Of a stretch of DNA of 64,000 nucleotides, positions 1 through 64,000 are shown piece after piece (the stretch's first letter is position 1; every line of letters starts with the position of its first letter). The position numbers and the translations under genes are program-made. The notes beneath the pieces were generated by a model. It was given only the letters and a program-made list of their open reading frames with translations. It made no database searches and was not told where the DNA came from. This DNA is from Flavobacterium cheniae. GTDB taxonomy: Bacteria > Bacteroidota > Bacteroidia > Flavobacteriales > Flavobacteriaceae. Where the stretch lies: positions 866,431-930,430 of the forward strand of contig NZ_SNZC01000001.1 of assembly GCF_004363695.1 (NCBI RefSeq). The letters run 5' to 3'.

Positions 1-24
1 ATATAATTTAATACTATTGTTATT

Positions 25-468
25 ATGTGGTTACACGTTTTAGTTTTTTTTACAACCTTTTTCTTTATGGAATTTATGGCTTGGTTTAGTCACAAATACA
101 TTATGCACGGATTTTTATGGAGCTTGCACGCCGATCACCACAAAAAAGACCATGATTCATGGTTTGAACGTAATGATGCTTTTTTCATATTTTATGCGGT
201 TGTAAGCATTGGTTGTTTTTTATTATGGCAGAACAATATCTTAGAAATTGGATTGGCTATTGGTTTAGGAATTTTCGCATACGGATTAGCTTATTTCTTA
301 GTTCATGACATCTTTATTCACCAACGCTTTAAGTTGTTTAGAAACGCTAATAATCGTTATGCTAAAGCCGTAAGACGCGCTCACAAAATGCATCACAAAC
401 ACATTGGAAAAGAACATGGAGAATGTTTTGGAATGTTAATCGTTCCTTTGAAATACTATAAGAACTAA
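25..468 (+). CDS. crtZ: Beta-carotene hydroxylase
   Basis: Membrane di-iron hydroxylase that adds 3-hydroxyl groups to the beta-ionone rings of beta-carotene, giving zeaxanthin, the yellow pigment typical of flavobacteria. The 147-residue length fits CrtZ. The fatty-acid-hydroxylase histidine boxes are visible: HX4H at residues 23-28, HX2HH at 35-39 (HADHH), a further HDIFIHQ segment near 98, and a second HX2HH (HKMHH) near 120. Hydrophobic stretches lie at about 3-20 and 50-95. The gene stands alone and ends at a strong hairpin shared with the converging lipoprotein gene. Other carotenoid genes would have to lie left of the window or elsewhere. Family assignment is firm; the exact substrate is inferred from the family. 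Confidence 0.92.
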   Translation: MWLHVLVFFTTFFFMEFMAWFSHKYIMHGFLWSLHADHHKKDHDSWFERNDAFFIFYAVVSIGCFLLWQNNILEIGLAIGLGIFAYGLAYFLVHDIFIHQRFKLFRNANNRYAKAVRRAHKMHHKHIGKEHGECFGMLIVPLKYYKN

Positions 469-493
469 AAAATCCCGCTGATGCGGGATTTTT
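468..493. terminator. Bidirectional terminator
   Basis: A perfect 9-bp stem (AAATCCCGC / GCGGGATTT) around a TGAT loop, with A and T runs on either side. It separates the converging crtZ and DUF4252 genes and can serve both. Confidence 0.9.
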
Positions 494-1027
494 TTATTTC
501 ATAAGTTGTTGTAAAGGTTTTAATTGCTCCATATCTACTTGTGATTTTTGGAGTAAACTCAGCATATTCATGATGTGCGTCGGATTCATATCGTTTCCTA
601 AAACGCGAACTACTGCAAAACCATTTTCTTTCTTTCCAGCTAAAACAACAAATTCTTCAATGTGTTCGTCATCATTTCCAACGAAGTAAATGGCTGCACC
701 ATCATTTCCTGAACCAGCTTTCATTAATTGCTGATAGCTTTCGTCTTTCAAAATAGCCTTTACTTCTTTGATTTCTTTATCATATCCATTAATATCTGTA
801 GAATCAGTTCTAAAAGCTAAAATATTCATTTTTTCGAACGATTCTAAAGCAGCTTTCTCTGTTTCAGATAACGCAACTTTATCGGTTTTAATGATATTTG
901 ACGCTAAATCAATTGCAATAAACTTGGAAGATTCGGTATTTTCTACAAAATACTTTTGAAGTGTTGGTTTGTCATTACAACTCCAAAGTAAAATCACACT
1001 TGAAACAAGTAATACTAACTTTTTCAT
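494..1027 (-). CDS. DUF4252 family lipoprotein
   Basis: Exported lipoprotein of 177 residues with a short signal peptide and a lipobox ending in LWSC, with the cysteine at about residue 17. The mature part matches the DUF4252 pattern: an alpha/beta domain with a KEVKAILKDE segment, then an FVVLAGKKENGFAVVRVLG strand pair and a C-terminal helix. It lies 3 bp after a second DUF4252 gene and is the last gene of an operon led by an ECF sigma factor. Function is unknown. Its place in the operon suggests it is part of an envelope response controlled by that sigma factor. The two DUF4252 proteins are paralogues, one a lipoprotein and one soluble in the periplasm. Confidence 0.82.
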   Translation of the reverse strand: MKKLVLLVSSVILLWSCNDKPTLQKYFVENTESSKFIAIDLASNIIKTDKVALSETEKAALESFEKMNILAFRTDSTDINGYDKEIKEVKAILKDESYQQLMKAGSGNDGAAIYFVGNDDEHIEEFVVLAGKKENGFAVVRVLGNDMNPTHIMNMLSLLQKSQVDMEQLKPLQQLMK

Positions 1028-1030
1028 AGT

Positions 1031-1558
1031 TTACTTTTTAGAAGCTTTTTTCAAATCATCTCCACCAGGTAAATTCATTTTCTCTGTTAACATAGAAATT
1101 TCATCTAAACTAAAGTTCCCCGTTAATGATAAAACAACTGTACTAGCGTCTTTCATATTAGCTCCTTCAATAAACATTAAAAGTTCTCTAACAATATTTT
1201 CGTTGGCACCTGATTTTACGTAAATTTTTACATTTTTACCATCGCCATTCATACGCATTAATTCTTCTAATGGATTTGATTTTAAGTAACCATTTACAGT
1301 TGCTTTCATATCGGCACCTAATTTTGTATTGCTAGTTGTAAACACTTTTAAGTTGTCTAATTTTTTAAGCAAGTTCATGTATTGTTGCATTTCTTTATCT
1401 TTTGCATCTACTTTTACTTTACTCATCATTTCAAACATCTTCTTGTTAACAACAACAGATGCTACTCCTTCTTTGTCTTCAAATTTATCAAACGCTCCTT
1501 GTGCAAAAGAAACTGTTGATGCCATTAAAAATGCTATAACTACTACTAAATTTTTCAT
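1031..1558 (-). CDS. DUF4252 family exported protein
   Basis: Periplasmic protein of 175 residues. A Sec signal peptide ends at about residue 19 (VSFAQ) with no lipobox cysteine. The body has the DUF4252 features: a charged helix (KVKVDAKDKEMQQYMNLL), then KIYVKSGANENIVRELLMFIE and TVVLSLTGNFSLDEISML. It ends in a lysine-rich tail. It lies 7 bp after the membrane protein gene and 3 bp before the lipoprotein paralogue, so the four genes read as one unit. Function is unknown. Confidence 0.82.
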   Translation of the reverse strand: MKNLVVVIAFLMASTVSFAQGAFDKFEDKEGVASVVVNKKMFEMMSKVKVDAKDKEMQQYMNLLKKLDNLKVFTTSNTKLGADMKATVNGYLKSNPLEELMRMNGDGKNVKIYVKSGANENIVRELLMFIEGANMKDASTVVLSLTGNFSLDEISMLTEKMNLPGGDDLKKASKK

Positions 1559-1565
1559 GTCTATT

Positions 1566-2009
1566 TTATTTAAAAATTGTTTTTTTTGTTTTTTCGTATT
1601 CTTCTAAATATACTACACTTTCCATGCCAACATTTACTTGTTCTGAAACCATTAACAAAGCTTTATGTGTAGCGGCAAAAGCTTCTTCTGGATTATCGTA
1701 CGTTCCTAAATCTTCATGCTTAGGTTCAGAGGGATAAAAATAGAAGGTGGCCAATCCAAAAAGCACTACAAAACTTGCTGCGATACCTATCCATTTTACT
1801 GTGTTTTGTTTTCTAGGTTGTAATGGAAGTTTTTGCTCGAATTGCGTTCCTTTTTGTGTTTCAAAGTAACCAAACAGCGCTTGATATTTTGCCAAATGTG
1901 GCGCCACATCGTTTGAAGAAAAATAGGCCTTTAATTGTTTTTCTTCTGCTATTGTAGTTTCTCCTTGAAAGTATTTTTCCAATAATTGTTCAACTAACTT
2001 GAGTTCCAT
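1566..2009 (-). CDS. Small bitopic membrane protein, possible anti-sigma factor
   Basis: A 147-residue protein with a cytoplasmic N-terminal part (about 1-72), one transmembrane helix (about 73-91, WIGIAASFVVLFGLATFYF) and a periplasmic C-terminal part. The start overlaps the end of the ECF sigma gene by 20 bp, an arrangement typical of translationally coupled sigma/anti-sigma pairs. The N-terminal region (LLEKYFQGETTIAEEKQLKAYF) resembles the N terminus of other Bacteroidetes proteins next to ECF sigma genes, but no zinc-binding anti-sigma motif (HX3CX2C) is present. The regulatory role is inferred from position and topology only. Confidence 0.6.
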   Translation of the reverse strand: MELKLVEQLLEKYFQGETTIAEEKQLKAYFSSNDVAPHLAKYQALFGYFETQKGTQFEQKLPLQPRKQNTVKWIGIAASFVVLFGLATFYFYPSEPKHEDLGTYDNPEEAFAATHKALLMVSEQVNVGMESVVYLEEYEKTKKTIFK

Positions 2010-2505
2010 AATTATGTGTTTTTTCTATTTGTTCTCTTAAGGTTTTTCGTGCTCTTGATAAAGCTACTCGAACCGCTGTTTCATTCATTTCTAATACTTG
2101 AGCTATTTCCGAAAATTCGTATTCTTCAATTTCTCTTAGTTGTAATATCAATCGTTGTTGTTCGGGTAAATCGTTCATTAACTTTTCTGCCCATTGCAAC
2201 GTGTTTTGATGTTCTATTTGTGTTTCAACACTAGCTTGCTTGTCTTGATAATTGTTATGTACAATTTGCAAATTCGAAGCTCTTTTACTTTTGAGTTGAT
2301 CCAAACAATAATTCTTGGTCATCGTCATTGCTAATGCTTCTACACTGTTATATTGCTCTAAAGCACTATTTTTATTCCACAACCTTACCAACACTTCCTG
2401 AGTAGCATCTTCTGCTTCTTCGGTACTTACGAGCATTCGCTTCGCTAAACGAAATAACTTATCCTTAAAAGGAGTGATTATTTGTACAAACTCGTTTTGG
2501 TTCAT
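1990..2505 (-). CDS. ECF-type RNA polymerase sigma factor
   Basis: A 171-residue sigma-70 factor of the extracytoplasmic-function group, with only regions 2 and 4. Region 2 is at about 10-80, with the core-binding segment EEAEDATQEVLVRLWNK. Region 4 is at about 113-160, with the helix-turn-helix FSEIAQVLEMNETAVRVALSR in the promoter -35 recognition position. It heads an operon with a bitopic membrane protein and two DUF4252 proteins. A candidate autoregulated promoter lies just upstream. What activates it cannot be seen; the exported DUF4252 proteins suggest an envelope signal. Confidence 0.9.
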   Translation of the reverse strand: MNQNEFVQIITPFKDKLFRLAKRMLVSTEEAEDATQEVLVRLWNKNSALEQYNSVEALAMTMTKNYCLDQLKSKRASNLQIVHNNYQDKQASVETQIEHQNTLQWAEKLMNDLPEQQRLILQLREIEEYEFSEIAQVLEMNETAVRVALSRARKTLREQIEKTHNYGTQVS

Positions 2506-2527
2506 ATTAATTGGTTGGTTTATAATG

Positions 2528-2554
2528 AAGACGAATGTAATTTAATTTTGTTAC
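2528..2554 (-). promoter_or_regulatory. Candidate ECF-type autoregulated promoter
   Basis: Reading the minus strand, GTAACA (2554-2549) is followed after 15 bp by CGTC (2533-2530). This is the -35/-10 layout of many ECF sigma promoters (AAC and CGTC motifs) and differs from the housekeeping TAnnTTTG form seen elsewhere in the window. It lies about 25 bp ahead of the sigma gene start, which suggests the sigma factor drives its own operon. Confidence 0.5.
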
Positions 2555-2560
2555 ATAATG

Positions 2561-2598
2561 AAAAAAGGTTTTGATAAATAAATACCAAAACCTTTTAA
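2561..2598 (-). terminator. Terminator of the TonB-dependent receptor gene
   Basis: An 11-bp perfect inverted repeat (AAAAGGTTTTG / CAAAACCTTTT) followed on the minus strand by a T run. It lies about 25 bp after the receptor stop codon. Confidence 0.8.
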
Positions 2599-2619
2599 AA
2601 TCAAATAATTAAACTTTAT

Positions 2620-4560
2620 CTAAAACAGAAAATTTAAACCTAATTTAAAGTTTCTTCCTCTGGTGTTGTATCCAATTAATTCTTGGAAATCATCATTTAA
2701 AATATTCGTTACAGTTCCAAAAACATGTAAACGATTAGGCAATAACTCGTAAGAAATATTCGAATTAACCAACTGATAAGCACCTAAATTAACAGCTTGT
2801 GTTGCCCAAATATTCGAATCGTAATACGCATCGCTTCTATGATCTACATATTGATAATTGATTCCGAATGTACCTCTTTTGAATTTGTAATTCAAATCTA
2901 CATTTCCTTTGTGCTTTGGAATCAAACGGTTTAATTGCTCTTCCACTTGAGTAAATGTATAATTTCCACCAATATTGAATCTTTCAGATAATGTGTAACG
3001 AACGCTTGCTTCAACTCCTTTTGCGTTGTAAGTTCCGTCAATATTAATATAATAGGATTCAAATGTTGCTGAATTGTAATAAAATCCAAAAGTATTTTCT
3101 TCTTCTCTATAAAAACCAACAGCATTAATAGTCAACTTCTTATCCAATAATTGCGATTCGAAACCAAATTCTGCCGTAGCATTTTCTTCTGGCGTTAAGT
3201 CTAAATTCCCGAAAGGACCATATAATTGGTACAAACTTGGCGTGATGAAAGCCGTACTGTATGAAGCTAAAACTTTCAAAGGTAAGTTCTCAAATGAATA
3301 ACTCGGATTAAAATTGTAAACTGCTTGACTTCCGTATTCACTGTGTGTATTGTAACGAGCTCCAGCGTTAATGTTCAAACCAAATTCAGAGTTAAATACA
3401 ACCGTTGCATACGGATCTAATAAGTTGAACTTAGCATTTTCTTTGATAACATCTACTACTCCATTTGTGTTTTGCGTCATATCGAAATATTGATATTGCA
3501 CACCTAAAACTAAATATATTTGCTTGCTGAAATTGTATTTATTGAAAGCATCAATCGAAGCACTTCTTCCTGAATAATTATAATTATCAATCGTTCCCGA
3601 CCACGAATTTGAAATATTTAAAACTCTATCAATAGTTGAAGCACCAGCATTGATTGCAAATTCTCCTTTATTGTATTTGTATTTTGGCAAGAATCCGATT
3701 CTGAATTGTTCCGAAAAACTATTGTTGTTCAAATCATCAGCATTAGCGATAATTCCGTCAAAAGAATTGTCAAATGTATTTTTAATTCGGTCGTAATTTC
3801 CAAAAAACTCAAAACTTAATTTATCGTTCGCTTTAAAACCAATTTTCTGCAACACATTCACTCTCGAAAACGTATCTTCTTCAAAATCTTCTCCAGCGGC
3901 TTCGGACATTCCTTTAGTTTCGGTGCTATTTAAAGTGGTCATGTACGAAACTTTATTAATCGTTCCGTTTACAGATAATCCTTGATTGAAATCTTGCGCA
4001 CTCGTTTTTGAAGTTTCCGAAGTATTTTGCGTTCCCATATTGATGTACGCATTTCCTGAAATTTCCTTTTTAGCTGATTTTTTCAACGTAATATTGATAA
4101 CTCCAGTCGCAGCTCCAGTTCCATATAAAGTACTTGAAGCACCTTTCATTACTTCAATTTTCTCGATTTGTTCCACTGGAATCAAACGCAAATCGTATTC
4201 GATATTAATTCCTGAAGCATCAGAAACCGGAACACCATCAATATAAATGGCTACTTGACGATTACGGCCACCACGAATGTAATAACCTAAGTTTTTTCCG
4301 TTGAAAGATTGATTTCCATTAATTTCAACTCCCGCAACTTGACTCAAAACGTTAGCCAAATTTTGACCTTTTTTAGCTTCTAAGTCTTGAGCTGTAATCA
4401 CTTCAATAATTTTACCTGATTTTTCTTTGCTTTGCGCAAATTTTGTGTCGGAAACGACCACTTCTTTTAAATTAGTAACTTTTAGCGTATCTGATTCTTG
4501 AGCATACGCAAAAGCAGTAGCTAGTGTAAATACACTTAAGCCAATAAACTTTTTGTTCAT
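2620..4560 (-). CDS. btuB: TonB-dependent outer-membrane receptor, probable cobalamin transporter
   Basis: A 646-residue outer-membrane receptor that takes up its ligand using TonB energy. A signal peptide ends at about residue 20 (FAYAQ). The TonB box region is near EVVVSDTKF. The plug domain (about 45-165) has the usual LANVLSQVAGVEI, YYIRGGRNRQVAIYIDGVP and IEKIEVMKGASSTLYG motifs. The 22-strand barrel ends in an aromatic residue (FKLGLNFLF). It lacks the N-terminal CarboxypepD_reg domain of SusC proteins, and its size fits BtuB. The ligand is inferred mainly from the B12 riboswitch in its leader and the divergent btuFCD-like genes. Confidence 0.85.
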   Translation of the reverse strand: MNKKFIGLSVFTLATAFAYAQESDTLKVTNLKEVVVSDTKFAQSKEKSGKIIEVITAQDLEAKKGQNLANVLSQVAGVEINGNQSFNGKNLGYYIRGGRNRQVAIYIDGVPVSDASGINIEYDLRLIPVEQIEKIEVMKGASSTLYGTGAATGVINITLKKSAKKEISGNAYINMGTQNTSETSKTSAQDFNQGLSVNGTINKVSYMTTLNSTETKGMSEAAGEDFEEDTFSRVNVLQKIGFKANDKLSFEFFGNYDRIKNTFDNSFDGIIANADDLNNNSFSEQFRIGFLPKYKYNKGEFAINAGASTIDRVLNISNSWSGTIDNYNYSGRSASIDAFNKYNFSKQIYLVLGVQYQYFDMTQNTNGVVDVIKENAKFNLLDPYATVVFNSEFGLNINAGARYNTHSEYGSQAVYNFNPSYSFENLPLKVLASYSTAFITPSLYQLYGPFGNLDLTPEENATAEFGFESQLLDKKLTINAVGFYREEENTFGFYYNSATFESYYINIDGTYNAKGVEASVRYTLSERFNIGGNYTFTQVEEQLNRLIPKHKGNVDLNYKFKRGTFGINYQYVDHRSDAYYDSNIWATQAVNLGAYQLVNSNISYELLPNRLHVFGTVTNILNDDFQELIGYNTRGRNFKLGLNFLF

Positions 4561-4619
4561 TTTAAGGTTAATAAAAAATTTAATAAATTGGGGAGAAAAG
4601 CACAGAATTTACCCATACT

Positions 4620-4643
4620 CAAACTTTTTTTCCCGAAAGTTTG
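4620..4643 (-). promoter_or_regulatory. Candidate riboswitch expression-platform hairpin
   Basis: A perfect 8-bp inverted repeat (CAAACTTT / AAAGTTTG) just downstream of the cobalamin aptamer and before the receptor gene. It has no T run after it, so it is more likely to affect ribosome access or folding than to act as a classical terminator. Confidence 0.4.
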
Positions 4644-4649
4644 TTACTC

Positions 4650-4815
4650 AATGAATGTGGCAGGTCTCCTGGCTTGCGTCTTGTTATCAACCTTCTCATT
4701 CGCAAAGGCGAACAATGGTAATGTAGATAATAACAAGCTTTATAGCTTACAGTTGCGGGTACAGCTTAGGTCTTACACCTAATTCCCTTTTAATGTTGTT
4801 TTGAAAAATTCAGAA
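4650..4815 (-). promoter_or_regulatory. Cobalamin (B12) riboswitch
   Basis: Read on the minus strand, the class hallmarks occur in order: AAAAGGGAAT, the paired GGTGTAAGACC, then AGCTGTACCCGCAACTGTAAGC (B12-box core), a variable arm, and GCCAGGAGACCTGCC at 4673-4659, which is the classical 3' box. The element starts just after a strong promoter and lies in the leader of the TonB receptor gene. Binding of adenosylcobalamin would be expected to lower expression of the receptor. An ORF that can be drawn across it on the plus strand is an artefact. Confidence 0.93.
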
Positions 4816-4836
4816 ACAACAACCAAAATTCGAGGG

Positions 4837-4866
4837 CAAAGGTATTATATTTTTATAAAAATGCAA
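4837..4866 (-). promoter_or_regulatory. Promoter of the riboswitch and receptor transcript
   Basis: An exact match to the Bacteroidetes housekeeping promoter on the minus strand: TTG at 4866-4864, a 19-bp spacer, and TACCTTTG at 4844-4837. The predicted start near 4830 lies just before the aptamer. Confidence 0.8.
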
Positions 4867-4891
4867 TATTTACTAAACATCTTTCAAAAAA

Positions 4892-4999
4892 CTACTTCTT
4901 CTTATTCATCTTACGCCACAACCAAATAAAGCCAATAACAAAATGTGCTAAAATAATAGTTGCTACTGCATAAAGGAAAGCGTTTGAATCTGTTCTCAT
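4892..4999 (-). CDS. Small single-pass membrane protein (35 residues)
   Basis: A short ORF with ATG at 4999 and a stop at 4892. It encodes MRTDSNAFLYAVATII followed by a hydrophobic stretch to about residue 28 and a basic end (WRKMNKKK), giving one transmembrane helix with a positively charged C-terminal tail. It lies upstream of the riboswitch promoter on the same strand and is not part of the riboswitch transcript unless a promoter lies further up. The composition is protein-like and the ORF fits the space exactly, but no function can be given. Confidence 0.5.
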   Translation of the reverse strand: MRTDSNAFLYAVATIILAHFVIGFIWLWRKMNKKK

Positions 5000-5059
5000 G
5001 TTTTTTTTATGACAAATTTAGTGGTTTTTGATAAATCGTTTGGCATCATTTGTTACATA

Positions 5060-5092
5060 TAATCTGTTTTTGAATGTAAAGTACTACTTTTG
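5060..5092 (+). promoter_or_regulatory. Promoter of the btuF-like operon
   Basis: TACTTTTG at 5085-5092 matches the -7 element TAnnTTTG exactly. The upstream -33 element is not clear. The start codon at 5107 would lie only about 8-10 nt after the transcription start, giving a very short leader without a riboswitch. Confidence 0.55.
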
Positions 5093-5106
5093 CAAAAAAC
5101 ATTTTC

Positions 5107-6237
5107 ATGCGCCATTATTTCTTGTTAGTCGTTTTATTTTTGGGATTTATCCAATGTAAAAAATCGGAAAGTTCTGCAAATCTGAATACTTCTGTTCAAA
5201 ATAGCATTCAACATGCGGAAGGATTTTCTATTGAAAAATATGATGGTTTTTCGGTTGTAAAAGTTTCGAATGCGTATCCTGAAGCTAAAAATGATTACAC
5301 TTACATACTTCATAAAAAAGGCGTTCAAATTCCAGATAGTTTACAACAATTTACTTCGATTGAAGTACCAATTAAAAAAGTAATTGTAACATCAACAACA
5401 CATATTCCTGCTTTAGAATCATTAGGTGTAGAAAATACATTAATTGGTTTTCCAACAACACAATATATTTCATCTGAAAAAACAAGATCTTTAATCGATG
5501 CTGGAAAAGTGCGAGATTTAGGTTCAAATCAAGGATTAAATACGGAAGTTATTTTAGACATACAACCTGATGTCATTGTTGGTTTTAGTGTGGATGGCGA
5601 TTTGAAAACCTATAAAAACTTAGAAAAAAACGGTCAAAAAATCATCTTCAATGGCGATTGGACCGAAAAAACACCTTTGGGAAAAGCCGAATGGATTAAG
5701 TTTTTCGGCGCTCTCTATGATTTAGACGAAAAAGCAACTGAAATTTTTAACTCGATTGAGAAAGAATATAATTCGGTATTAACATTAGCAAAAAATACAA
5801 AAACCCAACCGACTATTTTTGCAGGTGCTATCTACGAAGACCAATGGTTTTTACCACAAGGCGATAGTTGGGCGGCCTATTTCTTAAAAGAAGCTAACGG
5901 AAATTATCTATGGAAAGATTCCAAAGGAACGGGAAGTTTAGCATTATCATTCGAAAGTGTTTTAGACAAAGCCAAAGATGCTGATTTTTGGATTGGTCCA
6001 GGACAATTTGGTTCAATTCAACAAATTTTGGATAATAATCCAAATTACATTCATTTCAAAGCGGTTGCAAACAAAAACGTATACTCATTTAGTACCAAAA
6101 AAGGCAAAACAGGTGGCGTAATTTATTACGAATTAGCGCAAAATCGACCAGATTTGGTTTTGAAAGATATTGTAAAAATTTTACATCCTGAAGTATTGCC
6201 AGATTATGAGTTGTTCTTTTTTGAGAAATTAAAATAA
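5107..6237 (+). CDS. btuF: ABC transporter substrate-binding lipoprotein (B12/iron-siderophore type)
   Basis: A 376-residue periplasmic binding protein of the BtuF/FepB fold. The signal peptide ends in a lipobox (GFIQC, cysteine 17), so it is probably membrane-anchored. The domain begins at about residue 90 with VIVTSTTHIPALESLGVENTLIG and continues with VILDIQPDVIVGFSVDG. A long linking helix lies at about 195-225. The C-terminal lobe includes ADFWIGPGQFGSIQQIL. It is first in an operon with a permease and an ATPase. Cobalamin as ligand is inferred from the divergent riboswitch-controlled receptor; iron-siderophore binding proteins share this fold. Confidence 0.75.
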   Translation: MRHYFLLVVLFLGFIQCKKSESSANLNTSVQNSIQHAEGFSIEKYDGFSVVKVSNAYPEAKNDYTYILHKKGVQIPDSLQQFTSIEVPIKKVIVTSTTHIPALESLGVENTLIGFPTTQYISSEKTRSLIDAGKVRDLGSNQGLNTEVILDIQPDVIVGFSVDGDLKTYKNLEKNGQKIIFNGDWTEKTPLGKAEWIKFFGALYDLDEKATEIFNSIEKEYNSVLTLAKNTKTQPTIFAGAIYEDQWFLPQGDSWAAYFLKEANGNYLWKDSKGTGSLALSFESVLDKAKDADFWIGPGQFGSIQQILDNNPNYIHFKAVANKNVYSFSTKKGKTGGVIYYELAQNRPDLVLKDIVKILHPEVLPDYELFFFEKLK

Positions 6238-6262
6238 CGTAATTTAGCCAAAAATTCAACGC

Positions 6263-7288
6263 ATGCCATTAACCAAAAAACAAAACTTTCTTTTTATCAT
6301 CTTACTTTTAGTAATGGTGTTTTTGTTTTTGGTGAATATTAGCTTAGGTTCCGTTTCTATTCCTATAAAAGAAGTGGTTAACGGACTTTTATCGCAAAAA
6401 ATGAGTAAGGAAAGTTGGGAAATTATTCTGTGGAATTTCCGCTTTCCAAAAGCTATTACCGCAATTTTAGTAGGAATCGGACTTTCGATGAGCGGATTGT
6501 TAATGCAAACGTTGTTCAGAAATCCATTGGCTGGACCTTATGTATTAGGATTGAGTTCGGGTGCAAGTTTGGGTGTGGCGTTTATTATCTTAGGAACTGG
6601 ATTTTTACCAACATTCATTTCATCTTTCTTCTTATCGAATTACGGATTAGTTTTAGCTTCAAGTTTAGGTAGTTTTTTAGTTTTGATGGCGGTTTTATTG
6701 GTTTCCCAAAAATTAAAAGATACCATGGCAATTCTAATTGTCGGTTTGATGTTTGGAAGTTTCACTAGTGCTATAGTTTCGGTTTTATCCTATTTTACTT
6801 CGGCTGAAAAATTACAAAAATTCACTTTTTGGTCGATGGGAAGTATTTCGAATTTATCCTGGAATGAAATTTCGCTTTTATCTTTTTTTGTTATCATCGG
6901 AATTGGAATTAGTTTTATGGTTATCAAACCTTTAAACGCTTTACTATTGGGAGAAAAATATGCTCAAAGTATCGGAATCAATTATAAGAAAACCCGTTTT
7001 TTAATTATAATGGCAACGAGTATTTTAGCTGGAAGCATCACCGCTTTTGCTGGTCCGATTGCTTTTATTGGCTTGGCGGTGCCACACATGGCGAAATTGT
7101 TGTTTCAAACGAGTAATCATTTTGTGTTGTTTTGGAGTACACTTTTACTTGGCGCGATTGTGATGCTTTGTTGTGATACTATTGCTCAAGTTCCAGGAAA
7201 TGATATAACCTTACCAATAAATGCGATAACTTCTGTAATTGGAGCGCCAGTAGTAATTTGGTTGTTAGTTAGAAAGAAACGATTTTAA
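6263..7288 (+). CDS. btuC: FecCD/BtuC-type ABC transporter permease
   Basis: Inner-membrane permease of 341 residues with about nine to ten membrane helices, the usual length for the FecCD family. Family landmarks are visible: NFRFPKAITAILVGIGLSMSGLLMQ near 60-85, NPLAGPYVLGLSSGASLGV near 90-110, and AGPIAFIGLAVPHMAKLLF near 265-283. It lies 25 bp after the binding protein and 2 bp before the ATPase, so the three form one import system. It would pass cobalamin, or possibly a siderophore, from the periplasm to the cytoplasm. Confidence 0.85.
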   Translation: MPLTKKQNFLFIILLLVMVFLFLVNISLGSVSIPIKEVVNGLLSQKMSKESWEIILWNFRFPKAITAILVGIGLSMSGLLMQTLFRNPLAGPYVLGLSSGASLGVAFIILGTGFLPTFISSFFLSNYGLVLASSLGSFLVLMAVLLVSQKLKDTMAILIVGLMFGSFTSAIVSVLSYFTSAEKLQKFTFWSMGSISNLSWNEISLLSFFVIIGIGISFMVIKPLNALLLGEKYAQSIGINYKKTRFLIIMATSILAGSITAFAGPIAFIGLAVPHMAKLLFQTSNHFVLFWSTLLLGAIVMLCCDTIAQVPGNDITLPINAITSVIGAPVVIWLLVRKKRF

Positions 7289-7290
7289 TT

Positions 7291-8076
7291 ATGAGCGAAC
7301 AAAATTTCACCATACAAACCCATAATCTTTCGATTGGCTATAAATCCAAATCGGAAACGATTACTATTGCTCAAAATATCAATCTTGGTTTAGAAAAAGG
7401 GAAATTAATCGCTTTAATTGGTGAAAACGGAATCGGGAAATCTACTTTATTAAAAACAATAACTGGAATTATTCCTCCTTTACAAGGCGAAGTTTCTTTA
7501 CTCCATAAGTCGCTTCAAAGCTATAAACCACTTGATTTAGCGCAAGAATTAAGCATCGTGTTAACTGAAAAATTGCCTCCAAGTAATTTAACCGTTTACG
7601 AAATCATCGCTTTAGGAAGACAGCCATATACTAATTGGTTAGGTACTTTATCCGAAGAAGATACAATCAAAATTGAAGAAGCAATTTCGTTAACCGAAAT
7701 CCAACATTTGGTTCATAAAAAACACGATGAAATTAGCGATGGTCAATTGCAAATTGCTCTAATTGCTCGTGCTTTGGCACAAGATACTTCGATTATAATT
7801 TTAGATGAACCTACAACGCATTTAGATTTGGTTCACAAAGCTACTTTGTTGAAATTATTGCAAAAATTAACCCACGAAACTGGTAAAACCATCCTCTACT
7901 CTACGCATGATATTGATTTAGCGATTCAAATGACAGACGAAATGATTGTGTTTACACCAACTCAAATTGTACAAGACCAACCTTGTAATTTGATTCAAAC
8001 TGGGATTTTTAATACCTTATTTGATACCGAACATTTGACTTTTGATGCTACAATTGGTAAGTTCAAAATCAAATAA
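7291..8076 (+). CDS. btuD: ABC transporter ATP-binding protein (B12/iron type)
   Basis: A 261-residue ATPase that powers the adjacent permease. Walker A is GENGIGKST at 44-52. Walker B is SIIILDEPT near 170, followed by the D loop, and the switch histidine sits in STHDID near 205. The signature reads ISDGQLQIALIARAL where most family members have SGGQ, so the first glycine is replaced by aspartate. This variant is tolerated in some BtuD/FhuC relatives. The C-terminal 40 residues are unlike well-known BtuD. The gene follows the permease with a 2-bp gap. Confidence 0.85.
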   Translation: MSEQNFTIQTHNLSIGYKSKSETITIAQNINLGLEKGKLIALIGENGIGKSTLLKTITGIIPPLQGEVSLLHKSLQSYKPLDLAQELSIVLTEKLPPSNLTVYEIIALGRQPYTNWLGTLSEEDTIKIEEAISLTEIQHLVHKKHDEISDGQLQIALIARALAQDTSIIILDEPTTHLDLVHKATLLKLLQKLTHETGKTILYSTHDIDLAIQMTDEMIVFTPTQIVQDQPCNLIQTGIFNTLFDTEHLTFDATIGKFKIK

Positions 8077-8145
8077 TTTATTCCAATTTTACCTTTTGTT
8101 TAACGCTAAGTGTCTTCAATTTTCATAATTTTACTAAAAAAAGTT

Positions 8146-8907
8146 ATGAAGTACATTTACATTACATTACTCTTAGCAACAATGAATAGCTTTGGACAAT
8201 TAGTAAAAGTAGATTACGCCGATGGTAATCAAAAATTAGAAGGTTTTTTTGCTAAAGCACAAAAAGCTAATCCTAAAAAAGCAGGTATTATAGTTCTTCC
8301 AGCTTGGATGGGCTTAGATGCACATGCTAAAGAATCAGCTGAAGCATTAGCTAAATTAGGTTATCATGCTTTTGTAGCAGATATTTACGGAGTTGGAAAC
8401 AATCCAAAAAATACAGGAGAAGCTGGAAAAAATGCAGGTTTCTACAAAAACAATCCAGCAGAATATCAAAAAAGAATTCAATTGGCTATTGACCAATTAG
8501 TAAAAGCCGGTGCTGATAAAAATCAGATTGCGGTAATTGGATATTGCTTTGGCGGAACAGGTGCTATTGAAGCGGCTCGTGGTAACTTAAATGTAAAAGG
8601 AGTGGTTTCTTTTCATGGTGGCTTAAGAAAAGCAGCGAATAGTCCAACTAATGAAATTAAAGCAAAAGTTTTAGTATTACATGGTGCAGACGATCCTTAT
8701 GTTCCTGCAAAAGAAGTGGAAGCTTTTCAAACCGAAATGCGAGAAACTAAAGCCGATTGGCAAATGATTTATTATGCAAATTCGGTTCATGCTTTTACAC
8801 ACAAAGATGCAGGAAATGATAACAGCAAAGGCGCTGCCTACAACGAATTAGCCGATAAAAGAAGTTGGGAAGCAATGAAAGCGTTTTTCTTAGAAATTTT
8901 CAAATAA
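8146..8907 (+). CDS. Exported dienelactone hydrolase family protein
   Basis: Alpha/beta hydrolase of 253 residues when started at the ATG at 8146. The frame can be opened 36 bp earlier at a GTG, but the ATG gives a clean signal peptide ending near SFGQ. The dienelactone hydrolase triad is visible: the nucleophile cysteine in GYCFGG, the aspartate in HGADDPYVP and the histidine in SVHAFTH. The signal peptide suggests work in the periplasm, unlike catabolic dienelactone hydrolases of the cytoplasm, and the substrate is unknown. It is followed by a terminator shared with the converging pseudouridine synthase. Confidence 0.85.
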   Translation: MKYIYITLLLATMNSFGQLVKVDYADGNQKLEGFFAKAQKANPKKAGIIVLPAWMGLDAHAKESAEALAKLGYHAFVADIYGVGNNPKNTGEAGKNAGFYKNNPAEYQKRIQLAIDQLVKAGADKNQIAVIGYCFGGTGAIEAARGNLNVKGVVSFHGGLRKAANSPTNEIKAKVLVLHGADDPYVPAKEVEAFQTEMRETKADWQMIYYANSVHAFTHKDAGNDNSKGAAYNELADKRSWEAMKAFFLEIFK

Positions 8908-8930
8908 TCTTTATAGTATTTCAAAAAACT

Positions 8931-8964
8931 AAAACAGTTATTTCGTCGGAAATAGCTGTTTTTT
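8931..8964. terminator. Bidirectional terminator
   Basis: A 14-bp stem with one G-T pair (AAAACAGTTATTTC / GAAATAGCTGTTTT) around a GTCG loop, with A and T runs on either side, between two converging genes. Confidence 0.88.
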
Positions 8965-8965
8965 T

Positions 8966-9532
8966 TTACACATCAAAACCACTGACTTCCAAAACTTCTC
9001 CTGCTTTTAAGTCATTCAAATGAATGTTTCCTACACGCACGCGAACCAATCGTAATGTAGGAAAACCAACAGCCGATGTCATTTTTCGTACTTGACGAAA
9101 TTTTCCTTCGGTCAAAGTTATCGAAACCCAAGAGGTTGGTCCGTGACGCTCATCGCGAATCTTTTTACCACGTTCGCCTATATTGGGAACAGATTCTAAT
9201 TTAAAAGCCTTGCACTTTTGGGTTTTGTATTTTTTACCATGTAAACCGATTTCAACTCCGTTTCTTAATTGTTCTACAGCTTCTTCTGTAATGATTCCAT
9301 CGACTTGCGCGTAATATTCTTTTTCTACTTTTTTGCTTCGGACAATTTCGCTCATCATGCCGTCTGTAGTTAGTAAAAGTAAGCCTTCAGAATCTTCGTC
9401 TAAACGACCAATTGCCATCGTATTTTCGGGAAAATCATATAATTCGCCCAACAACTTTTTCTTGCGTTTTAATTGGTAAATAAACTGCGATAAATAACCG
9501 TAAGGCTTGTGAATAAGAAAATGATGATGCAT
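8966..9532 (-). CDS. rluE: 23S rRNA pseudouridine synthase, RsuA/RluE type
   Basis: A 188-residue enzyme that turns uridine into pseudouridine in ribosomal RNA. The catalytic motif is GRLDEDSEGLLLL at 42-54, with D45 as the attacking residue. Other family motifs are IHKPYGYLSQF at the N terminus, KEYYAQVDG near 85, and KFRQVRKMTSAVGFPTLRLVRVRVG near 145-170. It has no N-terminal S4 domain, which fits RluE, a short enzyme acting on the 2457 position in E. coli. The exact target is inferred from length and family. Confidence 0.85.
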   Translation of the reverse strand: MHHHFLIHKPYGYLSQFIYQLKRKKKLLGELYDFPENTMAIGRLDEDSEGLLLLTTDGMMSEIVRSKKVEKEYYAQVDGIITEEAVEQLRNGVEIGLHGKKYKTQKCKAFKLESVPNIGERGKKIRDERHGPTSWVSITLTEGKFRQVRKMTSAVGFPTLRLVRVRVGNIHLNDLKAGEVLEVSGFDV

Positions 9533-9587
9533 TTAGAAAATTACGTTTAAGAGGCAACGAAGATAGTAAAAACTCTTGGAGTGATAC

Positions 9588-9737
9588 AAAAAATAAGGAG
9601 GCCTTGTTTAAGACCTCCCTGTGTCGATTTTGATTTATTACGTTTTTCTGATCTGCTATAACTTGAGAGGAATAAACGACTGAATCTCTTTTTAGATATG
9701 TAACTAATGATATATTCAATAACTAATCAAAATCACA
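9588..9737 (-). ncRNA. Candidate 6S-like small RNA
   Basis: This intergenic stretch holds a self-contained transcription unit on the minus strand. A TACTTTTA -7 element (9748-9741) is followed about 7 nt later by the 5' arm of a long stem: ATTTTGATT (9733-9725), a single mismatch, then five more pairs including two G-U. The partner AATCAAAAT lies at 9635-9627. The arms enclose about 75 nt with a smaller GAGA/TCTC pairing, and the RNA ends in a strong terminator hairpin. A rod of about 110 nt with an open centre, its own promoter and terminator, matches the design of 6S RNA; a flavobacterial form (6S-Flavo) is known. No ATG-initiated ORF fits. No folding program was run. Confidence 0.5.
9590..9618 (-). 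terminator. Terminator of the candidate small RNA
   Basis: A 9-bp stem (GGAGGTCTT / AAGGCCTCC on the minus strand, one G-T pair) at 9618-9597, followed by TTATTTTTTG. It does not belong to rluE, which starts downstream of it, so it marks the end of a separate minus-strand transcript. Confidence 0.75.
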
Positions 9738-9740
9738 TAG

Positions 9741-9748
9741 TAAAAGTA
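9741..9748 (-). promoter_or_regulatory. -7 element of the candidate small RNA
   Basis: TACTTTTA on the minus strand matches TAnnTTTG at seven of eight positions. A TTTG occurs about 15 bp further upstream, shorter than the usual spacer. Confidence 0.45.
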
Positions 9749-9933
9749 CAAAACATTTTAACACAAATAAATGATTTTTAAACGTTTAACATATAATTAT
9801 CATTAGCATTCGACGAACGAATCATTACATCGACGAACTTATTTTCAATAAAATTTCGAAGAGTTTTAAGTACTAATATAGCTTCAAATTTTATTTTTTG
9901 TTACATTTACATTGTTAAATAAAATCAACCACC

Positions 9934-11313
9934 ATGTCACAAACACTTTTAGTACTTGCCGCATTTATCATTGCCTTAGGAATTGGAATTTTTATTGGAA
10001 AAATCTTATTTTCCGCCAAATCGCAATCCGAAAAATCAGGTTTAGAAGAACGAATTAACGGACTTTTAGGTCAAATTGAACAATTAAAAATCCAATTTCA
10101 AACCGAGAGAAATCAGTTTGAAAAATCGTTTGCCCAACTTTCATCCGAAAAAGAAAACGTTCAAAAAGAAAAGGAATCGTTAGCCATTCATTTAGCAAAA
10201 AAAGAAAATGATTTTGAAAATCTTTGGGAACGCAATAAAGAACAAAAGCAAGAAGTAGAACAACTTCAGGAGAAATTCACAAAAGAATTTGAAAATCTAG
10301 CTAATAAAATTCTGGAAGAAAAAACCGTAAAATTCACCGAGCAAAATAAGGAGAATTTGAAAAATATTTTGTCACCTTTACAAGACAAAATCCAACTTTT
10401 TGAAAAGAAAGTCGAAGATACGCACAAAGAAAGTATTGATTATCATGCCGCATTACGCCAACAAATATTGGGACTTCGCGAAATGAACGAACAAATGAGC
10501 AAAGAAACCATCAATTTAACCAAAGCCTTAAAAGGCGATAGCAAAATGCAAGGGAATTGGGGCGAATTGGTGTTAGAACGCGTTTTAGAAAAATCAGGAT
10601 TAGAGAAAGATAGAGAATATTTCGTGCAACAAAGTCATGTTACTGAAGAAGGCAATCGTGTGTTCCCAGACGTTATAATCAATCTTCCTGATGGCAAAAA
10701 AATGATTATCGATTCAAAAGTAACGCTAACCGCTTACGAGCGTTACATAAATGAAGAAGATTCGGATGTAAAAAATCAATATTTAAAAGAACATATTGTT
10801 TCGATAAATCGTCATGTGGAGCAATTGGGCAGCAAAAATTATCATGATTTGTACCACATGGAAAGTCCTGATTTTGTGTTGTTGTTCATTCCTATTGAGT
10901 CTGCATTTGCAGTAGCTTTAAATGAAGATACAAGCTTGTACAACAAAGCTTTCGAGAAGAATATTGTGATTGTAACGCCTTCTACCCTTTTGGCAACATT
11001 ACGCACGATTGATAGCATGTGGACGAACCAAAAGCAACAAGAAAATGCGATTGAAATTGCGCGTCAAGCAGGCGCATTATATGATAAATTTGAAGGTTTT
11101 GTTGGCGATTTGATTAAAATTGGTAAGAAAATGGATGAAGCCAAAATTGAATATGGTAACGCCATGAACAAATTGGTTGACGGAAAAGGAAACTTAATTA
11201 CCAGTGTTGAAAAGTTAAAGAAAATGGGGGCTAAAGCAAAAAAAGCATTGCCTGAATCGGTTTTGAAAAGAGCAGAAAACGAAGAAAATTTACTAACAGA
11301 AGAAAATAATTAA
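9934..11313 (+). CDS. rmuC: DNA recombination protein RmuC
   Basis: A 459-residue protein. An N-terminal membrane anchor (about 3-27) is followed by a long coiled coil rich in Glu, Lys and Gln (about 35-190). The RmuC domain covers about 195-400, with GNWGELVLERVLEKSGL, FPDVIINLPDGKKMIIDSKV and VLLFIPIESAFAVAL. RmuC is thought to be a restriction-like nuclease that limits DNA inversion at short inverted repeats. It is first in a three-gene run with a small membrane protein (3-bp gap) and an acyl-CoA thioesterase. A TACATTTA sequence near 9902 may be its promoter. Confidence 0.93.
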   Translation: MSQTLLVLAAFIIALGIGIFIGKILFSAKSQSEKSGLEERINGLLGQIEQLKIQFQTERNQFEKSFAQLSSEKENVQKEKESLAIHLAKKENDFENLWERNKEQKQEVEQLQEKFTKEFENLANKILEEKTVKFTEQNKENLKNILSPLQDKIQLFEKKVEDTHKESIDYHAALRQQILGLREMNEQMSKETINLTKALKGDSKMQGNWGELVLERVLEKSGLEKDREYFVQQSHVTEEGNRVFPDVIINLPDGKKMIIDSKVTLTAYERYINEEDSDVKNQYLKEHIVSINRHVEQLGSKNYHDLYHMESPDFVLLFIPIESAFAVALNEDTSLYNKAFEKNIVIVTPSTLLATLRTIDSMWTNQKQQENAIEIARQAGALYDKFEGFVGDLIKIGKKMDEAKIEYGNAMNKLVDGKGNLITSVEKLKKMGAKAKKALPESVLKRAENEENLLTEENN

Positions 11314-11316
11314 CTC

Positions 11317-11694
11317 ATGAATACAGTAAGAAAAATTTTGGTTTACTTCCTATTAGTGGTAACTATAGGTTTAATAGGTTATACATTGTTTATTTACAAT
11401 TTTACCTTGAGTGATGGTGTTAGAAGTGGTGTTTTATCGAAATTTAGTAATAAAGGTGTTATTTTCAAAACTTGGGAAGGCGAACTAAATGAAGGTTTTG
11501 GAGCTACGCGATTTTTCCCATTTTCAGTTGAAGATGGTGAAGAAAAAGTCATAGAAGATTTAAAAAAATACCAAGGCCAATATGTAAAATTGGAATATAA
11601 AGAACGATTAAAAACATTACCTTGGTGGGGAGATACACATTATTTTATTGTAAAAGTAACTCCTGAACAATCACCATATTTTAATAGTAAATAG
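11317..11694 (+). CDS. Conserved small membrane-anchored protein
   Basis: A 125-residue protein with one N-terminal transmembrane helix (about 7-28). A soluble domain follows, containing SDGVRSGVLSKFSNKGVIFKTWEGEL and LPWWGDTHYFIVKVTPEQSPYF. It sits between rmuC (3-bp gap) and the thioesterase gene, which begins immediately after its stop, so it is cotranscribed. Relatives in this group have, as I recall, been labelled 6-phosphogluconate dehydrogenase; nothing in the sequence supports that, as there is no Rossmann motif and it is far too short. Function unknown. Confidence 0.8.
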   Translation: MNTVRKILVYFLLVVTIGLIGYTLFIYNFTLSDGVRSGVLSKFSNKGVIFKTWEGELNEGFGATRFFPFSVEDGEEKVIEDLKKYQGQYVKLEYKERLKTLPWWGDTHYFIVKVTPEQSPYFNSK

Positions 11695-12255
11695 ATGGAA
11701 ACAGCTAATACAGTTAAAGCATCCAAAATTACGTTGTCAGAGTTAATGCTGCCTTCGCATTCTAATTTTAGCGGAAAAATCCATGGTGGTTATTTGTTAA
11801 AATTAATGGATCAAATTGCTTTTGCATGTGCATCAAAATATTCGGGATGCTATTGTGTCACAGCTTCTGTTGACACGGTTGATTTTTTAAATCCTGTGGA
11901 AATTGGTGAATTGGTTACTTTAAAAGCTTCAGTTAATTATGTTGGTAAAACTTCAATGGTTGTGGGTATTCGAGTAACATCGGAACACATTCAAACAGGA
12001 ATTAAAAAACATTGTAATTCGAGTTATTTTACAATGGTTGCCAAAGACGAATCGGGAAATAATGTAAAAGTTCCAAAATTGATTATTTCTAATATGGAAG
12101 AAGTGCGTCGTTTTTATGACAGCATCAATCGCATTGAAAACAAAAAGAAATACAAAGAATTGGAAATGACTTTTGATTATCATTCGGAAGATGCACTCAA
12201 TAATTTAAAAAATTATAATGTTGAAATTTCAGAAAAACTAACTAACAACATCTAA
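11695..12255 (+). CDS. Acyl-CoA thioesterase (hotdog fold)
   Basis: A 186-residue hotdog-fold thioesterase that splits acyl-CoA to free fatty acid and CoA. The hotdog helix begins with FSGKIHGGYLLKLMDQIAFACASKYSG (about 25-50), with the HGG and conserved aspartate of the YciA/BACH group. The beta-sheet follows (VDFLNPVEIGELVTLKASVNYVGKTSMVVGIRV). A C-terminal extension of about 50 residues is charged and less conserved. It starts directly after the stop of the preceding gene, showing translational coupling. Chain-length preference cannot be read from the sequence. Confidence 0.87.
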   Translation: METANTVKASKITLSELMLPSHSNFSGKIHGGYLLKLMDQIAFACASKYSGCYCVTASVDTVDFLNPVEIGELVTLKASVNYVGKTSMVVGIRVTSEHIQTGIKKHCNSSYFTMVAKDESGNNVKVPKLIISNMEEVRRFYDSINRIENKKKYKELEMTFDYHSEDALNNLKNYNVEISEKLTNNI

Positions 12256-12269
12256 CTCTCGTAAAAAAA

Positions 12270-12298
12270 TTGTCATTTTAAAAAAAAAGTTATATTTG
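12270..12298 (+). promoter_or_regulatory. Promoter of the diheme cytochrome lipoprotein gene
   Basis: TTG at 12270-12272, an 18-bp spacer, and TATATTTG at 12291-12298. The predicted start near 12305 supports the ATG at 12329 as start codon rather than the in-frame codon at 12296. Confidence 0.7.
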
Positions 12299-12328
12299 TT
12301 ATTACAAAAACAAACAAAAACTACTAAT

Positions 12329-13453
12329 ATGACAAAAAAATACGCAATTCTATCCTTTTTTGCTATTTCGCTTCTTATATTTTTTTCTTGTACTGACAAT
12401 GATGATGAAGAATATACTCCTATTTCACCAGTAACTGTAGATTTAACACAGGTTCCATATCCTAAATTATCTGACTATCATTTTTTTGACGGAGAAATGA
12501 AGAATCAAGCTCCTTCATTAAATGTTTTACCTTACGAACCAATTTCTTCTTTATTTACCGATTATGCGCATAAAAAAAGATTTGTTTGGTTACCAAATGG
12601 GTTGAAAGCAACTTATAATGGTGATGATCAAATACTAGATCTTCCTGTAGGTGCTGCCATTATTAAAACTTTCTATTATGACAATGTGCAACCTACTAAT
12701 ACTACAAAAATCATTGAAACACGAATTATGATTAGAAAATCTGAAGGATGGATTTTTGCTGATTATGTTTGGAATGACGAGCAAACTGAAGCTTATTTAG
12801 ATTTGAATGGAAGCACAAAAAATATCACATTTAAAGATGAAAATGATGTAACCCGAACTGTGGATTATCGTATTCCAAATGAATCGCAATGTATTGTTTG
12901 TCATAAAACTAAAAGCTATGAAAACGGAAATTATGTTCAAAAAAACATTCCTATTGGGATAAAACCTCAAAATCTAAATAGTTTGTTTAATTATGGAAAC
13001 GAAACTAAAAACCAATTAACAAAATGGATTGACGCTGGATTATTAACAAATAATTTCACTTTACCTTCTGAAACAAATACCATTGTTGATTATAATGACA
13101 GTACTAAACCTCTTGAAAAAAGAGTTCGCTCCTATTTTGATATCAATTGCGCTCATTGTCACAAAGAACACGGTCACTGCGATTACAGACCAATGAAATT
13201 TGCTTTTTCGGAAACTTATAATAATTTAACAAACATGGGAGTTTGTGTAGACACTCAGGATATGCAAAATTTTGAGCCTGCCCTTTCCAAAATTGTTACC
13301 CCAGGAAATATTTACAGATCTATGCTTTACCACAGACTTAATACTTTAGATGAAACATACAGAATGCCTTTACATGGACGAACAGTAATTCATGAAGAAG
13401 GCGTACTTCTTGTTGAAGAATGGATTAATTCATTAACAACACCTTGCAACTAA
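12329..13453 (+). CDS. Diheme c-type cytochrome lipoprotein (SO2930/HNE_0200-like)
   Basis: A 374-residue exported lipoprotein. The signal peptide ends in a lipobox (IFFSC) followed by an acidic DNDDEE stretch, typical of flavobacterial surface-exposed lipoproteins. Two haem-binding CX2CH motifs are visible, CIVCH near 189-193 and CAHCH near 275-279. The N-terminal half contains YPKLSDYHFFDGEMKNQAPS and VLPYEPISSLFTDYAHKKRFVWLP, the signature start of this family. The C-terminal part (SMLYHRLN...RMPLHGRTVIHEEGV) resembles cytochrome domains of this type. It is followed 31 bp later by a VCBS-repeat T9SS protein. It probably moves electrons at the envelope; partners are unknown. Confidence 0.8.
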   Translation: MTKKYAILSFFAISLLIFFSCTDNDDEEYTPISPVTVDLTQVPYPKLSDYHFFDGEMKNQAPSLNVLPYEPISSLFTDYAHKKRFVWLPNGLKATYNGDDQILDLPVGAAIIKTFYYDNVQPTNTTKIIETRIMIRKSEGWIFADYVWNDEQTEAYLDLNGSTKNITFKDENDVTRTVDYRIPNESQCIVCHKTKSYENGNYVQKNIPIGIKPQNLNSLFNYGNETKNQLTKWIDAGLLTNNFTLPSETNTIVDYNDSTKPLEKRVRSYFDINCAHCHKEHGHCDYRPMKFAFSETYNNLTNMGVCVDTQDMQNFEPALSKIVTPGNIYRSMLYHRLNTLDETYRMPLHGRTVIHEEGVLLVEEWINSLTTPCN

Positions 13454-13484
13454 AAACAAACCTACCAACTAAAACATCTCAACT

Positions 13485-15545
13485 ATGAAAAAAACTACTT
13501 TTTATTTTTTATTTTCATTATTTTCTACTTTAGGAATACATGCCCAGGACAATTGCGGTACTGCCTTACCAATTTCAGGTCCTGGAATTTACACGGTTGG
13601 GGTTATCAACGGAACGCAGCCTAGCACTTTTTGTGCGCCTAATAATGCTATTCCAACAGGAAATATTCCAGCTGGTGAATGGTATGCATATACTCCAACT
13701 CAAAATTACTCGGTAACAATAACATCTGATATTGCCGCAAACACACCAAGAAAAGACACTCGTGTTCACATTTATACTGGTAATTGTGCGGCTTTAACAT
13801 GTTTTGCAGGAGATGATGATACGGGTTCAGGTTATTCTTCTGTTGTAAATTTTAATGTAGTTGCTGGAACAACCTATTATATTGCTTGGGACAACAGATG
13901 GTTAAATACCACAAACAATATAGGATTCAGTTTTCAATTATCTGAGAGTACAATTTTAGTACCTACAACACCTGTTTCATATACTACACAAACCGTAGCT
14001 ACTATTAATAGCGGTTACAATATTTGCGTTGTTGACATGAATGGCGACTACAAAGATGACATTGTTGGTATAAGTGCAGCTAATATGAGAATTCATTATC
14101 AAACTTCTACTCCAGGAACTTATACAATTACTGATTACACTTTAACTGGAACCGTTTTACAACCAAATTGGAGTTTAGCAGCTGGAGATTATAACAAAGA
14201 TGGTTTTAACGATATTGTTCTAGGTAATGGAAGTGGCGCTACAATCTTAACATCAAACAGTACTGGAACTTCATATACTACAAACACTCCTGGTCAATAC
14301 ATTTTTTCACAAAGAACAAATTTTACAGATCTAAACAACGATGGAAATCTAGACATTTTTGTTTGTCATGATATTGCTCCAAGTTGCTACTATTTAAATA
14401 ATGGAACTGGTGCTTTAACTTTTTATCAATCAACAGTAACTCCAGGTGCAATGAGCATTGCAACAACTACAGGAAATTACGCTACTTTATTTACAGATTT
14501 TGATAACGATGGAGATTCTGATGTTTTTGTATCCAAATGTTCTGGTCCTCCTTGTGAATTATATCGTAATGACGAAAATGGAGTTTACACTAATATTTCT
14601 GCTTTAGCTGGAATCAACATCACACCTATACAAACTTGGTCATCTGCTATTGCTGATTTTGATAACGATGGTGATATGGATATTATAATAACCGCAAGTT
14701 CTGGAGCGCATAATTTTTTCAGAAATAATTTAGACACTACAAATGGAACTGAAGAAGCTTACTCTAATATTACTGCAGGTTCTGGATGGGACACCAATTT
14801 ATCAACAAACACTGACAACATTGCTTATGATTTCGACAATGATGGTAAAGTAGATGTAATTGGAGGTGGAAATAAAATCATGTTTAATCAAGGCAATAAT
14901 ACTTTTGCTCCAGTTACATACACTGGATTAGGGGTTTCTTCTGTGGGAGATTTAAACAATGATGGCTTCTTAGATTTTCAAAGCGGTACAACTATTAGAT
15001 ATGCTGTTCCAAACGGAAACAATTGGATAAAATTCAATCTTCAAGGTGTTCAAAGTAATAGAAACGGAATTGGTGCAAGAGTAGAAATTCATGGAGCTTG
15101 GGGAAAACAAATTAGAGACATTAGAAGTGGTGAAGGATTCAGACACATGAGTACTTTGAATGCTCATTTTGGAATTGGTACAGAAACAGCAGTAACACAA
15201 GTTGTGGTTATTTGGCCATCAGGTGTAGTTGATGTTATCAATAACCCTAACGTTAATCAAGCTTTAACCATTATTGAAGGCTCAAGCCCGTTAAGTTTAG
15301 TTGATAATGGTAATTCAAAAATTAAATTATATCCTAACCCAACATCTGATATTCTTACACTTTCAAATATCGAAATGCTATCTATTAAAAACATTTCTAT
15401 CATTTCAACATTAGGAAAAGTAGTTAAAAATGTACAACTTTCTAATTCAAGTATTTCTGTTTCAGATTTGTCTGAAGGATTTTATATTCTTTTAATTGAA
15501 ACAGAAGACGGTAAAAAATATTCAGAAAGTTTTCTAAAAAAATAA
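13485..15545 (+). CDS. VCBS/FG-GAP and ASPIC/UnbV repeat protein, T9SS type A cargo
   Basis: A 686-residue secreted protein. A signal peptide ends at HAQ (about 21). A beta-sandwich region (about 22-150) holds the WYAYTPTQNYSVTI and TYYIAWDNRW motifs. Repeats of an FG-GAP beta-propeller follow, each with a calcium-binding loop: DMNGDYKDD, DYNKDGFND, DLNNDGNLD, DFDNDGDSD, DFDNDGDMD, DFDNDGKVD and DLNNDGFLD. An ASPIC/UnbV domain (about 510-580) ends in IWPSGVVDV. The last 75 residues are a T9SS type A signal (LYPNPTSDIL...YSESFLKK). It is expected at the cell surface or outside the cell. The ligand is unknown. Confidence 0.9.
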   Translation: MKKTTFYFLFSLFSTLGIHAQDNCGTALPISGPGIYTVGVINGTQPSTFCAPNNAIPTGNIPAGEWYAYTPTQNYSVTITSDIAANTPRKDTRVHIYTGNCAALTCFAGDDDTGSGYSSVVNFNVVAGTTYYIAWDNRWLNTTNNIGFSFQLSESTILVPTTPVSYTTQTVATINSGYNICVVDMNGDYKDDIVGISAANMRIHYQTSTPGTYTITDYTLTGTVLQPNWSLAAGDYNKDGFNDIVLGNGSGATILTSNSTGTSYTTNTPGQYIFSQRTNFTDLNNDGNLDIFVCHDIAPSCYYLNNGTGALTFYQSTVTPGAMSIATTTGNYATLFTDFDNDGDSDVFVSKCSGPPCELYRNDENGVYTNISALAGINITPIQTWSSAIADFDNDGDMDIIITASSGAHNFFRNNLDTTNGTEEAYSNITAGSGWDTNLSTNTDNIAYDFDNDGKVDVIGGGNKIMFNQGNNTFAPVTYTGLGVSSVGDLNNDGFLDFQSGTTIRYAVPNGNNWIKFNLQGVQSNRNGIGARVEIHGAWGKQIRDIRSGEGFRHMSTLNAHFGIGTETAVTQVVVIWPSGVVDVINNPNVNQALTIIEGSSPLSLVDNGNSKIKLYPNPTSDILTLSNIEMLSIKNISIISTLGKVVKNVQLSNSSISVSDLSEGFYILLIETEDGKKYSESFLKK

Positions 15546-15570
15546 GTCTATTGTTTTTTGATTAAAAAAT

Positions 15571-15600
15571 AAAAACTGCCTTTAATAAAAGGCAGTTTTT
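15571..15600 (+). terminator. Terminator after the VCBS protein gene
   Basis: A perfect 12-bp inverted repeat (AAAAACTGCCTT / AAGGCAGTTTTT) with a T run. Confidence 0.88.
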
Positions 15601-15648
15601 ATTTTAATATGTAAACTATTTTTTTATATTATTGCAAATTATTTTAAC

Positions 15649-17556
15649 ATGAAAATTTCTCCATTTTTATTCGTCCTTTTCCTTTGTATTTCATCTGTTG
15701 CCCAAAAAAATGCAGATCCATCTCCGGAAGAAATTAAAACTGCAAAATCGATACGAGAAAAGTACGATAAATTTGATATCGCAATTCTTAACAGTACCGA
15801 AAAAGTAACTTTTAATATTAACAAAACAAACGATCTTGTTGAAGTTAATTACAACGTAAAAGAACACTTAATGAATATTAATCATAGAGCTGATATTCAG
15901 AAATATGAATTTTATGACAGCCAATCTACAATTGAAAATTTCTCATTAAAATACAAAACTGACAAACAAGCCAACTTTTTTGTAAATGATGAATTTTATA
16001 AAAGCGATGACTTATTTTATAATGATGCACGAGTAAAATTCATGCAAGTTGATTTTCCCGTTCAAGGTTATACTTACAAATACCAAATGGAAAAGAAAAT
16101 CAAAGACAGTAAATATTTTACAAGTATTTATTTTAGTGATGAATTTCCAGTTATTGAAAAAAAGGTAATTATTGAAATTCCAAAATGGTTAGATTTAGAA
16201 ATTAAAGAATTTAACTTTGATGGATTTGCAATCAAAAAAGCAATAACGCAAAATGCTGAGAACACCATTTACACCTACACAATTGAGAATTTAAACGGAA
16301 ACCCAAAAGAAAATTATAGTCCAGGACCAAGTTTTTTATATCCACATATCTTATTTGTTGCGAAATCATTTTCGGTTAAAAATGACAAAAAACCTCTTTT
16401 TAGTTCTTCAGCTGATTTATATAAATGGTATAAATCGCTTGTAAATTCAATGAAAGATGATCCTACTATTTTTGCTGAAAAGGTAAAAGAACTAACTGCA
16501 AATGCTAAAACCGACGAAGAAAAAATAAAAAACATCTACTATTGGGTTCAAGATAACATCCGATACATTGCTTTTGAAAACGGAATTGCAGGTTTTAAAC
16601 CCGATGATTCTCAGAATGTTTTCCAAAAAAGATATGGCGATTGTAAAGGAATGGCCAACTTAACAAAACAAATGCTAAAACTAGCTGGATTTGATGCTAG
16701 ATTGTGTTGGATTGGAACCAACCATATTGCTTATGATTATAGTACACCTTCGCTATCTGTAGACAATCACATGATTTGTGCTTTGATTAAAGATGGTAAA
16801 AAATACTTCTTAGATGGAACAGAAAAATATAATTCGTTTGGAGAATACGCTCAAAGAATTCAAGGAAAAGAAGTATTAATTGAAGATGGCGATAAATTTA
16901 TTTTAGATAGAATTCCAGTACAAAAAGCAGCTTCAAACACAGAAAAAAGTGTAATTAACTACGTAATTGAAAACGAAAGCTTAAAAGGAAAAGTAAAAGC
17001 AGAATATCTTGGCGAAAGTAGAGCTTCCTTTTTATACAGCTATAACTCTATAAAAAACGATAAAAAAGAAGATGCATTACGATGGTATTTGAATTCGAGA
17101 GATAAAAATTGTACTGTAACTAACATTAAGACTTCCGATTTATTAAATAGAGATCAAAAACTAACTTTGGATTATGATGTTTCCATTGCCAATCATGTTT
17201 CTTCTTTTGACAATGAAATTTATGTGGATTTGAATTACAACAAAGAATTCAATTCATTCGATTTTAAAGAACGTAAAACCGATTTCATGTTGAGCTACAA
17301 ATCATTTGACGACATTACGATTAGTTTACAAATTCCTGATGGTTATAAAGTAACAAAAATGCCTGAAAATATTTCGATAATTACAGATGATTATACCATT
17401 TCAATGAAATATGAAGTAAAAGGAAATACGTTAGAATATACCAAACAATTCCAATTTAAAAACGGAATCATCAAGTCATCAAAATTTAATGATTGGAAAA
17501 ATCATTACGCAACAATTCAAAAAAACTATTCAGAACAAGTTGTTTTAACCAAATAA
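15649..17556 (+). CDS. Exported transglutaminase-like protein with DUF3857-type N-terminal region
   Basis: A 635-residue periplasmic protein with a signal peptide ending near SVAQ (residue 18). A beta-rich N-terminal region (about 50-250) resembles DUF3857. A transglutaminase-like domain (about 270-400) follows, with the triad in place: cysteine in RYGDCKGMANL (near 329), histidine in SVDNHMICAL (near 374) and aspartate in YFLDGTEK (near 389). A C-terminal beta-sandwich of about 200 residues ends the protein. Such proteins act as cysteine proteases or cross-linkers; the substrate is unknown. It is followed 9 bp later by a paralogue that has lost the catalytic cysteine, so the two probably work as a pair. 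Confidence 0.87.
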   Translation: MKISPFLFVLFLCISSVAQKNADPSPEEIKTAKSIREKYDKFDIAILNSTEKVTFNINKTNDLVEVNYNVKEHLMNINHRADIQKYEFYDSQSTIENFSLKYKTDKQANFFVNDEFYKSDDLFYNDARVKFMQVDFPVQGYTYKYQMEKKIKDSKYFTSIYFSDEFPVIEKKVIIEIPKWLDLEIKEFNFDGFAIKKAITQNAENTIYTYTIENLNGNPKENYSPGPSFLYPHILFVAKSFSVKNDKKPLFSSSADLYKWYKSLVNSMKDDPTIFAEKVKELTANAKTDEEKIKNIYYWVQDNIRYIAFENGIAGFKPDDSQNVFQKRYGDCKGMANLTKQMLKLAGFDARLCWIGTNHIAYDYSTPSLSVDNHMICALIKDGKKYFLDGTEKYNSFGEYAQRIQGKEVLIEDGDKFILDRIPVQKAASNTEKSVINYVIENESLKGKVKAEYLGESRASFLYSYNSIKNDKKEDALRWYLNSRDKNCTVTNIKTSDLLNRDQKLTLDYDVSIANHVSSFDNEIYVDLNYNKEFNSFDFKERKTDFMLSYKSFDDITISLQIPDGYKVTKMPENISIITDDYTISMKYEVKGNTLEYTKQFQFKNGIIKSSKFNDWKNHYATIQKNYSEQVVLTK

Positions 17557-17565
17557 AAATCCAAA

Positions 17566-19710
17566 ATGAAATTCAAATTATTCCTACTAACCTTTATTTG
17601 GGTTAGTCTTTCACAAGCGCAAACAAAAGACGAAATTAAAGATTTCTTTTGGGGCAAAAACGACGAATACAAAAGCCAAAATACTGTTCCAGATAAGTAT
17701 AAAAACGAATCTGCAGTAGTAATTTACAAATATGAAGATTATGATTTTCATAAATTTGGTAAAAGCGTAACTTTTAGATCGGCATACAGAAAAAGAGTAA
17801 AACTAAACGATCAAGCTGCCGTTACAAGCTTTTCAGAATTTAGTTATTCTGAAAAATTAAATCCAAGATATGGAGCAGTAATAAAAACAGTTATTGGTAT
17901 AAAAATTATTAAACCAAACGGAACCGAAAACATTATTAATACTGAAAAAGAAGCCGTTACCGTTGACAAGGAGAAAAAAATTGCGGTTCCAAATTTAGAA
18001 ATTGGCGACATTATTGATTTCTATAATTATAGTACAGAAACCTTCAGTTCTACTTATGAATTTGGGTTTGATGCCGTGGAAAGAACGCTTGGCGAAAGTT
18101 ATCCCATTTTAAATTACAAATTAACTTTTCAGACCGAAAATGATTTCTTTGTTAACTTCAATACTTACAATAATGGTCCAGAATTAAAACAAATTCCGTT
18201 AGAAAAAAGTGGCGAACGCAAATATGAAATTGTTGCAACAGATATTCCAAAAAACGATTTCCCAAGATGGTTTTTACCATTAGTAGAACTTCCTTGTTAT
18301 AAATTTCAAGTTTATTTTGCGCGTTCGGGAAAATTTGAACAAAGAGCCGCCGCTTTTTTACCTGAAAAAGAAAGTATCATTAAAAGAACAGTTTCTAAAG
18401 AAGATATTTTTAATTATTATGATACCAAATTTTATCCATCAGGCAATTTAAATGATGTAGAAAACTTTTTAAAAGGTAAAAACTTTAAATCTAATGAAGA
18501 AAAAGTAAACGCTGTATATTATTTTATGCGTCATCAATTTTACACAAGATACATTGAAGCTTTTGTAATTAACGATGCTAATATTATGAATCCTTTTGGA
18601 CTTTATGGTTATGATCCTGTTTTCTTTACAAAAGAGGAACAGTTTATTAATTATTTCATGCAATTTCTAAAAAAGCAAAAAATCGAATTTGATATCATAG
18701 TTGCTACGGGAAGAGAAAATGGTCCAATAAGTGATGTATTAATTCAGGAAAACATTAGAATTCTTTTAAAAGTAAATACAGAAAGTCCTATTTATTTCGG
18801 AATTTTTGATCCTTTTTCTATCCCAAATCAATTTGACAGTACTTTAGAAAATACAAAAGCTTATGCTTTAAAAGTTTCAAAAAGTAAAAAAGTAAGTGAT
18901 ATTGAAGAAATAAAACTTCCAGGTTTAACCTATAAAGACAACGTCACAAAAGTGACAACTAATCTTTCAGTAAATACAGATTTTACAACTGCAAATGCCA
19001 CAAAAATTTCTTCATTATATGGTCATAATAAAGAGTTTGAGCACAATAGCAAAATTTTCTTCTATGATTATATTAGTGAAGATTATGAAAAATATGGAAC
19101 TAGTCCAGTTTTAGATTTAGTTCGAAAACAAAAAGACAAAGACAAATACAAAAAAGAATACGCTGCTTTAATTGAAAAATTCAAACAAAATCAGGTTGAA
19201 AAATTCAAAAAGGAAATTGAAGAAGAATACGACATTAAAGTTGACAAACATGATTTAAAGGTTGATAAAACAGGAAGATTTGCAATCAATGAACCATTAG
19301 TGATTACAGAAAACTTCACTATTACTTCAAATTTTATCAAAAAAGCAGGAAACAATTATATTTTAGATATTGGAAAATTCATCAGTTCACAAGTGGATAT
19401 TGAAGAAAAAGAATACGAAAGGACCAATAACATCTATACCATTTTCCCACGTTCTTTTGAATACACTATTAATTTGGATATTCCAGAAGGATATACTGTT
19501 AGTGGTTTAGAAAAACTAAACGTAAAAGTGGAAAATGAAACAGGAAGTTTTGTGAGCAAAGCCGAAATAAAAGACAATAAATTAGTTATTGTTTCCACAA
19601 AAAATTACATCAATTCGTACGAACCTAATGCCAATTGGAAAAAAATGATTGCCTTCTTAGATGCGGCATACCAGTTTTCACAAGAGAAAGTATTACTTAA
19701 GAAGAATTAA
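17566..19710 (+). CDS. Exported DUF3857-type protein with a degenerate transglutaminase fold
   Basis: A 714-residue protein with a signal peptide ending at SQAQ (about 19). The N-terminal region (about 60-260) is of DUF3857 type, with VTVDKEKKIAVPNLEIGDIIDFYNY. The middle region aligns in outline with the transglutaminase domain of the preceding gene: SNEEKVNAVYYFMRHQF mirrors DEEKIKNIYYWVQDNI. Where the partner has GDCKG, this protein has KEEQFINYFMQFLKKQK with no cysteine, so it is very probably inactive as an enzyme. A C-terminal beta-sandwich follows. It may be a structural or regulatory partner. Its gene ends at a strong terminator. Confidence 0.78.
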   Translation: MKFKLFLLTFIWVSLSQAQTKDEIKDFFWGKNDEYKSQNTVPDKYKNESAVVIYKYEDYDFHKFGKSVTFRSAYRKRVKLNDQAAVTSFSEFSYSEKLNPRYGAVIKTVIGIKIIKPNGTENIINTEKEAVTVDKEKKIAVPNLEIGDIIDFYNYSTETFSSTYEFGFDAVERTLGESYPILNYKLTFQTENDFFVNFNTYNNGPELKQIPLEKSGERKYEIVATDIPKNDFPRWFLPLVELPCYKFQVYFARSGKFEQRAAAFLPEKESIIKRTVSKEDIFNYYDTKFYPSGNLNDVENFLKGKNFKSNEEKVNAVYYFMRHQFYTRYIEAFVINDANIMNPFGLYGYDPVFFTKEEQFINYFMQFLKKQKIEFDIIVATGRENGPISDVLIQENIRILLKVNTESPIYFGIFDPFSIPNQFDSTLENTKAYALKVSKSKKVSDIEEIKLPGLTYKDNVTKVTTNLSVNTDFTTANATKISSLYGHNKEFEHNSKIFFYDYISEDYEKYGTSPVLDLVRKQKDKDKYKKEYAALIEKFKQNQVEKFKKEIEEEYDIKVDKHDLKVDKTGRFAINEPLVITENFTITSNFIKKAGNNYILDIGKFISSQVDIEEKEYERTNNIYTIFPRSFEYTINLDIPEGYTVSGLEKLNVKVENETGSFVSKAEIKDNKLVIVSTKNYINSYEPNANWKKMIAFLDAAYQFSQEKVLLKKN

Positions 19711-19712
19711 AA

Positions 19713-19740
19713 AAAAACCGAGCTAAGCTCGGTTTTTTTT
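19713..19740. terminator. Bidirectional terminator
   Basis: A near-perfect palindrome (AACCGAGCT / AGCTCGGTT) with long A and T runs on either side, between converging genes. Confidence 0.88.
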
Positions 19741-19745
19741 ATGCT

Positions 19746-20624
19746 TTAAAAAACTCGTACCAAATTAAATCCAAAACCAAACTCGCCTTTTCCCCAATCA
19801 CCTACTGTTTGTCCTAGATAACCTGTTTCATGCATTGCCGTTGCGTTAGTAAAATGCATTTGAAAAACGTGTCCGCCAGTTTCTAAATCAAAACCTATCG
19901 ATAGCGGATTTTTATAAATAGATTCGTTAGCGCGATTTAAATGAGCAACATAATCTACATTAAACGACCAACGTTTAGTTAACTTATAACGACCTCCAAT
20001 TCCTATTGCATATTGTGTATTTTCTTGAGGATTAGGAGAAATAACCATATTATTTTCATCTAAAATATCACGTAATGTATTTTCGTGAAAAAGGGTTGGC
20101 GCTAATTCCAATGACAATTTTTCTGAAAATTTTCGAGAAATTAAAATTTGAGTAGCAAAACTCAGACGATTTTCAAATTCTAATTTTGGATAATCTTCTT
20201 CTTTTAATTCGGTATTAACGGCAACACTATTAAATCCAACAATAGTCACTGGAAAGTTATTTTCTCCTTGCGCAAACAAGCGATATTTTGCTGCTGCATC
20301 ATAGGTTTCTTGAAAACCACTTCTTGCTACGTGAACGGTTAACCATTCATTTACTCCGTAAAGAAATTTTAATTGAGTATTGGCGTTGTCTAATCCAAAA
20401 AAATCGTCAAATCCATTATTTACAAATCCAAAGCGATGCGCTACCACAAAATAAAAATCACCCTTTGCGGCTAATTTTGTAGATTCTAAATTCACAATTT
20501 TTAACGATTTAAAAGCCGATTCTACCTTTTGATTTTGAGGTACAGAATCGATTTCACTTAATAAATCATCTTGGGCAAATCCCAAAAATGGGAACATCAA
20601 GGCAAAGAAGAATGTTTTTTTCAT
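19746..20624 (-). CDS. DUF5777 family beta-barrel protein
   Basis: A 292-residue predicted outer-membrane beta-barrel with a signal peptide ending at FAQ (about 17). The start of the barrel, LKIVNLESTKLAAKGDFYFVVAHRFG, fits DUF5777, and alternating strands continue to the C-terminal FGFGFNLVRVF, ending in an aromatic residue as barrels do. It is the last of four minus-strand genes (OB-fold, ankyrin, DOMON, DUF5777) with gaps of 1-11 bp, transcribed away from a c-type cytochrome and a YceI gene. The context suggests a role linked to envelope redox proteins, but none is proven. Confidence 0.82.
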   Translation of the reverse strand: MKKTFFFALMFPFLGFAQDDLLSEIDSVPQNQKVESAFKSLKIVNLESTKLAAKGDFYFVVAHRFGFVNNGFDDFFGLDNANTQLKFLYGVNEWLTVHVARSGFQETYDAAAKYRLFAQGENNFPVTIVGFNSVAVNTELKEEDYPKLEFENRLSFATQILISRKFSEKLSLELAPTLFHENTLRDILDENNMVISPNPQENTQYAIGIGGRYKLTKRWSFNVDYVAHLNRANESIYKNPLSIGFDLETGGHVFQMHFTNATAMHETGYLGQTVGDWGKGEFGFGFNLVRVF

Positions 20625-20635
20625 AAAATTTGTTA

Positions 20636-21403
20636 TTAATCTAATATTAGAATTTTAGAAGCTAATCCATTATCAGAATCAACTTTAACTATATACGTAC
20701 CTTTTTGCAAATTGGATGTTTCTATTCTTGAGGAAGTTGTATTTAGTGATTCCTTTTTAACCAATCTTCCTAAGTAATCATATATTAAAACGGTTGCATT
20801 AGAAGTTAAATCAGATAAATCAATAGTAACATAGGCTTTAGCAGGATTTGGATACATCATAAACTCTGACAATACAAAATCGTTGTTTCCTAAAGTAAAA
20901 TTAGCCGAAGTAACTCCTCTTCCACCATGATACGATAAAGTGTAGCTGTTTGCTGTACTTCCGTAAGCCCAAATCAAACTTATTGGATTTGGATTGGATG
21001 AGAATGTATAATCATTTGTGTCTCCCGTACTCAATGCTCTAGTAGCAATAATAGTTCTAACAGTGCCACTTACTGTATTTGATGTTATGGTCCAATGCTG
21101 ACTTGGATCTGAGACTGGTGCAGAAAACCCAGTTAGATAACGATCAAATGAAGGCAATGCAACTGTATTCGCATGACAAACCACTACATCTGTTCCTGCG
21201 GTCATTGAACTAGCTCCAAAACCTAAAGCAAACCAGCGATTAGAAGGTCCAGTTAAAGTAAGCGTTACCAAAGTGTTTACATCAATCTTAGCCGTCATAG
21301 CAACACCTGCTGTATTATTCAAACTAATTGTTCCAGTTGAATACCCTTGTGCCGAACTGTAAAAAGTGGCTAAAAAATAAAATAAAAAAGTAATTTTTTT
21401 CAT
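20636..21403 (-). CDS. DOMON-like domain protein with T9SS type A signal
   Basis: A 255-residue secreted protein with a signal peptide ending at SSAQ (about 18). The central domain (about 22-170) looks like DOMON: a beta-sandwich with NRWFALGFGASSMTAGTDVVVCH, SQHWTITSN and ISLIWAYGSTANSYTLSYHGGRG. DOMON domains bind haem or sugars; the methionine and histidines here could be haem ligands. The last 75 residues are a T9SS type A signal (MYPNPAKAYVTI...ILILD). It sits in the operon with the DUF5777 barrel and near a cytochrome, which favours haem over sugar. Confidence 0.75.
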   Translation of the reverse strand: MKKITFLFYFLATFYSSAQGYSTGTISLNNTAGVAMTAKIDVNTLVTLTLTGPSNRWFALGFGASSMTAGTDVVVCHANTVALPSFDRYLTGFSAPVSDPSQHWTITSNTVSGTVRTIIATRALSTGDTNDYTFSSNPNPISLIWAYGSTANSYTLSYHGGRGVTSANFTLGNNDFVLSEFMMYPNPAKAYVTIDLSDLTSNATVLIYDYLGRLVKKESLNTTSSRIETSNLQKGTYIVKVDSDNGLASKILILD

Positions 21404-21406
21404 AAT

Positions 21407-21931
21407 CTATAGTTTTAATAAGTGTTGTATTTTTTTGTCTTTTAAGTTGATTGCATATGCTTTTGCCGTCATTCCCATATTATCTTTTATAGTAATTTGA
21501 GGTTGGTATTGCATCAAAAGGGCAATCATTTCATAATTTCTAAATTGAATAGCATAATGCAAAGCAGTAAAGCCATTTCCGTCTTGTAAATCGGGATTAG
21601 CGTTGTGGTCTAGTAATAGTTTTGCTAATTTTTCATTGTTTTTAACTACCGAAGCCATTAATGCAGTTCCATTTGGACTCACATTATTTAAATTGGCTTT
21701 TTGTTGAACTAAAAAAGTAGCTACCTCATCATTACTGTTGTAACAAGCTAAAATCAAAGGCGTAAATCCTTGAGCGGTTTTACTTTCAATTAATTGAGGT
21801 TGTGCTGTTAATAAAGAAGTCATTTCGGCAACTGTTCCTCTTCTGGCAACATCAAAAATAGTGACTTGAGAAAAAACCGAAGAAAATCCCAAAAAAGCGA
21901 TGATTAAAATAATTGATTTCATACGTTTCAT
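21407..21931 (-). CDS. Exported ankyrin repeat protein
   Basis: A 174-residue protein with a signal peptide ending at VFSQ (about 22) and four to five ankyrin repeats: TPLILACYNSNDEVATFLVQQKANL, TALMASVVKNNEKLAKLLLDHNANPDLQ, FTALHYAIQFRNYEMIALLMQ and a final partial repeat. Ankyrin repeats bind other proteins. Periplasmic ankyrin proteins are known beside catalases and redox enzymes in other bacteria. The gene is 3 bp from its DOMON neighbour and 1 bp from the OB-fold gene, so the four are one operon. Confidence 0.85.
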   Translation of the reverse strand: MKRMKSIILIIAFLGFSSVFSQVTIFDVARRGTVAEMTSLLTAQPQLIESKTAQGFTPLILACYNSNDEVATFLVQQKANLNNVSPNGTALMASVVKNNEKLAKLLLDHNANPDLQDGNGFTALHYAIQFRNYEMIALLMQYQPQITIKDNMGMTAKAYAINLKDKKIQHLLKL

Positions 21932-21932
21932 T

Positions 21933-22337
21933 TTATTCTTCTATTGTACATTGATCCATTCGTAACTCATTGAACAATTCGTCATAGCCAATAAATCGTC
22001 CTTTTAATTTTACCAATTCTCCCATCTTAGCGCTATTCATTTGATCTTTAGAAGTAGTAGCGATTAACTTGTTATCTAACGTAATCGTGTTTTGTTTTAA
22101 ATCCAATGCTGTAACATTTCCGTATATGGAAATAGTTTGGTCAGCATAAGTTACCGTTGAAGAATCAGGATTATTTAAGAAACGTTGCGATAATTCACTC
22201 ACACTAGTTTCAAAAGCGGCTTTTTCAGCATCAATATCGCGATGGGATTGATACACATAAAAATACAAAACAACAATGGCAGAAAGTAATACCAAAGCGA
22301 CACCTAGTCCTAATCTAAATTTTAATTTTCTATTCAT
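21933..22337 (-). CDS. Membrane-anchored OB-fold protein (tRNA_anti-like)
   Basis: A 134-residue protein with a transmembrane anchor (about 10-30) and a coiled segment. An OB-fold of the tRNA_anti-like group follows, with ISIYGNVTALDLKQNTITLDN and GELVKLKGRFIGYDELFNELRMDQC. In this group the OB-fold is not expected to bind tRNA. It is first in its operon. Its start codon lies only 17 bp from the divergent cytochrome gene, so the promoters of the two units must overlap or lie in each other's coding sequence. Confidence 0.78.
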   Translation of the reverse strand: MNRKLKFRLGLGVALVLLSAIVVLYFYVYQSHRDIDAEKAAFETSVSELSQRFLNNPDSSTVTYADQTISIYGNVTALDLKQNTITLDNKLIATTSKDQMNSAKMGELVKLKGRFIGYDELFNELRMDQCTIEE

Positions 22338-22354
22338 AACTAATACTTTTTAAA

Positions 22355-22720
22355 ATGAAAAAAATGATACAAAAACTCCCAATTCTAGCTCTTATTTTAG
22401 TAACGTTTTCGGGTTGTAGCGAAGACAGTGTTTCCGACTTAACAGAAACCGAAATTCCAACATCAATAAGTTATCAAAATGATGTGAGACCCATAATTCA
22501 AAACAATTGTTTGAATTGCCATGGAAACCCAACCAATTTTGGCGCGCCCAATTCTTTAACTACTTACGAAAATGTGAAGGCTTCGGTTTTAAATAATTTA
22601 ATTGACCGAATTTCAAGACCAGAAGGAACATCTGGAGCCATGCCGCTTGGTGGTCCTAGATTATCTCAAAATGATATAAACATTATCATAGCATGGCAAA
22701 ATGCTGATTTTCCTCAATAA
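22355..22720 (+). CDS. Single-haem c-type cytochrome lipoprotein
   Basis: A 121-residue lipoprotein with a lipobox (TFSGC, cysteine 21) and an acidic SEDS stretch after it. One haem-binding motif, CLNCH, is at about 53-57, preceded by YQNDVRPIIQN, a typical start of cytochromes of the planctomycete/cyt-c-like type. A methionine in GAMPLGGPRLSQNDINIIIAWQ near the end is the likely sixth haem ligand. It probably carries electrons at the periplasmic or cell-surface side and is followed 15 bp later by a YceI protein. Confidence 0.85.
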   Translation: MKKMIQKLPILALILVTFSGCSEDSVSDLTETEIPTSISYQNDVRPIIQNNCLNCHGNPTNFGAPNSLTTYENVKASVLNNLIDRISRPEGTSGAMPLGGPRLSQNDINIIIAWQNADFPQ

Positions 22721-22735
22721 CTAAATTTTAAGATT

Positions 22736-23275
22736 ATGAAAACTAAAATAATTATGGCTTTACTTTTAATTAGTAGCCTCAGCTTTTCACAAGACAAATT
22801 AATTACGAAAACCGGAACCATAACTTTTGAAGCTTCGGTACCTTCATTTGAACAAGTAAAAGCCAAAAATTCAGGTGTTTCCTGTGTATTAAATACGAAA
22901 ACAGGTGAAATAGCCTCTTTAGCTTTACTTAAGGGATTCCGATTTAAAGTCGCTTTAATGGAAGAACATTTTAATGAAAATTATGTGGAAAGCGACAAAT
23001 TTCCCAAAGCAACTTTTAAAGGAAAAATAGAGAATTTTGACTTATCTAAACTAACGACAACTGCTAACAACTATACCATTAAAGGCAAATTAGAACTGCA
23101 TGGAAAATCAAAAGACATTGCCATTACTGCAAAAATTAAAAAAGGAAAAGATGGCATAGAAATTGTATCAGACTTTACTGTCAATACAGACGATTTCGAC
23201 ATTGAAATTCCAAGTGTGGTTAGCAAAAAAGTTACCAAAAAAGTAAATGTTCGATTTGAATTTGTATTGAAATAG
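22736..23275 (+). CDS. YceI family periplasmic protein
   Basis: A 179-residue exported protein with a signal peptide ending at SFSQ (about 19). The lipocalin-like YceI barrel is visible in TKTGTITFEASVPSFEQVKAKNSGVSCVLNTKTGEIASL, LMEEHFNENYVESDKFPKATFKGKI and LELHGKSKDIAI. YceI proteins bind long isoprenoid chains, for example of quinones. Next to a cytochrome gene it may help in periplasmic electron transfer or quinone handling. This role is inferred from neighbours. Confidence 0.88.
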   Translation: MKTKIIMALLLISSLSFSQDKLITKTGTITFEASVPSFEQVKAKNSGVSCVLNTKTGEIASLALLKGFRFKVALMEEHFNENYVESDKFPKATFKGKIENFDLSKLTTTANNYTIKGKLELHGKSKDIAITAKIKKGKDGIEIVSDFTVNTDDFDIEIPSVVSKKVTKKVNVRFEFVLK

Positions 23276-23318
23276 TATTTTATTACATTTACAATTATTA
23301 TTCAAACAAACTATTCAA

Positions 23319-23990
23319 ATGAAAAAACTTACACAAATTGCATTAACTGCCTTATTATTTGTAGGAATTACAGCTACTGCTCAAACACAATTAAAAAAAG
23401 GTTCTGTAACTTACAGTATGACAATGCCTAATGTTAGCGAAGAAATGGCGGCTATGGGTGAAAGTACTATAACAGTTCACTTTGATGAAAAAACGCAAGC
23501 TACCGATATGAGTATGATGGGTGGTATGATGTTGATGAAGACAATCGTTCCTAATGAGAATAAAAAAGATTCGAAAATGACGGTTGAAGTAATGGGTATG
23601 AAATATGAAATTACTGATGCTGGAGAAGAAGCTTCAAAGAACGCAAATGGTCTTACCAATTTAGAAAATGCAAAAGATATTGTTTACGATAAAAAAGACA
23701 CAAAAGAAATTGCAGGTTTTAAATGTTACAAAGCTACTGTAAATATGAATGATGGTACAAAAAGTACTTACTACATTACTGAAGCAATTGTACCACAAAT
23801 AAGTGCAACAGAATCTAAATTAAAACTTGCTGGTTACCCTTTAGAAATTACAACGCAAACTGCTCAAGGAGAAATGGTTATGAAAGCTACTAAATTTTCA
23901 AAAGAAGTTCCTGCAGAAGCTTTTAAAGTTGGTGAAGGATACACAAAAACAACTATGGAAGAATTCCAAAAACAAATGGGTGGTATGTAA
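23319..23990 (+). CDS. Exported DUF4412/GLPGLI-like protein
   Basis: A 223-residue periplasmic protein with a signal peptide ending at ATAQ (about 21). It is rich in methionine (MSMMGGMMLMK near 66-76, and MGGM at the end). The body has the pattern KGSVTYSMTMP ... KDTKEIAGFKCYKATVNM ... STYYITEAIVPQ seen in DUF4412 and related GLPGLI proteins. The methionines could bind a soft metal such as copper, but this is a guess from composition. It stands alone with a terminator after it and a TACATTTA promoter-like element near 23282. Confidence 0.75.
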   Translation: MKKLTQIALTALLFVGITATAQTQLKKGSVTYSMTMPNVSEEMAAMGESTITVHFDEKTQATDMSMMGGMMLMKTIVPNENKKDSKMTVEVMGMKYEITDAGEEASKNANGLTNLENAKDIVYDKKDTKEIAGFKCYKATVNMNDGTKSTYYITEAIVPQISATESKLKLAGYPLEITTQTAQGEMVMKATKFSKEVPAEAFKVGEGYTKTTMEEFQKQMGGM

Positions 23991-24015
23991 TACTAACTCC
24001 ATTTATAATATAATA

Positions 24016-24041
24016 AGCACTGAGAAATCGGTGCTTTTTTT
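24016..24041 (+). terminator. Terminator after the DUF4412-like gene
   Basis: AGCACTG / CGGTGCT stem with one G-T pair and a loop, followed by a T run. Confidence 0.82.
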
Positions 24042-24098
24042 GTTTGTTACAATCTGATAATGTAGAAAACCTTTTGATGATTTGTAAGATTTTTTTAT

Positions 24099-24106
24099 TA
24101 TTTTTG
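24099..24106 (+). promoter_or_regulatory. -7 element of the PhzF cassette leader
   Basis: TATTTTTG matches TAnnTTTG exactly. It lies 13 bp before the first hairpin of the leader, the same spacing (within 1 bp) as in the second leader copy at 35640-35647. Confidence 0.6.
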
Positions 24107-24112
24107 AACAAA

Positions 24113-24200
24113 GATGAAACTAACATTTGTTAGATATATACACCCAAAATTGGGTAGATAAGTCTGATTTTGTCAAACATATAAACGAGTTAGCAGTAAT
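24113..24200 (+). promoter_or_regulatory. Conserved three-hairpin leader, copy A
   Basis: Three successive inverted repeats lie between the promoter and the PhzF gene. Hairpin 1 is CTAACA/TGTTAG (24120-24133). Hairpin 2 is at 24130-24167, with a perfect ACCCAA/TTGGGT stem inside it. Hairpin 3 is GTcTGA/TCAaAC (24162-24178). They are followed by CATATAAACGAGTTAGCAGT. The same layout occurs at 35654-35745, with different bases in the stems but pairing kept. The closing GTTAGC resembles the integron crossover sequence. Confidence 0.6.
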
Positions 24201-24215
24201 TTTAAACAGAACATA

Positions 24216-25004
24216 GTGAAACATAATATATATCAAATTGACGCATTTACGGACACAATTTTTGGAGGAAATCCTGCTTGTGTTGTGCCACTTGACAATT
24301 GGTTGTCAGACGAAATCTTGTTGAAAATAGCAAAAGAAAACGCAGTTGCTGAAACTGCTTTTTTTGTTGACAAAGGAGAAAAAATCCATTTACGATGGTT
24401 TACGCCTGAAATTGAAATGGATTTGTGCGGTCACGCTACACTTGCAACTGCTCATAGTTTAGCGACAATTCTTGACTATAAGAAAGATAAAATTGTGTTT
24501 GAAACTTTAAGTGGCGACTTAATTGTCAAAATTGAAAATGGAAAATATAAAATGAACTTCCCATCAAGAATGCCTATTGTCGACATCTTACCACCGACAA
24601 TTTCAAAATCCTTAAATATTCAACCGAAAGAAATTTTGAAATCAAGAGACTATGTTTTGGTGTATGAAAATGAAACAGAAGTTAGAAACATAAAAATTGA
24701 CAGACAATTATTCGACCAAATAAATCTTGACCCAGGAGGTGTAATTGTAACAGCAATTGGAGACAATTGCGATTTCATTTCAAGATTTTTCACACCGCAA
24801 GCATCAATTTTAGAAGACCCTGTAACAGGTTCTGCACATTGTTCTTTAATTCCATTTTGGGCGAAAAGACTAAATAAAAAAGAAATTTATGCTCAACAAG
24901 TTTCTGAACGATTGGGCAAGTTGTATTGTGAAGACAAAGGAGATCGAGTGATTATTAGTGGACAAGCAAAAACATATTCAATTGGAGAATTTTGGACAGA
25001 ATAA
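24216..25004 (+). CDS. PhzF family isomerase/epimerase-like protein
   Basis: A 262-residue protein of the PhzF/diaminopimelate-epimerase fold. The N-terminal motif YQIDAFTDTIFGGNPACVV and the catalytic glutamate in NAVAETAFF (E46) are present, with MDLCGHATLATAHSL near 70 and the second-lobe motif DPVTGSAHCSLIPFWAKRL near 205. PhzF enzymes isomerise small metabolites; no phenazine genes lie nearby, so phenazine synthesis is not implied. The start is GTG, since no ATG is in frame before the conserved N terminus. It sits inside the cassette described above, which suggests horizontal acquisition. Confidence 0.88.
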   Translation: MKHNIYQIDAFTDTIFGGNPACVVPLDNWLSDEILLKIAKENAVAETAFFVDKGEKIHLRWFTPEIEMDLCGHATLATAHSLATILDYKKDKIVFETLSGDLIVKIENGKYKMNFPSRMPIVDILPPTISKSLNIQPKEILKSRDYVLVYENETEVRNIKIDRQLFDQINLDPGGVIVTAIGDNCDFISRFFTPQASILEDPVTGSAHCSLIPFWAKRLNKKEIYAQQVSERLGKLYCEDKGDRVIISGQAKTYSIGEFWTE

Positions 25005-25011
25005 AACTACT

Positions 25012-25140
25012 GTTAACAGCACCTACCCAAAAGGCGGGGGTTCGTGTTCCAAAGACAGTTTTGTGGTTAAACAAACATTAGTTTTTCAAATCAAGTTTTG
25101 TGGTAAAAGTCCCGCCCTTCGGGTAGCTGCAAAACGTTAA
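25012..25140 (+). repeat. attC-like imperfect palindrome after the PhzF gene
   Basis: The left arm reads TTAAC (25013), CAG, CTACCC (25023-25028), GGCGGG (25033-25038). The right arm reads CCCGCC (25111-25116), GGGTAG (25121-25126), CTG, GTTAA (25136-25140). The arms pair in order with small bulges and enclose about 70 bp. This is the build of long integron attC sites. Confidence 0.6.
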
Positions 25141-25179
25141 AAAGCTGTTTATGGCTACTCGCTATTTTAAAACATAAAA

Positions 25180-25212
25180 AAATCCCAATCTTTCAATTGG
25201 GATTTTCTTTTT
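25180..25212. terminator. Terminator of ornithine aminotransferase
   Basis: A perfect 9-bp stem (AATCCCAAT / ATTGGGATT) around CTTTCA, with an A run on the left and a T-rich run on the right. It follows the minus-strand gene and can act both ways. Confidence 0.85.
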
Positions 25213-26492
25213 TATTTTTCAAACTCTTTTAAAGTATTGATGATAATTGCAACACAGTCTCTCAATTGCTCTTCTGTCATTACTAATGGCGGAGCAAAAC
25301 GAATGATGTTTCCGTGTGTTGGTTTGGCTAACAAACCATTTTCTGCTAAACGTACACAAATATTCCAAGCGGTGTCACTTTCTTCGGTATCGTTAATTAC
25401 AACAGCATTCAACAAACCTTTTCCTCTTACTAAAGTAGCAATGTTAGAAGTCTCGATAAACTTTGCTAATTCCTCACGGAATATTTTTCCTAATTTTCTA
25501 GCATTTTGGGACAAGCTTTCTTCCGAAACTACTTCTAAAGCCGCCATAGCAACCGCAGCCGCCACCGGATTTCCTCCAAAAGTAGAACCATGTTGTCCTG
25601 GTTTAATAACATTCATAATGCTATCATTTGCCAAAACAGCTGAAACTGGATAAGCACCACCAGATAATGCTTTTCCTAAAATTAGAATATCTGGTTGCGT
25701 ATAAGTAGCTTGTTTTTCACATTTTGCTTCACAAGTACAATTGCCACAAACGGCTAATAAAGAACCCGTTCTTGCAATACCTGTTTGCACTTCGTCAGCG
25801 ATGAATAAAACGTTATTTGCTTCACAAATTGCTTTTGCTCTTTTAAGAAAATCTTCTGATGGTGTGTAAACTCCAGCTTCCCCTTGAATAGGTTCTACTA
25901 AGAATCCTGCAATGTTTTTTGATGAATTTACTGCTTTTTCTAAAGCTTCAATATCATCGTAAGGAATGCTAATAAATCCTGCAGTATAAGGTCCGAAGTT
26001 TTTACGTGCGTTTTCATCATTTGAGAATGAAATAATCGTAGTCGTTCTTCCGTGGAAGTTACCATCACAAACGATAATTTGTGCTTCGTTTTCGTTGATT
26101 CCTTTTTTCTCGTATGCCCATTTTCTACACAATTTTAAAGCGGTTTCTACTGCTTCAGCTCCCGTGTTCATTGGTAATACTTTATCAAATCCGAAATAGT
26201 TCGTTACAAATTGTTCGTAAACCCCTAATTTATCATTGTAAAATGCTCTTGATGTTAACGTTAAAGTTTGGGCTTGTTGCACCATTGCACCCACAATTTT
26301 TGGATGACAATGTCCTTGATTTACCGCAGAATAAGCCGAAAGAAAATCGTAATATTTCTTACCTTCTACATCCCAAACATAAACTCCTTCTCCTCTACTC
26401 AAAACTACTGGTAGTGGATGATAATTGTGTGCACCGTACTTATCTTCTAATGCAATAGCTTCAGCCGAACTCATTTTTTCTAAAACTGACAT
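25212..26492 (-). CDS. rocD: Ornithine aminotransferase
   Basis: A 426-residue PLP enzyme of aminotransferase class III that converts ornithine and 2-oxoglutarate to glutamate semialdehyde and glutamate. Visible motifs are [28 protein letters not shown] at the N terminus, [13 protein letters not shown] near 107, [12 protein letters not shown] near 238, and the PLP lysine in [14 protein letters not shown] near 284. An insertion with a cysteine cluster ([14 protein letters not shown], near 254-267) interrupts the usual sequence after ARTG and could bind a metal. The gene is single, with a TACTTTTG promoter element at 26562-26555. Confidence 0.92.
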
Positions 26493-26554
26493 AAAATTTT
26501 GTTATTGATTGTTACATCGCAATTCCTTCTTACTGGTGAGAAATCAACCGATTA

Positions 26555-26562
26555 CAAAAGTA
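26555..26562 (-). promoter_or_regulatory. -7 promoter element of rocD
   Basis: TACTTTTG on the minus strand, an exact TAnnTTTG match about 60 bp before the start codon. No good -33 element was found. Confidence 0.5.
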
Positions 26563-26614
26563 GTAAATTTTGTTGGAAGATGGAAAAAATCACCCATCAC
26601 CCATCATCCATCAA

Positions 26615-27154
26615 CTATTCAAACATTTCCAACAACGTCGTAACCGTATTCCAATTTCTAATTGTGGCGACAACGTTTAATTTTTTCTCAATATATTTTT
26701 GATCCAATCTGGTTTTTCCAGCTCCAACAGCGTATTTGATGTAAATTCTACTTTTATCAATTGCGGCTTCATCAGGTTTGAATTGACTTATTTTTAAATC
26801 ATTTAAAGCGCCACTTGACAATTCTTTAGAAATAAAAGCAACGTACAACTTCTTAGTATCGCACTCTTTCTCTTTTAGATAAGAATTGTTTTTGAAACAT
26901 GCTTCCAAATCTTCTTTACCAATAACCACCACAGGAACTTCCAAACCTAATTCTTTGAAAATTTCTTGTTTGATTTTAAAACCAACACTCGCGCCATGTT
27001 CTTCTTCCGAATCCACAAAAACATTGCCCGATTGAATATAAGTACGTACATTTTGAAATCCAGCATTTTCTAAAAGCGATTTCAAAACGTCCATTTTTAT
27101 CATGTTATGTCCGGAAACATTAATTCCGCGTAGTAAGGCTAAATGGGTTTTCAT
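26615..27154 (-). CDS. DUF1697 family protein
   Basis: A 179-residue soluble protein. It begins with the family motif LALLRGINVSGHNMIKMDVLKSLLENAGFQNVRTYIQSGNVFVDS, and later has ALNDLKISQFKPDEAAI and a C-terminal NVVATIRNWNTVTTLLEM, as in DUF1697. Function is unknown. A promoter element TATTTTTG lies at 27178-27171, giving a leader of only about 10 nt and placing the -33 element inside the neighbouring gene's 3' end. Confidence 0.9.
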   Translation of the reverse strand: MKTHLALLRGINVSGHNMIKMDVLKSLLENAGFQNVRTYIQSGNVFVDSEEEHGASVGFKIKQEIFKELGLEVPVVVIGKEDLEACFKNNSYLKEKECDTKKLYVAFISKELSSGALNDLKISQFKPDEAAIDKSRIYIKYAVGAGKTRLDQKYIEKKLNVVATIRNWNTVTTLLEMFE

Positions 27155-27185
27155 TTGGTGTAATTTGATGCAAAAATAGAATTTC

Positions 27186-27884
27186 CTATTTAATTCGGTT
27201 CAAAATATCGTTCATCATTTCGATTTGTATCTTTTGAATCTCAATTAACTCTTGTTGTTGGTGCATAACTAAATGATCAATTTTATCATCTAACATTCTA
27301 ATTTCTAGTTCTGATTTCAAATTAATCATGTAATCTTTCTTGGCACGTACACGGTCTTTTTCTTCCTGACGGTTTTGACTCATCATAATGACAGGTGCTT
27401 GTAATGCTGCAATACAAGACAAAATCAAATTCAATAAAATGAATGGATACGGATCAAATTCTTTGTTCGTAAAAATAATTACATTGGAAGTAATCCAAAT
27501 GGTAATAAAAATAAAAAAAGAAATAATAAAAGTCCAACTTCCGCCAAAAGATGCCACTTTATCAGCCACTATTTGTCCGTAGTTCCTAGTATCTGCTTCA
27601 TCTTCTATTTTGGCTACAAATGAAGTATCGTCTCCTAATGATTTGATGACATCTTTCTCAAGATTAGAAAGTTCTCTAATTTCGGTTTGCAAGTATTTTG
27701 AAATGTATTTTTCACGATACACATTCAATTCTTGTATAGAAATAGAATCATTCACGTCAAAATTGGGATAATCTTCTAAAATTAGGTTTAAAATAGAGGT
27801 TCGTATGGTTTTTCCAAAAACCTGATCTTGTAGAGGAAATTCAATATTTGAAATAGCACTTATAAAAGTTTTATTGCTTCTCAT
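27186..27884 (-). CDS. DUF1003 family membrane protein
   Basis: A 232-residue protein with two transmembrane helices (about 112-135 and 145-168). The family pattern is ADKVASFGGSWTFIISFFIFITIWI, then DPYPFILLNLILSCIAALQAPVIMMSQNRQEEKDR, followed by a charged helical C terminus. The first 100 residues form an extra soluble N-terminal domain. Function is unknown. It reads in the same direction as the DUF1697 gene 31 bp downstream, which has its own promoter element. Confidence 0.88.
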   Translation of the reverse strand: MRSNKTFISAISNIEFPLQDQVFGKTIRTSILNLILEDYPNFDVNDSISIQELNVYREKYISKYLQTEIRELSNLEKDVIKSLGDDTSFVAKIEDEADTRNYGQIVADKVASFGGSWTFIISFFIFITIWITSNVIIFTNKEFDPYPFILLNLILSCIAALQAPVIMMSQNRQEEKDRVRAKKDYMINLKSELEIRMLDDKIDHLVMHQQQELIEIQKIQIEMMNDILNRIK

Positions 27885-27994
27885 AATTCAAAAACATTTT
27901 AGCTAATTTACGATTAAAACCATTGGATTCAATCAAATTGATTTTAAAAATAGTAGAAAACGAAAAAATCCTATCAAATCCTCCTAACAATTCT

Positions 27995-28002
27995 TATTTT
28001 TG
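27995..28002 (+). promoter_or_regulatory. -7 promoter element of rlmD
   Basis: TATTTTTG is an exact match and ends only 4 bp before the ATG at 28007. If it is used, the transcript is leaderless or nearly so, and the in-frame codon at 27923 cannot be the start. Confidence 0.5.
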
Positions 28003-28006
28003 CCTC

Positions 28007-29419
28007 ATGGGAAAAAAGAAAACAGACAAAATCGTATTCGAAAACGTAAAAATCCTTGATGCAGGTGCAAAAGGTGTATCGGTAGCAAAAGCTCCTGATG
28101 GCAAAGTAATATTTCTTCCAAATGTAGTACCAGGAGATGTGGTAGACGTACAAACCATGAAGAAAAGAAAAGCCTACTACGAAGGTAAAGCTATAAAAAT
28201 CCACGAATTTTCAGAACATAGAATTGAACCGGTTTGTGAGCATTTTGGTGCTTGTGGTGGTTGCAAATGGCAAAACATGAAGTACAGCCAACAATTGTTC
28301 TATAAAAATCAGGAAGTTTATAATAATTTAAAACGAATTGGTAAGATTGAATTACCAGAATTCGAGCCAATTTTAGGTTCAGAAAAACAATTATTCTACA
28401 GAAATAAAATGGAATTTGGTTTCTCGAATGCGCGTTGGATGACCGATGCCGAAATTCAATCGGGAACTGAATTTGATAATAAAAATGCATTAGGATTTCA
28501 TATTCCTAGAATGTGGGATAAGATTTTAGATATTGAGAAATGTCATTTACAAGAAGATCCATCGAACGAAATTCGTAACGAAATCAAACGTTTTGCAAAC
28601 GAAAACAATCTAACATTCTTCAATGCTAGAGCTGTGGAAGGTTTGTTGCGAACGTTGATGATTCGAACTGCTTCAACCGGAGAACTTATGGTGCTGATTC
28701 AGTTTTATGAAAACGATAAAAACGGAATCGAATTGATGATGAACTTCTTAGCAGAGCGTTTTCCACAAATCACTTCGTTACAATATGTTATCAATCAAAA
28801 ATTGAATGATACGTTGTATGACCAAGACATTATTTTGTTCAAAGGTCGCGATTATATTTTGGAAGAAATGGAAGGCTTGCATTTTAGTATTAATGCGAAA
28901 TCATTCTATCAAACCAATTCGGATCAAGCGTATGAATTGTACAAAATTACTAGAGAATTTGCTGGATTAACCGGAAACGAAACCGTTTACGATTTATATA
29001 CAGGAACTGGAACTATTGCGCAATTCGTATCGAAAAAAGCGAAGAAAGTAATTGGTGTAGAAGCTGTTCCAGAAGCGATTATAGATGCAAAAGCCAATGC
29101 AACACGCAATAACATTACGAATTGTGAGTTTTATGTAGGTGATATGAAAAATGTATTCAATGACGAATTCATCAACCAACACGGACAACCCGACGTTATC
29201 ATCACCGATCCACCAAGAGATGGAATGCATAAAGATGTGGTAGAAATGTTATTAAAAACAGATGTACCAAAAATTGTGTATGTAAGCTGTAATTCGGCAA
29301 CACAAGCCCGTGACTTAGCATTAATGGACGAAAAATACAAAGTAGTTCGTGTTCGTCCTGTGGATATGTTTCCGCAAACGCATCATGTGGAAAACGTGGT
29401 TCTTTTAGAAAAAAGATAA
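28007..29419 (+). CDS. rlmD: 23S rRNA (uracil-C5)-methyltransferase RlmD/TrmA family
   Basis: A 470-residue SAM-dependent enzyme that methylates a uracil in 23S rRNA (position 1939 in E. coli). A TRAM domain covers about 10-60 (GAKGVSVAKAPDGKVIFLPNVVPGDVV). An iron-sulfur cluster site is CEHFGACGGCKWQ near 78-90. The SAM motif is YDLYTGTGTIAQFV, and the active-site motif is YVSCNSATQARDL with the nucleophile cysteine. The ATG at 28007 is chosen because the TRAM domain begins soon after it and a promoter lies just before it. It heads an operon with DUF6452, DUF6048 and a barrel protein. Confidence 0.92.
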   Translation: MGKKKTDKIVFENVKILDAGAKGVSVAKAPDGKVIFLPNVVPGDVVDVQTMKKRKAYYEGKAIKIHEFSEHRIEPVCEHFGACGGCKWQNMKYSQQLFYKNQEVYNNLKRIGKIELPEFEPILGSEKQLFYRNKMEFGFSNARWMTDAEIQSGTEFDNKNALGFHIPRMWDKILDIEKCHLQEDPSNEIRNEIKRFANENNLTFFNARAVEGLLRTLMIRTASTGELMVLIQFYENDKNGIELMMNFLAERFPQITSLQYVINQKLNDTLYDQDIILFKGRDYILEEMEGLHFSINAKSFYQTNSDQAYELYKITREFAGLTGNETVYDLYTGTGTIAQFVSKKAKKVIGVEAVPEAIIDAKANATRNNITNCEFYVGDMKNVFNDEFINQHGQPDVIITDPPRDGMHKDVVEMLLKTDVPKIVYVSCNSATQARDLALMDEKYKVVRVRPVDMFPQTHHVENVVLLEKR

Positions 29420-29422
29420 ATT

Positions 29423-29953
29423 ATGAAAAAAATAGTTTTTATAACCCTATCCTTACTTTTAGCGCTTTCATTTTGGAACTGCGAAAAAGATGATATTTGT
29501 GCCGAAGGAACTCCAACTACACCAAGAGTAATTATTGAGTTTTACGATGCTGCCAATCCTACCGTTTTGAAGAATGTTACAAATCTTAGGGTTGAAGAAT
29601 TTGGAACAAACGAAGGTGTTGTTTTTAATGAAACTTTAGATGAAACAAATGAAGCTAGATATTTAACAAATGGAAATAAAATCGCAATTCCATTGAAAAC
29701 ATTCGCCAATATTTCTGAGTTTGATTTTAAATTCAATTACGGAGATGCTTCTGAAAACAATGATGTAATTTCATTTACGTATGATAGAGATGAAATTTAC
29801 ATTTCTCGCGCTTGTGGTTATAAAACAATTTTCAGCTTAACAGCAAACAATCCAAGTGTTTTTCCTGCAACAGGATATTGGATTCAAAACATTGAAGTAA
29901 TGCAACCTAATATAGAAACCGAAAATGAAGTACATGTTAAAATTTATTTTTAG
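29423..29953 (+). CDS. DUF6452 family lipoprotein
   Basis: A 176-residue lipoprotein with a signal peptide and lipobox (SFWNC, cysteine 20) followed by EKDD. The body is a beta-rich domain beginning DICAEGTPTTPRVIIEFYDAANP, as in DUF6452. It lies 3 bp after rlmD and overlaps the next gene by 29 bp. The order rlmD, DUF6452, DUF6048 is one I recall from other flavobacteria. Function unknown; a partner of the outer-membrane protein that follows is likely. Confidence 0.82.
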   Translation: MKKIVFITLSLLLALSFWNCEKDDICAEGTPTTPRVIIEFYDAANPTVLKNVTNLRVEEFGTNEGVVFNETLDETNEARYLTNGNKIAIPLKTFANISEFDFKFNYGDASENNDVISFTYDRDEIYISRACGYKTIFSLTANNPSVFPATGYWIQNIEVMQPNIETENEVHVKIYF

Positions 29954-30641
29954 TCTGAGCTTGGTTTGTATTTCGTTATTAGGAAATGCACAAACTAAAG
30001 ACACTGCAAAAGTTATGTATCCTGAACGCTATGGTTTGCGCGTGGGAGTTGATTTACACAAAATAGCGCGTTCGTTTTACGAAAAAGACTATAGAGGTTT
30101 TGAAGTGGTAGGAGATTATCGTTTAACCAAGCGTTTTTACATAGCAGGTGAAATTGGAAACGAAGACAAAACCGTTGACGACGACCGCTTGAACTTCACC
30201 ACAAAAGGAACATATTTTAAAGTAGGTTTTGATTACAATTCGTTTGAAAACTGGCTCGACATGGAAAACATGATTTACGCCGGAATGCGATATGGAGTTA
30301 GTAGTTTTAGCCAAACTTTAAACAGCTACACCATTTATGACCCAACGAACTATTATGGAGAAAACACCATAATTTCAGGAGCAGAATTCGATGGCTTAAA
30401 TGCAAGTTGGTTAGAAGTTGTAGGTGGTATCAAAGCTGAGTTATTTAATAACCTTTATATGGGTTTTTCGGTACGATTGAACTATTTGGTATCCAACAAA
30501 AAACCAGATAATTTTGACAACCTTTTCATACCTGGTTACAACCGAACGTATGACGGAAAATTTGGAGCAGGATTTAACTACACCTTGAGTTACTTTATAC
30601 CGATTTACAAGAAAAACAAAACTACAACTGAGAAAAAATAA
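29925..30641 (+). CDS. DUF6048 family outer-membrane protein
   Basis: A 238-residue predicted beta-barrel with a signal peptide ending at GNAQ (about 23). Alternating strands are visible, such as RLTKRFYIAGEIGNED, YFKVGFDYN, MIYAGMRYGVSSFSQ and KFGAGFNYTLSYFIPIY. It ends in a basic tail (KKNKTTTEKK). The first 29 bp overlap the lipoprotein gene, showing translational coupling. A copy of its last 17 codons lies 4.9 kb away at 35519, the mark of a lost or rearranged paralogue. Confidence 0.82.
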   Translation: MKYMLKFIFSLSLVCISLLGNAQTKDTAKVMYPERYGLRVGVDLHKIARSFYEKDYRGFEVVGDYRLTKRFYIAGEIGNEDKTVDDDRLNFTTKGTYFKVGFDYNSFENWLDMENMIYAGMRYGVSSFSQTLNSYTIYDPTNYYGENTIISGAEFDGLNASWLEVVGGIKAELFNNLYMGFSVRLNYLVSNKKPDNFDNLFIPGYNRTYDGKFGAGFNYTLSYFIPIYKKNKTTTEKK

Positions 30642-30642
30642 A

Positions 30643-31209
30643 ATGAAAATTAAATTTCTAGTTCTTACTACATTATTCAGTTTAAATTTATTCAGCCAAA
30701 ATTCAAAACTTAGTGTAGAATTAAATTACCCAATACCTTTTGACAATAATTTTATTGCAGAAAATTATAAAAGCATCGTTGATGTTGGAGTAAAATACCG
30801 TTTCATTAATTCAAAAGTTATCAATGTTGGGGTAGCATTTAACGCAGGTGTTTTATACTTTGATAATAAAAGTTACTTTCAAGATTATAAAGTAACCAAC
30901 TATATGCTTCAACCTAAAATATTTGGTGAATTTAATATTCAAAAATTCCAACCTTTTATTGGCATAGGATATACCTCAATGATTTTTAATTACAAAGGAA
31001 GCAACAATGGATTTGATATTAGCAATGAAAGTGACACACAAAGTGGGATTGATTTTAATATTGGTTTAAAATACAAGGTTTTAAAAAATGTTTTTGTTCA
31101 AATTCAATATGATTACATAGTACTTAATGTTGGAGATGAAATTCCTAGAACAAAATACAATACAAATGTAAATTTATTAAAAATAGGATTAGGTTATCAA
31201 TTTTATTAA
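30643..31209 (+). CDS. Small outer-membrane beta-barrel protein
   Basis: A 188-residue protein with a signal peptide ending at LFSQ (about 19) and about eight alternating strands (for example SIVDVGVKYRFI, PKIFGEFNIQKFQPFIGIGYTSM, VFVQIQYDYI). It ends in GLGYQFY, a typical barrel end. It lies 1 bp after the DUF6048 gene and ends the operon. The size suggests an eight-stranded barrel of the OmpA/OmpX type. Function unknown. Confidence 0.75.
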   Translation: MKIKFLVLTTLFSLNLFSQNSKLSVELNYPIPFDNNFIAENYKSIVDVGVKYRFINSKVINVGVAFNAGVLYFDNKSYFQDYKVTNYMLQPKIFGEFNIQKFQPFIGIGYTSMIFNYKGSNNGFDISNESDTQSGIDFNIGLKYKVLKNVFVQIQYDYIVLNVGDEIPRTKYNTNVNLLKIGLGYQFY

Positions 31210-31246
31210 TGGTCCTTTCAATAATAAAAAATTAATATGATATATA

Positions 31247-31276
31247 AAAAAGGCAGTCATTAAGACTGCCTTTTTT
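31247..31276. terminator. Bidirectional terminator
   Basis: A perfect stem (AAAAGGCAGTC / GACTGCCTTTT) around ATTAA, with A and T runs, between converging genes. Confidence 0.9.
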
Positions 31277-31282
31277 ATTGTT

Positions 31283-34200
31283 TTATCTCTTCAAAGAGAA
31301 GTGTGCTTTAAATTGTTTTGCAACTCCATTTTCTGTATAATCTAATGAGAACCAATAATCGGTTGATGGAAGTAGTTCTTGGTTATACGTTCCATCCCAA
31401 CCTTCGCTATCATCAGTAGCACTTAACTGTTTTAACAATTTACCATAACGGTCAAAAATGTACAACTTAGCTCCTGGTTGGTTCAGTCCGATAATATTCC
31501 ATGTATCGTTTATTCCATCTCCATTTGGTGTGAAGTAATTTGGATAATCAATTATAGTAACTATTTGTGTCATAAATGTACAACCTTCTGTATCAAGAAT
31601 GGTTACTAAATGTTGCCCTGTACTTACACCTGTAAATACATTAGAAGATTGTAACGAACCTTCATCTAACGAATATAGTAAGGTTCCGGTTCCATCTGGA
31701 ACTGTTACGGTAATAGTAGCATTATCACTAAAATATTCACTTTGAACTACTGTCATTGAAGTTGCTGGCATTGTTTCACTTACTGTAGCTGTAACCATTG
31801 ATGATGAACAACCTGTTAACCAATTTGTAGCTATAACACTATAAGTGCCTGCTTCATCAACTACTAATGTTGCATTTATTTCACCTGGAATGGTATCTCC
31901 ATTACTATCAAACCATTCAAAGTCATAATCAATATCATTTAAACCTGTATTTAAAGTGTAGGTTTGATAAACTTCTCCATCAGATGTAATACAAATATTA
32001 CCATCTACTAATTTTGGTAATGGTGCTGGATTTACATTCACTCTATAATCGGTATAACTACCCTCACACTCGCCTAGACTTGTTCGAACTCGGTAAATTA
32101 CATATCCACCTTGGGTAGAGGTTAAAACATCATTAATAGGCTGTGGTGCAATTCCTGAACCTATATTGGCTCCTGATACATTCACTACCGTTAATACTTC
32201 CCATTCTATTTCTGTTCCTGCTATCAAGGGCGACACATCAATCATTAAATTGGTAGGTTGTCCACTACAAATGGTTTTATCTGGTGATGGAACAGCAATT
32301 CCTGGATTTGGATTCACCGTTACAATTGCGCTTTGAAGCGTATTTCCAACACATACATTTTTAACGGCAGATACTTCAAAATAAATTGTTCCTGCTACAA
32401 GTGGATCGCTTGTAATTACTTGTAAATCAAAACCTGTTGTGGTTGATATAGCAGTAATTGTTCCTGAAGTCGTTCCTCCTACAACAGTTACACCATTTGT
32501 AATAGCAGTCCAATTATAAGTAATTCCACTAATATTACCTGAAATTTCAACATGAACATTATTATTACCATTTGTTGCTGAACACACAGAAGTATCTGTA
32601 ACGGCTACTATTTCTACAACTGGGTTTGGATTAATAGTAATCGTAATCGCTTCAGATTCATCACCTAAACATCCGTTAGCATAAGGTGTAATTTTAACAG
32701 TAACAGTTCCAATAGTCTCAGAATTATTAAGTGTGACTATTTGATTAATATTCGACTCATCTCCATTAGTTACGAAAGTTCCTGAAACATTAGATATGGT
32801 AGCACTCCATATAAATGTCGTATTTGGTAAATTACTACTTAAAACAAAATCTAAAGGGCTTCCATCACAAATAGAATTAGTTACTGTGTAAGTTAAAACA
32901 GGACGTCCTGTAATTGTAATGGTTCCCGAAGCTGTTGCTTGTGGATTACAACCACCTGTAGTTACAATGGAATAACTTGATACTCCAGCTACATTTGTAG
33001 CGCCAGAAATAGTTAACAAACCAGTTGTAGCATCATAACTGTGTGTAATTCCTGCTGGCAATCCTAAAACAGAAACACCTGTTGCAGTGCCAGTAACTTG
33101 ATATTGAATTGGATCAATTGTCGTATCTGCACATCTTGATTGATTTGCTGTACTAGCTGCTGAAACCAATGTTATAGTGGTGTCCGCAAACAAATTAGCG
33201 GTAGAACTCAACACGACATTCGACGAACAAATTCCATCAAAAACACTAATTGTACTTAATGTTGTACTACTTGTTATTCCTGAAACATTCACAACTCCTT
33301 CACCTAAAGCATCAATTGCAACGGTTTGGGCAGGATTTCCATCAATCGAATAACTTACTTGTGTATTTGGACTTGCATTTATAGTAAAACTTACTGTTGA
33401 ACCTGAACATATTGGTCCGTTATTAGTAACGCTAACTATTGTTGGCAAAGGTAATTGTTGCGCTATTACAAAAGAAGTAGAATTTGCAGATGCACAACTT
33501 CCATTTCCTGCCGAAACAAAATAAGATGTCCCAAATGTCATTCCAGAAATTAGTCCAGATGCATCAACTGAAGGTCCTACTGGGTCAAAAATATAACTTT
33601 GACCTGCTACATAATTGGTAATCCTTGCAAATCCATTCGCTAAACACGTAGGAGCAGTAACTGATACTAATGGAACAGCTGGAACTAGTAACATTGGATT
33701 ATTAACAAAACTATTTGAAACTGCTGAAGTACATAATGATGAATTAGTACTTGTTACTTCATAACTAGTTCCTAAAACCATTCCTTGAATTATTCCCGAA
33801 GAATTAATAGTAGGTCCTAATGGGTTAAAAGTATAATTTAAAGTTGCATTATAATTAGTGATAGTACTAAATCCGTTTGCTGAACATGTTGGTGCCGTTA
33901 CGCTAACAATTGGAGCGGCTGGTATAGGTAAAATCGAATTTACACTAAATGGAGTTGTATTTGCTGAAGCACAACTTCCGTTTCCAGTAGTAAGAGTGTA
34001 AGGTGTTCCAAATAGCATTCCTGAAATCACGCCAGTTGAAGCGACTGTTGGACCTGCAGGATTGAAAGTATAAGTTTGACCTGTTACATAATTGGTTATA
34101 GTAGCTGAGCCATTTGATGTACATGTTGGTGAAGTAACATTAACAATTGGCACTACCGGTGAAGTATTGACTGTAATTGTAACATCATCAAAACAACTCA

Positions 34201-35323
34201 AATCACTTGATGTCCATCTAAAAACATTTGCTCCTGCTGACAATCCACTTACTTGTGTATTAGGAGAAGTATTCGATGTGAAATTTCCAGTTCCAGAAAC
34301 AACACTCCAAGTTCCAGTTGCAGGTGAATTTGCCGCTAAATTTGTAGATGTAGAATTGCAAATCGATTGATTTACACCAGCATCACATTGTTGAGGAGTA
34401 AAACTACCTCCTTCTAAATAAACAACACTATCTAAACTTCCGTCGGAAACATCAGTAATAATTAACTTAATATGATACGTTTGTCCTGGTGTTAAATTAG
34501 ATTGAGAAGCGGTTAAAATCTGAGTATTACCATTTAAATGCGTTCCATCAATTCTTCCCGAAAATTCAGGTGAAACTACATTTTGAACCCAATTAGGATT
34601 GGAAAGCAAACAAGCGGAAGAATCTCCATCAGGACCGATAACGCCATCATTTACAGAATTAATAGAAACCTGAGAACCATTTGGTAAAATAGCCATATTT
34701 CTAGCATCATTACTAAAACCTTGACCTCCTGAAATACCAGGGCCACTAATTAAAAATCCAAATTTATCATTGAATTCGGTACATTGATAATTGGAATCAA
34801 CACCGTTATTATACTCTTCAGAACCAAAAACATATCTAAAAGTAACTGAAGTATGAACAGTTACAAAGTCAAACTCTAAAATTGTGGCATTATAATACCC
34901 TTGAGCATCTGCTAATACGGCTAAATCATTAACAAAAGTAGAACATGTTCCATCTTGTTGTACTAATCCAGGAGTACAGTCAGCATAAAACTCATCCATC
35001 AAAGGAGGTGGAGTTGTAGGCGTCCCAAGTGGTGCTGGAATATCTGAGGTTTTTCCAGTGGTTAAAACAATTCCATTAGCAAAACCCATCTGGCTTAAAG
35101 TTGTTGTAGCGGTTGAAAAATAACCTACTTGATATTTGCTATTATCGCCATAAACACCTCTGTAAGCTACATTGGAAATCGTAACACCACTCATTGGAGG
35201 AACTAAAACTCCATTAATTAATTGATTTGGAGTATAAATGGTATTATTAATTGTAATTTGGGCTTTTAACTGAAAACTTAAAAGTAAAATTAGTAGTGCA
35301 AATAGCTTTTTCTGGAATGTCAT
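31283..35323 (-). CDS. Giant surface protein with choice-of-anchor L domain and T9SS type B signal
   Basis: A 1346-residue secreted protein. A signal peptide ends at about residue 22 (LKAQ). A choice-of-anchor L domain covers about 30-310 (ISNVAYRGVYGDNS, FANGIVLTTGKTSDI, TFRYVFGSEEYNNGV). About ten immunoglobulin-like or PKD-like domains follow, including three close repeats of about 80 residues (each with APTC...NGF...ITNY...FNPxGP). The last 90 residues are the gliding-motility-associated type B C-terminal domain (YFTPNGDGINDTWNIIGL...). It is carried out by the type IX system and attached to the cell surface, as an adhesin or matrix protein. It lies alone, with its own promoter. Confidence 0.92.
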   Translation of the reverse strand: MTFQKKLFALLILLLSFQLKAQITINNTIYTPNQLINGVLVPPMSGVTISNVAYRGVYGDNSKYQVGYFSTATTTLSQMGFANGIVLTTGKTSDIPAPLGTPTTPPPLMDEFYADCTPGLVQQDGTCSTFVNDLAVLADAQGYYNATILEFDFVTVHTSVTFRYVFGSEEYNNGVDSNYQCTEFNDKFGFLISGPGISGGQGFSNDARNMAILPNGSQVSINSVNDGVIGPDGDSSACLLSNPNWVQNVVSPEFSGRIDGTHLNGNTQILTASQSNLTPGQTYHIKLIITDVSDGSLDSVVYLEGGSFTPQQCDAGVNQSICNSTSTNLAANSPATGTWSVVSGTGNFTSNTSPNTQVSGLSAGANVFRWTSSDLSCFDDVTITVNTSPVVPIVNVTSPTCTSNGSATITNYVTGQTYTFNPAGPTVASTGVISGMLFGTPYTLTTGNGSCASANTTPFSVNSILPIPAAPIVSVTAPTCSANGFSTITNYNATLNYTFNPLGPTINSSGIIQGMVLGTSYEVTSTNSSLCTSAVSNSFVNNPMLLVPAVPLVSVTAPTCLANGFARITNYVAGQSYIFDPVGPSVDASGLISGMTFGTSYFVSAGNGSCASANSTSFVIAQQLPLPTIVSVTNNGPICSGSTVSFTINASPNTQVSYSIDGNPAQTVAIDALGEGVVNVSGITSSTTLSTISVFDGICSSNVVLSSTANLFADTTITLVSAASTANQSRCADTTIDPIQYQVTGTATGVSVLGLPAGITHSYDATTGLLTISGATNVAGVSSYSIVTTGGCNPQATASGTITITGRPVLTYTVTNSICDGSPLDFVLSSNLPNTTFIWSATISNVSGTFVTNGDESNINQIVTLNNSETIGTVTVKITPYANGCLGDESEAITITINPNPVVEIVAVTDTSVCSATNGNNNVHVEISGNISGITYNWTAITNGVTVVGGTTSGTITAISTTTGFDLQVITSDPLVAGTIYFEVSAVKNVCVGNTLQSAIVTVNPNPGIAVPSPDKTICSGQPTNLMIDVSPLIAGTEIEWEVLTVVNVSGANIGSGIAPQPINDVLTSTQGGYVIYRVRTSLGECEGSYTDYRVNVNPAPLPKLVDGNICITSDGEVYQTYTLNTGLNDIDYDFEWFDSNGDTIPGEINATLVVDEAGTYSVIATNWLTGCSSSMVTATVSETMPATSMTVVQSEYFSDNATITVTVPDGTGTLLYSLDEGSLQSSNVFTGVSTGQHLVTILDTEGCTFMTQIVTIIDYPNYFTPNGDGINDTWNIIGLNQPGAKLYIFDRYGKLLKQLSATDDSEGWDGTYNQELLPSTDYWFSLDYTENGVAKQFKAHFSLKR
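33450..34160 (-). repeat. Three tandem internal repeats in the surface protein gene
   Basis: Three consecutive segments of about 240 bp encode repeats of the form SVTAPTCxxNGFxxITNYxxxxxYxFxPxGPxxxxxGxIxGM. They are alike enough to allow slippage or recombination, so copy number may differ among strains. Confidence 0.7.
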
Positions 35324-35353
35324 TACAGTAATTATTGATTAACAAAAACGATG

Positions 35354-35383
35354 TAAAATTATTACTAAATTTCACAAGCACAA
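35354..35383 (-). promoter_or_regulatory. Promoter of the surface protein gene
   Basis: On the minus strand, TTG at 35383-35381, a 19-bp spacer and TAATTTTA at 35361-35354, one mismatch from TAnnTTTG. Confidence 0.6.
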
Positions 35384-35518
35384 AACCTTTCTTTAAGAAT
35401 TTTCCTTAAAAAATTAAAAAAAATACTTTTTATAGTTAATCTAAATTTATCATAAACAAGGTTACCAATTACAGTACTATTTTACAACAAATAAAGCTTG
35501 CTTTTTAATTACTCGCAA

Positions 35519-35572
35519 AGTTATTTCATCCCAATTTACAAGAAAAACAAAACCACAACCGAGAAAAAATAA
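35519..35572 (+). pseudogene. 3' remnant of a DUF6048 gene copy
   Basis: Reading SYFIPIYKKNKTTTEKK and a stop, this stretch repeats exactly the last 17 residues of the DUF6048 protein at 29925-30641. The DNA differs at several third positions, so it is an old copy and not a recent duplication. Nothing upstream of 35519 continues the frame. A terminator follows at 35580. The intervening 4.9 kb (small barrel gene and surface protein gene) may have been inserted between or beside tandem copies. Confidence 0.8.
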
Positions 35573-35579
35573 TAAACGA

Positions 35580-35607
35580 AGCGTTACGAAAGTGGCGCTT
35601 TTTTTAT
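35580..35607 (+). terminator. Terminator after the DUF6048 remnant
   Basis: AGCGTTAC / GTGGCGCT, an 8-bp stem with two G-T pairs closed by a GAAA tetraloop and followed by a run of T. It now terminates nothing complete and is probably a leftover of the lost gene. Confidence 0.8.
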
Positions 35608-35639
35608 GAGTGATATTTATAATGTTGTAACTATTTTAT

Positions 35640-35647
35640 TATATTTG
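35640..35647 (+). promoter_or_regulatory. -7 element of the second cassette leader
   Basis: TATATTTG matches TAnnTTTG exactly and lies 14 bp before the first hairpin, as in copy A. Confidence 0.6.
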
Positions 35648-35653
35648 ATAAAA

Positions 35654-35745
35654 CAAAAAAAGTATGATGTTTATCATACATATCTACCCAAAAACAGACA
35701 GATATGTATGACTGCGTCATACATATAAACAAGTTAGCCGTCAGT
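35654..35745 (+). promoter_or_regulatory. Conserved three-hairpin leader, copy B
   Basis: Hairpin 1 is GTATGAT/ATCATAC (35662-35679). Hairpin 2 is TCATACATATCT/AGATATGTATGA (35674-35711), a perfect 12-bp stem around ACCCAAAAACAGAC. Hairpin 3 is GTATGAC/GTCATAC (35706-35722). They are followed by ATATAAACAAGTTAGCCGTCAG. Hairpins 1 and 2 share bases, as do 2 and 3, so the element could switch between folds. It aligns with copy A through the whole length, and stem changes between the copies keep the pairing. Confidence 0.65.
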
Positions 35746-35774
35746 TTTGAGAACGCCACAATAAAACAGAAAAT

Positions 35775-36386
35775 ATGAATGTCGAAAGAAAGCAACTAAT
35801 CGAATTATGCGACAAATTTCTGAATGATGAAATCAGCTCAAATGATTTAACAGTATTTGCTTTTAATGCAATCATGTCCGATGAAATGGAATGGGACGAC
35901 GAAGTTATCTCAGACACTCTTTTTGAATGGGATAATGAAGAAATAAATTTTCCAATTAATAAAGTTAATATGAAGCTTTGGAAAAACAGGCTGGAAAATG
36001 ATATTGACGAATTAATTATTTACAACAGCTGGAATTTTCATATTGAAAGCCAAAAAGAAATTTGTGAAAAGTATGGCTCAAATTGGAAACCGATAAATAA
36101 AACTTTAAATATTGGAATTTCAGAAAATCTGGATTTAGAAACATTGAATGGATTAAGACACAAAGCCAAAAAAGGAGAAGTTTGCTGGTTCATTTGGAGT
36201 GGAGAATATTCTGAAGACGAGAATTTTTTCAAACCAATTTGCGCGGAACATTTAATGCAGAAAAAACCAAAACTAATTGATTATTTAGGGCTTGATGAAG
36301 GCTACAGATTTCTAATAACAGAAAGTGGCTATGAAGATGTTTGGTTTGACGAAAAGTTACTGGAAATAGAAAAACCGAACGGCTAA
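35775..36386 (+). CDS. Cassette-borne protein of unknown function, possibly immunity-like
   Basis: A 203-residue acidic, soluble protein without signal peptide or membrane segment. The N-terminal half (LIELCDKFLNDEISSNDLTVFAFNAIM) is helical and acidic. The C-terminal half (LNGLRHKAKKGEVCWFIWSGEYSEDENFFKPICAEHL, then GYRFLITESGYEDVWFDEKLL) has the feel of small immunity-protein domains such as DUF2185/Imm33, but the match is not certain. It is the first gene behind the leader of the second cassette array, and its stop codon overlaps the attC-like site. Confidence 0.7.
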   Translation: MNVERKQLIELCDKFLNDEISSNDLTVFAFNAIMSDEMEWDDEVISDTLFEWDNEEINFPINKVNMKLWKNRLENDIDELIIYNSWNFHIESQKEICEKYGSNWKPINKTLNIGISENLDLETLNGLRHKAKKGEVCWFIWSGEYSEDENFFKPICAEHLMQKKPKLIDYLGLDEGYRFLITESGYEDVWFDEKLLEIEKPNG

Positions 36387-36511
36387 CAGCCGTTTCTCGC
36401 AATTGCGAATTTTGTGGTAAGTTCACGTTTACGTTTCGCAATAATTTTTATCTTTAACAGAAAGTAATTCGTTCCGCAGTTCGCAACTGACGAGAAGCGG
36501 CGGAACGTTAG
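36383..36511 (+). repeat. attC-like imperfect palindrome between two cassette genes
   Basis: Opens with CTAAC (36383-36387) and closes with GTTAG (36507-36511). Inner pairs in order are GCCG (36389) with CGGC (36498), TTCTCG (36394) with CGAGAA (36491), and TGCGAA (36404) with TTCGCA (36480). One-base bulges interrupt the stem, as in attC sites. Its 129-bp length is in the range of the Vibrio superintegron repeats. Confidence 0.7.
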
Positions 36512-36521
36512 TGGCAATTTT

Positions 36522-37280
36522 ATGAAATACCTTCTTTACATATTTTTTCTAGCAACAATAAGTTGTAATAATCAGTCTAAAAAGATTGATAAATCTGTTA
36601 TTGAAACAAATAATGATATTGTATTAAAGCATCAAATAGACAATTCGAAACACTACACAAAAAAAGACACTGTTTATATTAATACTGAAATTGGAGAAAC
36701 GCTAAAGTTTGCAAAAGAAGAATTTAACCAAATTATAGGCAAGCATCCCGAGTTTTTTGAAAAATATCCTAACAATCCTGACCAGTTATATTTTAATGAT
36801 AATGATAGAGAAGAATTTGGAAGTGAAGTTGGACAAGACACTTATTATGCATTATATGCTTATTTTTTAAAACAAAGAAACGGCATTGACAAATATGCAC
36901 AACAACGTAAGAAACTTATTGAACTATACTCAAATGTAAATTCACTATTCGGTCAGATTCAATATGGTGGAACATACTTTGGACATCAAGCAATGAGAAT
37001 TTTAGGATACGCTGAATATTCTATTTATCTTCTTCCAAAAGAGAAAAATGAAATCCAAAAAACCTATGACATCACCGAGCAAAAAAAACTTTACATAAAA
37101 TCGCTAAGACAACTTATAGAAGATGAAAGTAAAATTGACTTTAATACTTTAGGAAAGGAAAAAGAGGAACGAAATAAAAACCTTAATCGAATTGTTGACG
37201 AAATAGACAAACTAATTTCAGATAATTTTTATTTGAGCCGAACACAAGAATTTCACTACGGACATTATGAATATTATTAA
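36522..37280 (+). CDS. Cassette-borne lipoprotein of unknown function
   Basis: A 252-residue lipoprotein with a signal peptide and lipobox (ATISC, cysteine 15) followed by NNQSKK. The rest is hydrophilic and mainly helical (EIGETLKFAKEEFNQIIGKHPEFFEKYP; YAQQRKKLIELYSNVNSLFG; EEERNKNLNRIVDEIDKLIS) and holds FGSEVGQDTYYALYAYFLKQRNG. The start is 11 bp after the end of the preceding attC-like site and has no clear ribosome-binding site. It may depend on read-through from the leader promoter at 35640. Confidence 0.75.
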   Translation: MKYLLYIFFLATISCNNQSKKIDKSVIETNNDIVLKHQIDNSKHYTKKDTVYINTEIGETLKFAKEEFNQIIGKHPEFFEKYPNNPDQLYFNDNDREEFGSEVGQDTYYALYAYFLKQRNGIDKYAQQRKKLIELYSNVNSLFGQIQYGGTYFGHQAMRILGYAEYSIYLLPKEKNEIQKTYDITEQKKLYIKSLRQLIEDESKIDFNTLGKEKEERNKNLNRIVDEIDKLISDNFYLSRTQEFHYGHYEYY

Positions 37281-37295
37281 CAAGAAAAACTGCCA

Positions 37296-37375
37296 CTAAC
37301 AGGCGTTTGGCAAGATTGCGAATTTTACAGTAAATTCACGTTTACATTTCATATGAAATTTTACCCAGCTAACGC
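37296..37375 (+). repeat. Left half of an attC-like site
   Basis: CTAACAGGCGTTTGGC and the following TTGCGAATTTT...GTAA.TTCACGTTTAC run closely match the left half of the palindrome at 36383. The expected right arm with GTTAG is absent and the sequence runs into GCTAACGCGAGCGTAACGC. The site is truncated or diverged. Confidence 0.55.
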
Positions 37376-37410
37376 GAGCGTAACGCACGTGAACACAAAA
37401 TAAAAAAAAC

Positions 37411-37440
37411 AAAAATCCCGAGCTCACACTCGGGATTTTT
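37411..37440. terminator. Terminator
   Basis: A perfect stem (AAAAATCCCGAG / CTCGGGATTTTT) around CTCACA, with A and T runs. It ends the minus-strand small membrane protein gene and also the cassette region. Confidence 0.88.
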
Positions 37441-37674
37441 TTATTCTATTTCTTTCACACCCTTTATAAAAAACCACTTCATGTAGATTTTTTCTCCGTT
37501 GTGGGTTTTAATTGCTTGAAATTTAGGTGCTAAAATTAAAGCTACCATAAAAGCGGTCATTGGAATCCAAAGTCCATTCAAATGCGTGAATTCGTCCACT
37601 AAATATAATGTTGGTAAATAAATCACCACAAATCCTAAGAAGTTATATAAGAATGATTTTACTTTTTTATTCAT
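37441..37674 (-). CDS. Small two-helix membrane protein
   Basis: A 77-residue protein with two predicted transmembrane helices (about 8-25 and 33-50) and a basic end (AIKTHNGEKIYMKWFFIKGVKEIE). The stop lies immediately after the terminator. It reads in the same direction as nearby housekeeping genes. No function is recognised; the length and composition are typical of small inner-membrane proteins conserved in flavobacteria. Confidence 0.7.
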   Translation of the reverse strand: MNKKVKSFLYNFLGFVVIYLPTLYLVDEFTHLNGLWIPMTAFMVALILAPKFQAIKTHNGEKIYMKWFFIKGVKEIE

Positions 37675-37725
37675 TGTTTATAATGTTTAATTGATAAATT
37701 GTTGAACTGTTAAATTGTAAAAATG

Positions 37726-37767
37726 ACTTTTCACTTTTCACTTTTTACTTTTTACTTTTTACTTTTA
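37726..37767. repeat. Simple repeat of ACTTTTT/ACTTTTC units
   Basis: About six units of a 7-bp motif between the small membrane protein gene and the RNA methyltransferase gene. This is a low-complexity tract prone to slippage. Confidence 0.8.
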
Positions 37768-38928
37768 CTCTTCAGTATTCATATACTTTCCTTTCTTACT
37801 GCCTTCGTACATTTCGTATTTCACTAAACGTGCTTCAAGCTTTCCGTTGAAAAGTTTAATTTTTCTACTTGGTTTCAAGCCTACGAATTTCAATGCTTCT
37901 AAATTCGCAGTAATAAACCAAGCGTTGGTATTTGGATAATTTTGTTTTAAAGTGTCACCAATTTCTCTGTAAAAACGCTCCATATCAATATCCAAACGCT
38001 CACCATAAGGCGGATTGAACACCATGTGTAATGGTCCTTCTGTTTCTTTTTTAGAATCGAAGAAGTTTTCATTGGTAATGGTAATATATTCGTCTAAATT
38101 GGCATTTCTAACATTGTCTTTTGCTTTTGAAACCGCACTTGGCGCTTTGTCATAGCCTGTAATCGTGTAATGAAATTCGCGTGTTTTCTTTAATAACGAT
38201 TCCATAATGTTATCAAACAATTCCGCGTCCCAATCTTTCCATTTCTCAAAACCAAATTCCTTACGATTAATATTCGCTGGTACGTTACAAGCAATCATTG
38301 CAGCTTCTGCCAAAATAGTTCCCGAACCACACATTGGATCTAAGAAATGACTCTTTCCTTCCCAACCCGATAAAATCAACATTCCTGCTGCTAAAACTTC
38401 GTTTATTGGAGCAATATTCGTAGCCGTTCTGTAACCTCTATGGTGCAACGAAGCGCCTGAAGAATCTAACGAAACCGTTACATTATCTCTATCAATGTGT
38501 ACATGAATTTGTAAATCTGGGAAATCTTTATCGATACTTGGACGCTTGCCGTTCAAATCTCTAAATTGATCCACAATCGCATCTTTAGTTTTTAAAGCCA
38601 CAAACTGACTGTGATTGAAGTTTTCAGAATGCAAAGTAGTTTCTACTAAAAACGTATTGTGTTCAGTCAAATAATCCGACCAATCAATCGCTCTAATACC
38701 TTCATACAAGGCTTTATCGTTATGGGCTTTAAAGGTTTTGATAGGTTTTAAGATTTTTAAAGCCGTACGAAGTGCCAAATTGGCTTTGTACATAAATCCT
38801 TTATCGCCTTTAAAACTCACCACACGTGTACCGATTTCCACTTGTTGCGCACCAAGAATTTGCAATTCTCTAGCTAATATTTCTTCAAAACCAAAGAAGG
38901 TTTTGGCAGTCATTTTATAATTTTCCAT
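37765..38928 (-). CDS. THUMP domain class I RNA methyltransferase (RlmL/RlmK type)
   Basis: A 387-residue SAM-dependent methyltransferase for RNA. An N-terminal ferredoxin-like and THUMP part (about 1-160) binds RNA. The catalytic part holds FLDPMCGSGTILAEAAMIA (SAM site, near 195) and FNPPYGERL (N2-guanine methylation motif NPPYGE near 305). It matches the RlmL half that makes m2G2445 in 23S rRNA; the RlmK half of the E. coli fusion is absent. The gene ends inside the short simple-repeat tract, 90 bp from the small membrane protein gene. Confidence 0.9.
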   Translation of the reverse strand: MENYKMTAKTFFGFEEILARELQILGAQQVEIGTRVVSFKGDKGFMYKANLALRTALKILKPIKTFKAHNDKALYEGIRAIDWSDYLTEHNTFLVETTLHSENFNHSQFVALKTKDAIVDQFRDLNGKRPSIDKDFPDLQIHVHIDRDNVTVSLDSSGASLHHRGYRTATNIAPINEVLAAGMLILSGWEGKSHFLDPMCGSGTILAEAAMIACNVPANINRKEFGFEKWKDWDAELFDNIMESLLKKTREFHYTITGYDKAPSAVSKAKDNVRNANLDEYITITNENFFDSKKETEGPLHMVFNPPYGERLDIDMERFYREIGDTLKQNYPNTNAWFITANLEALKFVGLKPSRKIKLFNGKLEARLVKYEMYEGSKKGKYMNTEE

Positions 38929-39015
38929 TTACTTTTCTTTAAAATAGTAATTTCCTTTTCCTTACTATTATTTTTAAATTTGATTCCTGAAATTAGAAAT
39001 CAATATTCTTATTAA

Positions 39016-39047
39016 TTGAATTATCGTGCAAAAATACACTAAATTTG
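39016..39047 (+). promoter_or_regulatory. Promoter of the methyltransferase-murQ-terC region
   Basis: TTG at 39016-39018, a 21-bp spacer and TAAATTTG at 39040-39047. On the other strand an exact TATTTTTG at 39036-39029 could serve the divergent THUMP methyltransferase gene, so the two promoters would overlap. Confidence 0.65.
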
Positions 39048-39075
39048 CAAGATTAATTTGCCAGAAAAAGAATAA

Positions 39076-39819
39076 ATGTCAGAAATTCAAAAGCCTGTAT
39101 CAGAAAATTGGTTCGAATCTTGGTTTGATACCGAATATTATCACATTTTATACAAGGAACGCAACGACGAAGAAGCGCAATTGTTAATGGACAATTTAAC
39201 GCATTATTTAAACCTTCCAGAAGACGCTAAAATCTTAGACTTAGCTTGTGGAAAAGGGCGTCATGCGATTTATTTAAACTCTTTAGGCTTTGATGTTACA
39301 GGTGCTGATTTATCTGAAAACAGTATTAAAGAAGCATCTGAATTTGCCAATGAGAAACTGCATTTCAAAGTGCACGATATGCGCGAAACGTGTAACGAAA
39401 AGTACGATGCGATTTTCAATTTATTCACCAGTTTTGGCTATTTTGAAGACGATGCCGACAATTATAAAACCATCAAAGCCATTCACAACAGTTTAACCGA
39501 AACAGGTTTTGCAGTAATCGATTTTATGAATGTGGATTATGTTTTGGAAAATTTGGTTGCCGATGAAGTAAAATCGGTAGACGGAATTGATTTTCACATC
39601 AAACGTTACTTAAAAGACGGACACATTTACAAAGAAATTGATTTTGAAGATAAAGGCGAAAAGTTTCATTTCACCGAAAAAGTACAAGCACTTCGCTTAG
39701 AAGATTTCGAGAAAATCATGGAAGAAGCCGGCATTTATCTTTTGGATATTTTTGGCGATTATAAATTGCGAAAATTCTTTAAAACACAATCAGAACGTTT
39801 AATTATGATTTTTAAATAA
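39076..39819 (+). CDS. Class I SAM-dependent methyltransferase
   Basis: A 247-residue methyltransferase. The SAM-binding motif is KILDLACGKGRHAIYLNSLG near 55-75, followed by DVTGADLSENSI with the acidic residue that holds the ribose. A second motif, YDAIFNLFTSFGYF, lies near 110. The N-terminal WFESWFDTEYYHILY is typical of a group of small-molecule methyltransferases. The substrate is not known. The stop codon overlaps the start of the ZIP transporter gene (TAATG). Confidence 0.88.
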   Translation: MSEIQKPVSENWFESWFDTEYYHILYKERNDEEAQLLMDNLTHYLNLPEDAKILDLACGKGRHAIYLNSLGFDVTGADLSENSIKEASEFANEKLHFKVHDMRETCNEKYDAIFNLFTSFGYFEDDADNYKTIKAIHNSLTETGFAVIDFMNVDYVLENLVADEVKSVDGIDFHIKRYLKDGHIYKEIDFEDKGEKFHFTEKVQALRLEDFEKIMEEAGIYLLDIFGDYKLRKFFKTQSERLIMIFK

Positions 39820-40553
39820 TGCAATATATCATCACCTTTTCAGCCGTTATTTTAGGTTTTTTAATCGCTTTGTTTTTAAAACCTCAAAAGAAAAAAAACA
39901 TCAAATTATTGTTGGCATTTAGTGGTGCGTTTTTATTATCGCTTACTGTTTTGCACTTACTTCCCGAATTATTTAGCGAAGGACATAATCACGTTCACGA
40001 AGGCGAAGAAACACATGCCACGTTACCGGTTGGTGTTTTCATTATGATTGGAATTTTATTCCAAATCTTATTGGAATTTTTCTCAAAAGGTGCTGAACAC
40101 GGTCACGTTCACGTACATACTGACGAGCATAACGAATTGCATCACATTCCGTGGTTGTTGTTTATTAGTTTGTGTATTCACGCCTTGTTAGAAGGTTTCC
40201 CAATTCACGAAAACAACAATTTAGCTTATGGAATTGCGGTTCACCACTTCCCTATTGCCATTATTTTGACCTTGTTTTTCGTAAATGCGAAGATGAATAA
40301 AATGATGATTTTTGCTTTTATGTTTTCATTCGCATTAATGACGCCGCTTGGAACTTTATTAGCAGAACAAATGCATTTTGCACAACATTACTCAAAGGAA
40401 ATTTCGGCTGTGGTAGTTGGGATTTTATTTCATATTTCGTCTACTATTATTTTTGAAAGTAACGAAGGCCACAAATTCAATTTGGCAAAAATTACCATGA
40501 TTGTCTTTGGTTTTGTATTGGCTTACATTATTGAAATGGGGCATTCGCATTAA
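39819..40553 (+). CDS. ZIP family metal transporter
   Basis: A 244-residue membrane protein with about seven to eight helices. Histidine-rich loops (EGHNHVHEGEETHAT near 50-64 and EHGHVHVHTDEHNELHH near 90-106) fit a zinc or iron carrier. The ZIP core helices are seen in LCIHALLEGFPIHE and AYGIAVHHFPIAIILTLFF, where the His-Glu pairs form the metal site. Transport is normally into the cytoplasm. It is translationally coupled to the methyltransferase gene before it. Confidence 0.87.
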   Translation: MQYIITFSAVILGFLIALFLKPQKKKNIKLLLAFSGAFLLSLTVLHLLPELFSEGHNHVHEGEETHATLPVGVFIMIGILFQILLEFFSKGAEHGHVHVHTDEHNELHHIPWLLFISLCIHALLEGFPIHENNNLAYGIAVHHFPIAIILTLFFVNAKMNKMMIFAFMFSFALMTPLGTLLAEQMHFAQHYSKEISAVVVGILFHISSTIIFESNEGHKFNLAKITMIVFGFVLAYIIEMGHSH

Positions 40554-40619
40554 AAATTTAAAAGGCTTAAAACATAAGTAGTTTTTAATTAAATTTGAAG
40601 AACATTTAAAACATTTGAT

Positions 40620-41000
40620 ATGGGATTATTTTCTGCGCTACTTGGCAATGCAGGTACTGTAAATCAAGAAACTTTAGTGAAAGATTATGGCAAATTATTA
40701 ATCACGGGTGAAGAAATCGAATTGGGTTTTAAACTAATCCGAGATACTTTTATTTTCACCAATAAACGATTAATTCTAGTTGAAAAACAAGGAATTACAG
40801 GTAGCAAAATTGAATATAAATCCATTACTTACAAAAGCATTTCACGTTTCAGCGTTGAAACGGCAGGCACTTTTGACTTAGAAGCCGAATTGAAAATTTG
40901 GGTTTCTAGTGAAGCTAATCCGAGTATCGTGAAACAATTTAATAAATCAGTTAATGTGTATGATGTGCAAAATGTTTTAGCCCATCATGTTTTAAAATAA
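40620..41000 (+). CDS. Bacterial PH domain protein
   Basis: A 126-residue soluble protein that is essentially one bacterial PH-like domain: ITGEEIELGFKLIRDTFIFTNKRLILVEKQG, then KIEYKSITYKSISRFSVETAGTFDLEAELKIWVSSE and a C-terminal helix. The TNKRLILV strand is the hallmark of the YvbH-like PH family. Function is unknown. It lies 4 bp before murQ, so the two are cotranscribed. Confidence 0.88.
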   Translation: MGLFSALLGNAGTVNQETLVKDYGKLLITGEEIELGFKLIRDTFIFTNKRLILVEKQGITGSKIEYKSITYKSISRFSVETAGTFDLEAELKIWVSSEANPSIVKQFNKSVNVYDVQNVLAHHVLK

Positions 41001-41004
41001 TCGC

Positions 41005-41823
41005 ATGAACTTTACTAAAACCACTGAACAAGCTTCCAAATACGAGCATTTAGAAAAAATGTCGGTCACTGATTTGTTGACGAATATCAACAATGAAGAT
41101 AAAACCGTACCGTTAGCCGTAGAAAAAGCTTTGCCTCAAATTGAAACTTTAGTGACTGAAATCGTTTCTAAAATGAAACATGGTGGTCGTTTATTTTACA
41201 TTGGAGCAGGAACTTCGGGGCGTTTAGGAATTGTTGATGCTTCGGAATGTCCGCCTACTTTTGGTGTTCCGTTTGATTTAGTTATCGGAATTATTGCGGG
41301 TGGCGACACTGCCATCAGAAAAGCAGTAGAATTTGCCGAAGACGATCGTGAACAAGCTTGGAAAGATTTACAACAATGGAATATAAATGAAAATGATGTT
41401 GTAGTTGGAATTGCAGCTTCAGGAACAACGCCTTATGTGATTGGTGGATTAGAAATGTGTAATCAAAATAATATCAGCACTGGAAGTATTAGTTGTAATG
41501 CAGAAAGTCCGCTATCTAAAACTGCTAAATTTCCGATTGATGTGGTGGTTGGACCAGAATTCGTAACAGGAAGTTCTCGTATGAAAGCTGGAACGGCTCA
41601 GAAGTTGGTTTTGAATATGATTTCGACTGCAACTATGATTCAGTTGGGTAAGGTAAAAGGCAATAAAATGGTCGACATGCAATTGAGCAATACCAAATTA
41701 ATTGATAGAGGTACGAGAATGATTATGGAGGAAATTCCGGTAAGTTATGAAGAAGCTAATCAATTATTAAACACGCATGGAAGTGTTAGAAATGCCGTAG
41801 ATTTTTACAATAATATCAAATAA
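41005..41823 (+). CDS. murQ: N-acetylmuramic acid 6-phosphate etherase
   Basis: A 272-residue SIS-domain lyase that removes lactate from MurNAc-6-phosphate to give GlcNAc-6-phosphate in cell-wall recycling. The N-terminal TEQASKYEHLEKMSVTDLLTNINNED and the active-site stretch GAGTSGRLGIVDASECPPTFG (near 71-91, with the catalytic glutamate in ASECP) are present. A second motif, GIAASGTTPYVIGGL, lies near 137, and VVGPEFVTGSSRMKAGTAQKLVLNM near 182. No MurP or AmgK gene is adjacent, so the source of the substrate is not shown here. Confidence 0.93.
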   Translation: MNFTKTTEQASKYEHLEKMSVTDLLTNINNEDKTVPLAVEKALPQIETLVTEIVSKMKHGGRLFYIGAGTSGRLGIVDASECPPTFGVPFDLVIGIIAGGDTAIRKAVEFAEDDREQAWKDLQQWNINENDVVVGIAASGTTPYVIGGLEMCNQNNISTGSISCNAESPLSKTAKFPIDVVVGPEFVTGSSRMKAGTAQKLVLNMISTATMIQLGKVKGNKMVDMQLSNTKLIDRGTRMIMEEIPVSYEEANQLLNTHGSVRNAVDFYNNIK

Positions 41824-41830
41824 ACATACT

Positions 41831-42298
41831 ATGAAACAATTATTTTTAATCGTAGCAATATTCGGTTTTTCAATATCTTTTGCTCAAAAATTAGAGTACA
41901 CAGATGGTAAAATCTTTCAAGATGGAGAACAATTATCTTCTTTTGAAACCAAGAACCTAATGAAAACCGATTTAAAAGCATTGCATTTATTCAAAAAAGC
42001 AAAATCGAAAGAATCCATTGGAGGCTTTATTTTAGGATTAGGAATTGGAGGAACTGTTGCCGATTTAGTAATGGGATTAACATCAGACGATAAAAAATAC
42101 CCAACAGTAATTACATATGCCGGTGTTGGATTAATGGCTGTTTCGATCCCAATTTTATCAGGAAGAAAGAAAATGGTGCAAGAAAGTGTAGATATTTATA
42201 ATGCAGGATTAAAAGAGCAAAATAAAACATTAGGCGATAATTTCGAACTAAATATTGTAAATAATTCTAATGGAGTTGGACTTCGAATTAATTTCTAA
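41831..42298 (+). CDS. Exported protein of unknown function with glycine-rich membrane segment
   Basis: A 155-residue protein with a signal peptide ending at SFAQ (about 19) and two hydrophobic segments: GGFILGLGIGGTVADLVMGL (about 67-86) and a second near 96-115 (YAGVGLMAVSIPILSG). The final part is soluble. The stop overlaps the start of the DUF6095 gene (TAATG). Function unknown. Confidence 0.72.
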   Translation: MKQLFLIVAIFGFSISFAQKLEYTDGKIFQDGEQLSSFETKNLMKTDLKALHLFKKAKSKESIGGFILGLGIGGTVADLVMGLTSDDKKYPTVITYAGVGLMAVSIPILSGRKKMVQESVDIYNAGLKEQNKTLGDNFELNIVNNSNGVGLRINF

Positions 42299-42534
42299 TG
42301 GCAACTGATAAAAACATATTAGCAAAAGGAGTAAAATATCTTTCAGGTGCTTTACCTTTATTATTTCTTGGCCCCATAATTATCAATAGTGCTTTTAAAA
42401 ATCAAGAGAGTCCATTATATCCTTATGTTTTAGGATTAGGAATCATAATTGCTCTAGCGGCTATGTTTTTAATTTTTAAAGGCATTACTACCTTGGTAAA
42501 AAGTATGTTTGATGGAGATAAACAAGGGCAATAA
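42298..42534 (+). CDS. DUF6095 family small membrane protein
   Basis: A 78-residue protein with two transmembrane helices (about 15-31 and 44-65), matching the flavobacterial DUF6095 pattern: LAKGVKYLSGALPLLFLGP and YPYVLGLGIIIALAAMFLIFKG. It is translationally coupled to the gene before it. Function is unknown. Confidence 0.82.
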   Translation: MATDKNILAKGVKYLSGALPLLFLGPIIINSAFKNQESPLYPYVLGLGIIIALAAMFLIFKGITTLVKSMFDGDKQGQ

Positions 42535-42552
42535 CAATTTCAAAAATCAAAT

Positions 42553-42939
42553 ATGAAATTCAAAATACAATATTCTATTTGTAGTTTATTACTACTTACA
42601 TTGCTAACTTCTTGCTACAATCAAGAACGCAATTGTACTGATTTTAAAACCGGAAAATTTACTTCAGAAACAGAAATTGAAGGTAAAAAATACACCAGTA
42701 CTTTTGAACGCAACGATTCTATTCAAATAGAAAGCTACGAAGGAAAAATAGATACTTTTAAAGTTAGATGGACTAATGATTGCGAATACATTATTCAAAA
42801 TACGAATCCAAAAAACCGAGAAGAGAAAAAACCAGTTCAAATGAAAATTTTGACAACTGACTCAGATTCATACACTTTTGAATATTCTTTCGTTGGCGAC
42901 TCAAAAAAACAGCGCGGAACTGTAACAAAACTGAAGTAA
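42553..42939 (+). CDS. Small lipoprotein of unknown function
   Basis: A 128-residue lipoprotein with a lipobox (LLTSC, cysteine 21). The mature part is a small beta-rich domain (CTDFKTGKFTSETEIEGKKYTSTFERND ... KVRWTNDCEYIIQNTN) with two conserved cysteines that may form a disulfide. I recall homologues listed as DNA topoisomerase IV; nothing in this sequence supports that. It lies between DUF6095 and terC. Confidence 0.75.
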   Translation: MKFKIQYSICSLLLLTLLTSCYNQERNCTDFKTGKFTSETEIEGKKYTSTFERNDSIQIESYEGKIDTFKVRWTNDCEYIIQNTNPKNREEKKPVQMKILTTDSDSYTFEYSFVGDSKKQRGTVTKLK

Positions 42940-42972
42940 CCAACGTAAAATACAATTTAAAACACTAAATAA

Positions 42973-43743
42973 ATGGAAGTTTTCTTAAACCCAGATGCTT
43001 GGATAGCATTGTTAACCTTAACCTTCTTAGAAATCATTTTAGGTATCGATAACATCATTTTTATTTCGATTGTTACCGGAAAATTACCTCAAGAAAAACG
43101 TAAAAGAGCAACCCGAATCGGATTATTCTTAGCTATGTTCATGCGTATTGCTTTGCTTTTTGGAATCACCATTTTAATTGCTATGAAAGCGCCATGGTTT
43201 AGCTTTGATTTTGGATGGTTCTCAGCCGAAATTACTGGACAAGCTATGATTTTATTGTTAGGAGGTTTGTTCTTAATTTATAAAAGTACTAAAGAAATCC
43301 ATGAAAAAGTAGATCATAAAGGAGAAGAAGAAAAAGAATTAAAAACTTCGGCAACCAAATCATTTGCTAGTGTAATTGTGCAAATTCTTTTAATCGACTT
43401 AATATTCTCCGTTGATAGTATCTTAACAGCTGTTGGTATGACAAATGGTGTAGAAGGCGCATTAGTAATTATGATTACCGCAGTAGTAATTTCTGTAGGA
43501 ATTATGATGTTGTTTGCTGTTCCTGTTGGGAATTTCGTAAATGCAAATCCTTCGATTCAAATCCTAGGATTAGCATTCTTAATCTTAATCGGATTCATGC
43601 TAATTACAGAAAGTATGCACTTATCACACGCTGAATTAGCAGGACAACACGTTGGAGCTGTTCCAAAAGGTTATTTGTATTTTGCAATTGCTTTCTCACT
43701 AGGCGTTGAATTCATCAATATGAAAATGCGTAAGAAAAATTAA
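42973..43743 (+). CDS. TerC family integral membrane protein
   Basis: A 256-residue membrane protein with about seven helices. The TerC motifs EIILGIDNIIFISIVTGKLP (near 20-40) and LIDLIFSVDSILTAVGMTNG (near 139-158) are present, with the acidic residues thought to bind metal ions. The family exports manganese or supports metal loading of exoenzymes; in this genome it ends the cotranscribed run and is followed by a strong terminator. Confidence 0.9.
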   Translation: MEVFLNPDAWIALLTLTFLEIILGIDNIIFISIVTGKLPQEKRKRATRIGLFLAMFMRIALLFGITILIAMKAPWFSFDFGWFSAEITGQAMILLLGGLFLIYKSTKEIHEKVDHKGEEEKELKTSATKSFASVIVQILLIDLIFSVDSILTAVGMTNGVEGALVIMITAVVISVGIMMLFAVPVGNFVNANPSIQILGLAFLILIGFMLITESMHLSHAELAGQHVGAVPKGYLYFAIAFSLGVEFINMKMRKKN

Positions 43744-43762
43744 TTACAAATTATTACATAAA

Positions 43763-43790
43763 AAATGTCCCGAAAATATCGGGACATTTT
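43763..43790. terminator. Bidirectional terminator
   Basis: A perfect stem (AAAATGTCCCGA / TCGGGACATTTT) around AAATA between converging terC and fhs. Confidence 0.9.
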
Positions 43791-43809
43791 TATTTATAGA
43801 ATATATGTG

Positions 43810-45483
43810 TTAAGACAATCCTGTAATTACACCATTATTATCAATATCAATTCGTTCCGCATTAGGAATAGCTGGTAAACCTGGCATTCGCATTACTTCA
43901 CCTAACAACGGCACAATAAATCCAGCGCCACTTGCGATTTCAAATTCTCGAACGGTAATATCAAAATTCGTTGGGCGACCAATTAACTTTTCATTGTCTG
44001 AAAAACTCGCTGGTGTTTTAGCCATACAAACCGAAAAATGACTAAAACCTAAATCGTTAATCATTTTTAACTGTGATTTTGATTTTGGAGAAAACTCTAC
44101 TGAATTCGCTCCATAAATTTCTTTAGCAACCGTATTTATTTTATGCTCAATACTGTCCGAAGGTTGGTATAAAGGTTTGTAATTGGCATTTCCTTTATTA
44201 ATTTCTTCTACCACTTTTTCAGCCACTTCCGCCGAACCTTTTCCACCATGAACAAAAGCTGTGCTTACTATGGCAGTAACTCCTTTTGTAGCACATAACT
44301 CAATTAGTTTATTGTATTCAGCTTGTGTATCATCTGGAAAAGCATTCACACAAACCACTGGATTAATGCCAAATTTTTGAATGTTTTCAATATGCTTTTC
44401 TAAATTACAGAAACCTTTTTCAATCGCACTTACATTTTCAGTTTTGAAATCTTCTGCGGCTAATCCTGCATGATGTTTAATAGCTCTTATTGTTGCTACT
44501 AAAACAACAGCATCCGGTTTCAAACCACTTTGTTCACATTTGATGTGTAGAAACTTCTCTGCTCCTAAATCAGCACCAAAACCAGCTTCTGTTACTACGT
44601 AATCGCCAAGTGACAATCCCATTTTGGTTGCAATTGCTGTGTTAGTTCCTTGTGCAATACTTGCAAAAGGTCCGCCATGCAAAATTGCTGGATTTCCGTC
44701 GATAGTTTGTACTAAGTTGGGCTTAATCGCATCTTTTAATAAAGTTGCCATCGCTCCTACTACATTTAAATCTCTAGCGAAAATAGCTTTTCCATCTAAC
44801 GTTTTTCCAACGAATATATTTCCTAAACGGAATTTTAAATCTTCTAAATCTTTTGCCAAACATAAAATCGCCATCACTTCCGAAGCAGGTGTGATATTGA
44901 AACCATCTTCACGCATGGTTCCATTAGCTTTCGCTCCAACACCAATAATAATCTGACGTAGTGAACGGTCGTTCATATCCATCACACGTTTCCACGCGAT
45001 TGATTTTGGATCCAGATTTAATGAATATTTCGTGTTTTGCAAGTTGTTATCAATCACTGCCGATAACAAGTTATTCGCTTTTTCAATTGCCGAAAAATCG
45101 CCAGTAAAATGCAAATTGATGTCTTCCATCGGCAATACTTGAACATAACCACCGCCAGCTGCTCCACCTTTTAAACCGAAAACAGGTCCTAATGAAGGTT
45201 CGCGTAAAACGGCAATTGCTTTTTTACCGATATAATTCAAACCATCTGTCAAACCAATCGACATGGTAGTTTTTCCTTCACCATATTTAGTTGGAGACAT
45301 AGCAGAAACTAAAATTAGTTTTCCTTTAGGATTTTCTTGTTGTAAGTGTAAAGGTAATTTGGCTTTGTACTTGCCATAATATTCTAAATCGTCTTCTTCA
45401 ATATTGATTTTTTTTGCGATTTCTTTTATGTGAGACATCGTTGCATTTTGCGCAATTTCAATGTCTGATGGAAAATTTGACAT
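43810..45483 (-). CDS. fhs: Formate-tetrahydrofolate ligase
   Basis: A 557-residue ATP-dependent ligase that makes 10-formyltetrahydrofolate from formate. The ATP-binding P-loop region is LVSAMSPTKYGEGKTTMSIGL near 57-78, and the family motif LREPSLGPVFGLKGGAAGGGYVQVLPMEDINLHFTGD lies near 93-129. The C-terminal part ends in GFIVPLLGEVMRMPGLPAIPNAERID, as usual. The length fits the bacterial enzyme. It supplies one-carbon units for purine and methionine synthesis and stands alone. Confidence 0.95.
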   Translation of the reverse strand: MSNFPSDIEIAQNATMSHIKEIAKKINIEEDDLEYYGKYKAKLPLHLQQENPKGKLILVSAMSPTKYGEGKTTMSIGLTDGLNYIGKKAIAVLREPSLGPVFGLKGGAAGGGYVQVLPMEDINLHFTGDFSAIEKANNLLSAVIDNNLQNTKYSLNLDPKSIAWKRVMDMNDRSLRQIIIGVGAKANGTMREDGFNITPASEVMAILCLAKDLEDLKFRLGNIFVGKTLDGKAIFARDLNVVGAMATLLKDAIKPNLVQTIDGNPAILHGGPFASIAQGTNTAIATKMGLSLGDYVVTEAGFGADLGAEKFLHIKCEQSGLKPDAVVLVATIRAIKHHAGLAAEDFKTENVSAIEKGFCNLEKHIENIQKFGINPVVCVNAFPDDTQAEYNKLIELCATKGVTAIVSTAFVHGGKGSAEVAEKVVEEINKGNANYKPLYQPSDSIEHKINTVAKEIYGANSVEFSPKSKSQLKMINDLGFSHFSVCMAKTPASFSDNEKLIGRPTNFDITVREFEIASGAGFIVPLLGEVMRMPGLPAIPNAERIDIDNNGVITGLS

Positions 45484-45557
45484 TAGTTGTTGTGTTATAA
45501 TTGGTATTCGAAATTAGTATTATTTGGTTGAAAAAAACACGACAAAAATCATGTTTC

Positions 45558-45595
45558 AAAAAAAACCTGCAAGACAAAAATAGTCTCGCAGGTTA
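45558..45595 (-). terminator. Terminator of parC
   Basis: On the minus strand AACCTGC, one mismatch, AGAC pair with GTCT and GCAGGTT, followed by a run of T. It directly follows the stop codon. Confidence 0.8.
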
Positions 45596-45598
45596 TGG

Positions 45599-48313
45599 TT
45601 ATTCTAAGGAAAGTGTTATCTGTCCGTCGTCATCTAATTCTATGTTGAAATCGGTTATATCAGCACCTTCACTTTCATCAGTAGCTTCTTGTTGCGCTTC
45701 AGGTTCTTCCAAAATTTCTTCATAAGGTAATGGATCTAACAAATTGATTTGTTTCAGCTTGTCAGTAGTTAATTGGTTACCCAAAGCTTTTATGCCTTTT
45801 ACCGAAATAAATTGCTCTAAATCAACTATTTGATTTTCTTTTTGAATACCTTTTACTTTGGCAAAAATAACCTCAGCAACCGGACGCCAATCAGTAGAAA
45901 CAATTTCTAATTGCGATTTCTCGTGTTCGGTGATAAAAATTTCCTCTTTGTTTTCGTTTTCAACTAAGAAACGCTTCACAAAATATCTGTCTTTTTCGCC
46001 ACAGTAATAAATACAAGAAACTGGTTTATTTGGATTCCATTTTTCCAATACAATCATATCTTCGTCGAAATGCGTTGTCAATTCTGGAATAATGGTTTTT
46101 AGTTTTCCGGATTGGTTTACAATCAACAAGCGATCATTTGGACGGAATTCGCCTAACAACTCGCCTCTTCCATCTACATTTAAACGTTGTACCGTATCAT
46201 CAAACCAAACTTTTCGAGGTCGTAAAGTTGAAATACCTTTCTCTTTTAACTCGATTTTTTTGATTGGATATTTGGTCACCGTATTGCCACGAGAAGCTCT
46301 TCCTTTGATAGCAATATCCGAGAAATCAACATCCCATTTCAGTTTTTTCACGCTTCCTACTTGACGTAATAAAATCGTAACAACTTCAGCTTCTCCATTT
46401 GGATTAGCAGAGAAATACGACACCATTGAACCTGGTTTTTCTTGTGTTAAATCGTAAAATTTATCACGAGTTACACCTGAAACATTGAAACGTTTGATAA
46501 AAGTTGAACCGTTTTTACCATCACGATACATCATGTTGTAAATGGTTCGTTTGTCGTTTTTATCAAAAACAGCGATGTGAATAATATCTTTTCCTACGAA
46601 TTTTTTATCATCTACTTTCGCTACCATCATTTTTCCATCGCGAAGGAAAACAATTACATCATCAATGTCTGAACAATCCGCAACGTATTCATCTTTCTTT
46701 AAACCTGTTCCAAAGAAACCTTCTTCACGATTTACATAAAGTTTTGTGTTTCGTAAAACCACTTTCGTAGCCTCAATATTATCAAAACTTCTTAATTCGG
46801 TTTGGCGTTCGCGCCCTTTTCCGTATTTGTCTTTTAGTCTTTGGAAGAAATCAATCGTATAATCAATAATATGATCTAAATGAAACTTGACTTGTTCCAT
46901 TTCTGCTTCCAATTTCGAAATCGCTTCATCCGCTTTATCCGAGTCGAAACGTGTAATACGAATCATTGGAATTTGCGTTAATTTTTGCAAATCATCGTCG
47001 TTAATTTCTCGAACAAATGATTTTAAAAACGGTTCAAATCGGTCATACATGTATTTGTACAACGATTCTCTGTCGGAATACAATTTGAAGTCGATATACA
47101 TTTCTTCACGAATGAAAATCTTTTCTAACGTAGAGAAATGCCATTTATTTTCTAATTCGTCCAACTGAATTTCTAATTCGCGTTTCAGCAAATCAACCGT
47201 TCTGTTGGTCGAAATTTTCAACATATCAGAAACCCCAATAAACAACGGTTTGTGGTTTTCAATAACACATCCTAATGGCGCTACTGAAGTTTCACAAGCC
47301 GTGAACGCATATAACGCATCAATAGTTTTATCAGGTGAAACACCAGCTGGCAAATGAATTAAAATTTCAACCTCAGCAGCTGTGTTATCTTCAATTTTCT
47401 TGATTTTTATTTTCCCTTTTTCGTTGGCTTTCAAAATACTATCAATCAATGTTGACGTATTGGTTGAAAACGGAATTTGGGTAATCACCAAAGTTTGTTT
47501 GTCTAACTGCCCAATTTTTGCACGCACACGCACACGACCGCCACGTAATCCATCATTATAATTGGAAACATCAGCAATACCTGCGGTTGGAAAATCGGGA
47601 AATAAGGTAAAAGGTTTTCCTTTTAATATTTTGATAGAAGAATCTATTAATTCGTTAAAATTGTGAGGTAACACTTTGGTCGATAAACCTACGGCAATAC
47701 CTTCGGCACCTTGTGCTAACAACAAAGGAAACTTTACCGGAAGATTAATCGGTTCGGCACGACGACCATCGTATGACATTCCCCATTCGGTGATTTTTGG
47801 TGAATACAATACATCGTGACCAAATTTTGAAATTCTGGCTTCGATGTAACGGGAAGCTGCGGCACTATCACCTGTTAAGATATTTCCCCAGTTTCCTTGC
47901 ATATCGATAATTAGGTCTTTTTGCCCAATTTGCACCATGGCGTCACCAATACTCGCATCTCCGTGAGGGTGATACTGCATGGTATGACCCACGATATTCG
48001 CCACTTTATTGTAACGACCATCATCTAACTCTTTCATGGAGTGCATAATACGACGTTGCACCGGTTTAAAACCGTCTTCAATCGCTGGAACTGCACGTTC
48101 TAGAATTACATACGAAGCGTAGTCCAAAAACCAATCTTTGTACATTCCTGTAACTTTGGTAATGGTGTCTTCTGGGTTTTCGTTGTTTTCGTAAAAATGA
48201 TGTCCCGTTGAAACACGAATATCTTCAAAACCTTCCTCGTTTGTGGATTGGTCTTGATTGTCGAAATTTTCGTCTTCGTTTGGAATGATGTTATCTTCTT
48301 CTTCGTCTTTCAT
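45599..48313 (-). CDS. parC: DNA topoisomerase IV subunit A
   Basis: A 904-residue type II topoisomerase breakage-reunion subunit that unlinks daughter chromosomes with ParE. An acidic N-terminal extension (about 1-45, rich in D, E and N) precedes the core. Core motifs are YASYVILERAVPAIEDGFKPVQRRI, VANIVGHTMQYHPHGDASIGDAM and SAAASRYIEARIS, with the active-site tyrosine at about 156. The C-terminal beta-pinwheel repeats end near residue 860. The C-terminal tail is acidic (EEPEAQQEATDESEGADITDF). The acidic ends fit Bacteroidetes ParC better than GyrA. Confidence 0.93.
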   Translation of the reverse strand: MKDEEEDNIIPNEDENFDNQDQSTNEEGFEDIRVSTGHHFYENNENPEDTITKVTGMYKDWFLDYASYVILERAVPAIEDGFKPVQRRIMHSMKELDDGRYNKVANIVGHTMQYHPHGDASIGDAMVQIGQKDLIIDMQGNWGNILTGDSAAASRYIEARISKFGHDVLYSPKITEWGMSYDGRRAEPINLPVKFPLLLAQGAEGIAVGLSTKVLPHNFNELIDSSIKILKGKPFTLFPDFPTAGIADVSNYNDGLRGGRVRVRAKIGQLDKQTLVITQIPFSTNTSTLIDSILKANEKGKIKIKKIEDNTAAEVEILIHLPAGVSPDKTIDALYAFTACETSVAPLGCVIENHKPLFIGVSDMLKISTNRTVDLLKRELEIQLDELENKWHFSTLEKIFIREEMYIDFKLYSDRESLYKYMYDRFEPFLKSFVREINDDDLQKLTQIPMIRITRFDSDKADEAISKLEAEMEQVKFHLDHIIDYTIDFFQRLKDKYGKGRERQTELRSFDNIEATKVVLRNTKLYVNREEGFFGTGLKKDEYVADCSDIDDVIVFLRDGKMMVAKVDDKKFVGKDIIHIAVFDKNDKRTIYNMMYRDGKNGSTFIKRFNVSGVTRDKFYDLTQEKPGSMVSYFSANPNGEAEVVTILLRQVGSVKKLKWDVDFSDIAIKGRASRGNTVTKYPIKKIELKEKGISTLRPRKVWFDDTVQRLNVDGRGELLGEFRPNDRLLIVNQSGKLKTIIPELTTHFDEDMIVLEKWNPNKPVSCIYYCGEKDRYFVKRFLVENENKEEIFITEHEKSQLEIVSTDWRPVAEVIFAKVKGIQKENQIVDLEQFISVKGIKALGNQLTTDKLKQINLLDPLPYEEILEEPEAQQEATDESEGADITDFNIELDDDGQITLSLE

Positions 48314-48362
48314 ATCTTTGTAGCACTATGTTACTCAAAGTTTTACACTAAGTTTCACAATG

Positions 48363-48752
48363 TTATAATATTAATCTTTTTATTCCGTCTTTTAATGATT
48401 TTTTATAAAAATTTAAAAGTAAACCTAATCTACATTCTGAAAGTCTCATATAGGTTAAACATTGCGCTGTATGCTCTAATGTAAACTCTTCAACCACTTT
48501 CAATTCAACAATAACTTTATTATTTACGATTATATCAACTCTGTAGCCACAATCCATTTTAATGTCTTCATAAACTACTGGAAATGGACATTCTTGTTTA
48601 ACTTCTAATCCGCATTTTGTTAACTCATAAGCTAAACATTCTCTGTACACTTTTTCCAATAAACCTGAGCCTAACTTTGTATGAACTTTATAGGCACAAT
48701 CTAAAACGATTCGGCTAATTTCATTTTCTTCAGTCATATCTTTTTGTATCAC
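48363..48752 (-). CDS. GxxExxY protein
   Basis: A 129-residue protein of the GxxExxY family (PD-(D/E)XK nuclease-like fold). The family motif appears as GSGLLEKVYRECLAYEL near 28-44, with the later DCGYRVDIIVNNKVIVELKVV carrying the D and E-x-K that would hold a metal ion. Activity has not been shown for the family, whose members are scattered through environmental genomes. It sits between parE and parC on the same strand, flanked by related short repeats, and looks like a late insertion into that operon. Confidence 0.9.
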   Translation of the reverse strand: MIQKDMTEENEISRIVLDCAYKVHTKLGSGLLEKVYRECLAYELTKCGLEVKQECPFPVVYEDIKMDCGYRVDIIVNNKVIVELKVVEEFTLEHTAQCLTYMRLSECRLGLLLNFYKKSLKDGIKRLIL

Positions 48753-48847
48753 AATGTTACACTAAGTTATTCACTATGTTTCCCAATGTTTAATATATCT
48801 TGGTGTGACTTTGTGTTAAACTTTGAGAAACTTTGTGCTCCAAATAA

Positions 48848-50701
48848 CTACTTCTCCACCACATCCAATTCCACTTTCAAATTGTTAATGATAAACTCTT
48901 GTCGGTCTGGGGTATTTTTACCCATGTAAAACTCTAACAAGGTTTCAATTGAAGTGGCTTTATCTAACATGACTGGATCTAATCGAATGTCTTGCCCAAT
49001 GAAGTGCTTGAACTCATCTGGCGAAATTTCTCCTAATCCTTTGAATCGGGTGATTTCTGGTTTTGGTTTTAGCTTTTCAATGGCGTTTACTCGTTCTTCT
49101 TCGCTATAGCAATAAATAGTTTCTTTTTTATTTCGCACACGGAACAAAGGTGTCTGTAAGATATACAAATGGCCATCTTTTATCAACTCAGGGAAAAACT
49201 GCAAGAAAAACGTAATCAACAACAAGCGAATGTGCATTCCATCGACATCGGCATCGGTTGCAATTACGATATTGTTGTAACGTAAATCTCCCATGTCTTC
49301 CTCAATGTTTAATGCGGCTTGTAATAAATTGAATTCTTCGTTTTCGTACACAATTTTCTTAGTCATTCCATACGAATTCAAAGGCTTACCACGTAAACTG
49401 AAAACCGCTTGTGTATTTACATCACGACTTTTGGTAATCGAACCCGAAGCCGAATCTCCCTCGGTAATAAAAAGCGTACTTTCTAAACTTCTTGGATTTT
49501 TAGCATCGGTTAAATGCACACGACAATCACGTAATTTTTTATTGTGAAGACTGGCTTTTTTAGCTCGGTCTTTAGCTAATTTTCTAATGCCTGAAAGTTC
49601 TTTACGTTCGCGTTCGGCTTGTAAAATCTTACGCAATAAAGCATCAGCAACTTCTGGATTTTTATGTAAAAAATTATCTAACTTCGTTTTGATGAAATCA
49701 TTCACAAACGAACGCACCGAAGGCCCATTCGGACCAATATCGGTTGAACCTAATTTGGTTTTGGTTTGTGATTCGAAAACAGGTTCTTCCACTTTAACCG
49801 AAACTGCAGAAACAATCGATTTACGAATATCAGAAGCTTCAAAAGGCTTGTTGTAAAACTCTTTGATGGTTTTTACAATTGCTTCACGAAAAGCGCCTAA
49901 ATGCGTTCCTCCTTGCGTGGTATTTTGTCCGTTGACAAATGAATGGTATTCTTCTGAATATTGGGATTTACTGTGTGTGATAGCTACTTCGATATCGTCG
50001 CCCAACAAATGAATCGTTGGATAAACCATATCGTCTTCGTGAATGGCTTCTTCTAATAAATCTTTTAAACCGTTATCTGAAAAATACTTTTCACCATTGT
50101 AATAAATGGTCAATCCTGTATTTAGATAGCAGTAATTTTTGAGCATCTTGATGATGTACTCATTTCGGTATTTGTAGTTCTTGAAAATCGCTTCATCGGC
50201 AACAAACGAAACTTTCGTTCCTTTACGCTTGGTTGTTTCTTGAACGTCTTCTTCTAAGGTTAGATTTCCGGCAGAGAATTCCGCTGCTTTTTGTTGGTTA
50301 TCACGTACCGATTCTACTCTGAAATAATTGGAAAGTGCATTTACAGCTTTTGTTCCGACACCATTTAAACCTACGGATTTTTTGAAGGCTTTGGAATCGT
50401 ATTTTCCACCTGTATTCATTTTGGAAACTACATCAACGACTTTTCCTAACGGAATACCTCGACCATAATCGCGCACCGTAACGAGTTTGTCTTTAATGGT
50501 AACTTCGATGGTTTTTCCTGCACCCATGACAAATTCATCGATACAGTTATCCAATACTTCTTTTAATAAAATATAAATACCATCATCGGGCGAAGAACCA
50601 TCACCTAGTTTTCCGATATACATACCGGGACGCATACGAATGTGTTCTTTCCAATCAAGGGAACGTATATTGTCTTCGGTATATTGATTTTGCTCTAACA
50701 T
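48848..50701 (-). CDS. parE: DNA topoisomerase IV subunit B
   Basis: A 617-residue ATPase subunit. The GHKL ATP-binding domain has [27 protein letters not shown] and [11 protein letters not shown], with [11 protein letters not shown] further on. The TOPRIM metal site is [11 protein letters not shown], with the acidic DADVDGMH later. The start is taken at 50701 ([10 protein letters not shown]) because the frame upstream gives only a short unconserved extension. It pairs with parC, 535 bp away, with the GxxExxY gene between them. Confidence 0.94.
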
Positions 50702-50823
50702 AGACAGAATTTGGATTTTGTGCAATATAGCATTTATCTCCAAATTTTAGAAGCGAAAATCCGAGAAGTTATTGACAAAATATGGTTAAGAAGATAGAAA
50801 AAAGAGAAGAGAAAAAAGACAAA

Positions 50824-51366
50824 TTATTTATCAATCTTTAATTTTCTAAAATGATAGAAAAGATAAAAATTTGTAATTAATAATAAATAAAAACCAATTT
50901 TTATTTGACCAATTCTATCAATAAAAACATAGCCAATTGTTAATAAAATAAGTAATATCAAGACAGTGTTTAATAGATATAATCTAACAAGATTTATTTT
51001 GTTATTTTTAAACATAAAAAATACACCTAATAATGAAGACATAACTAAAATTACTGAAAAAAGTATATATAAAATACATAAAAAATCATAAAACCCCAGT
51101 TTGTCATTAGAATTAATTTCAAAAAACAAATTAACATTTAAACTCAAATCAATTATACTATCACTTTCTTCAGTAAAGTAAATTTCCAAATCAGATAGAT
51201 AATTAGAAATTTTTTCTGTGTAATTAACCTCTATTTCACATCCGAAACATTCTGACTCTTCAAGAGCAAATTCATGCATTTCACATTGCTTTACGAATGG
51301 TAAAAACAAGAATAAAACAGAAAGAACTGAAAGAATTCTTAACTTATATTTTTTGATAAAATTCAT
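50824..51366 (-). CDS. Membrane protein of unknown function
   Basis: A 180-residue protein with a first helix (about 9-25), an outside loop with cysteine-rich CEMHEFALEESECFGCEI, and three more helices (about 95-118, 127-147, 152-170). The codon use is very AT-rich compared with neighbours. The four cysteines in the loop might form disulfides. It lies 9 bp after the TIGR02117 gene and is probably cotranscribed. No family is recognised. Confidence 0.7.
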   Translation of the reverse strand: MNFIKKYKLRILSVLSVLFLFLPFVKQCEMHEFALEESECFGCEIEVNYTEKISNYLSDLEIYFTEESDSIIDLSLNVNLFFEINSNDKLGFYDFLCILYILFSVILVMSSLLGVFFMFKNNKINLVRLYLLNTVLILLILLTIGYVFIDRIGQIKIGFYLLLITNFYLFYHFRKLKIDK

Positions 51367-51375
51367 ACATCAAAT

Positions 51376-52047
51376 TTAATTATAATGTCTAAAAATGCCA
51401 CTATCCGAAATCGTCCAAAGAGCGGCTTTTTGATTGGCTGCTTTTAAAGCTTGATTTGCCCAAGAATTGCAAGTATAAAACAACGAATAGCTTCCTTTGG
51501 CTTCATAAAAAACATCGTGTTTTCCGTAAACGGCATCGGTTTCAATTTTTAGAAATTCACCTGATTTGGTTTGGAAAGATTCATTAATAAACAGAATCAA
51601 CTTTTTGTAATTATCGGATGAAATTTGAAGTTTTTTACAAGAGTTACTTTCTTTCAAATCTTTGTAAAACGTTACATGCATTGCCGTTGTACTCAATCCA
51701 GAAGCCGCTTTTAAAGCTGTACTTGTTTTCAAATCTGCCCAAGTAGGGGTTTCCAAATAAAAACCTTTATCGCCCCAACCTATAGCTGCATATTGATACG
51801 TGGAATCTTTTGCTTTGGTGTGTTCTGGTTTGAGTTGGTTAGTCCAATCGTAATGTTCGCTTTTTAAAGGCAAAACAACATCGGTGTGAACACCATTAGT
51901 TAAGATGTAAATTGGAATTTCTTTACGACTTTTCACCAAACCATCATTCACAGAAACAAACGACAACAAAGTTACAATGAGCAAATAAGTCATCAAAGAC
52001 AACACAAAAATTGCAGTGTATTTTAGGAGTTTTTTGATGATTTTCAT
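51376..52047 (-). CDS. TIGR02117/DUF2459 family protein
   Basis: A 223-residue protein with an N-terminal membrane anchor (about 11-32). The family signature IYILTNGVHTDVVLPLKSEHYDW, AAIGWGDKGFYLETPTW, TAMHVTFYKDL and LFYTCNSWANQALKAAN covers nearly all of the rest. The last motif holds a conserved cysteine and resembles NlpC-like peptidase active sites, with the histidine in NGVHTD. Enzymatic activity is inferred, not shown. It is 6 bp after the lipoprotein gene. Confidence 0.88.
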   Translation of the reverse strand: MKIIKKLLKYTAIFVLSLMTYLLIVTLLSFVSVNDGLVKSRKEIPIYILTNGVHTDVVLPLKSEHYDWTNQLKPEHTKAKDSTYQYAAIGWGDKGFYLETPTWADLKTSTALKAASGLSTTAMHVTFYKDLKESNSCKKLQISSDNYKKLILFINESFQTKSGEFLKIETDAVYGKHDVFYEAKGSYSLFYTCNSWANQALKAANQKAALWTISDSGIFRHYN

Positions 52048-52053
52048 AACCTT

Positions 52054-52719
52054 TTATTTAAACAAGTAATTACTTTCGTACTCAAAACCTTCTTTTCGTA
52101 ATAGCTTTCTAAAATCGGCACGAGTTGGCGTTAAAACAACGTGAAGTGTGTCGTTTTCTTTCATTTCGGTTGCAAAGGGAATTTTTAATTCAGCCTTTAA
52201 CTTTGTAAAATCTTTTTTGGTTCCGAGTTGAATGTGTCTTGCTCCAATAGTGGATAATTTCAAAATACTCGTTTGGTATTTTCCATCCACTTCCTTATTT
52301 AAAACTAACGAAGATTTATATTCTTTAGCGATTTCGTTTTCGGCAAAAGAAAAAATAGTATCCAAACGTTCAATTTCAAAAGCAATTGTATCACCTTTTA
52401 TAAACGTTTTATAGGCTTTATTTTCTGATTTATCATAAACTTGATTGTTGCGCAATTCAAATTCTGGAATGGAATCTAATTCTGATTTTAAAGCGGTTAA
52501 AGTTTCGATTTCTAGAATGTAAGCACATTTTGGTTCCACTACTAAACGATGTGAATAATCCATCGTATACGTTCGAACAAACTTCTTGTGAAATGCTTTT
52601 ATCTCATCCACATTTGTGGGTTGGGCTTCAGAAAAATAAATAAAACTATTGTTCAATCCTGAATCTTTACAGGAACCCATAGCCAAAGCAAATGAGGCTA
52701 GAATAAGATATTTTTTCAT
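52054..52719 (-). CDS. Lipoprotein of unknown function
   Basis: A 221-residue lipoprotein when started at the ATG at 52719. The frame can be opened 24 bp earlier, but this start puts the lipobox (AMGSC, cysteine 18) at the usual distance. The mature part is alpha/beta with no family I recognise (SHRLVVEPKCAYILEIETLTAL; LKLSTIGARHIQLGTKKDF). It heads the run that includes the TIGR02117 and cysteine-rich membrane proteins. Confidence 0.75.
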   Translation of the reverse strand: MKKYLILASFALAMGSCKDSGLNNSFIYFSEAQPTNVDEIKAFHKKFVRTYTMDYSHRLVVEPKCAYILEIETLTALKSELDSIPEFELRNNQVYDKSENKAYKTFIKGDTIAFEIERLDTIFSFAENEIAKEYKSSLVLNKEVDGKYQTSILKLSTIGARHIQLGTKKDFTKLKAELKIPFATEMKENDTLHVVLTPTRADFRKLLRKEGFEYESNYLFK

Positions 52720-52775
52720 GGTAGTTTGTTTTAAAAATATCATGACAAAAGGTATGCCAAAATATACTTAAAAAA

Positions 52776-53528
52776 CTATCTATTTTCTTGCTTTAGTAAA
52801 TTGGTGTACTTCTTAATAACTTTTATAATTGCGATTGCAAATAACAAGAAAATCATGCTGTACAATAAAAAAGGATTTAATTCTTTTTCATTTTCAAGAT
52901 AAACTCCAACGTAATCAAAAACAAAGAAAATTGCGAATAAAACAAAAATTCCCGTAATCTCTTTCCTAACAACTTTTTTCCAACTAAGAGAAAGATTAGC
53001 TTTTATAAAGTTTTTAAAATCAGGTACAAATGCTGGTACTTTATTTGACCAATCGATATATGATTTTCCGAATTTATTTCTTAAAAACTGTTCTTCTGCA
53101 TACATAATTCGTTCATAGTAAACCCAGTAAAAAAGTGTAAAAGCTACTACAAACCAAAGATTACCAGACAATATTGCAGGTCCAAGCCACATAAAATAGT
53201 TCCCAACGTACAATGGATGCCTAACCAAGGAATACATCCCAGTTGTATTTAAACTATCTGCAACTTGATTTTTTACGGTTCTACCCGAAGTATTTTTAGG
53301 CGTAAAACCTATTACACAAATTCTAATAAATAGTCCAAAAAGACTAATTAACAGACAAAGCATTTCAAAATAAATCTCATACGGTGAGTTTTTTATAAAA
53401 AAAGAATCAGGATTTAGCTCTGTTTGAATAAAAAGTAAAAAACCTATTACTAAAATAATAACAGGTAAAACACCTCTATATCTAAATAGCCAAAGCCCTT
53501 GTTTTTCAAATTCTTCTTGTAATGCCAT
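52776..53528 (-). CDS. Isoprenylcysteine-methyltransferase-like membrane protein
   Basis: A 250-residue membrane methyltransferase with about six to seven helices. The ICMT/PEMT core is visible: LNTTGMYSLVRHPLYVGNYFMWLGPAI (near 90-118), then VYYERIMYAEEQFLRNKFGKSYIDW (near 137-160). The RHP and ExxF motifs bind SAM. Some bacterial members methylate the 1-phosphate of lipid A, which would fit a Gram-negative host, but the target here is not shown. It stands alone before ychF on the same strand. Confidence 0.85.
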   Translation of the reverse strand: MALQEEFEKQGLWLFRYRGVLPVIILVIGFLLFIQTELNPDSFFIKNSPYEIYFEMLCLLISLFGLFIRICVIGFTPKNTSGRTVKNQVADSLNTTGMYSLVRHPLYVGNYFMWLGPAILSGNLWFVVAFTLFYWVYYERIMYAEEQFLRNKFGKSYIDWSNKVPAFVPDFKNFIKANLSLSWKKVVRKEITGIFVLFAIFFVFDYVGVYLENEKELNPFLLYSMIFLLFAIAIIKVIKKYTNLLKQENR

Positions 53529-53565
53529 AACGTAGGATTTTATTTGGTTTGTTTAAAGCTATCTC

Positions 53566-54660
53566 TTACACATTGAATCTAAAGTGCATTACATCACCAT
53601 CTTTTACAATGTATTCCTTTCCTTCTACTCTTAACTTTCCAGCTTCTTTTACTTTAGCTTCTGAACCGTAGTTTGAGAAATCTTCGAATGCAATAACTTC
53701 TGCACGGATGAATCCTTTTTCGAAATCCGTATGGATTACTCCAGCTGCTTTTGGTGCTGTATCTCCGATGTTAATAGTCCAAGCACGAACTTCTTTAACA
53801 CCAGCCGTGAAATACGTTTGTAATTTTAATAATTTGTAAGCAGCACGAATTAACACTGCCGAACCTGGCTCAGTTAATCCCATATCTTCCAAGAATACTT
53901 GACGCTCTTCGTAGCTTTCTAATTCGGTAATATCAGCTTCTGCTCCTACTGAAAGGATGATAACTTCTGCTTGTTCGTCTTTTACTAATTCACGAACTTG
54001 ATCTACATATTTGTTTCCGTTTACTGCCGAAGCTTCGTCAACGTTACAAACATATAAAACTGGCTTTGTAGTGATTAATTGGAATTCTTCCATCATATCT
54101 ACCTCATCTTGATTTTGAGGAATTACGGTACGAGCTGATTTAGCTTCCATTAAAGTCTGACGAATTCTATCTAACAACGCTTTTTCAGCTTGTGCTTCTT
54201 TATTTCCAGTTTTTGCAGCACGATTGGTTTTTTCCAAACGCTTCTCAACTGTTTCTAAGTCTTTTAATTGCAATTCGATATCGATGGTTTCTTTATCGCG
54301 AATTGGATTTACATTACCATCTACGTGCACGATATTATCGTTATCAAAACAACGTAAAACGTGAATAATTGCATTACATTCTCTAATGTTCCCTAGGAAT
54401 TGATTTCCTAAACCTTCTCCTTTACTTGCTCCTTTTACTAAACCTGCAATATCTACGATATCAACTGTTGCCATTTGAACACGCTCTGGTTTAACCAATT
54501 CCTCTAAACGAGCAATACGTGGATCTGGAACGTTTACTACACCAATATTTGGCTCAATAGTACAAAACGGAAAGTTTGCACTTTGCGCTTTAGCGTTTGA
54601 CAAACAATTAAATAAAGTTGATTTTCCAACATTTGGTAATCCTACAATTCCTGCTTTCAT
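53566..54660 (-). CDS. ychF: Redox-regulated ATPase YchF
   Basis: A 364-residue Obg-related P-loop protein that prefers ATP and binds ribosomes. Motifs are GLPNVGKST (G1, near 6), the G3 region DIAGLVKGASKGEGLGNQFL near 69, and NVDE near 205 in place of the usual NKxD. A C-terminal TGS domain ends in EYIVKDGDVMHFRFNV. The ATG at 54660 begins exactly at the family N terminus (MKAGIVGLPNVGKS); the frame upstream is an artefact. A good promoter precedes it. Confidence 0.95.
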   Translation of the reverse strand: MKAGIVGLPNVGKSTLFNCLSNAKAQSANFPFCTIEPNIGVVNVPDPRIARLEELVKPERVQMATVDIVDIAGLVKGASKGEGLGNQFLGNIRECNAIIHVLRCFDNDNIVHVDGNVNPIRDKETIDIELQLKDLETVEKRLEKTNRAAKTGNKEAQAEKALLDRIRQTLMEAKSARTVIPQNQDEVDMMEEFQLITTKPVLYVCNVDEASAVNGNKYVDQVRELVKDEQAEVIILSVGAEADITELESYEERQVFLEDMGLTEPGSAVLIRAAYKLLKLQTYFTAGVKEVRAWTINIGDTAPKAAGVIHTDFEKGFIRAEVIAFEDFSNYGSEAKVKEAGKLRVEGKEYIVKDGDVMHFRFNV

Positions 54661-54684
54661 TATGAATGTATTTTTAAAAGTGTG

Positions 54685-54715
54685 CAAATATAGTTTAAAA
54701 GTTGGAAAGCCACAA
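54685..54715 (-). promoter_or_regulatory. Promoter of ychF
   Basis: On the minus strand TTG at 54715-54713, a 20-bp spacer, and TATATTTG at 54692-54685. The leader would be about 20 nt. Confidence 0.75.
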
Positions 54716-54864
54716 AGTTTGAGTCGAAGCAAAATTAACTTTAAAGCACTGAAACTGAATAAAAACAAAAGTGGAAAATATATAACATTATCAATTTCAG
54801 ATGTAAGACAAGTGAGAAAAAGAAATTTATCTTTATAACTTATTAATTTTTAACATTATACATT

Positions 54865-55401
54865 ATGAAATCAATCCTATTTGGAATTTTATTTATATGC
54901 GCAACAAGCACTATAAACAGTCAAAACAAAAACGTAAAAGACGAAACGAAAACTACAACTACAACAGTTGTAGATTCTAAAGGCGAAAAAACGTATGTAA
55001 AAAAAGAAAATACACGCGAAGTTCAGAATATTGAACTGAAAGAACAAAATCCAAAAAATATTAACATGGATTTAAAAGATTCCGCTGTAATGGTTAAATC
55101 TACAACTACAATAACTAATCCTGATGGTTCTACAAGAACTGTAGATATTGATCGTTCTTCTTATTATTTATTGAATGGAAAAAAATATAATGTTGCTTTA
55201 GACAGTAGAGGTTATCGAATTTTATCTGAAGACAATAAGGAAGAAGCTTTTTTAAGAAAAACATCAACTAATAGTTTTATTTATCGCAATAAAAACAAAA
55301 TTGCAATTGGCTATTTTGATGTAGAGGGAAATTTAATTTTAGAAACTTACGATCCAAAAACGGATACCGTTTCTTACGAAAAATATAATGTAAGTAAATA
55401 A
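54865..55401 (+). CDS. Exported protein of unknown function
   Basis: A 178-residue protein with a signal peptide ending near INSQ (about 20). The first part is rich in threonine, lysine and glutamate (ETKTTTTTVVDSKGEKTYVKKENTRE) and holds two similar stretches, TTTVVDSKGEKTYV and TTTITNPDGSTRTV, that look like a repeated hairpin unit. The second half is a soluble beta domain (YYLLNGKKYNVALDSRGYRIL). No family recognised. It is single and followed by a terminator. Confidence 0.72.
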   Translation: MKSILFGILFICATSTINSQNKNVKDETKTTTTTVVDSKGEKTYVKKENTREVQNIELKEQNPKNINMDLKDSAVMVKSTTTITNPDGSTRTVDIDRSSYYLLNGKKYNVALDSRGYRILSEDNKEEAFLRKTSTNSFIYRNKNKIAIGYFDVEGNLILETYDPKTDTVSYEKYNVSK

Positions 55402-55424
55402 ATTTAAAGTTTTTACTTCAAAAA

Positions 55425-55450
55425 AGTCCTAGAGAAATTTAGGGCTTTTT
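55425..55450. terminator. Bidirectional terminator
   Basis: AGTCCTA / TAGGGCT, 7 bp with one G-T pair, with A and T runs on either side between converging genes. Confidence 0.78.
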
Positions 55451-56641
55451 TTATTCTTCGTTTTCATCTTTATCGGATTCATCACTTTTAGACAACCTTT
55501 CAATTATCATTTTTTCTTCATCTGTTGATACGAAACCCGATTCTACATCCCAATAATTGGTAAAAAATGAAGTCTTTTTATTAATTAACGATTTGTCTTT
55601 GAAAACATTTTTATCACTGTATTCAAACATCTTTTTATCAAAATCAGTGATTACCATATGATTTTTAACTTCAATTCTTCTGGATTTCTTTTTATAGTAT
55701 TTCTCAAAACCAATTACTTCTTTCGAATTTGCTAAATAATAGAAATCTCCTTCTAATCGAAATGTATTTTTAAACTCTAATTTATACACTTTTCTAGTAG
55801 CAAACATGCTTTCCTTATAAGCAAAAAGTCGGTCAGGAGTTACATATGAGCTTACTTCTAATATTATTTTTTTATTACTATCATACACTACTAAAAAATC
55901 AGATAAAACTCCTTTAGATTCAGCAAATGGAACAATTTTAATTACCAAATAATCTTCATTCGAAGGATAGGTTTTTACTGAAAAATCATAAATCTTCTTA
56001 GCTTTTGAATCCAATACTTCGTCTAAATATTTAAACTGATAATAATTTTCAATAATATTATTCAAATCATAACCTAAAATATTGGGATCAATATCGCCAT
56101 CCAAAACACCTATTGCTCTGTTTTGTTCAATTAAAATATCAGTTTTAATACTTTTCGAATTGCCTAAAATTTGAAAATTAATTAATCCGTCATTAAAAAA
56201 AACAATTTGATTGTCCCGCTTGTAAAACTCATGCAAATACACTTTTAAATTAACCGGGATTGTCATTTTGTTTCGCGAATTTTCAATTAATCGCTTTAAA
56301 ATTTCTTGCGGATGATCTTTAGTAATGATATATTCTTCTAATTGCTGTGTATTAGGTTCCATATACACTACATTTTCCTTTTTGGTTAATGTGGAAAATT
56401 TTACAACAATCGTTTTATAAGTGGAATGAACTAATTCTAAATCTGAAGATCTGGTAAGACTAACTATTGCTTTTCCTTCTTTATTAGTTAAAAAACCTTG
56501 TTGAGTTCTAGAAGCTGTAATGGTAACTTCCTCAATAGGCAAATCGGTATCGAAATCTTTTACAATAACCGTAAATTCGAGGTTTTGCGAAAAGACTATA
56601 GTAGTGAAAAAACATAATAAAAAAGTAAGTTTTTTTATCAT
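55451..56641 (-). CDS. Carboxypeptidase-like regulatory domain protein
   Basis: A 396-residue exported protein when started at 56641, which gives a signal peptide ending at VFSQ (about 18). The N-terminal CarboxypepD_reg-like beta-sandwich (about 20-105) reads LEFTVIVKDFDTDLPIEEVTITASRTQQGFLTNKEGKAIV. The rest (about 110-390) is a beta-rich region with HEFYKRDNQIVFFNDGLINFQIL, seen in flavobacterial surface proteins. There is no TonB plug or barrel long enough for a receptor. Role unknown, probably in the envelope. Confidence 0.8.
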   Translation of the reverse strand: MIKKLTFLLCFFTTIVFSQNLEFTVIVKDFDTDLPIEEVTITASRTQQGFLTNKEGKAIVSLTRSSDLELVHSTYKTIVVKFSTLTKKENVVYMEPNTQQLEEYIITKDHPQEILKRLIENSRNKMTIPVNLKVYLHEFYKRDNQIVFFNDGLINFQILGNSKSIKTDILIEQNRAIGVLDGDIDPNILGYDLNNIIENYYQFKYLDEVLDSKAKKIYDFSVKTYPSNEDYLVIKIVPFAESKGVLSDFLVVYDSNKKIILEVSSYVTPDRLFAYKESMFATRKVYKLEFKNTFRLEGDFYYLANSKEVIGFEKYYKKKSRRIEVKNHMVITDFDKKMFEYSDKNVFKDKSLINKKTSFFTNYWDVESGFVSTDEEKMIIERLSKSDESDKDENEE

Positions 56642-56777
56642 AAATTTCAGATTATCAATCAAATATAGCAAAAAAATAATTATAAAACTCTTATTTAGTG
56701 AAGTTTCTAAAGCTTTTAAAAACAAAAAAGAGAACCTTCAAATGAAAATTCTCTTTTTTATATTACTTGAAAATTAT

Positions 56778-57128
56778 TTATTCGTTATGTAAAAACGATT
56801 GTCTGTTCAACAAAGTTTCTTCGCTTTCCACGTGATTATCATCTGGCACACAACAATCAACTGGACAAACGGCAGCACATTGTGGCTCTTCATGAAACCC
56901 TTTACACTCGGTACATTTTCCAGGAACAATGTAATAAATATCATCAGAAATTGGTGTTTGAGCCGCATCTGAATCCACTTCTGTTCCATCAGGTAAAATC
57001 ACTTTACCACTTAATTTTGTACCATCTTTCCATCTCCAATCATCCGCTCCTTCATAAATTGCTGTATTTGGACATTCAGGTTCGCAAGCCCCGCAGTTGA
57101 TACATTCGTCTGTTATTATAATTGCCAT
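56778..57128 (-). CDS. 4Fe-4S dicluster ferredoxin
   Basis: A 116-residue ferredoxin. Cluster ligands are in [13 protein letters not shown] (near 9-21) and the C-terminal [22 protein letters not shown] (near 74-95), with an insertion of about 50 residues between the two motifs, as in the YfhL-like/Alvin group. It transfers electrons between cytoplasmic enzymes. Its promoter overlaps that of the divergent acyl-CoA reductase gene. A pair of 16-bp direct repeats lies in its leader. Confidence 0.93.
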
Positions 57129-57140
57129 TTCTTTACGTTT

Positions 57141-57172
57141 AATTGTTTAAAAGTTCAATTGTTTAAAAGTAA
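57141..57172. repeat. Direct repeat upstream of the ferredoxin gene
   Basis: AATTGTTTAAAAGT occurs twice in a row (57141 and 57157), 16 bp apart, in the 5' leader of the ferredoxin transcript. It may be a regulator site or a simple duplication. Confidence 0.6.
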
Positions 57173-57194
57173 TACCTCTTATTAATTTAAACTT

Positions 57195-57225
57195 TTGGCT
57201 AATGCCTTTTCACTTCATATCTTTG
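57195..57225 (+). promoter_or_regulatory. Promoter of the acyl-CoA reductase-serC-serA operon
   Basis: TTG at 57195-57197, a 20-bp spacer, and TATCTTTG at 57218-57225. It overlaps the divergent ferredoxin promoter. Confidence 0.75.
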
Positions 57226-57227
57226 TG

Positions 57228-57258
57228 CAAAAATACAACGTATACTAAATATAAACAA
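57228..57258 (-). promoter_or_regulatory. Promoter of the ferredoxin gene
   Basis: On the minus strand TTG at 57258-57256, a 20-bp spacer, and TATTTTTG at 57235-57228. Its -7 element lies 2 bp from that of the plus-strand promoter, so RNA polymerase cannot occupy both at once. Confidence 0.75.
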
Positions 57259-57265
57259 GTTACAA

Positions 57266-58324
57266 ATGTTACAAATTGAAATAAAATCGAGTTTTGTTGA
57301 ATTAGGGAATTTCTTACGTCAATTTTCTGAAGAAGGAAACATTAAATCGGCATCGGTTTTACAAAACGATTTGTTCTTTGATGAATTTGTCAATTTAATT
57401 GAACTTTCACAATCTCACAATGGTTGGTTTACACCTGAACACATTTTGTTTAGTATACAATCTTGGGCGAAAGCCTTAACGGAAGACAACTTAAATCAGT
57501 GGCTATCTAACTACGATTTCTCGAAAATAGAACCTAAAAAAGTAGGATTGGTTTTAGCTGGAAATATTCCTTTAGTGGGTTTTCATGATTTTCTTTCGGT
57601 ATTGATTTCGGGTCATGATGTATTGGTAAAAACGTCTTCAAATGATCAATATTTATTAAAATTTTTAGCGAAATATTTAATCGCGATTCAACCTGAACTT
57701 AACTCAAAAATAACGTTTGTTGAAGGAAAATTAGAAGGTTTTGATGCCGTAATTGCCACAGGAAGCAATAACACAGCTCGCTATTTTGAATATTATTTCA
57801 AAGACAAACCAAGTATTATTCGTAAAAACAGAAATTCGGTTGCGGTTTTAGACGGAACTGAAACTTTTGAAGATTTAGTGGGTTTAGGCGAAGATATTTT
57901 TAGATATTTTGGTTTAGGATGTCGCAATGTTTCCAAACTTTTTGTACCAAAAGACTACAACTTTGATAATTTCTTTAAAGCGATGTACGAATATCGTGAT
58001 GTGATTCAATATGAAAAATATGCAAACAATTACGATTACAACAAAGCGGTTTTCTTGATGAGTAATTTCCAATTATTGGATAACGAGTTTTTAACGATTA
58101 AAGAAGATACTAGTTACGCCTCACCTATTTCATCTGTCTTCTATGAATTCTACGAAAATTTAGAAGAAATCACAACTCGATTGAATGCAGATGCGGAACA
58201 AATTCAATGTGTGGTTTCAAAAAACTTAATTCCAAATTCAGTTGCTTTTGGGCAAACGCAACAACCAAGACTTTGGGATTATGCAGATAATGTGGATACT
58301 TTGGCGTTTTTAAATAATTTGTAA
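57266..58324 (+). CDS. LuxC-like acyl-CoA reductase
   Basis: A 352-residue protein of the LuxC acyl-CoA reductase family (aldehyde-dehydrogenase fold), which in luminous bacteria reduces activated fatty acids to aldehydes. Motifs include KKVGLVLAGNIPLVGFHDFLSVLISGHDVLVKTSSND near 91-128, VIATGSNNTARYFEYYFKD, and a cysteine in YFGLGCRNVSKLFVP near 216, the likely nucleophile. No lux or lipid genes lie nearby; instead it precedes serC and serA. Its role in flavobacteria is not settled. Confidence 0.85.
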   Translation: MLQIEIKSSFVELGNFLRQFSEEGNIKSASVLQNDLFFDEFVNLIELSQSHNGWFTPEHILFSIQSWAKALTEDNLNQWLSNYDFSKIEPKKVGLVLAGNIPLVGFHDFLSVLISGHDVLVKTSSNDQYLLKFLAKYLIAIQPELNSKITFVEGKLEGFDAVIATGSNNTARYFEYYFKDKPSIIRKNRNSVAVLDGTETFEDLVGLGEDIFRYFGLGCRNVSKLFVPKDYNFDNFFKAMYEYRDVIQYEKYANNYDYNKAVFLMSNFQLLDNEFLTIKEDTSYASPISSVFYEFYENLEEITTRLNADAEQIQCVVSKNLIPNSVAFGQTQQPRLWDYADNVDTLAFLNNL

Positions 58325-58325
58325 T

Positions 58326-58445
58326 ATGAAAATTTCAAAAATCATCAAAATCCAAAAAGAGAAAGAAATACACAAACACGAACCCAATTTTAATTTGGAA
58401 GCAAAAGTGAATTCAAATCGAAAAACTTTAAAAAAGAAGAAATAA
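58326..58445 (+). CDS. Small basic protein (39 residues)
   Basis: A short ORF starting 1 bp after the acyl-CoA reductase stop. It encodes MKISKIIKIQKEKEIHKHEP and a further 19 residues ending RKTLKKKK. It is very rich in lysine, with no hydrophobic segment, and may bind nucleic acid. The tight spacing to the gene before it is the main support; the composition is also what AT-rich DNA would give by chance. Confidence 0.4.
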   Translation: MKISKIIKIQKEKEIHKHEPNFNLEAKVNSNRKTLKKKK

Positions 58446-58556
58446 AATTGCGAAAACGTTTTTGTTAATAACATCTCATAATTATTGTAGTATTTAGACC
58501 TATTTTTTATTTAAGAATTCCGAAATTTGACCTTTAAATAAATAACTACAACTACA

Positions 58557-59627
58557 ATGAAAAAACACAACTACAGTGCAGGTCCATGCATACTTCCGCA
58601 AGAAGTATTCGAAAAATCAGCACAAGCTATTTTAGATTTTAACAACTCAGGATTATCTATTTTAGAAATTTCACACCGCAGTAAAGATTTCGTAGCCGTT
58701 ATGGAAGAAGCTAGAGCTTTAGTTTTAGAACTTTTAAACTTGGAAGGAAAAGGATACGAAGTATTATTTTTAGGCGGTGGTGCCAGTTTAGAATTTTTAA
58801 TGGTGCCTTTCAACTTAATGAAAGTTGACGGAAAAGCCGCTTATTTAGATACTGGAACTTGGGCAAGTGGCGCTATTAAAGAAGCCAAACATTTTGGAGA
58901 AACCGTAGTTGTAGCTTCATCAAAACCAGAAAATTACAATCATATCCCAAAAGGATTTACGATTCCATCTGATGCAGATTATTTTCACTGCACGAGTAAC
59001 AACACTATTTTTGGAACCCAAATGAAATCATTTCCTGAAGTAAATATTCCTTTAGTTTGTGATATGAGTTCTGATATTTTTTCTCGTGTTTTAGATTTTT
59101 CAAAATTTGATTTAATCTATGCTGGAGCTCAAAAAAATATGGGACCAGCAGGTGCAACTTTGGTAGTTGTAAAAAAAGAAATCTTAGGAAAAACAGGAAG
59201 AACAATTCCTAACATGTTAGATTACCAACAACACATCGACAAAGAAAGCATGTACAATACGCCACCTGTATTTCCAATTTATGCATCACTTTTAACGTTA
59301 CAATGGTTGAAAAACTTAGGTGGTATTGCAGCTATTGAAAAAATCAATGAAGCAAAAGCAAACCTACTTTACACTGAAATAGACAGAAACCCATTATTCA
59401 AAGGTGCAGCAGTAAAAGAAGACAGAAGTAACATGAATGTAACTTTCTTATTGAATGATGAAGCACATCAGGAAAAATTTGATGCTATGTGGAAAGCAGC
59501 TGGAATTTCAGGATTACCTGGTCACCGTTCAGTTGGTGGTTATCGTGCTTCAATGTATAATGCGTTACCAATTGAGAGCGTTCAAGTTTTAGTGGATGTA
59601 ATGCAAGAATTAGAAAATAAAATTTAG
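58557..59627 (+). CDS. serC: Phosphoserine aminotransferase
   Basis: A 356-residue PLP aminotransferase that converts 3-phosphohydroxypyruvate to phosphoserine. Visible motifs are NYSAGPCILPQEVFEKSAQ at the N terminus, VLFLGGGASLEFLMVPFNL near 68, and the PLP lysine in YAGAQKNMGPAGATLVVV near 190-207. The C-terminal GLPGHRSVGGYRASMYNALPIE is typical. It is followed by serA, so the first two steps of serine synthesis (serA then serC) are encoded together. Confidence 0.95.
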   Translation: MKKHNYSAGPCILPQEVFEKSAQAILDFNNSGLSILEISHRSKDFVAVMEEARALVLELLNLEGKGYEVLFLGGGASLEFLMVPFNLMKVDGKAAYLDTGTWASGAIKEAKHFGETVVVASSKPENYNHIPKGFTIPSDADYFHCTSNNTIFGTQMKSFPEVNIPLVCDMSSDIFSRVLDFSKFDLIYAGAQKNMGPAGATLVVVKKEILGKTGRTIPNMLDYQQHIDKESMYNTPPVFPIYASLLTLQWLKNLGGIAAIEKINEAKANLLYTEIDRNPLFKGAAVKEDRSNMNVTFLLNDEAHQEKFDAMWKAAGISGLPGHRSVGGYRASMYNALPIESVQVLVDVMQELENKI

Positions 59628-59652
59628 TAAATAGTGACTAGTAAATAGTAAC
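59625..59652. repeat. Tandem 14-bp repeat at the end of serC
   Basis: TAGTAAATAGTGAC is followed directly by TAGTAAATAGTAAC, beginning at the serC stop codon. Confidence 0.8.
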
Positions 59653-59677
59653 TAGCGTAATAAAAATAATAAGTAAA

Positions 59678-60634
59678 ATGAAAGTTTTAGCAAACGACGG
59701 AATTTCAAAAAGTGGTATCAAAGCTTTAGAAAAAGGAGGTTTTGAAGTAATTACTACGAAAGTGGCTCAAGAACAAGTGGCCAACTATATCAACACAAAC
59801 GATGTAAAAGTAATTTTGGTTCGTAGTGCAACAAAAGTTCGTAAAGATATTATTGATGCTTGTCCAGGATTAAAAATAATTGGTCGTGGTGGCGTTGGAA
59901 TGGATAATATTGATGTGGCTTATGCTCGTGAGAAAGGTTTACATGTAATCAACACTCCAGCTTCATCATCAGAAAGTGTTGCTGAGTTGGTTTTTGCACA
60001 TTTATTTACAGGTGTTCGTTTTTTACATGATGCCAACAGAAATATGCCATTAGAAGGTGATACCAATTTTGACGGATTGAAAAAAGCCTATGCTAACGGA
60101 ATTGAACTTCGTGGTAAAACATTAGGAATTATTGGTTTTGGTCGAATTGGTCAAGCAGTAGCAAAAATGGCTTTAGGATTAGGAATGAAAGTTATTGCTG
60201 CGGATAAATATGTTAACGAAGCTGTTATCAGAGTAGATTTCTACAACGGACAATTCATCAATGTTGAAATCGTTACCGAATCATTAGAAGATATCTTCAA
60301 ACATTCTGATTTTATTACTTTACACGTTCCTGCTCAAGATGGCTATGTGATTGATAAAGAAGAATTTCAATTAATGAAAGAAAATGTAGGAATAGTAAAT
60401 TGTGCTCGAGGCGGTGTAATTAATGAAGTAGCATTAATTGAAGCTTTAGATGAAGGGAAAGTATTGTTTGCAGGTTTAGATGTTTTTGAAAAAGAACCAA
60501 CACCAGAAATTCAAATTCTAATGCACCCAAAAATTTCATTAACTCCTCACATTGGAGCCGCTACTGAGGAAGCACAAGATAGAATTGGCACAGAACTTGC
60601 AGAGCAGATTATCAGTTTATTGAAAAATAACTAA
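59678..60634 (+). CDS. serA: D-3-phosphoglycerate dehydrogenase
   Basis: A 318-residue NAD-dependent D-2-hydroxyacid dehydrogenase. The NAD site is LGIIGFGRIGQAVAKMALGLGM near 149-170. Active-site residues are in RGGVGMDNIDVAYAREKG (Arg region near 71), in NCARGGVINEVALIEALDEG (Arg), in LFAGLDVFEKEP (Glu) and in LTPHIGAATEEAQ (His). It lacks the ACT domain of the long SerA form, so serine feedback through ACT is not expected. It follows serC by 50 bp. Confidence 0.92.
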   Translation: MKVLANDGISKSGIKALEKGGFEVITTKVAQEQVANYINTNDVKVILVRSATKVRKDIIDACPGLKIIGRGGVGMDNIDVAYAREKGLHVINTPASSSESVAELVFAHLFTGVRFLHDANRNMPLEGDTNFDGLKKAYANGIELRGKTLGIIGFGRIGQAVAKMALGLGMKVIAADKYVNEAVIRVDFYNGQFINVEIVTESLEDIFKHSDFITLHVPAQDGYVIDKEEFQLMKENVGIVNCARGGVINEVALIEALDEGKVLFAGLDVFEKEPTPEIQILMHPKISLTPHIGAATEEAQDRIGTELAEQIISLLKNN

Positions 60635-60673
60635 AATTTTATTATCTTTAACTGAACAAAAACTTTAAAAACT

Positions 60674-61228
60674 ATGTTTGATCAACTCTCAGAATTAGTA
60701 AAACAATTTGGTGGCGAAGCTGTCGTAAACAATCCAGCAGTTCCAAATGAACAAAATGATGCCGTTATGCAAGAAGCCGGAGGATCTATCCTTTCGGGTT
60801 TAAAAGATATGGTAGCTAGTGGAAACATTAGCGATTTAACTGGAATGTTAAGTGGAAAAACTCCAATTGATGGAAACAACCCAGTTGTAAAACAATTGAC
60901 AGAAAAAGTAACTGGAAATTTAGGTGAAAAATTTGGTTTATCATCTGATGCAGCAGGAAGCGTTGCTGGTGGATTAATTCCGCAAATTTTAGGTGGATTA
61001 GTTAACAAAGCAAAAGATCCTAACCAACCAGGTTTTAACATGAACGATTTAGTAAGTGCTATTTCTGGTGGTCAAGGCGGTGGCTTAATGGATGCTGTTT
61101 CTAAATATGGTGGTCAATTTGGTTTAGATCAAAATAATGATGGAAAAGTTGACATGAGTGATGCAATGTCTGCCGTTACAAAAAAAGGTGGATTAGGTGG
61201 TCTTTTAGGAAAATTATTCGGAAAGTAA
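60674..61228 (+). CDS. DUF937 family protein
   Basis: A 184-residue soluble, glycine- and alanine-rich protein. The DUF937 pattern is FDQLSELVKQFGGEAVVNNPAVPNEQNDAVM, helices with GDMVASGNISDLTGMLSG-like content, and LSSDAAGSVAGGLIPQILGGLV. An EF-hand-like loop, DQNNDGKVDMSDAM, near 156-169 could bind calcium. The end is glycine-rich (GGLGGLLGKLFGK). Function unknown. A terminator follows. Confidence 0.88.
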   Translation: MFDQLSELVKQFGGEAVVNNPAVPNEQNDAVMQEAGGSILSGLKDMVASGNISDLTGMLSGKTPIDGNNPVVKQLTEKVTGNLGEKFGLSSDAAGSVAGGLIPQILGGLVNKAKDPNQPGFNMNDLVSAISGGQGGGLMDAVSKYGGQFGLDQNNDGKVDMSDAMSAVTKKGGLGGLLGKLFGK

Positions 61229-61249
61229 TACCTTTTATATAATAGTTAA

Positions 61250-61278
61250 AAGCATCGGCTATGTCGGTGCTTTTTTTT
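61250..61278 (+). terminator. Terminator after the DUF937 gene
   Basis: AGCATCG / CGGTGCT with one G-T pair and a GCTATGT loop, followed by a run of T. Confidence 0.82.
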
Positions 61279-61305
61279 ACCTTTATACTTTTAAATCAAG
61301 GAGCT

Positions 61306-61737
61306 ATGAAACGTGTATTATTACTTTTATCTGCTTTATTTTTTTTCCTGATAGCTTGTTCGGTTTCTCAGGACAAAAAAAGTTTTGATAATAAACCAAA
61401 ACTAGAAAGCGATACTATTCGTATATCAAATGAAGAGATTGAGTATGAAGTTCTTATTATTGATATAGGATTTCAGTCCTGGTTTAACAGTTATGCAAAA
61501 CCGAGAAATTACTATTCTCAATCCTATTTAGAATCAAGAAATAGAATTTGGGTATTAGAATGGAACAGAAGAGCCATGTTACCTTTACAATACAATCCAA
61601 ATTTATATGAAATGACAATTAATTATGATAGTACTACCAATTATGGTTATGAAGTAAATTACATGATTTATAACTATTTGGTCTATTTTCAACTAACAAA
61701 CAATCAAAAATTAGGTGGATTTACACCGAGAATTTAA
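61306..61737 (+). CDS. DUF6146 family lipoprotein
   Basis: A 143-residue lipoprotein when started at the ATG at 61306, which has a good ribosome-binding sequence (AAGGAG) 6 bp ahead; a possible earlier start at 61261 lies inside the terminator. The lipobox is LIACS with the cysteine at about 18. The DUF6146 body contains EYEVLIIDIGFQSWFNSYAKP, YYSQSYLESRNRIWVLEWNRRAMLP and INYDSTTNYGYEVNYMIYNYLVYFQ. Function is unknown. It is 3 bp from the DUF6787 gene. Confidence 0.85.
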   Translation: MKRVLLLLSALFFFLIACSVSQDKKSFDNKPKLESDTIRISNEEIEYEVLIIDIGFQSWFNSYAKPRNYYSQSYLESRNRIWVLEWNRRAMLPLQYNPNLYEMTINYDSTTNYGYEVNYMIYNYLVYFQLTNNQKLGGFTPRI

Positions 61738-61740
61738 TTT

Positions 61741-62067
61741 ATGAACAAACTAAAAGAACGTTGGAACGTAACTTCAAATTGGCAATTAGTAATTATTTTT
61801 ATAGTATTTGCTATTACTGGTTCAACCGCTGCCTATTTATCCAAACCTGTAACTTCTGCGTTAGGAATTACAAAAGAAAATTTATCACTTTGGTTGTATT
61901 GGCCTTTTAGATTATTAATTATTTTCCCTGTTTATCAAGTAATGTTAGTTATCATTGGAGCTATATTTGGACAATTCGCGTTCTTTTGGGAATTTGAGAA
62001 GAAAATGCTCGACCGAATGAAATTAGGATTCATAGGCAAATATGTTGATTCTAAAATAAAAAAATAA
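61741..62067 (+). CDS. DUF6787 family membrane protein
   Basis: A 108-residue membrane protein with two transmembrane helices (about 15-32 and 57-82). The family pattern is LKERWNVTSNWQLVIIFIVFAITGSTAAYLSKPV, then LWLYWPFRLLIIFPVYQVMLVIIGAIFGQFAFFWEFEKKML. It lies 3 bp after the DUF6146 lipoprotein gene, so the pair is probably functionally linked. Function unknown. Confidence 0.87.
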   Translation: MNKLKERWNVTSNWQLVIIFIVFAITGSTAAYLSKPVTSALGITKENLSLWLYWPFRLLIIFPVYQVMLVIIGAIFGQFAFFWEFEKKMLDRMKLGFIGKYVDSKIKK

Positions 62068-62094
62068 AAGACCGACTAAAAGTCGGCCTTTCTT
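62066..62094. terminator. Bidirectional terminator
   Basis: An AAGACCGAC / GTCGGCCTT stem with one mismatch around TAAAA, with flanking A- and T-rich runs, between converging genes. Confidence 0.75.
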
Positions 62095-62095
62095 A

Positions 62096-63637
62096 TTATA
62101 AAGGAATATTTCCGTGTTTTCGTTTTGGAGTATCAACTGTTTTATTTTCCAGCATACTAAATGCTTTCATCAGTTTTCTACGAGTATCTCTTGGTAAAAT
62201 TACCTCATCGATAAATCCACGTTGCGCTGCAGTGTATGGATTAGCGAATAACTCTGCATATTCTGCTTCTTTTTCTGCTAATTTAGCTACTGGATCAGCT
62301 GCTTCACTAATTTCTTTTTTGAAGATAATTTCTGATGCTCCTTTTGCTCCCATTACCGCAATTTCGGCACTTGGCCAAGCAAAATTCATATCAGCTCCAA
62401 TGTGTTTTGAATTCATTACGTCATAAGCACCACCATATGCTTTACGGGTAATTACAGTAACTCTTGGCACCGTAGCTTCGCTGAATGCGTATAATAATTT
62501 TGCTCCATGCGTGATGATTCCGTTCCATTCTTGGTCGGTTCCTGGCAAGAAACCTGGTACATCTTCTAACACTAACAATGGAATATTAAAACAATCACAA
62601 AAACGAACAAATCTTGCCGCTTTAATCGAACTGTTCACATCCAAACAACCTGCTAAAACCATTGGTTGGTTGGCTACAATTCCGATACTTCTTCCTCCTA
62701 AACGAGCAAAACCAACAATAATATTTTCAGCAAAGTCTTTATGGATTTCAAAGAACGAATCTTCATCTATAATTCCACCAATTACTTCGTGCATATCGTA
62801 TGGTTTGTTTGCACTATCAGGAACAAGTGTATCTAATTTTTCACGAACCTCATCACCTACTACATAAGGTAATTTAGGAGTTGTTTCTCTATTATTTTGA
62901 GGCATATAGCTCAACAATCTTTTGATATCTTCCAAACATTCGATTCCGTTTGGTGAAGTAATATGACAAACTCCTGATTTTGATGCATGAGTTGCTGCTC
63001 CACCTAATTCTTCAGAAGTTACTTCTTCATTGGTAACGGTTTTTACAACGTTTGGTCCAGTTACGAACATATAACTATTGCCTTCCACCATCATAGTAAA
63101 ATCGGTCATGGCCGGAGAATAAACGGCTCCACCAGCACATGGCCCCATAATAGCTGAAATTTGAGGAATAACTCCTGACGCCTGAACGTTTCTGTAGAAA
63201 ATATCGGCATATCCACCTAAAGAACGAACTCCTTCTTGAATACGAGCACCACCTGAATCGTTTAGTCCAATCATTGGAGCACCACTGCGAAGTGCCATAT
63301 CCATTACTTTACAGATTTTTTCTGCATGGGTTTCCGATAACGAACCTCCAAAAACGGTGAAATCTTGTGCAAAAACATACACTAATCTTCCATCGATTGT
63401 TCCGTAACCTGTAACAACTCCGTCGCCGTAATAGACTTCTTTTTCCATTCCGAAATCGGTTGTACGGTGTGTAACTAACATACCAATTTCTTCAAAAGAA
63501 CCTTCATCTAAAAGGTATTCTACACGCTCTCTTGCCGTTAATTTCTTTTTAGCATGATGCGACGCAATTCTTTTTTCGCCTCCACCTAATTTGGCTAAAG
63601 CTATTTTATCGTTTAATACTTTAATTTTATCTTCCAT
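62096..63637 (-). CDS. Acyl-CoA carboxylase beta subunit (carboxyltransferase)
   Basis: A 513-residue biotin-dependent carboxyltransferase of the propionyl/acetyl-CoA carboxylase beta type. Motifs are [27 protein letters not shown] at the N terminus, [57 protein letters not shown] with the oxyanion glycines near 136, and [16 protein letters not shown]. The C-terminal half holds [50 protein letters not shown]. The ATG at 63637 is preferred, since codons before it are not conserved. It follows the biotin carboxylase gene by 33 bp. Confidence 0.93.
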
Positions 63638-63670
63638 TTTTTGTAATGAGTCAATTAGACAATTTACCAA

Positions 63671-64000
63671 TTAGTTAGGCAATCTTAACACTTTTTGATC
63701 TTCAACGTATTGTTGAAATGCAATCATTGCTGCAATTTCAGCTTCAGTATCTAATTTTGATTTTAGTTTTTCGGCATCATAATACGCTTTCACAAATCCT
63801 GTATCGAAATCACCTGAACGGAATGCTTCATGTTCCATTACAAATTTTCCGAATGGTAACGTAGTGTGAACTCCTTCAACCAAATAATTATCAATAGCTT
63901 TAATCATTAATTCGATTGATTCTTCACGTGTGTTTCCGTACGTAATCAATTTTGAAAGCATTGGATCGTAATAAATTGGCACATCCATTCCTTCTTCAAT
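63671..64000 (-). CDS. Biotin carboxylase subunit, C-terminal end (cut by window edge)
   Basis: The frame is open through position 64000, so this is the 3' end of a longer gene. The 110 codons seen include EEGMDVPIYYDPMLSKLITYGNTREESIELMIKAIDNYLVEGVHTTLPFGKFVM, the C-terminal domain of biotin carboxylases, ending in VEDQKVLRLPN. A full enzyme of about 480 residues would make carboxybiotin with ATP and bicarbonate, for use by the beta subunit directly downstream. A biotin carrier protein gene would be expected nearby, outside the window. Confidence 0.9.
   Translation of the reverse strand: MEEGMDVPIYYDPMLSKLITYGNTREESIELMIKAIDNYLVEGVHTTLPFGKFVMEHEAFRSGDFDTGFVKAYYDAEKLKSKLDTEAEIAAMIAFQQYVEDQKVLRLPN

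Follow-up and report, generated by a model that had tools for sequence, protein, structure and literature searches.

The locus at positions 35640-37363 of the window (the whole 64,000-nt stretch of Flavobacterium cheniae DNA analyzed here) very probably represents an orphan platform that belongs to a gene-capture system of integron type in the Flavobacteriaceae, one that would work with a recombinase other than IntI. All of its features read on the forward strand. The leader (35640-35735), recognized by reading the sequence, starts with a promoter-like −7 box, TATATTTG (35640-35647), followed by an attI-like site (35662-35735) made up of two palindromic boxes, a short central repeat, and the core ACAAGTT. 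TAnnTTTG is the Bacteroidota −7 promoter consensus, and the TATATTTG box, also identified by reading, is conserved ahead of the leaders in other loci (inspected leader and integrase loci). The leader has inverted arms and ends at its 3′ side in AAACAAGTTAGCC, after which gene 1 follows. The GTT of the core lies at 35733-35735, where cassette 1 begins. Assuming a crossover between G and TT, a position that we infer, cassette 1 spans 35734-36507 and cassette 2 extends from 36508 to 37295, up to a broken site.

Gene 1 (35775-36386) encodes 203 amino acids with a C-terminal Imm33-like domain, and its stop codon TAA (36384-36386) falls within CTAAC (36383-36387), as noted in an earlier interpretation made from the DNA letters without database searches (the sequence-only reading). 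A complete attC-like inverted-repeat site of 131 nt (36382-36512) separates the two cassettes. Gene 2 (36522-37280; 252 amino acids) is lipoprotein-like as judged from its N terminus, and behind it lies the first half of a second attC-like site (37296-37363), identified by a DNA match to the full site (76% identity across 68 nt). The covariance model built from such sites, R1, gave no match at this half site, indicating that the 3′ arm of the second site is gone. Leader, gene 1, full site, gene 2, and half site were thus all located where the sequence-only reading had placed them. Its view that both genes are of unknown function held for gene 2, for which no Pfam match was obtained at E values up to 1, and needs a partial correction for gene 1, as residues 92 to 192 match the Imm33-like domain PF24719 (E value, 7e−38). 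A 69-nt direct repeat (83% identity) was also found at 30573-30641 and 35504-35572, the second copy just upstream of the leader. Its sequence corresponds to the end of the gene spanning 29925-30641, which would fit a duplication into this place or an insertion of the 5 kb in between.

The window carries a first array, the leader of which (24072-24191) was missed by the leader DNA search and recognized by reading; the last integrase codons are still readable in it (21 of 24 bases). It is followed by a cassette gene of the PhzC-PhzF family (24216-25004) and a complete attC-like site (25012-25141), all on the forward strand; this site matches R1, being part of its training set. Across the 2.74-Mb genome, R1 gave 15 matches at E values up to 0.1, seven of them within C1:183282-189267, and further leader copies were located at C1:208180 (E value, 1.8e−10) and C1:1001743 (E value, 4e−6), while weaker matches in the DNA search resembled chance. 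Other cassette genes of the genome match ParE, ParD, Fic, PhzF, and TPR families. Behind the last site, three arrays of this genome have the sequence CGTTAAAAAGCT..TTATGG in common (window 25135-25165; L018, about 2232-2260; L017, about 205-240), which may represent the downstream side of an ancestral empty platform.

The DNA search identified copies of the full site with 94% and 77% identity at two other places in the genome, together with partial copies. R1 also matched it strongly (115.4 bits; E value, 4.4e−22, in 390 kb), but since the window site is in the training set of the model, the DNA search provides the independent evidence for the site. A scan for complementary arms yielded 52 candidate sites, three of them noise by eye, and with DNA folding parameters the bottom strand folded more stably in 49 of the 52. 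R1 was built from an alignment of 47 sites, omitting the three noise candidates, one with extended bounds, and one duplicate. In this alignment 89.8% of cells were paired and 19 of 24 pairs had changed on both sides; covariation was 0.583 versus 0.144 in shuffles and at most 0.103 when the sequences were slid, figures that are inflated because the sites had been chosen for their complementary arms. On one of the five measures, 32 of 500 shuffles also reached the observed figure of 42 further pair types. At one inner position, A stands opposite C in all 47 sites, which corresponds to T-G on the bottom strand. Judged by its sequence, the window site belongs to a covarying family of attC-like sites.

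At E values up to 0.05, R1 gave 176 matches from 26 sources, counting training sites and opposite-strand echoes. The longest arrays, all on the strand of the integrase described below, comprised 27 (L105), 21 (L110), 17 (L093), and 14 (L101) sites, with up to 27 within one 20-kb stretch, and in several relatives the integrase heads such a long array. The exception was L104, whose only two strong matches lie on the strand opposite to the integrase. Among the 30 loci fetched in the family-wide integrase search, 17 had R1 matches, and all 23 matches were on the strand of the integrase. Two species (G414 and G445) share an attC-like site with no difference over 128 nt (region of L101:15542-15669 and L109:18490-18617), a sign of recent exchange. 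A DUF805 RNA in L065 was considered as part of a site and rejected, as it precedes another cassette gene.

A leader search of about one genome per genus across the Flavobacteriaceae returned, outside the window's genome, short chance-like matches in six genomes only (L027 to L032, excluded from later counts); therefore, the genus was searched. The leader was present in 47 of 199 Flavobacterium genomes, the window's own included (E value up to 1e−4), and two of the leaders fetched (L040 and L059) lay directly 3′ of a gene for a 347-amino-acid tyrosine recombinase. When the best matches of an integrase search in the genus were inspected (30 loci, L062 to L091), the leader was directly 3′ of the integrase gene in 29, and the 30th (L066) is cut by a contig end 35 nt past the integrase. 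A complete leader ending in AGTT starts right after the integrase stop codon in 27 of the 30, and a complete leader was also present in seven more integrase loci (L105 to L111). In L065 and L067 the leader has an insert at the core, and the L065 leader is short. GC-rich, strongly folded inserts of about 150 to 190 nt with no evident gene were found exactly at the attI core in these two Flavobacterium loci (L065, about 1275-1440; L067, about 604-757) and on one Chryseobacterium plasmid (L177, 10151-10322), each followed by a normal cassette start. They look like gene-less minimal cassettes.

The leader arms vary between species yet remain complementary, with six of eight predicted pairs changed on both sides among 22 sequences. 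Many platforms have no integrase, and several can occur in one genome. In 9 of 31 leaders with no integrase in view, the last integrase codons are still present, scoring higher than 99% of letter shuffles; some orphan platforms, at least, thus appear to be decayed integrase loci. This remnant is found in the leader of the window's first array and is missing from that at 35640-35735. Alternatively, a promoter overlapping the last integrase codons could preserve them. At one chromosomal place in four genomes (L018 of the window's own genome, L034, L035, and L054), the same upstream gene, presumably encoding a ribosome-hibernation-type protein, and a common leader are followed by four unrelated first genes.

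Relatives of the integrase were identified in 98 of the 199 genus genomes, mostly as one copy each, and in 139 of 248 Flavobacteriaceae genomes; at the same threshold (protein search, E value up to 1e−60), the window's genome has no integrase of the 347-amino-acid kind. Two Chryseobacterium plasmids, NZ_CP041688.1 and NZ_CP094530.1, carry the integrase at 67 to 68% identity with a leader behind it. On NZ_CP041688.1, R1 matched the strand of the integrase five times, four of the matches being full length and one cut; on the integrase-bearing NZ_CP094530.1 (L178), R1 found no match. A group II intron lies inside the plasmid array (L177, 15722-17464).

Scored against the IntI model TIGR02249, the integrase reached 198.2 and 203.9 bits (cutoff, 265), and against the NCBIfam model XerA_Arch (NF040815) it reached 219.9 and 222.3 bits (cutoff, 220); the label of the latter mentions integron integrase, which is a name and not a test. 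The IntI-specific segment of about 40 residues is missing: in an alignment to IntI4 (2a3v), the integrase has 16 residues versus 58 in IntI4. Its nearest solved structures are the XerA-like chains 4a8e and 5hxy, and about 70 extra residues lie N-terminal to the SAM-like domain. Counting only rows that matched a text pattern, both versions of which missed many rows, the two catalytic motifs are 59 residues apart in 27 of 29 Flavobacterium proteins, 206 in one protein of the family, 100 in 14 of 19 IntI proteins, and 66 in one of the genome's own Xer proteins (two overlapping loci). In a quick tree of 36 rows, for which the program warned of long branches, IntI formed one clade (support, 100), the Flavobacteriaceae integrases grouped together (support, 91), and the two Xer proteins of the genome stood apart. 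From its sequence, the leader-linked recombinase is not IntI.

Of the other explanations, that of a canonical integron remnant, its cassettes placed by an IntI since lost or acting from elsewhere, survives best and is very unlikely. It would account for an overall anatomy that is the same as that of integron cassette arrays, and IntI does occur in the phylum, the model exceeding its cutoff in 70 of 247 sampled genomes, which serves as the positive control. However, none of 249 sampled Flavobacteriaceae genomes had a canonical IntI (E value up to 1e−40, in a search with no internal control match), and the leader goes with a different recombinase. In the window's genome, no protein exceeded the IntI cutoff and only other tyrosine recombinases were matched, and R1 applied to 20 IntI loci with a 1.5-kb flank gave one weak match, on the strand opposite to the integrase. 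The phylum genomes listed with IntI include none from the Flavobacteriaceae. The count of 70 exceeds what a passage in PMC9024848 suggests; there, only In0 elements are given for Bacteroidetes from an earlier survey, with one complete integron, in Salinibacter ruber.

Rather less credible still is cassette movement by the host's housekeeping XerC/XerD, a mechanism known from other Xer-exploiting elements, with the adjacent recombinase being incidental. The window's genome does encode Xer-like proteins of 299 and 296 amino acids and still holds cassettes, but the constant position of the leader after the special recombinase in 29 of 30 loci and the compensatory changes of its arms between species speak against this explanation.

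The distribution of the passenger genes lends support to the integron-like array proposed in the sequence-only reading, whose own refuting conditions were checked and left the proposal standing. Relatives of gene 1 were found in 11 and of gene 2 in 7 other genomes of the 199, and no genome besides the window's own holds relatives of both; the two genes are therefore not always found together. In 6 of the 11, the match to gene 1 spans the Imm33-like half only. Of the 80 loci from the search for gene 1 relatives, 26 were scanned with R1. Thirteen near-full-length relatives of gene 1 (L179 to L191; 54 to 82% identity), some from Flavobacterium cauense and F. amnicola, were identified; in eight of them a site lies no more than 30 bases from the gene end, and seven also have one just upstream. 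No R1 site was found at the seven loci with gene 2 relatives (1.5-kb flank), so none of these relatives was seen in a cassette, a result that counts against the favored explanation. With the first gene defined as the longest frame beginning no more than 450 nt from the leader, those behind 52 leaders fell into 51 protein families, the sole linked pair being one locus fetched twice. Thus, the same leader precedes different passengers, and by both the DNA search and the R1 matches the palindromes lie beside unrelated genes elsewhere.

Recombination of circles leaves the two ends of the same cassette complementary, and this was assessed starting from 219 full-length array-strand R1 matches from 36 sources, 31 of which were excluded because they had no AAC/GTT at the model ends or lay at the end of a stretch. 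The 12 bases outside the core were compared for 126 cassettes under 1.5 kb; 15 longer intervals were not used. The two ends of the same cassette were complementary at 9.88 of 12 bases, and 117 of the 126 cassettes had a run of at least five. Between the flanks of a single site, complementarity was near chance (5.15 of 12; a run of five or more in 8 of 188), and random end pairs gave 4.59 of 12 and such a run in 3%. The difference for cassette ends was pronounced (Mann-Whitney P = 2.5e−44), with related cassettes not being independent, and a smaller version using a hand list of 160 sites differed little. In the window, the ends of cassette 1 showed a run of six and 9 of 12 beyond the core, and the start and end of cassette 2 a run of seven and 11 of 12; the flanks of the site between the cassettes gave a run of two and 5 of 12. 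For the first-array cassette, 10 of 12 end bases matched, the pairing being interrupted one base out from the core. This end complementarity is best read as the footprint of cassettes moving as circles, and the cassettes can therefore be regarded as units of movement, a genomic footprint of a crossover in GTT that covers the 126 cassettes and the window. The comparison needs sequence alone and is applicable to any suspected array.

A reading without recombination, in which the palindromes serve as RNA structures or terminators and the leader is that of an mRNA, is scarcely tenable. Although the leader arms covary and lie behind a promoter-like box, this would leave unexplained the complementary ends of the same cassette, why unrelated genes follow the same leader, and why that leader is linked to a recombinase gene, and no Rfam family came near its gathering score in 23900-37500. 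An additional RNA role is compatible with these data.

In the favored explanation, that of an orphan platform of a gene-capture system, the attI-like leader with its promoter-like box would have taken up two independent one-gene cassettes by site-specific recombination at the GTT core. Each cassette would end in an attC-like site that folds as a single strand, more stably as the bottom strand, which may be the strand chosen in recombination. The putative enzyme is the 347-amino-acid XerA-like tyrosine recombinase lacking the IntI-specific segment, because in relatives its gene directly precedes the leader and in several heads long arrays; it would catalyze the exchange, and the cassettes could be expressed from the leader. 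The window array is now probably frozen and present-day movement unlikely, given its broken last site and the lack of such an integrase in the genome.

The system resembles chromosomal integrons in that the integrase adjoins the recombination platform, the arrays are mostly of single genes in one direction, and the inverted-repeat sites have a GTT core, a better-folding bottom strand, and paired cassette ends. It differs in that the recombinase falls below the IntI cutoff and does not have the specific segment, the Flavobacterium integrase gene and the cassettes share one reading direction, the platform is itself palindromic, and many platforms, several per genome, have no integrase. An IntI with its specific extra segment was looked for and not found, the window's genome having neither IntI nor the 347-amino-acid integrase, and for this reason the locus is not filed as a canonical integron, while in sequence-level tests it is integron-like. 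An attI next to the integrase was seen in relatives (29 of 30 loci), the window having an attI-like site with no integrase, and the features of attC (inverted core and inner repeats, imperfect pairing, and a folded bottom strand) are present. PMC9668308 gives a definition of attC clusters (CALINs) as at least two attC sites less than 4 kb apart with no integrase. At the window locus, a single complete site is accompanied by one half site, and the C1:183282-189267 cluster of the same genome has seven R1 matches. Like CALINs, the genome holds cassettes and sites with no integrase, but in the window an attI-like leader is retained, and the enzyme that is absent would be something other than IntI. 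XerA-type recombinases (NF040815) are comparable in that the integrase scores around the family cutoff and has XerA-like solved relatives; it differs from them in being tied to attI-like/attC-like arrays and in its 70 or so additional residues.

Integrons are defined by IntI and usually sought via IntI. A literature search, with subscription papers and preprints outside its coverage, returned no report of this Flavobacteriaceae system. On balance we lean slightly toward a broader proposal, that the Flavobacteriaceae have a second kind of integron in which a XerA-type recombinase handles folded sites with no IntI segment. One integrase would serve several scattered attI platforms, its use in trans being conjecture, so that captured genes could be expressed from many fixed loci, and the Chryseobacterium plasmids would carry the mobile form. 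If true, this would be a parallel system with another recombinase, implying that attC-type sites can be handled without the IntI-specific segment, and an unsurveyed pool of cassettes would exist in a large environmental family and on plasmids.
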